A DNA stretch of 7,425 nt, from contig CP070636.1 in NCBI GenBank assembly GCA_020356305.1, positions 350,679 through 358,103 on the forward strand, read 5' to 3'. The notes below the pieces were generated by a model. It was not told where the DNA came from. It saw only the letters and a program-made list of their open reading frames with translations, and did no database searches. A program made the translations under genes and the position numbers. The first letter of the stretch is position 1, and each line of letters starts with the position of its first letter. Below are positions 1 through 7,425 of this stretch, piece after piece. Source of the DNA: Candidatus Bathyarchaeota archaeon (GTDB taxonomy: Archaea > Thermoproteota > Bathyarchaeia > Bathyarchaeales > Bathyarchaeaceae).

Positions 1-105
1 ATTGGCTCTCCTAGAAACACAAGTGAGCATGCGAACGCATTAGTGGAGGTCAAAAAGTGGAAGAGGAAGAAGAATGGGGATTTTGTGATCCATTGTTTCC
101 GCTAA
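1..105 (+). CDS. 3' end of an unidentified protein gene (partial, enters from left edge)
   Basis: Frame 1 is open from the first base to a TAA at 103-105, giving 34 residues. The tail is hydrophilic and rich in lysine and arginine, then ends in a short hydrophobic stretch (key residues EVKKWKRKKNGDFVIHCFR). The other two plus frames stop within the first 45 bases, so this is the only plausible plus-strand coding frame here. It has the same orientation as ABCE1, whose start lies 97 bases downstream. The fragment is too short to assign to a family. It could also be chance open frame, since 34 codons without a stop is not decisive. Confidence 0.4.
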   Translation: MGSPRNTSEHANALVEVKKWKRKKNGDFVIHCFR

Positions 106-111
106 CACTTT

Positions 112-124
112 TCATTATAATTTT
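112..124 (+). promoter_or_regulatory. Possible TATA element upstream of ABCE1
   Basis: The AT-rich string CATTATAATTTT lies in the gap between the upstream partial gene and ABCE1. Archaeal TATA boxes sit about 25 bases before the transcript start, so this one would give a leader of roughly 60 bases. Weaker alternatives are GTTTATC near 154 and TTTTACAT near 173, which would give a short leader. The choice between them cannot be made from sequence alone. Confidence 0.25.
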
Positions 125-202
125 GGAACATTAGACGTTGTCAGACTCAAACATGTTTATCTGCTTCAATCCTTTTACATCCAACAGCAAGTGGAGAGGC
201 CT

Positions 203-1993
203 ATGGTAAGGGTTGCTGTGCTAGACGAAGATCGATGTAAGCCCAAGCGGTGTGGAAGGGTTTGCTATCGATTTTGCCCTCCGGTGAGAAGTAGGATTGA
301 GGCTATTCGGTTCGAGAACGAAAGACCACTCGTGGTGGAACCTCTCTGCGTGGGATGCGGCATCTGCGTAAGAAAGTGTCCATTCAAGGCTCTCTCCATC
401 GTTAATCTTCCAGATGAACTCGAAGAGGAATGCAGCCATCGTTTTGGCCCAAACACCTTCAAGCTGTTTCGCCTTCCGATACCTCCATCGGGTGTGGTGT
501 TGGGACTACTGGGACAAAACGGAATTGGAAAGACCACAGCCCTCAAAATCCTTTCTGGAGAGACTAAGCCAAACCTTGGAAACTACAAAGAGGCTCCTGA
601 CTGGCCTGAACTAGTTCGCCACTTCCGTGGATCAACACTTCAAGATTATTTTCAAAGATTAAGTGACAACGAGCTTAGGGTTGTGCACAAGCCTCAGTAT
701 GTTGACAGAATTCCCCGCATAATTTCGGGAAGAGTGGGGGATCTTCTTGAAAAAGTTGGTGACCGCAGCAGGTTAAAGCTAGTATCTGAGCAACTAGAGC
801 TTCAGACAATTTGGGATCGCCAAATCAACGTCTTAAGTGGAGGCGAGCTTCAAAGGGTTGCAATAGCGGCTACCATCTGTCGAGATGCCGACGTTTACCT
901 GTTCGACGAGCCGTCCAGCTATTTAGACGTGAAACAGCGCCTCCAAGCCGCTAGGGCCATACGAAACCTCAGGGAAAATGGAAAAACCATAATTGTGGCG
1001 GAACATGACCTTGCAATCCTAGATTACTTGTCCGATCAAATCTGTATTTTTTACGGAGCGCCTGGCGTCTACGGCATCGTCTCACATGTTCACGGAGTAA
1101 GGGTAGGAATCAACATATACCTGGAGGGCTTTATCCCAGATGAAAACGTTCGTTTCCGGAAAGATCAGATCATCTTCCACGTAAAACCTCCTTCTGCAGG
1201 CGTAGTGGCGGGTGACACGCTGCTAAAGTGGGACAAAGCAAAGAAATCATACGAAGAATTTGAACTGTCTGTAGAACCCGGCGAGGCAAAGCGAGGCGAA
1301 GTCATCGGGATCCTTGGACCAAACGGAATCGGAAAAACCACCTTCATAAAGCTCTTAGCGGGAATTGAAGATTCAGATGAAAAGCCCCCTTCACAAGATA
1401 AGCTTACGATTAGTTACAAGCCTCAATACATTTCATCGGAATATGAAGGAAGTGTTGAAGACCTCTTAAAGAGCATAGCCAAGAAAGACTTTGCATCCAG
1501 CTGGTATCGAAGCGAAATTCTTCAACCCCTAAGCGTGCAGCCGATTCTCGATCGCGACGTAACCGAACTTAGCGGAGGCGAACTTCAGAAGGTTGCCATT
1601 GCTGCCTGCCTGTCCAAGGAGGCTGAACTCTATCTGCTCGATGAACCTAGCGCCTATCTCGATGTAGAAGAGAGGCTATCTATGGCTCGAACCATCCGAA
1701 GGGTCGTGGAGAGCCGAAACGTAACAGCCTTCGTAGTGGAACATGACGTAGTGGCACAAGATTTCATCGCAGACCGCCTGATGATCTTCACAGGAAAGCC
1801 TGGAATCGACGGCGTTGCCAACCCACCCATGAGACTTCGAGAAGGAATGAACAATTTCCTCACGGACATGAAGGTCACCTTTCGAAGAGATCTGGTCACA
1901 AAAAGACCGAGGGTTAACAAAGAAGCGTCCAAACTTGATAGATATCAGAAGAAGATTGGTGAATACTACTATGTGCCCACTAGGGAAAAATAG
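203..1993 (+). CDS. ABCE1/Rli1 ribosome-recycling ATPase
   Basis: This soluble ABC ATPase splits ribosomal subunits after termination or stalling, acting with aRF1 or Pelota. The N-terminus binds two 4Fe-4S clusters. Eight cysteines are visible at residues 12, 17, 21, 25, 49, 52, 55 and 59, the last four as CxxCxxCxxxCP. NBD1 has Walker A GQNGIGKTT (about 104-112), signature LSGGE (211), Walker B LFDEP (D235) and H-loop H268. NBD2 has GPNGIGKTT (372), LSGGE (456), LLDEP (D480) and H514. All catalytic motifs are intact and the length, 596 residues, is normal for the family. I chose ATG 203 over the in-frame GTG at 191: known archaeal homologues begin at this MVRVAV-type sequence, and GGAGAGG (193-199) is well placed as a ribosome binding site for ATG 203, whereas nothing similar precedes the GTG. 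Its TAG stop lies 6 bases from the stop of the convergent operon. Confidence 0.97.
   Translation: MVRVAVLDEDRCKPKRCGRVCYRFCPPVRSRIEAIRFENERPLVVEPLCVGCGICVRKCPFKALSIVNLPDELEEECSHRFGPNTFKLFRLPIPPSGVVLGLLGQNGIGKTTALKILSGETKPNLGNYKEAPDWPELVRHFRGSTLQDYFQRLSDNELRVVHKPQYVDRIPRIISGRVGDLLEKVGDRSRLKLVSEQLELQTIWDRQINVLSGGELQRVAIAATICRDADVYLFDEPSSYLDVKQRLQAARAIRNLRENGKTIIVAEHDLAILDYLSDQICIFYGAPGVYGIVSHVHGVRVGINIYLEGFIPDENVRFRKDQIIFHVKPPSAGVVAGDTLLKWDKAKKSYEEFELSVEPGEAKRGEVIGILGPNGIGKTTFIKLLAGIEDSDEKPPSQDKLTISYKPQYISSEYEGSVEDLLKSIAKKDFASSWYRSEILQPLSVQPILDRDVTELSGGELQKVAIAACLSKEAELYLLDEPSAYLDVEERLSMARTIRRVVESRNVTAFVVEHDVVAQDFIADRLMIFTGKPGIDGVANPPMRLREGMNNFLTDMKVTFRRDLVTKRPRVNKEASKLDRYQKKIGEYYYVPTREK
1984..1992 (-). 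terminator. Candidate poly-T terminator of the minus-strand operon
   Basis: Read on the minus strand, a CTATTTTTCCC tract (T5, complement of 1986-1990) begins about 10 bases after the stop of the last operon gene. Short T-runs are sufficient for intrinsic termination in archaea. The tract lies inside the final codons and stop of the convergent ABCE1 gene, so the two transcripts would overlap at their 3' ends. The run is short, so this remains tentative. Confidence 0.3.
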
Positions 1994-1999
1994 TTTGTC

Positions 2000-2326
2000 T
2001 TAAGGTGCGCTTTTGAAACTAATTGTTTGATTGGACAGGTCGAGCTCATACACTTGGTTCACGTCAAACTTGATGCCGAGTTCCTCGTATTCCTGCTCCG
2101 TCAAGAACAGGATTATTTTGGGCAGAGTGAATTGAGTCTGCACGCCAAAGGTGGGAAGTTGCTGCCTCAGCGCTTGAACGACGTCTTGAACTACTCTGGC
2201 CTCTTCTGTTGAGGGTTTTACCGCGAACCTCGGAATCACTCGATCCTGAATCAGTTCAATTCTCTTCCCAAGGTTTCCGTCTGGATCTCGTATAGACTCC
2301 ATTTTTTGAACTCTCACGCGTATCAT
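2000..2326 (-). CDS. Small conserved-looking protein, possibly arcadin-1-like
   Basis: The product is 108 residues, last in an operon after GMP synthetase subunit B. The predicted pattern is: N-terminal strand MIRVRV, a charged loop DPDGNLGK (about 15-21), a second strand, a helix at about 40-56 (EEARVVQDVVQALRQQ), then PKIILFLTEQEYEELG (69-84) and a strand-rich C-terminus (KFDVNQVYELDL). No signal peptide or membrane segment is seen. ATG 2326 is preferred because GTGA precedes it at a good distance and the segment further upstream in frame is low-complexity and overlaps the end of the GMP synthetase gene. The size and the FLTEQEYEELGIKFDVNQVYEL pattern recall arcadin-1, a small protein encoded with crenactin in Crenarchaeota, but this is memory-based pattern matching. 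No crenactin gene lies in the window. Treat the function as unknown. Confidence 0.75.
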   Translation of the reverse strand: MIRVRVQKMESIRDPDGNLGKRIELIQDRVIPRFAVKPSTEEARVVQDVVQALRQQLPTFGVQTQFTLPKIILFLTEQEYEELGIKFDVNQVYELDLSNQTISFKSAP

Positions 2327-2396
2327 GTTCGTCACTTCAACGGTATTCCACTGATCGATGGAACGGTTTATTTCTTTCTGAAGAGGAAACGTGCGG

Positions 2397-3599
2397 TTAT
2401 TCCATTTCGATGGTTGCAGGAGGCTTGGGTGTGATGTCGTAGTGAACGCTTGAGACGTCATGACATGCTTTCAGGATTTTCTGTGCTGTTTGGTTCAAGG
2501 TTGCCCAGGGGATTTCAGCCACGTTGGCAGTTAAGAAATCCTGCGTTTGAATTGCTCGTATAGCAACTACGTAAGATTGTTTTTGCGTCGTTTCTTCAAT
2601 TGTGTATAGGATTCTGGCAAAAGAGGGGTTTTCTGCGATAATCTTCGTCTGGAGGAAGACCAAGTTTCTGAGGGGTGGTTTATGTATGTCACCGTTTGTT
2701 GTTTGTGCTTTGACGGCGGCAATTTCCCCGTAGTGTCTCTCGCCAGCCTTAACACCTGTAGCTCTATCTTGGAAAACCTTGAGGGTGATGTGTCTGGATG
2801 GAACGTTGAGAAAACGGGCGGTGGTTTCGTGGATGCGCGGGAGGCTGGGATGCTGAGGCTGTTCTTTGTTGTCAATGATGGCTGCGAAGTATTGGTCGGG
2901 GTTATGTTTGGCTAGGTCTTCCTCTGTTATGACTGTTGCTCTTTTGAGCGATTCTAGCTTGTCACTTTTGACTTCTCCGACGACCCGCACGAGGAGTCCT
3001 GGTCCTGGAAATGGCTGGCGTTCCGACATTTCTGTGGGTACCCCTAGGTATCTCGCCACCTCTCTGACTTGTTTCTTGTAGAGGGACGCGACGGGTTCGA
3101 TGACTTGATATCCATACTTCTGGACCGTGTTGATTCCCATCTGAGACAGGACGTTGTGCTGAGTTTTCACGCCTTTGGTGGTTTCGACGATGTCAGCGGC
3201 GATGGTTCCCTGCACGAGGAATTGGCAACTCTCCTTTTCAGCGGTTTCGCTCAGGGTTTTGTAGAAGGTTTCTCGGAATGCTTTGCGCTTTTCTTCGGCG
3301 TCATGCAATCCTTTTAACGCCTGTAAGAAGCGATCTTGAACGTTGAGTACTCTCATGGGAAGGTTTAGGGGAGGACTGGACAAGAGCTGGGCAACTCGTT
3401 CCGGTTCTCCTTCTCGCATGAAGGCGTCGTCCAGCATGATGCATAGAAGGTTTTCTTGTATGGCACGGTGGGTGAGCGCGGCGCTGGTGGTGCTGTCAAC
3501 TCCACCTGAAACCGCTATTAAGGCTCGTTCGCCGCCAACAGCCTTCCTGACTTCCTTCACTTGTTTGTTTACAAATTTTTGAGGATTAAACTTCTGCAT
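2397..3599 (-). CDS. guaAb: GMP synthetase, ATP-pyrophosphatase subunit B (long archaeal form)
   Basis: This subunit adenylates XMP and aminates it to GMP (EC 6.3.5.2), the last step of de novo GMP synthesis, using ammonia supplied by a separate glutaminase subunit (GuaAa). That partner is not in the window. The PP-loop SGGVDST is at residues 31-37, QGTIAADIVET at 130-140, and the family motif RQPFPGPGL at 194-202. The dimerisation domain ends in the canonical YDITPKPPATIEME (387-400). At 400 residues it is much longer than the roughly 310 residues of euryarchaeal subunit B. The extra length lies at about 230-280 and 300-340, around ATGVKAGERHYG (280-291), as in the longer Sulfolobus-type enzyme. 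No glutaminase domain is fused. ATG 3599 has GGAG about 10 bases upstream and lies only 2 bases beyond the stop of the upstream gene, indicating translational coupling. Confidence 0.95.
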   Translation of the reverse strand: MQKFNPQKFVNKQVKEVRKAVGGERALIAVSGGVDSTTSAALTHRAIQENLLCIMLDDAFMREGEPERVAQLLSSPPLNLPMRVLNVQDRFLQALKGLHDAEEKRKAFRETFYKTLSETAEKESCQFLVQGTIAADIVETTKGVKTQHNVLSQMGINTVQKYGYQVIEPVASLYKKQVREVARYLGVPTEMSERQPFPGPGLLVRVVGEVKSDKLESLKRATVITEEDLAKHNPDQYFAAIIDNKEQPQHPSLPRIHETTARFLNVPSRHITLKVFQDRATGVKAGERHYGEIAAVKAQTTNGDIHKPPLRNLVFLQTKIIAENPSFARILYTIEETTQKQSYVVAIRAIQTQDFLTANVAEIPWATLNQTAQKILKACHDVSSVHYDITPKPPATIEME

Positions 3600-3601
3600 A
3601 A

Positions 3602-4060
3602 CTATGTGGCTCCGTGGAACAACTGGTTTAGCGTCTTTCTGTTTATGTATTTACCGCTTCTAGGCATCTGTTTTATACTCGTAGCCTCGCAAATGACGCT
3701 GACTGGGATTGGAGCAGGAAGTTCGCGGAGGTTTCTGAACCTTATGAAAGTCGCCTCTGGTCTTCCTTGCAAAAAATCTGTGTATTCCTCATAGGTTTTC
3801 AGGCAGGTTTCGCTGCCATGAGCGTTCCAAAGGTCGTCGGCGTCTCCAGTCTTTCGCTCGACAAACTCGCCAACTCCTCGGATCTCTTTGAGCGGATGAG
3901 TCACATAGAAAAGAAGCAGCTCTGTTTTTTTGGGACCGACTTTTCCTCTGCGAACAAAGGCATGCAGCACTTTGCCAGCCCTGTTTTGGCTACAGACTCT
4001 TTTCCAGAATTTTTCATAGTTCAACAAAATGTATGCATGGCGTTCTGACACATGCTTCAC
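3602..4060 (-). CDS. PUA/ASCH-like fold protein resembling DUF365
   Basis: This is the first gene of the operon, ending 2 bases before GMP synthetase subunit B. The 152-residue product has features of the PUA-like superfamily: ELLLFYVTHPLKEIRGVGEF (47-66), the strand pair in which such proteins limit or read a bound nucleic acid or modified base; a DLWNAHG helix (76-82) and TYEEYTDFLQG (89-99); IRFRNLRELPAPIPV (106-120); and a C-terminal SGKYINRKTL (135-144). The order and the SGKY ending match my recollection of the archaeal DUF365 family. Members are thought to bind RNA or nucleotides, but I know of no proven function. The listed start is GTG 4060. A second GTG at 4051, preceded by GGTGA, is an equally good start and would remove three residues. 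Position next to a purine-synthesis gene suggests, but does not show, a nucleotide-related role. Confidence 0.75.
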   Translation of the reverse strand: MKHVSERHAYILLNYEKFWKRVCSQNRAGKVLHAFVRRGKVGPKKTELLLFYVTHPLKEIRGVGEFVERKTGDADDLWNAHGSETCLKTYEEYTDFLQGRPEATFIRFRNLRELPAPIPVSVICEATSIKQMPRSGKYINRKTLNQLFHGAT

Positions 4061-4082
4061 CGAGTCCGTTTGTTGATATTAG

Positions 4083-4091
4083 CATTTATAG
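4083..4091 (-). promoter_or_regulatory. TATA box of the DUF365-like/guaAb operon
   Basis: On the minus strand the sequence CTATAAATG (complement of CATTTATAG, 4083-4091) lies about 25-30 bases before the GTG at 4060. That spacing places the transcript start at or within a few bases of the start codon. The operon mRNA may therefore be leaderless or nearly so, or it may use GTG 4051 with its short GGTGA leader. A second TATA-like string, TTTTATAGG, lies about 15 bases further upstream. Confidence 0.5.
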
Positions 4092-4257
4092 TGTTCATTC
4101 CTATAAAATGATTAACGGCTTCGATCACATCAGGATGGCGAGCTGATTTATTATCTTTCCCTCAAAAACCATGAATGGCAAGGTGTTTTTGGTTAGATTT
4201 CTTAAAATATTTCTGCCTTAAATGCCTCAACAAGGACTGCCGAATCATCTCGCTGAG

Positions 4258-4268
4258 ACATTAAAGCT
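4258..4268 (+). promoter_or_regulatory. Possible TATA element of the small gene at 4283
   Basis: The string ACATTAAAGCT is centred about 20-22 bases before GTG 4283, and no Shine-Dalgarno-like sequence is present between them. The combination fits a leaderless archaeal transcript. The box is a weak match to the TATA consensus. An AT-rich stretch at 4200-4211 (TCTTAAAATATT) is an alternative that would leave a longer leader. Confidence 0.3.
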
Positions 4269-4282
4269 TTTGTGTTGTAAGC

Positions 4283-4672
4283 GTGTCTATAATTCGGTTA
4301 GATGACAACACGAAACTGCCGGGTTCTATTGTGGAACCAAATGAGCTAAAAACCCTAGTTGACATGTTACATGAATTGGGCTTAAGTTATGAGGAGGCAG
4401 CGAACGCCATTAACGGAGTTGCGAAGGAAGCGCGCTCTGTGCGACATTTATGGAAAAAGGGCGACAACTCCAGACTCATTAAGATGGGCCTATACCTGAT
4501 AGCTTTTCCAGAGCCCACTCCACTAAGCGAAACTCTAGGTGCCGCCGTTTTGTCTGCGGCAATAATCCAAAAAAAAGCAGGGTGGTTTTCCTTAGGCATC
4601 GAAGACATCTACCATACGTTTCAAGAGGTAATGAAAGACCTACAGACAATTAGAAAGGGACTTCTCGAGTAA
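4283..4672 (+). CDS. Uncharacterised 129-residue protein
   Basis: I do not recognise a named family. The N-terminal part has a short charged strand (IIRLDDNTKLPG), then two helices with helix-turn-helix-like spacing (ELKTLVDMLHELGLSYEEAANAI, about 21-43, split by the turn GLS). A basic segment follows (RHLWKKGDNSRLIK, 54-67). Next come two moderately hydrophobic stretches, MGLYLIAF (68-75) and LGAAVLSAAII (85-95), separated by PEPTPLS. They are too short and weak to call membrane helices with confidence and could be a buried helical hairpin. The C-terminus is an amphipathic helix (IEDIYHTFQEVMKDLQTI). Codon use resembles that of neighbours. The start is GTG 4283, with no ribosome binding site visible. 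It is transcribed divergently from the guaAb operon, so control may be shared across the 222-base gap. Confidence 0.8.
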   Translation: MSIIRLDDNTKLPGSIVEPNELKTLVDMLHELGLSYEEAANAINGVAKEARSVRHLWKKGDNSRLIKMGLYLIAFPEPTPLSETLGAAVLSAAIIQKKAGWFSLGIEDIYHTFQEVMKDLQTIRKGLLE

Positions 4673-4714
4673 AATCTTATCACAAAGAAACGTGAAGATA
4701 TCCCCCGGAACATT

Positions 4715-4722
4715 CCTTTTTT
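4715..4722 (+). terminator. Poly-T tract after the small gene
   Basis: CCTTTTTT (T6 at 4717-4722) lies 43 bases after the TAA of the preceding plus-strand gene and is the strongest T-run downstream of it. Archaeal RNA polymerase can terminate on such tracts without a hairpin. A small inverted repeat (CCAGT 4726-4730, ACTGG 4741-4745) follows the tract, not precedes it, so it is not a bacterial-style terminator. Confidence 0.35.
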
Positions 4723-4725
4723 CTG

Positions 4726-4745
4726 CCAGTGCGCGCGCAGACTGG
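4726..4745. repeat. Inverted repeat around a GC octamer
   Basis: CCAGT and ACTGG face each other across a 10-base centre that contains GCGCGCGC (4731-4738), itself part of the perfect palindrome TGCGCGCGCA (4730-4739). It sits in the non-coding stretch between the plus-strand gene ending at 4672 and the tail of the winged-helix gene. No function can be assigned. The same GC octamer recurs at 5917-5924. Confidence 0.45.
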
Positions 4746-4805
4746 TCAACTACAGAAATTGCGGAACGTCGGCTTCCAGAGTACAAGCTAAATCGTTTTC
4801 AGGTT

Positions 4806-4967
4806 TTACGTCGAATCAAGCCAGATGAACAAACGTTTGCAGGCTGAAATGGATAGACCAGTTGCAGAGAGCCGTGAGGCACATGCATGCATGCATGTTG
4901 CCATCCTATACTTTTGATGACCGCTAGCTTGGTTCTTGATGAGAAAACCGCGATCAGCCATTCGCGA
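4806..4967 (-). pseudogene. In-frame continuation of the winged-helix gene beyond its TAA
   Basis: Directly after the TAA of the winged-helix gene, the same frame stays open for 53 codons to the next TAA (4806-4808). The first 24 or so codons read SRMADRGFLIKNQASGHQKY then RMAT. This is what a winged helix should contain after its recognition helix: the end of the helix, the RGFL turn, then the two-stranded wing. Replacing the stop by leucine (TTA, one base change) gives LSTVSTYLSRMADRGFL, a typical recognition-helix sequence. The remaining codons run through an ATGC repeat and look non-coding. I infer a recent nonsense mutation or a sequence error. Readthrough is less likely, because other genes here end in TAA. 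Confidence 0.6.
4881..4898. repeat. 18-base perfect palindrome of ATGC repeats
   Basis: ACATGCATGCATGCATGT equals its own reverse complement and contains four CATG units. GGC (4878-4880) and GCC (4900-4902) extend the symmetry with a single unpaired base, so a long cruciform or hairpin is possible. The repeat starts where the recognisable winged-helix homology of the interrupted gene appears to end. Its origin could be replication slippage, or it could be a protein-binding site. Nothing in the window distinguishes these. Confidence 0.8.
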
Positions 4968-5276
4968 TTAGTAAGTGGAAACGGTGCTTAAACCAATAGG
5001 CTCCTTAAATTCCTTTTCGTAAATCAACTGAACTTCTCTAGAGGAAAACCAAATTGTGGGGAAGTCTTTGTCTATTACGAGCCGGACTTTGTCATATTTT
5101 GAGAGTTTAGAAGTGCTTCTGCCCCGTTTTGGGCTGAATCCACGCATTCCTCCTAACAACTCAACAATGTCAAGAATGCGAATCGCTTTTTCTCGCGTTA
5201 CTCGTCCTTGAAAGGTTATCGTGTATCGATTTCCATTGTCGTCGAAAACTTCAACCCGCATCTTTCGGGCAGGCAC
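4968..5276 (-). CDS. Winged-helix protein, C-terminally truncated by an in-frame stop
   Basis: The 102-residue product has two parts. Residues 6-46 form a strand-strand-helix unit (MRVEVFDDNGNRYTITFQG, then REKAIRILDIVELLGG). A basic linker follows (FSPKRGRSTSK, 47-57), then the first half of a DNA-binding winged helix: KYDKVRLVIDKDF (60-72), WFSSREVQLIYEKEF (76-90) and the start of a recognition helix, GLSTVSTY (95-102). The protein stops in the middle of that helix. The missing half is encoded in frame just beyond the TAA (see the entry at 4806-4967). GTG 5276 is preceded by GGTGG at about 5 bases, which favours it over the ATG five codons later. It lies 56 bases behind the RpoH-like gene on the same strand and may be co-transcribed. 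Likely a transcription factor of an archaeal family I cannot name. As encoded, it probably lacks a complete DNA-binding surface. Confidence 0.75.
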   Translation of the reverse strand: MPARKMRVEVFDDNGNRYTITFQGRVTREKAIRILDIVELLGGMRGFSPKRGRSTSKLSKYDKVRLVIDKDFPTIWFSSREVQLIYEKEFKEPIGLSTVSTY

Positions 5277-5332
5277 TGAACCACCTTGTACTCATTTGAT
5301 CCATTTCGGACTACCATAGTTTGTTGCACAGA

Positions 5333-5878
5333 TCAACCAGGGGCGACATATCGATAAGAAATGTATTTTCCTGCTGTCAGGCTTTTTCGCGTGATTTTAA
5401 GGATGTCTCCAGTTTTAGCCCCGATCGCAATTACGGCGACATCTGATGATTTGATGCGAGGCATCTGATACGGTTGCACACGATATTTCTCCAATAGCTC
5501 CTTTGCCTCTTCAGGCGAAAGAATTTCGTGTTTGGGCACCAATTCATGCTCGAAGATGTTGAAGGAAGGAAAGACCCTAGGAATTAGTTCTATCCCGTAT
5601 TTCTTTGACTTCCTTTTGGCCGCGAAAGTGTATCTAGTATTGGCAACTATCATTCCCTTCTCAGCTCCGGCTGCTTTCATCGCTTTCTCCATTTTGTTAA
5701 CGTAAGCCACTCCTACTACTCGAGCTAGTACGCACCAAATGAGTACATACTTCTTTTTTCTAGAAACTTTAGCTAAGAGGCTGATGATGTTTTCTTGCTC
5801 CTCACGTTTTATCAGCTTGTAGCCTCTAAGCTTCATAAGATTTTGAGCTTTTCTCTCCTCTATTGTTTCAGTTTTCAA
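5333..5878 (-). CDS. Rpb5/RpoH-type RNA polymerase domain fused to a Mrr-nuclease-like domain
   Basis: Residues 108-178 match the C-terminal assembly domain of archaeal RpoH and eukaryotic Rpb5: FEHELVPKHEILSPEEAKEL, then MPRI (139-142), GAKTGDILKI and TAGKYISYRYV. Archaeal RpoH is normally this domain alone, about 80 residues. Here about 105 residues precede it, resembling the Mrr/restriction-endonuclease fold: a helix with RGYKLI (18-23), YVLIWCV (44-50) where active enzymes have a hydrophobic strand ending in QxK or ExK, helix 60-70, GAEKGMIVANTRYTFAAKRKS (71-91) and YGIELIP (94-100). The catalytic lysine position reads as valine, so it is probably not a nuclease. Eukaryotic Rpb5 also has a nuclease-like N-terminal jaw. 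rpoB, the usual archaeal neighbour, is absent, so this may be a paralogue beside a normal rpoH elsewhere. TTG 5878 has GAGGT 6 bases upstream; ATG 5836 is the alternative. Confidence 0.85.
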   Translation of the reverse strand: MKTETIEERKAQNLMKLRGYKLIKREEQENIISLLAKVSRKKKYVLIWCVLARVVGVAYVNKMEKAMKAAGAEKGMIVANTRYTFAAKRKSKKYGIELIPRVFPSFNIFEHELVPKHEILSPEEAKELLEKYRVQPYQMPRIKSSDVAVIAIGAKTGDILKITRKSLTAGKYISYRYVAPG

Positions 5879-5915
5879 GATGAAACCTCAACTCTAAACA
5901 TTCCTATCTTTGTTT

Positions 5916-5925
5916 AGCGCGCGCT
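5916..5925. repeat. GC-octamer palindrome in the divergent promoter region
   Basis: AGCGCGCGCT is a perfect 10-base palindrome inside the otherwise AT-leaning gap between the RpoH-like gene and the ribbon-helix-helix gene. It lies about 40 bases before the TTG start of the former. It could be an operator or simply a chance GC run; the same GCGCGCGC core occurs at 4731-4738 at the other end of the two-gene unit. Confidence 0.4.
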
Positions 5926-5944
5926 TACCCTCTAATTAGGAGAG

Positions 5945-5957
5945 CGATATATATAAG
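5945..5957 (+). promoter_or_regulatory. Strong TATA box of the ribbon-helix-helix gene
   Basis: CGATATATATAAG is the best TATA match in the window. The expected transcript start about 25 bases downstream, near 5975-5980, leaves a leader of about 30 bases that includes GGTGA (5994-5998), 9 bases before ATG 6008. The box is close to symmetrical, so it might also serve the RpoH-like gene that diverges to the left. Confidence 0.65.
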
Positions 5958-5959
5958 TG

Positions 5960-5997
5960 ATACACCATGTCTATACAATGGATATACAGGCATGGTG
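5960..5997. promoter_or_regulatory. Candidate operator: ATACA repeats and CACCATG/CATGGTG inverted repeat
   Basis: Between the TATA box and the start codon, ATACA occurs three times, at 5960, 5973 and 5984, with start spacings of 13 and 11 bases. A 7-base inverted repeat encloses most of this: CACCATG (5963-5969) and CATGGTG (5991-5997). Ribbon-helix-helix proteins usually bind tandem short sites about one helical turn apart. The position over the transcript start would block transcription of the adjacent ribbon-helix-helix gene, which points to autorepression. The binding itself is inferred. Confidence 0.4.
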
Positions 5998-6007
5998 AAA
6001 TTCGTTG

Positions 6008-6220
6008 ATGGATATTCCTAAACAAGAGAAGTCTACAGTATTAGTGAACTTCAAGCTTCACAGGGATGTGGTGAAGGTCTTAGATCGACTTGTAGAAAGT
6101 GGACTTTACAAAACAAGGGTCGACGTAGTGTTGTCGGCGTTGAGGATTTATGAGCCATTCCAAAAGATGTGGAGAAAAGAGGTGGGTGAGACTGCTGACA
6201 GTTCCATCGGAAAAGTGTGA
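6008..6220 (+). CDS. Ribbon-helix-helix (CopG/Arc-type) DNA-binding protein
   Basis: The 70-residue product has the layout of a dimeric ribbon-helix-helix regulator: a strand STVLVNFKL (9-17) that would insert into the major groove, helix A HRDVVKVLDRLVESG (18-32), the turn LYKTR (33-37), and helix B VDVVLSALRIYE (38-49). A short basic then polar tail follows (QKMWRKEVGETADSS). No toxin gene lies next to it: the following gene is a channel 121 bases away, so an antitoxin role is not supported, though such proteins can serve as antitoxins elsewhere. ATG 6008 is chosen over the adjacent TTG 6005; both fit the GGTGA at 5994-5998, and they differ by one residue. It has its own strong TATA box and repeated elements over the presumed transcript start, suggesting autoregulation, and it diverges from the RpoH-like gene. 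Confidence 0.85.
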   Translation: MDIPKQEKSTVLVNFKLHRDVVKVLDRLVESGLYKTRVDVVLSALRIYEPFQKMWRKEVGETADSSIGKV

Positions 6221-6341
6221 GAAAAGCGAGCAACAACCGCGAACAGGAGATATGCCTTAAAGAGGACTAGGCAGAAGAGATGTGGAGAAAGGTTTTGCCA
6301 ACGTCGTTGACTCAATTTCTGCATAGGCGTGGGATAATCTC

Positions 6342-7130
6342 ATGTTTTCCGAGTTCTTGACAACAGAAAACCTCGTTTTGATTGCGACAAGCCTAGTTAT
6401 CGCAGTCGCAGTTCTTGTCGCCGACAGGTTGATTCGTAGGGCAATTGCCAGATACTCAAGACGGCTAAATCTGGAGCCTCACGTTGAGAACATATTCAAG
6501 TTAGCCGCAAGAATAATTATTGCTGCAGTTGGTATGGTCGTCCTTCTATCCCTTTTCAATGTGGATACGACTTGGTTTGTTGGAGTTTCAGCCTTAACTG
6601 GAGCTGCCATCGGGTTTGCTTCTACCCAAACGGTGGGAAACTTCTTGGCTGGACTGTACATTATGATATCGAGACCGTTTATGGTCCGGGATTATGTGAA
6701 GATAGGAGACGTAGAAGGAGAAGTGCGCGAAATAACCATCAACTACACAAAGATATACACACCCACCTACAACATTACGGAGATACCGAACAGGAAAGTC
6801 TTAGACAGCACCATCCTCAATTATTCTGGCAAAAGAAACATAATTGACTACTCCTTCCAAATGGGCTTCCCTCATTTAGAAAAAATAACAAACAAGAAGT
6901 TGATGGAAGAATGCATCATGCCAGCCATTGACAAGTTCCACCACAAATACAAGACCGTCCTTTCAAAGAAGCCAGAAGTGAGCATGTTTAAATTTGACCG
7001 ACTTGAGAGAGCCTTTCTGATCAGAATGTTCTTTCCAGAGGGAAAGATAGATGCCTTCTATGAAATCCAACCAGAGCTCATGCAAAACATAGCAAACAGT
7101 TGGGATACATACAAAGCGAAAGAGGCCTAG
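6342..7130 (+). CDS. MscS-family mechanosensitive ion channel
   Basis: The product would form a heptameric membrane channel that opens under membrane tension and releases solutes during osmotic downshock. The 262 residues include three membrane helices, about 11-31, 52-73 and 78-112. The last is the glycine- and alanine-rich pore helix (GVSALTGAAIGFASTQTVGN then FLAGLYIMISRPF). The cytoplasmic beta domain follows, with the family pattern RDYVKIGDVEGEVREI (116-131), IPNRKVLDSTILNYS (148-162) and a mixed C-terminal domain to about 250. The length is close to that of small MscS proteins such as the 286-residue E. coli one, so it is complete with no extra sensor domain. ATG 6342 has no clear ribosome binding site; GGGAT 6 bases upstream is a weak candidate, and I see no good TATA box in the 121-base gap upstream. 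It may be transcribed with the ribbon-helix-helix gene. Confidence 0.93.
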   Translation: MFSEFLTTENLVLIATSLVIAVAVLVADRLIRRAIARYSRRLNLEPHVENIFKLAARIIIAAVGMVVLLSLFNVDTTWFVGVSALTGAAIGFASTQTVGNFLAGLYIMISRPFMVRDYVKIGDVEGEVREITINYTKIYTPTYNITEIPNRKVLDSTILNYSGKRNIIDYSFQMGFPHLEKITNKKLMEECIMPAIDKFHHKYKTVLSKKPEVSMFKFDRLERAFLIRMFFPEGKIDAFYEIQPELMQNIANSWDTYKAKEA

Positions 7131-7232
7131 ACTTTTCATCACGGCTATAATCCCGAAGACCATCGACCAAAACTACCCACACTCTCGTTCTGAGTGAGTC
7201 TAAGTGAATGGAGGTATATACAAATTGAAAGC

Positions 7233-7424
7233 TCATCCAACTATTCTTTTGAGAAAAGATTCCCATGTCGTCGTAATCTCAGAGTATTTAACTGCGTTTC
7301 TCTTGGCATAGTTTCTTGCTAGGAAAAGTAGAGCTGATAGCTCGAGGATTCGCTGTTTGCTTTTCCGAGTTTCGAGAAACATATGGATTATGGCATTTGC
7401 GGCCCATCGGATGGTGAAATAAGG
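7233..7424 (-). CDS. 3' end of an unidentified helical protein gene (partial, cut by right edge)
   Basis: A minus-strand frame is open from the window edge to a TGA at 7233-7235, giving 63 residues. It is rich in predicted helix: RWAANAIIHMFLET, RKSKQRILELSALLFLARNY and YSEITTTWESFLKRIVG. The composition, with ALLFLARNYAKRNAV in a regular amphipathic pattern, looks like real protein, and the competing frames are poorer. An internal ATG (7382) would give a 49-residue protein, but the frame stays open upstream to the edge, so a longer gene is more likely. It converges on the MscS gene, with 102 bases between the stops. I do not recognise the family. A TATA-like string at 7214-7220 (GTATATA) lies beyond its 3' end and has no plausible gene to serve. 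Confidence 0.6.
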   Translation of the reverse strand, partial: PYFTIRWAANAIIHMFLETRKSKQRILELSALLFLARNYAKRNAVKYSEITTTWESFLKRIVG

Positions 7425-7425
7425 A

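Follow-up and report, generated by a model that had tools for sequence, protein, structure and literature searches.

To our knowledge, a jaw that holds DNA has so far been described in eukaryotic RNA polymerases and in those of some eukaryotic viruses. According to the accessible text of the cited papers, the jaw of yeast RPB5 (RPABC1) comprises residues 1 to 142 and its TPSA motif touches downstream DNA (PMC6690254), and the N-terminal domain of this subunit has a restriction-enzyme fold devoid of catalytic residues (PMC551604). A Bathyarchaeal Rpo5 has been modelled together with Rpo6, and the accessible parts of that report describe changes in Rpo6 and Rpo8 and no jaw on Rpo5 (PMC13257274, 2026). 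No description of a jaw-bearing archaeal RpoH was found in the parts of the open-access literature covered by the search.

Domain composition of the RpoH protein

The stretch of Bathyarchaeial DNA analyzed here (7,425 nt, hereafter the window) contains on its reverse strand a long rpoH gene for an Rpb5-like RNA polymerase subunit H (positions 5333–5878, (-); 181 codons plus stop). Its C-terminal domain (CTD; residues 105–181, positions 5336–5566, (-)) is the RpoH/Rpb5 assembly domain: residues 106–178 matched PF01191 in Pfam with an E-value of 2e-30 (104.8 bits versus a curated cut-off of 23.5), residues 105–179 matched the NCBIfam equivalog of subunit H (107.1 bits versus a cut-off of 83), and in Foldseek alignments the domain was 44–61% identical to the H chains of complete Sulfolobus, Pyrococcus, and Thermococcus polymerases. 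Judged by the sequence of this domain, the protein is a member of subunit H. Canonical archaeal RpoH/Rpo5 has the CTD in common with the window protein, whereas the latter carries an additional N-terminal domain (NTD) of 104 residues (residues 1–104, positions 5567–5878, (-)), and the genes of its relatives lie outside the rpoH-rpoB-rpoA cluster. Residues 11–100 of the NTD matched the Mrr_cat family (PF04471, E = 5.6e-7), and the domain also matched the inactive REase 1 family (PF22722, E = 1.6e-6), both above the Pfam cut-off.

A protein search with the window RpoH retrieved 1362 relatives at E ≤ 1e-3; the best 120 of these were 58–91% identical over 91–100% of the query, the top one being 91% identical over its full length, and a search of genome contigs returned six loci, all from Candidatus Bathyarchaeota. 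A chance open reading frame was ruled out by the domain matches, which are much stronger than random expectation, and by the relatives. The two-domain RpoH with an Mrr-like NTD that an earlier note had read from the sequence is thus real, as indicated by the matches to PF01191 and PF04471 and by the conserved relatives. TTG is the apparent start codon in many long rpoH genes, that of the window (positions 5876–5878) included, and by hand count it was the sole start codon within 16 codons 5' of the conserved block in 13 of 21 of them.

As for the other genes of the window, an Arcadin-1 gene (positions 2000–2461, (-); PF18653, E = 4.4e-22) overlaps the end of an open reading frame at 2397–3599, which presumably encodes a GMP synthase subunit. 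A 152-residue frame (3602–4060, (-)) had no Pfam match at E ≤ 1. Directly downstream of rpoH lies a 102-residue frame (4968–5276, (-)) with no Pfam match above the cut-off and with a counterpart at the same place in genome G575 (E = 3.1e-23). A conserved neighborhood was considered as a clue and set aside, as a comparison with 46 loci yielded no matches to genes of the window other than one MscS-like gene (L270), the 4968–5276 frame (L267), and ABC ATPases (six loci).

Predicted fold, lost active site, and putative DNA-contact loop of the N-terminal domain

The predicted structural model and the fold search assigned the NTD to the restriction-endonuclease-like fold, and the protein as a whole was predicted to have the domain order of RPB5, i.e., a nuclease-like jaw followed by the assembly domain. 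The nuclease-like fold, which had been proposed by pattern recognition, is therefore backed by the agreement of model, fold search, and Pfam matches, though the fold itself is predicted. With the jaw alone as Foldseek query, the restriction enzyme MspJI was the best match (8.6e-4) and RPB5 scored less well (1.5e-3); many core chains of HIV integrase were also returned with TM-scores of about 0.3, and these were held to be a chance fold likeness. The predicted orientation of the two domains of the window RpoH was like that in RPB5, yet structures of RPB5 were probably part of the training data of AF2, and the orientation may thus be remembered.

To locate the active site, two Bathyarchaeia Mrr proteins with intact catalytic residues served as the reference. 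In this alignment the catalytic Asp, Glu/Gln, and Lys fell on S33 (positions 5780–5782, (-)), W48 (5735–5737, (-)), and V50 (5729–5731, (-)) of the window protein, so the valine that had been taken to replace the catalytic lysine (in YVLIWCV) does occupy that position. The D...(E/Q)xK site of Mrr-type restriction endonucleases was absent from the window NTD and from the 74 long-form jaws aligned: the lysine was kept in none of them, an acidic residue (D or E) stood at the Asp position in six, the acid and the lysine never occurred together, and tryptophan took the place of Glu/Gln in 47. The window protein also differs from Mrr-type nucleases, AF1548 (1y88), the C-terminal domain of EndoMS/NucS, and MspJI in that it lacks the catalytic residues and is fused to RpoH. 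A live nuclease was rejected as a reading on account of this loss across the 74 long forms. We consider it highly improbable that the protein is a working nuclease or a defence protein that rides on the polymerase by means of a borrowed RpoH domain, since the Mrr_cat match above cut-off, which would speak for such a protein, is opposed by the missing residues and by the finding that the gene is usually present as a single copy and is the sole RpoH found.

Residues 83–88 (YTFAAK, positions 5615–5632, (-)) aligned with the TPSA motif of RPB5. This loop began with [YFH][TS] in all 74 long forms and ended with Lys or Arg in 72, the proline of TPSA being mostly replaced. A comparable loop (FT..A, FS..A) was present in active and other Mrr proteins; therefore, as far as can be told from these sequences, it may be a feature inherited from the fold of the nuclease ancestor. 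The net charge of the jaw was positive in 69 of the 74 long forms (median +7.5, window +16), and five had no net positive charge.

Compared with RPB5, the window protein is similar in architecture and does not match the N-terminal Pfam family of RPB5, PF03871 (RNA_pol_Rpb5_N), which covers only about residues 5–90 of that subunit: neither the whole protein (E ≤ 1) nor its NTD (E ≤ 10) gave a match, whereas five of five plant RPB5 sequences used as a control did so at 1.3e-29 or better. Furthermore, its jaw is about 28–38 residues shorter than that of RPB5 (the CTD of plant RPB5 starts at residue 133), and the sequence of its NTD is nearer to solo archaeal proteins than to RPB5.

In one long-form protein, the 232-codon RpoH L121 of genome G086, a Cys4 stretch resembling a zinc ribbon (CEHC...CPKC) is inserted in the jaw ahead of the last strand.

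Copy number, position, and distribution of the long rpoH gene

A PF01191 match was found in 217 of 250 genomes of the class, 166 of which had a long open frame (at least 161 codons), 50 a short one (84–136 codons), and one a frame cut by a contig end; this tally was made by hand and is based on length, the jaw being confirmed by alignment for the 150 matches listed. A jaw-bearing RpoH is thus commoner than the earlier note supposed. The match was single in 157 of the 166 long-form genomes, more than one match occurred in eleven genomes, and a short and a long form were found together in none (the second match of G136 lay below the cut-off).

In archaea rpoH usually precedes rpoB, although this placement is not obligatory. 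The short and long genes differed in their position. When 20 loci of each form were compared, with up to 8 kb fetched on either side, the short gene adjoined rpoB in 20 of 20 loci, where it was placed before rpoB, and rpoA1 was visible beyond in 18. Motifs of rpoB and rpoA1 were found near none of the 20 long genes, nor in a second set of 20 long loci, and rpoB was absent from the 7,425 nt of the window as well. The remark that the gene is not next to rpoB accordingly holds as far as is visible, i.e., in the window and in the 40 stretches around its long relatives. The reverse search gave the same picture: rpoB was sought in 40 long-form genomes, and after the exclusion of three of them (G002, which gave no match, and G188 and G097, which gave only a fragment), no rpoH was found around rpoB in the remaining 37, at least 300 bases upstream being present in 36 of them. 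In the outgroup, used as a control, rpoH was seen beside rpoB in eight of eight loci. In G167 and G223, rpoB and the long rpoH were on one contig and separated by more than 0.5 Mb; in G148 and G165 the distance was about 29 kb. Since rpoB loci lack rpoH and no genome combines a short with a long form, it appears that, as far as these assemblies show, the long gene replaced the operon copy of rpoH. The genomes are mostly or all assemblies from uncultured organisms of unknown completeness, and "the only RpoH" is accordingly a statement based on absence. Two outgroup genomes gave the appearance of an RpoH-RpoB fusion (frames of 1212 and 1201 codons), which was dismissed as the rpoB frame begins after rpoH.

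The position of the window protein among the long forms bears on the suggestion that it might be a paralogue that modifies or replaces RpoH in some polymerases. In a tree of 77 long forms it belonged to a clade (support 0.987) with copies from G240, G024, G189, G182, G246, and G012; a tree of 43 long forms added G575 to this clade (0.897) and left G035, G207, and G001 outside despite about equal identity. In five of the seven genomes with this subtype there is another long RpoH, which falls in a different part of the tree, and rpoB is single in all seven; the G012, G182, and G246 copies of the window type cluster with one another, and four genomes outside the clade also have more than one long copy (three in G044, two each in G124, G076, and G162). 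On the other hand, G240 (78% identity) and G575 (75%), the two genomes nearest to the window, have the window-type gene as the sole RpoH found, the corresponding gene of G012 is interrupted by stop codons, and the genomes are assemblies in which mixed bins were checked by rpoB count only. The interpretation given in the earlier note is, as a whole, supported in part; as for the paralogue, a second copy does exist in most subtype genomes and was not found in the nearest ones, and we regard it as somewhat doubtful that the window subtype is an accessory RpoH, used in some polymerases only or replacing the main one conditionally. In G044, G124, and G076 (L127, L141, L145, L129, L140, L128, and L142), two to three long copies accompany one rpoB per genome, and the LVPKH motif of the CTD has Ser for Pro in five of these seven copies.

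Beyond the class, a profile of the long form was compared with 398 genomes of the phylum (75 in the class, 323 outside). Among the best 150 matches it spanned both domains in 56 genomes, all of them class members, and no jaw-bearing RpoH was found in the 323 others. A jaw-only profile run against 397 genomes gave strong matches (E < 1e-20) confined to class members; matches outside the class began at 8.4e-9 and came from 21 genomes, with open frames of 108–582 codons. The frames inspected in six of these genomes (108–200 codons; those of the other 15 have 223–582) were, in six of six cases, Mrr-like proteins without an RpoH domain.

In an RpoB tree of 65 genomes, 29 long-form genomes formed one clade (0.999) with a short form as its sister (0.792), nested in a group of 50 (0.935) to which all 20 short forms belong. 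A separate clade of long forms (G079, G115, G064, G076, G124, G044, and G109; support 1.0) lay outside this group of 50; the outgroup was not one clade, as G278, from outside the class, joined this basal long group (0.868). Long-form G021 fell among the short forms, without support, and its jaw is divergent, as is that of G032, which was not in the RpoB tree. Because long forms occupy at least two well-separated places in this tree, a single gain is not a simple explanation, and the distribution could be due to fusion on several occasions, to gene transfer, or to an ancient second copy that was lost differentially.

Origin and proposed role of the jaw

The resemblance to RPB5 raises the question of whether the Bathyarchaeial and RPB5 jaws go back to a single fused gene that was either inherited from early on, with losses, or transferred. 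When a jaw-only profile (29 diverse sequences) was compared with all PDB sequences, RPB5 ranked first (Drosophila, 3.2e-5), and the seven best matches, down to 0.003, were all RPB5, ahead of any nuclease listed; fungal RPB5 appeared at 0.26–0.57, amid noise. The shared domain order, the predicted orientation, and the putative DNA loop point the same way. Among Bathyarchaeial Mrr-like proteins, however, the same profile matched two solo proteins (L239 and L251) at 58.6 and 65.5 bits, as against 27–33 bits for small Mrr-like proteins, at most 24.3 for plant RPB5, and 15–20 for ordinary Mrr-domain proteins. In the NTD tree, which is weak at its deep nodes (support 0.28–0.84), the long forms joined the solo proteins (0.84), then the G021 and G032 jaws (0.69), then RPB5 (0.65), which thus entered before the small Mrr-like (0.28) and active Mrr proteins; the solo proteins nevertheless lie inside. 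Moreover, the profile-profile match of the jaw with plant RPB5 was weak (probability 19% over 42 columns, the RPB5 side being a narrow, plant-only set), the CTD showed no closeness to eukaryotes (represented by four plants and one fly), and no jaw-bearing RpoH was seen, among the best 150 matches, in the 323 phylum genomes outside the class. We therefore judge common descent unlikely, and independent recruitment of related dead-nuclease domains appears, from these comparisons, to be the better-supported reading. Transfer of the whole gene from eukaryotes was ruled out by the mean CTD identities, and the resolution of the CTD tree is too low for dating the fusion.

The solo proteins L239 and L251 (about 190–210 residues) have the nuclease-fold domain in common with the window NTD and Ile in place of the catalytic Lys; they differ in that the Asp position is still D and in their Cys-containing C-terminal part, which has no Pfam match. 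The Bathyarchaeial family to which they belong (mostly about 175–210 residues) consists of a jaw-like dead nuclease domain together with this conserved part (CGR.P...SDCKG). In G240, which is most closely related to the window, one gene of the family is located some 3 kb away from rpoH.

Taken together, we are fairly confident that the gene encodes a two-domain Rpo5 (subunit H) with a jaw of dead Mrr-type nuclease origin, and the window protein most likely works as an Rpb5-type polymerase subunit. By analogy with archaeal and eukaryotic polymerases, its CTD would dock on the largest subunit. The NTD would be a former Mrr-type nuclease domain whose catalytic residues, by sequence, were lost and whose predicted fold was kept, along with a basic surface and a conserved loop; most likely it is placed at the lower jaw, where it would, like RPB5, hold the DNA in front of the transcription bubble and might help promoter opening and passage to elongation. 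We infer that this arrangement probably arose in Bathyarchaeia, where a local nuclease-fold domain was fused to rpoH and the gene left the rpoH-rpoB-rpoA cluster, and that the likeness to eukaryotic RPB5 is probably a convergent use of one fold at one site. In plants and trypanosomes, RPB5 isoforms give alternative RNA polymerases. That, after the jaw had evolved independently from a dead nuclease, some Bathyarchaeia duplicated the long RpoH and so obtained alternative polymerases differing in their jaw is an idea that we put forward only tentatively and hold to be rather unlikely.

An RpoH with a jaw, as found in most of the Bathyarchaeia sampled, offers a natural prokaryotic test of the function of the Rpb5 jaw, for which the short-form sister lineages serve as controls. 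Either outcome would be informative: the polymerases would have converged on one dead-nuclease solution, or the Bathyarchaeial jaw would bear on the origin of the eukaryotic one.
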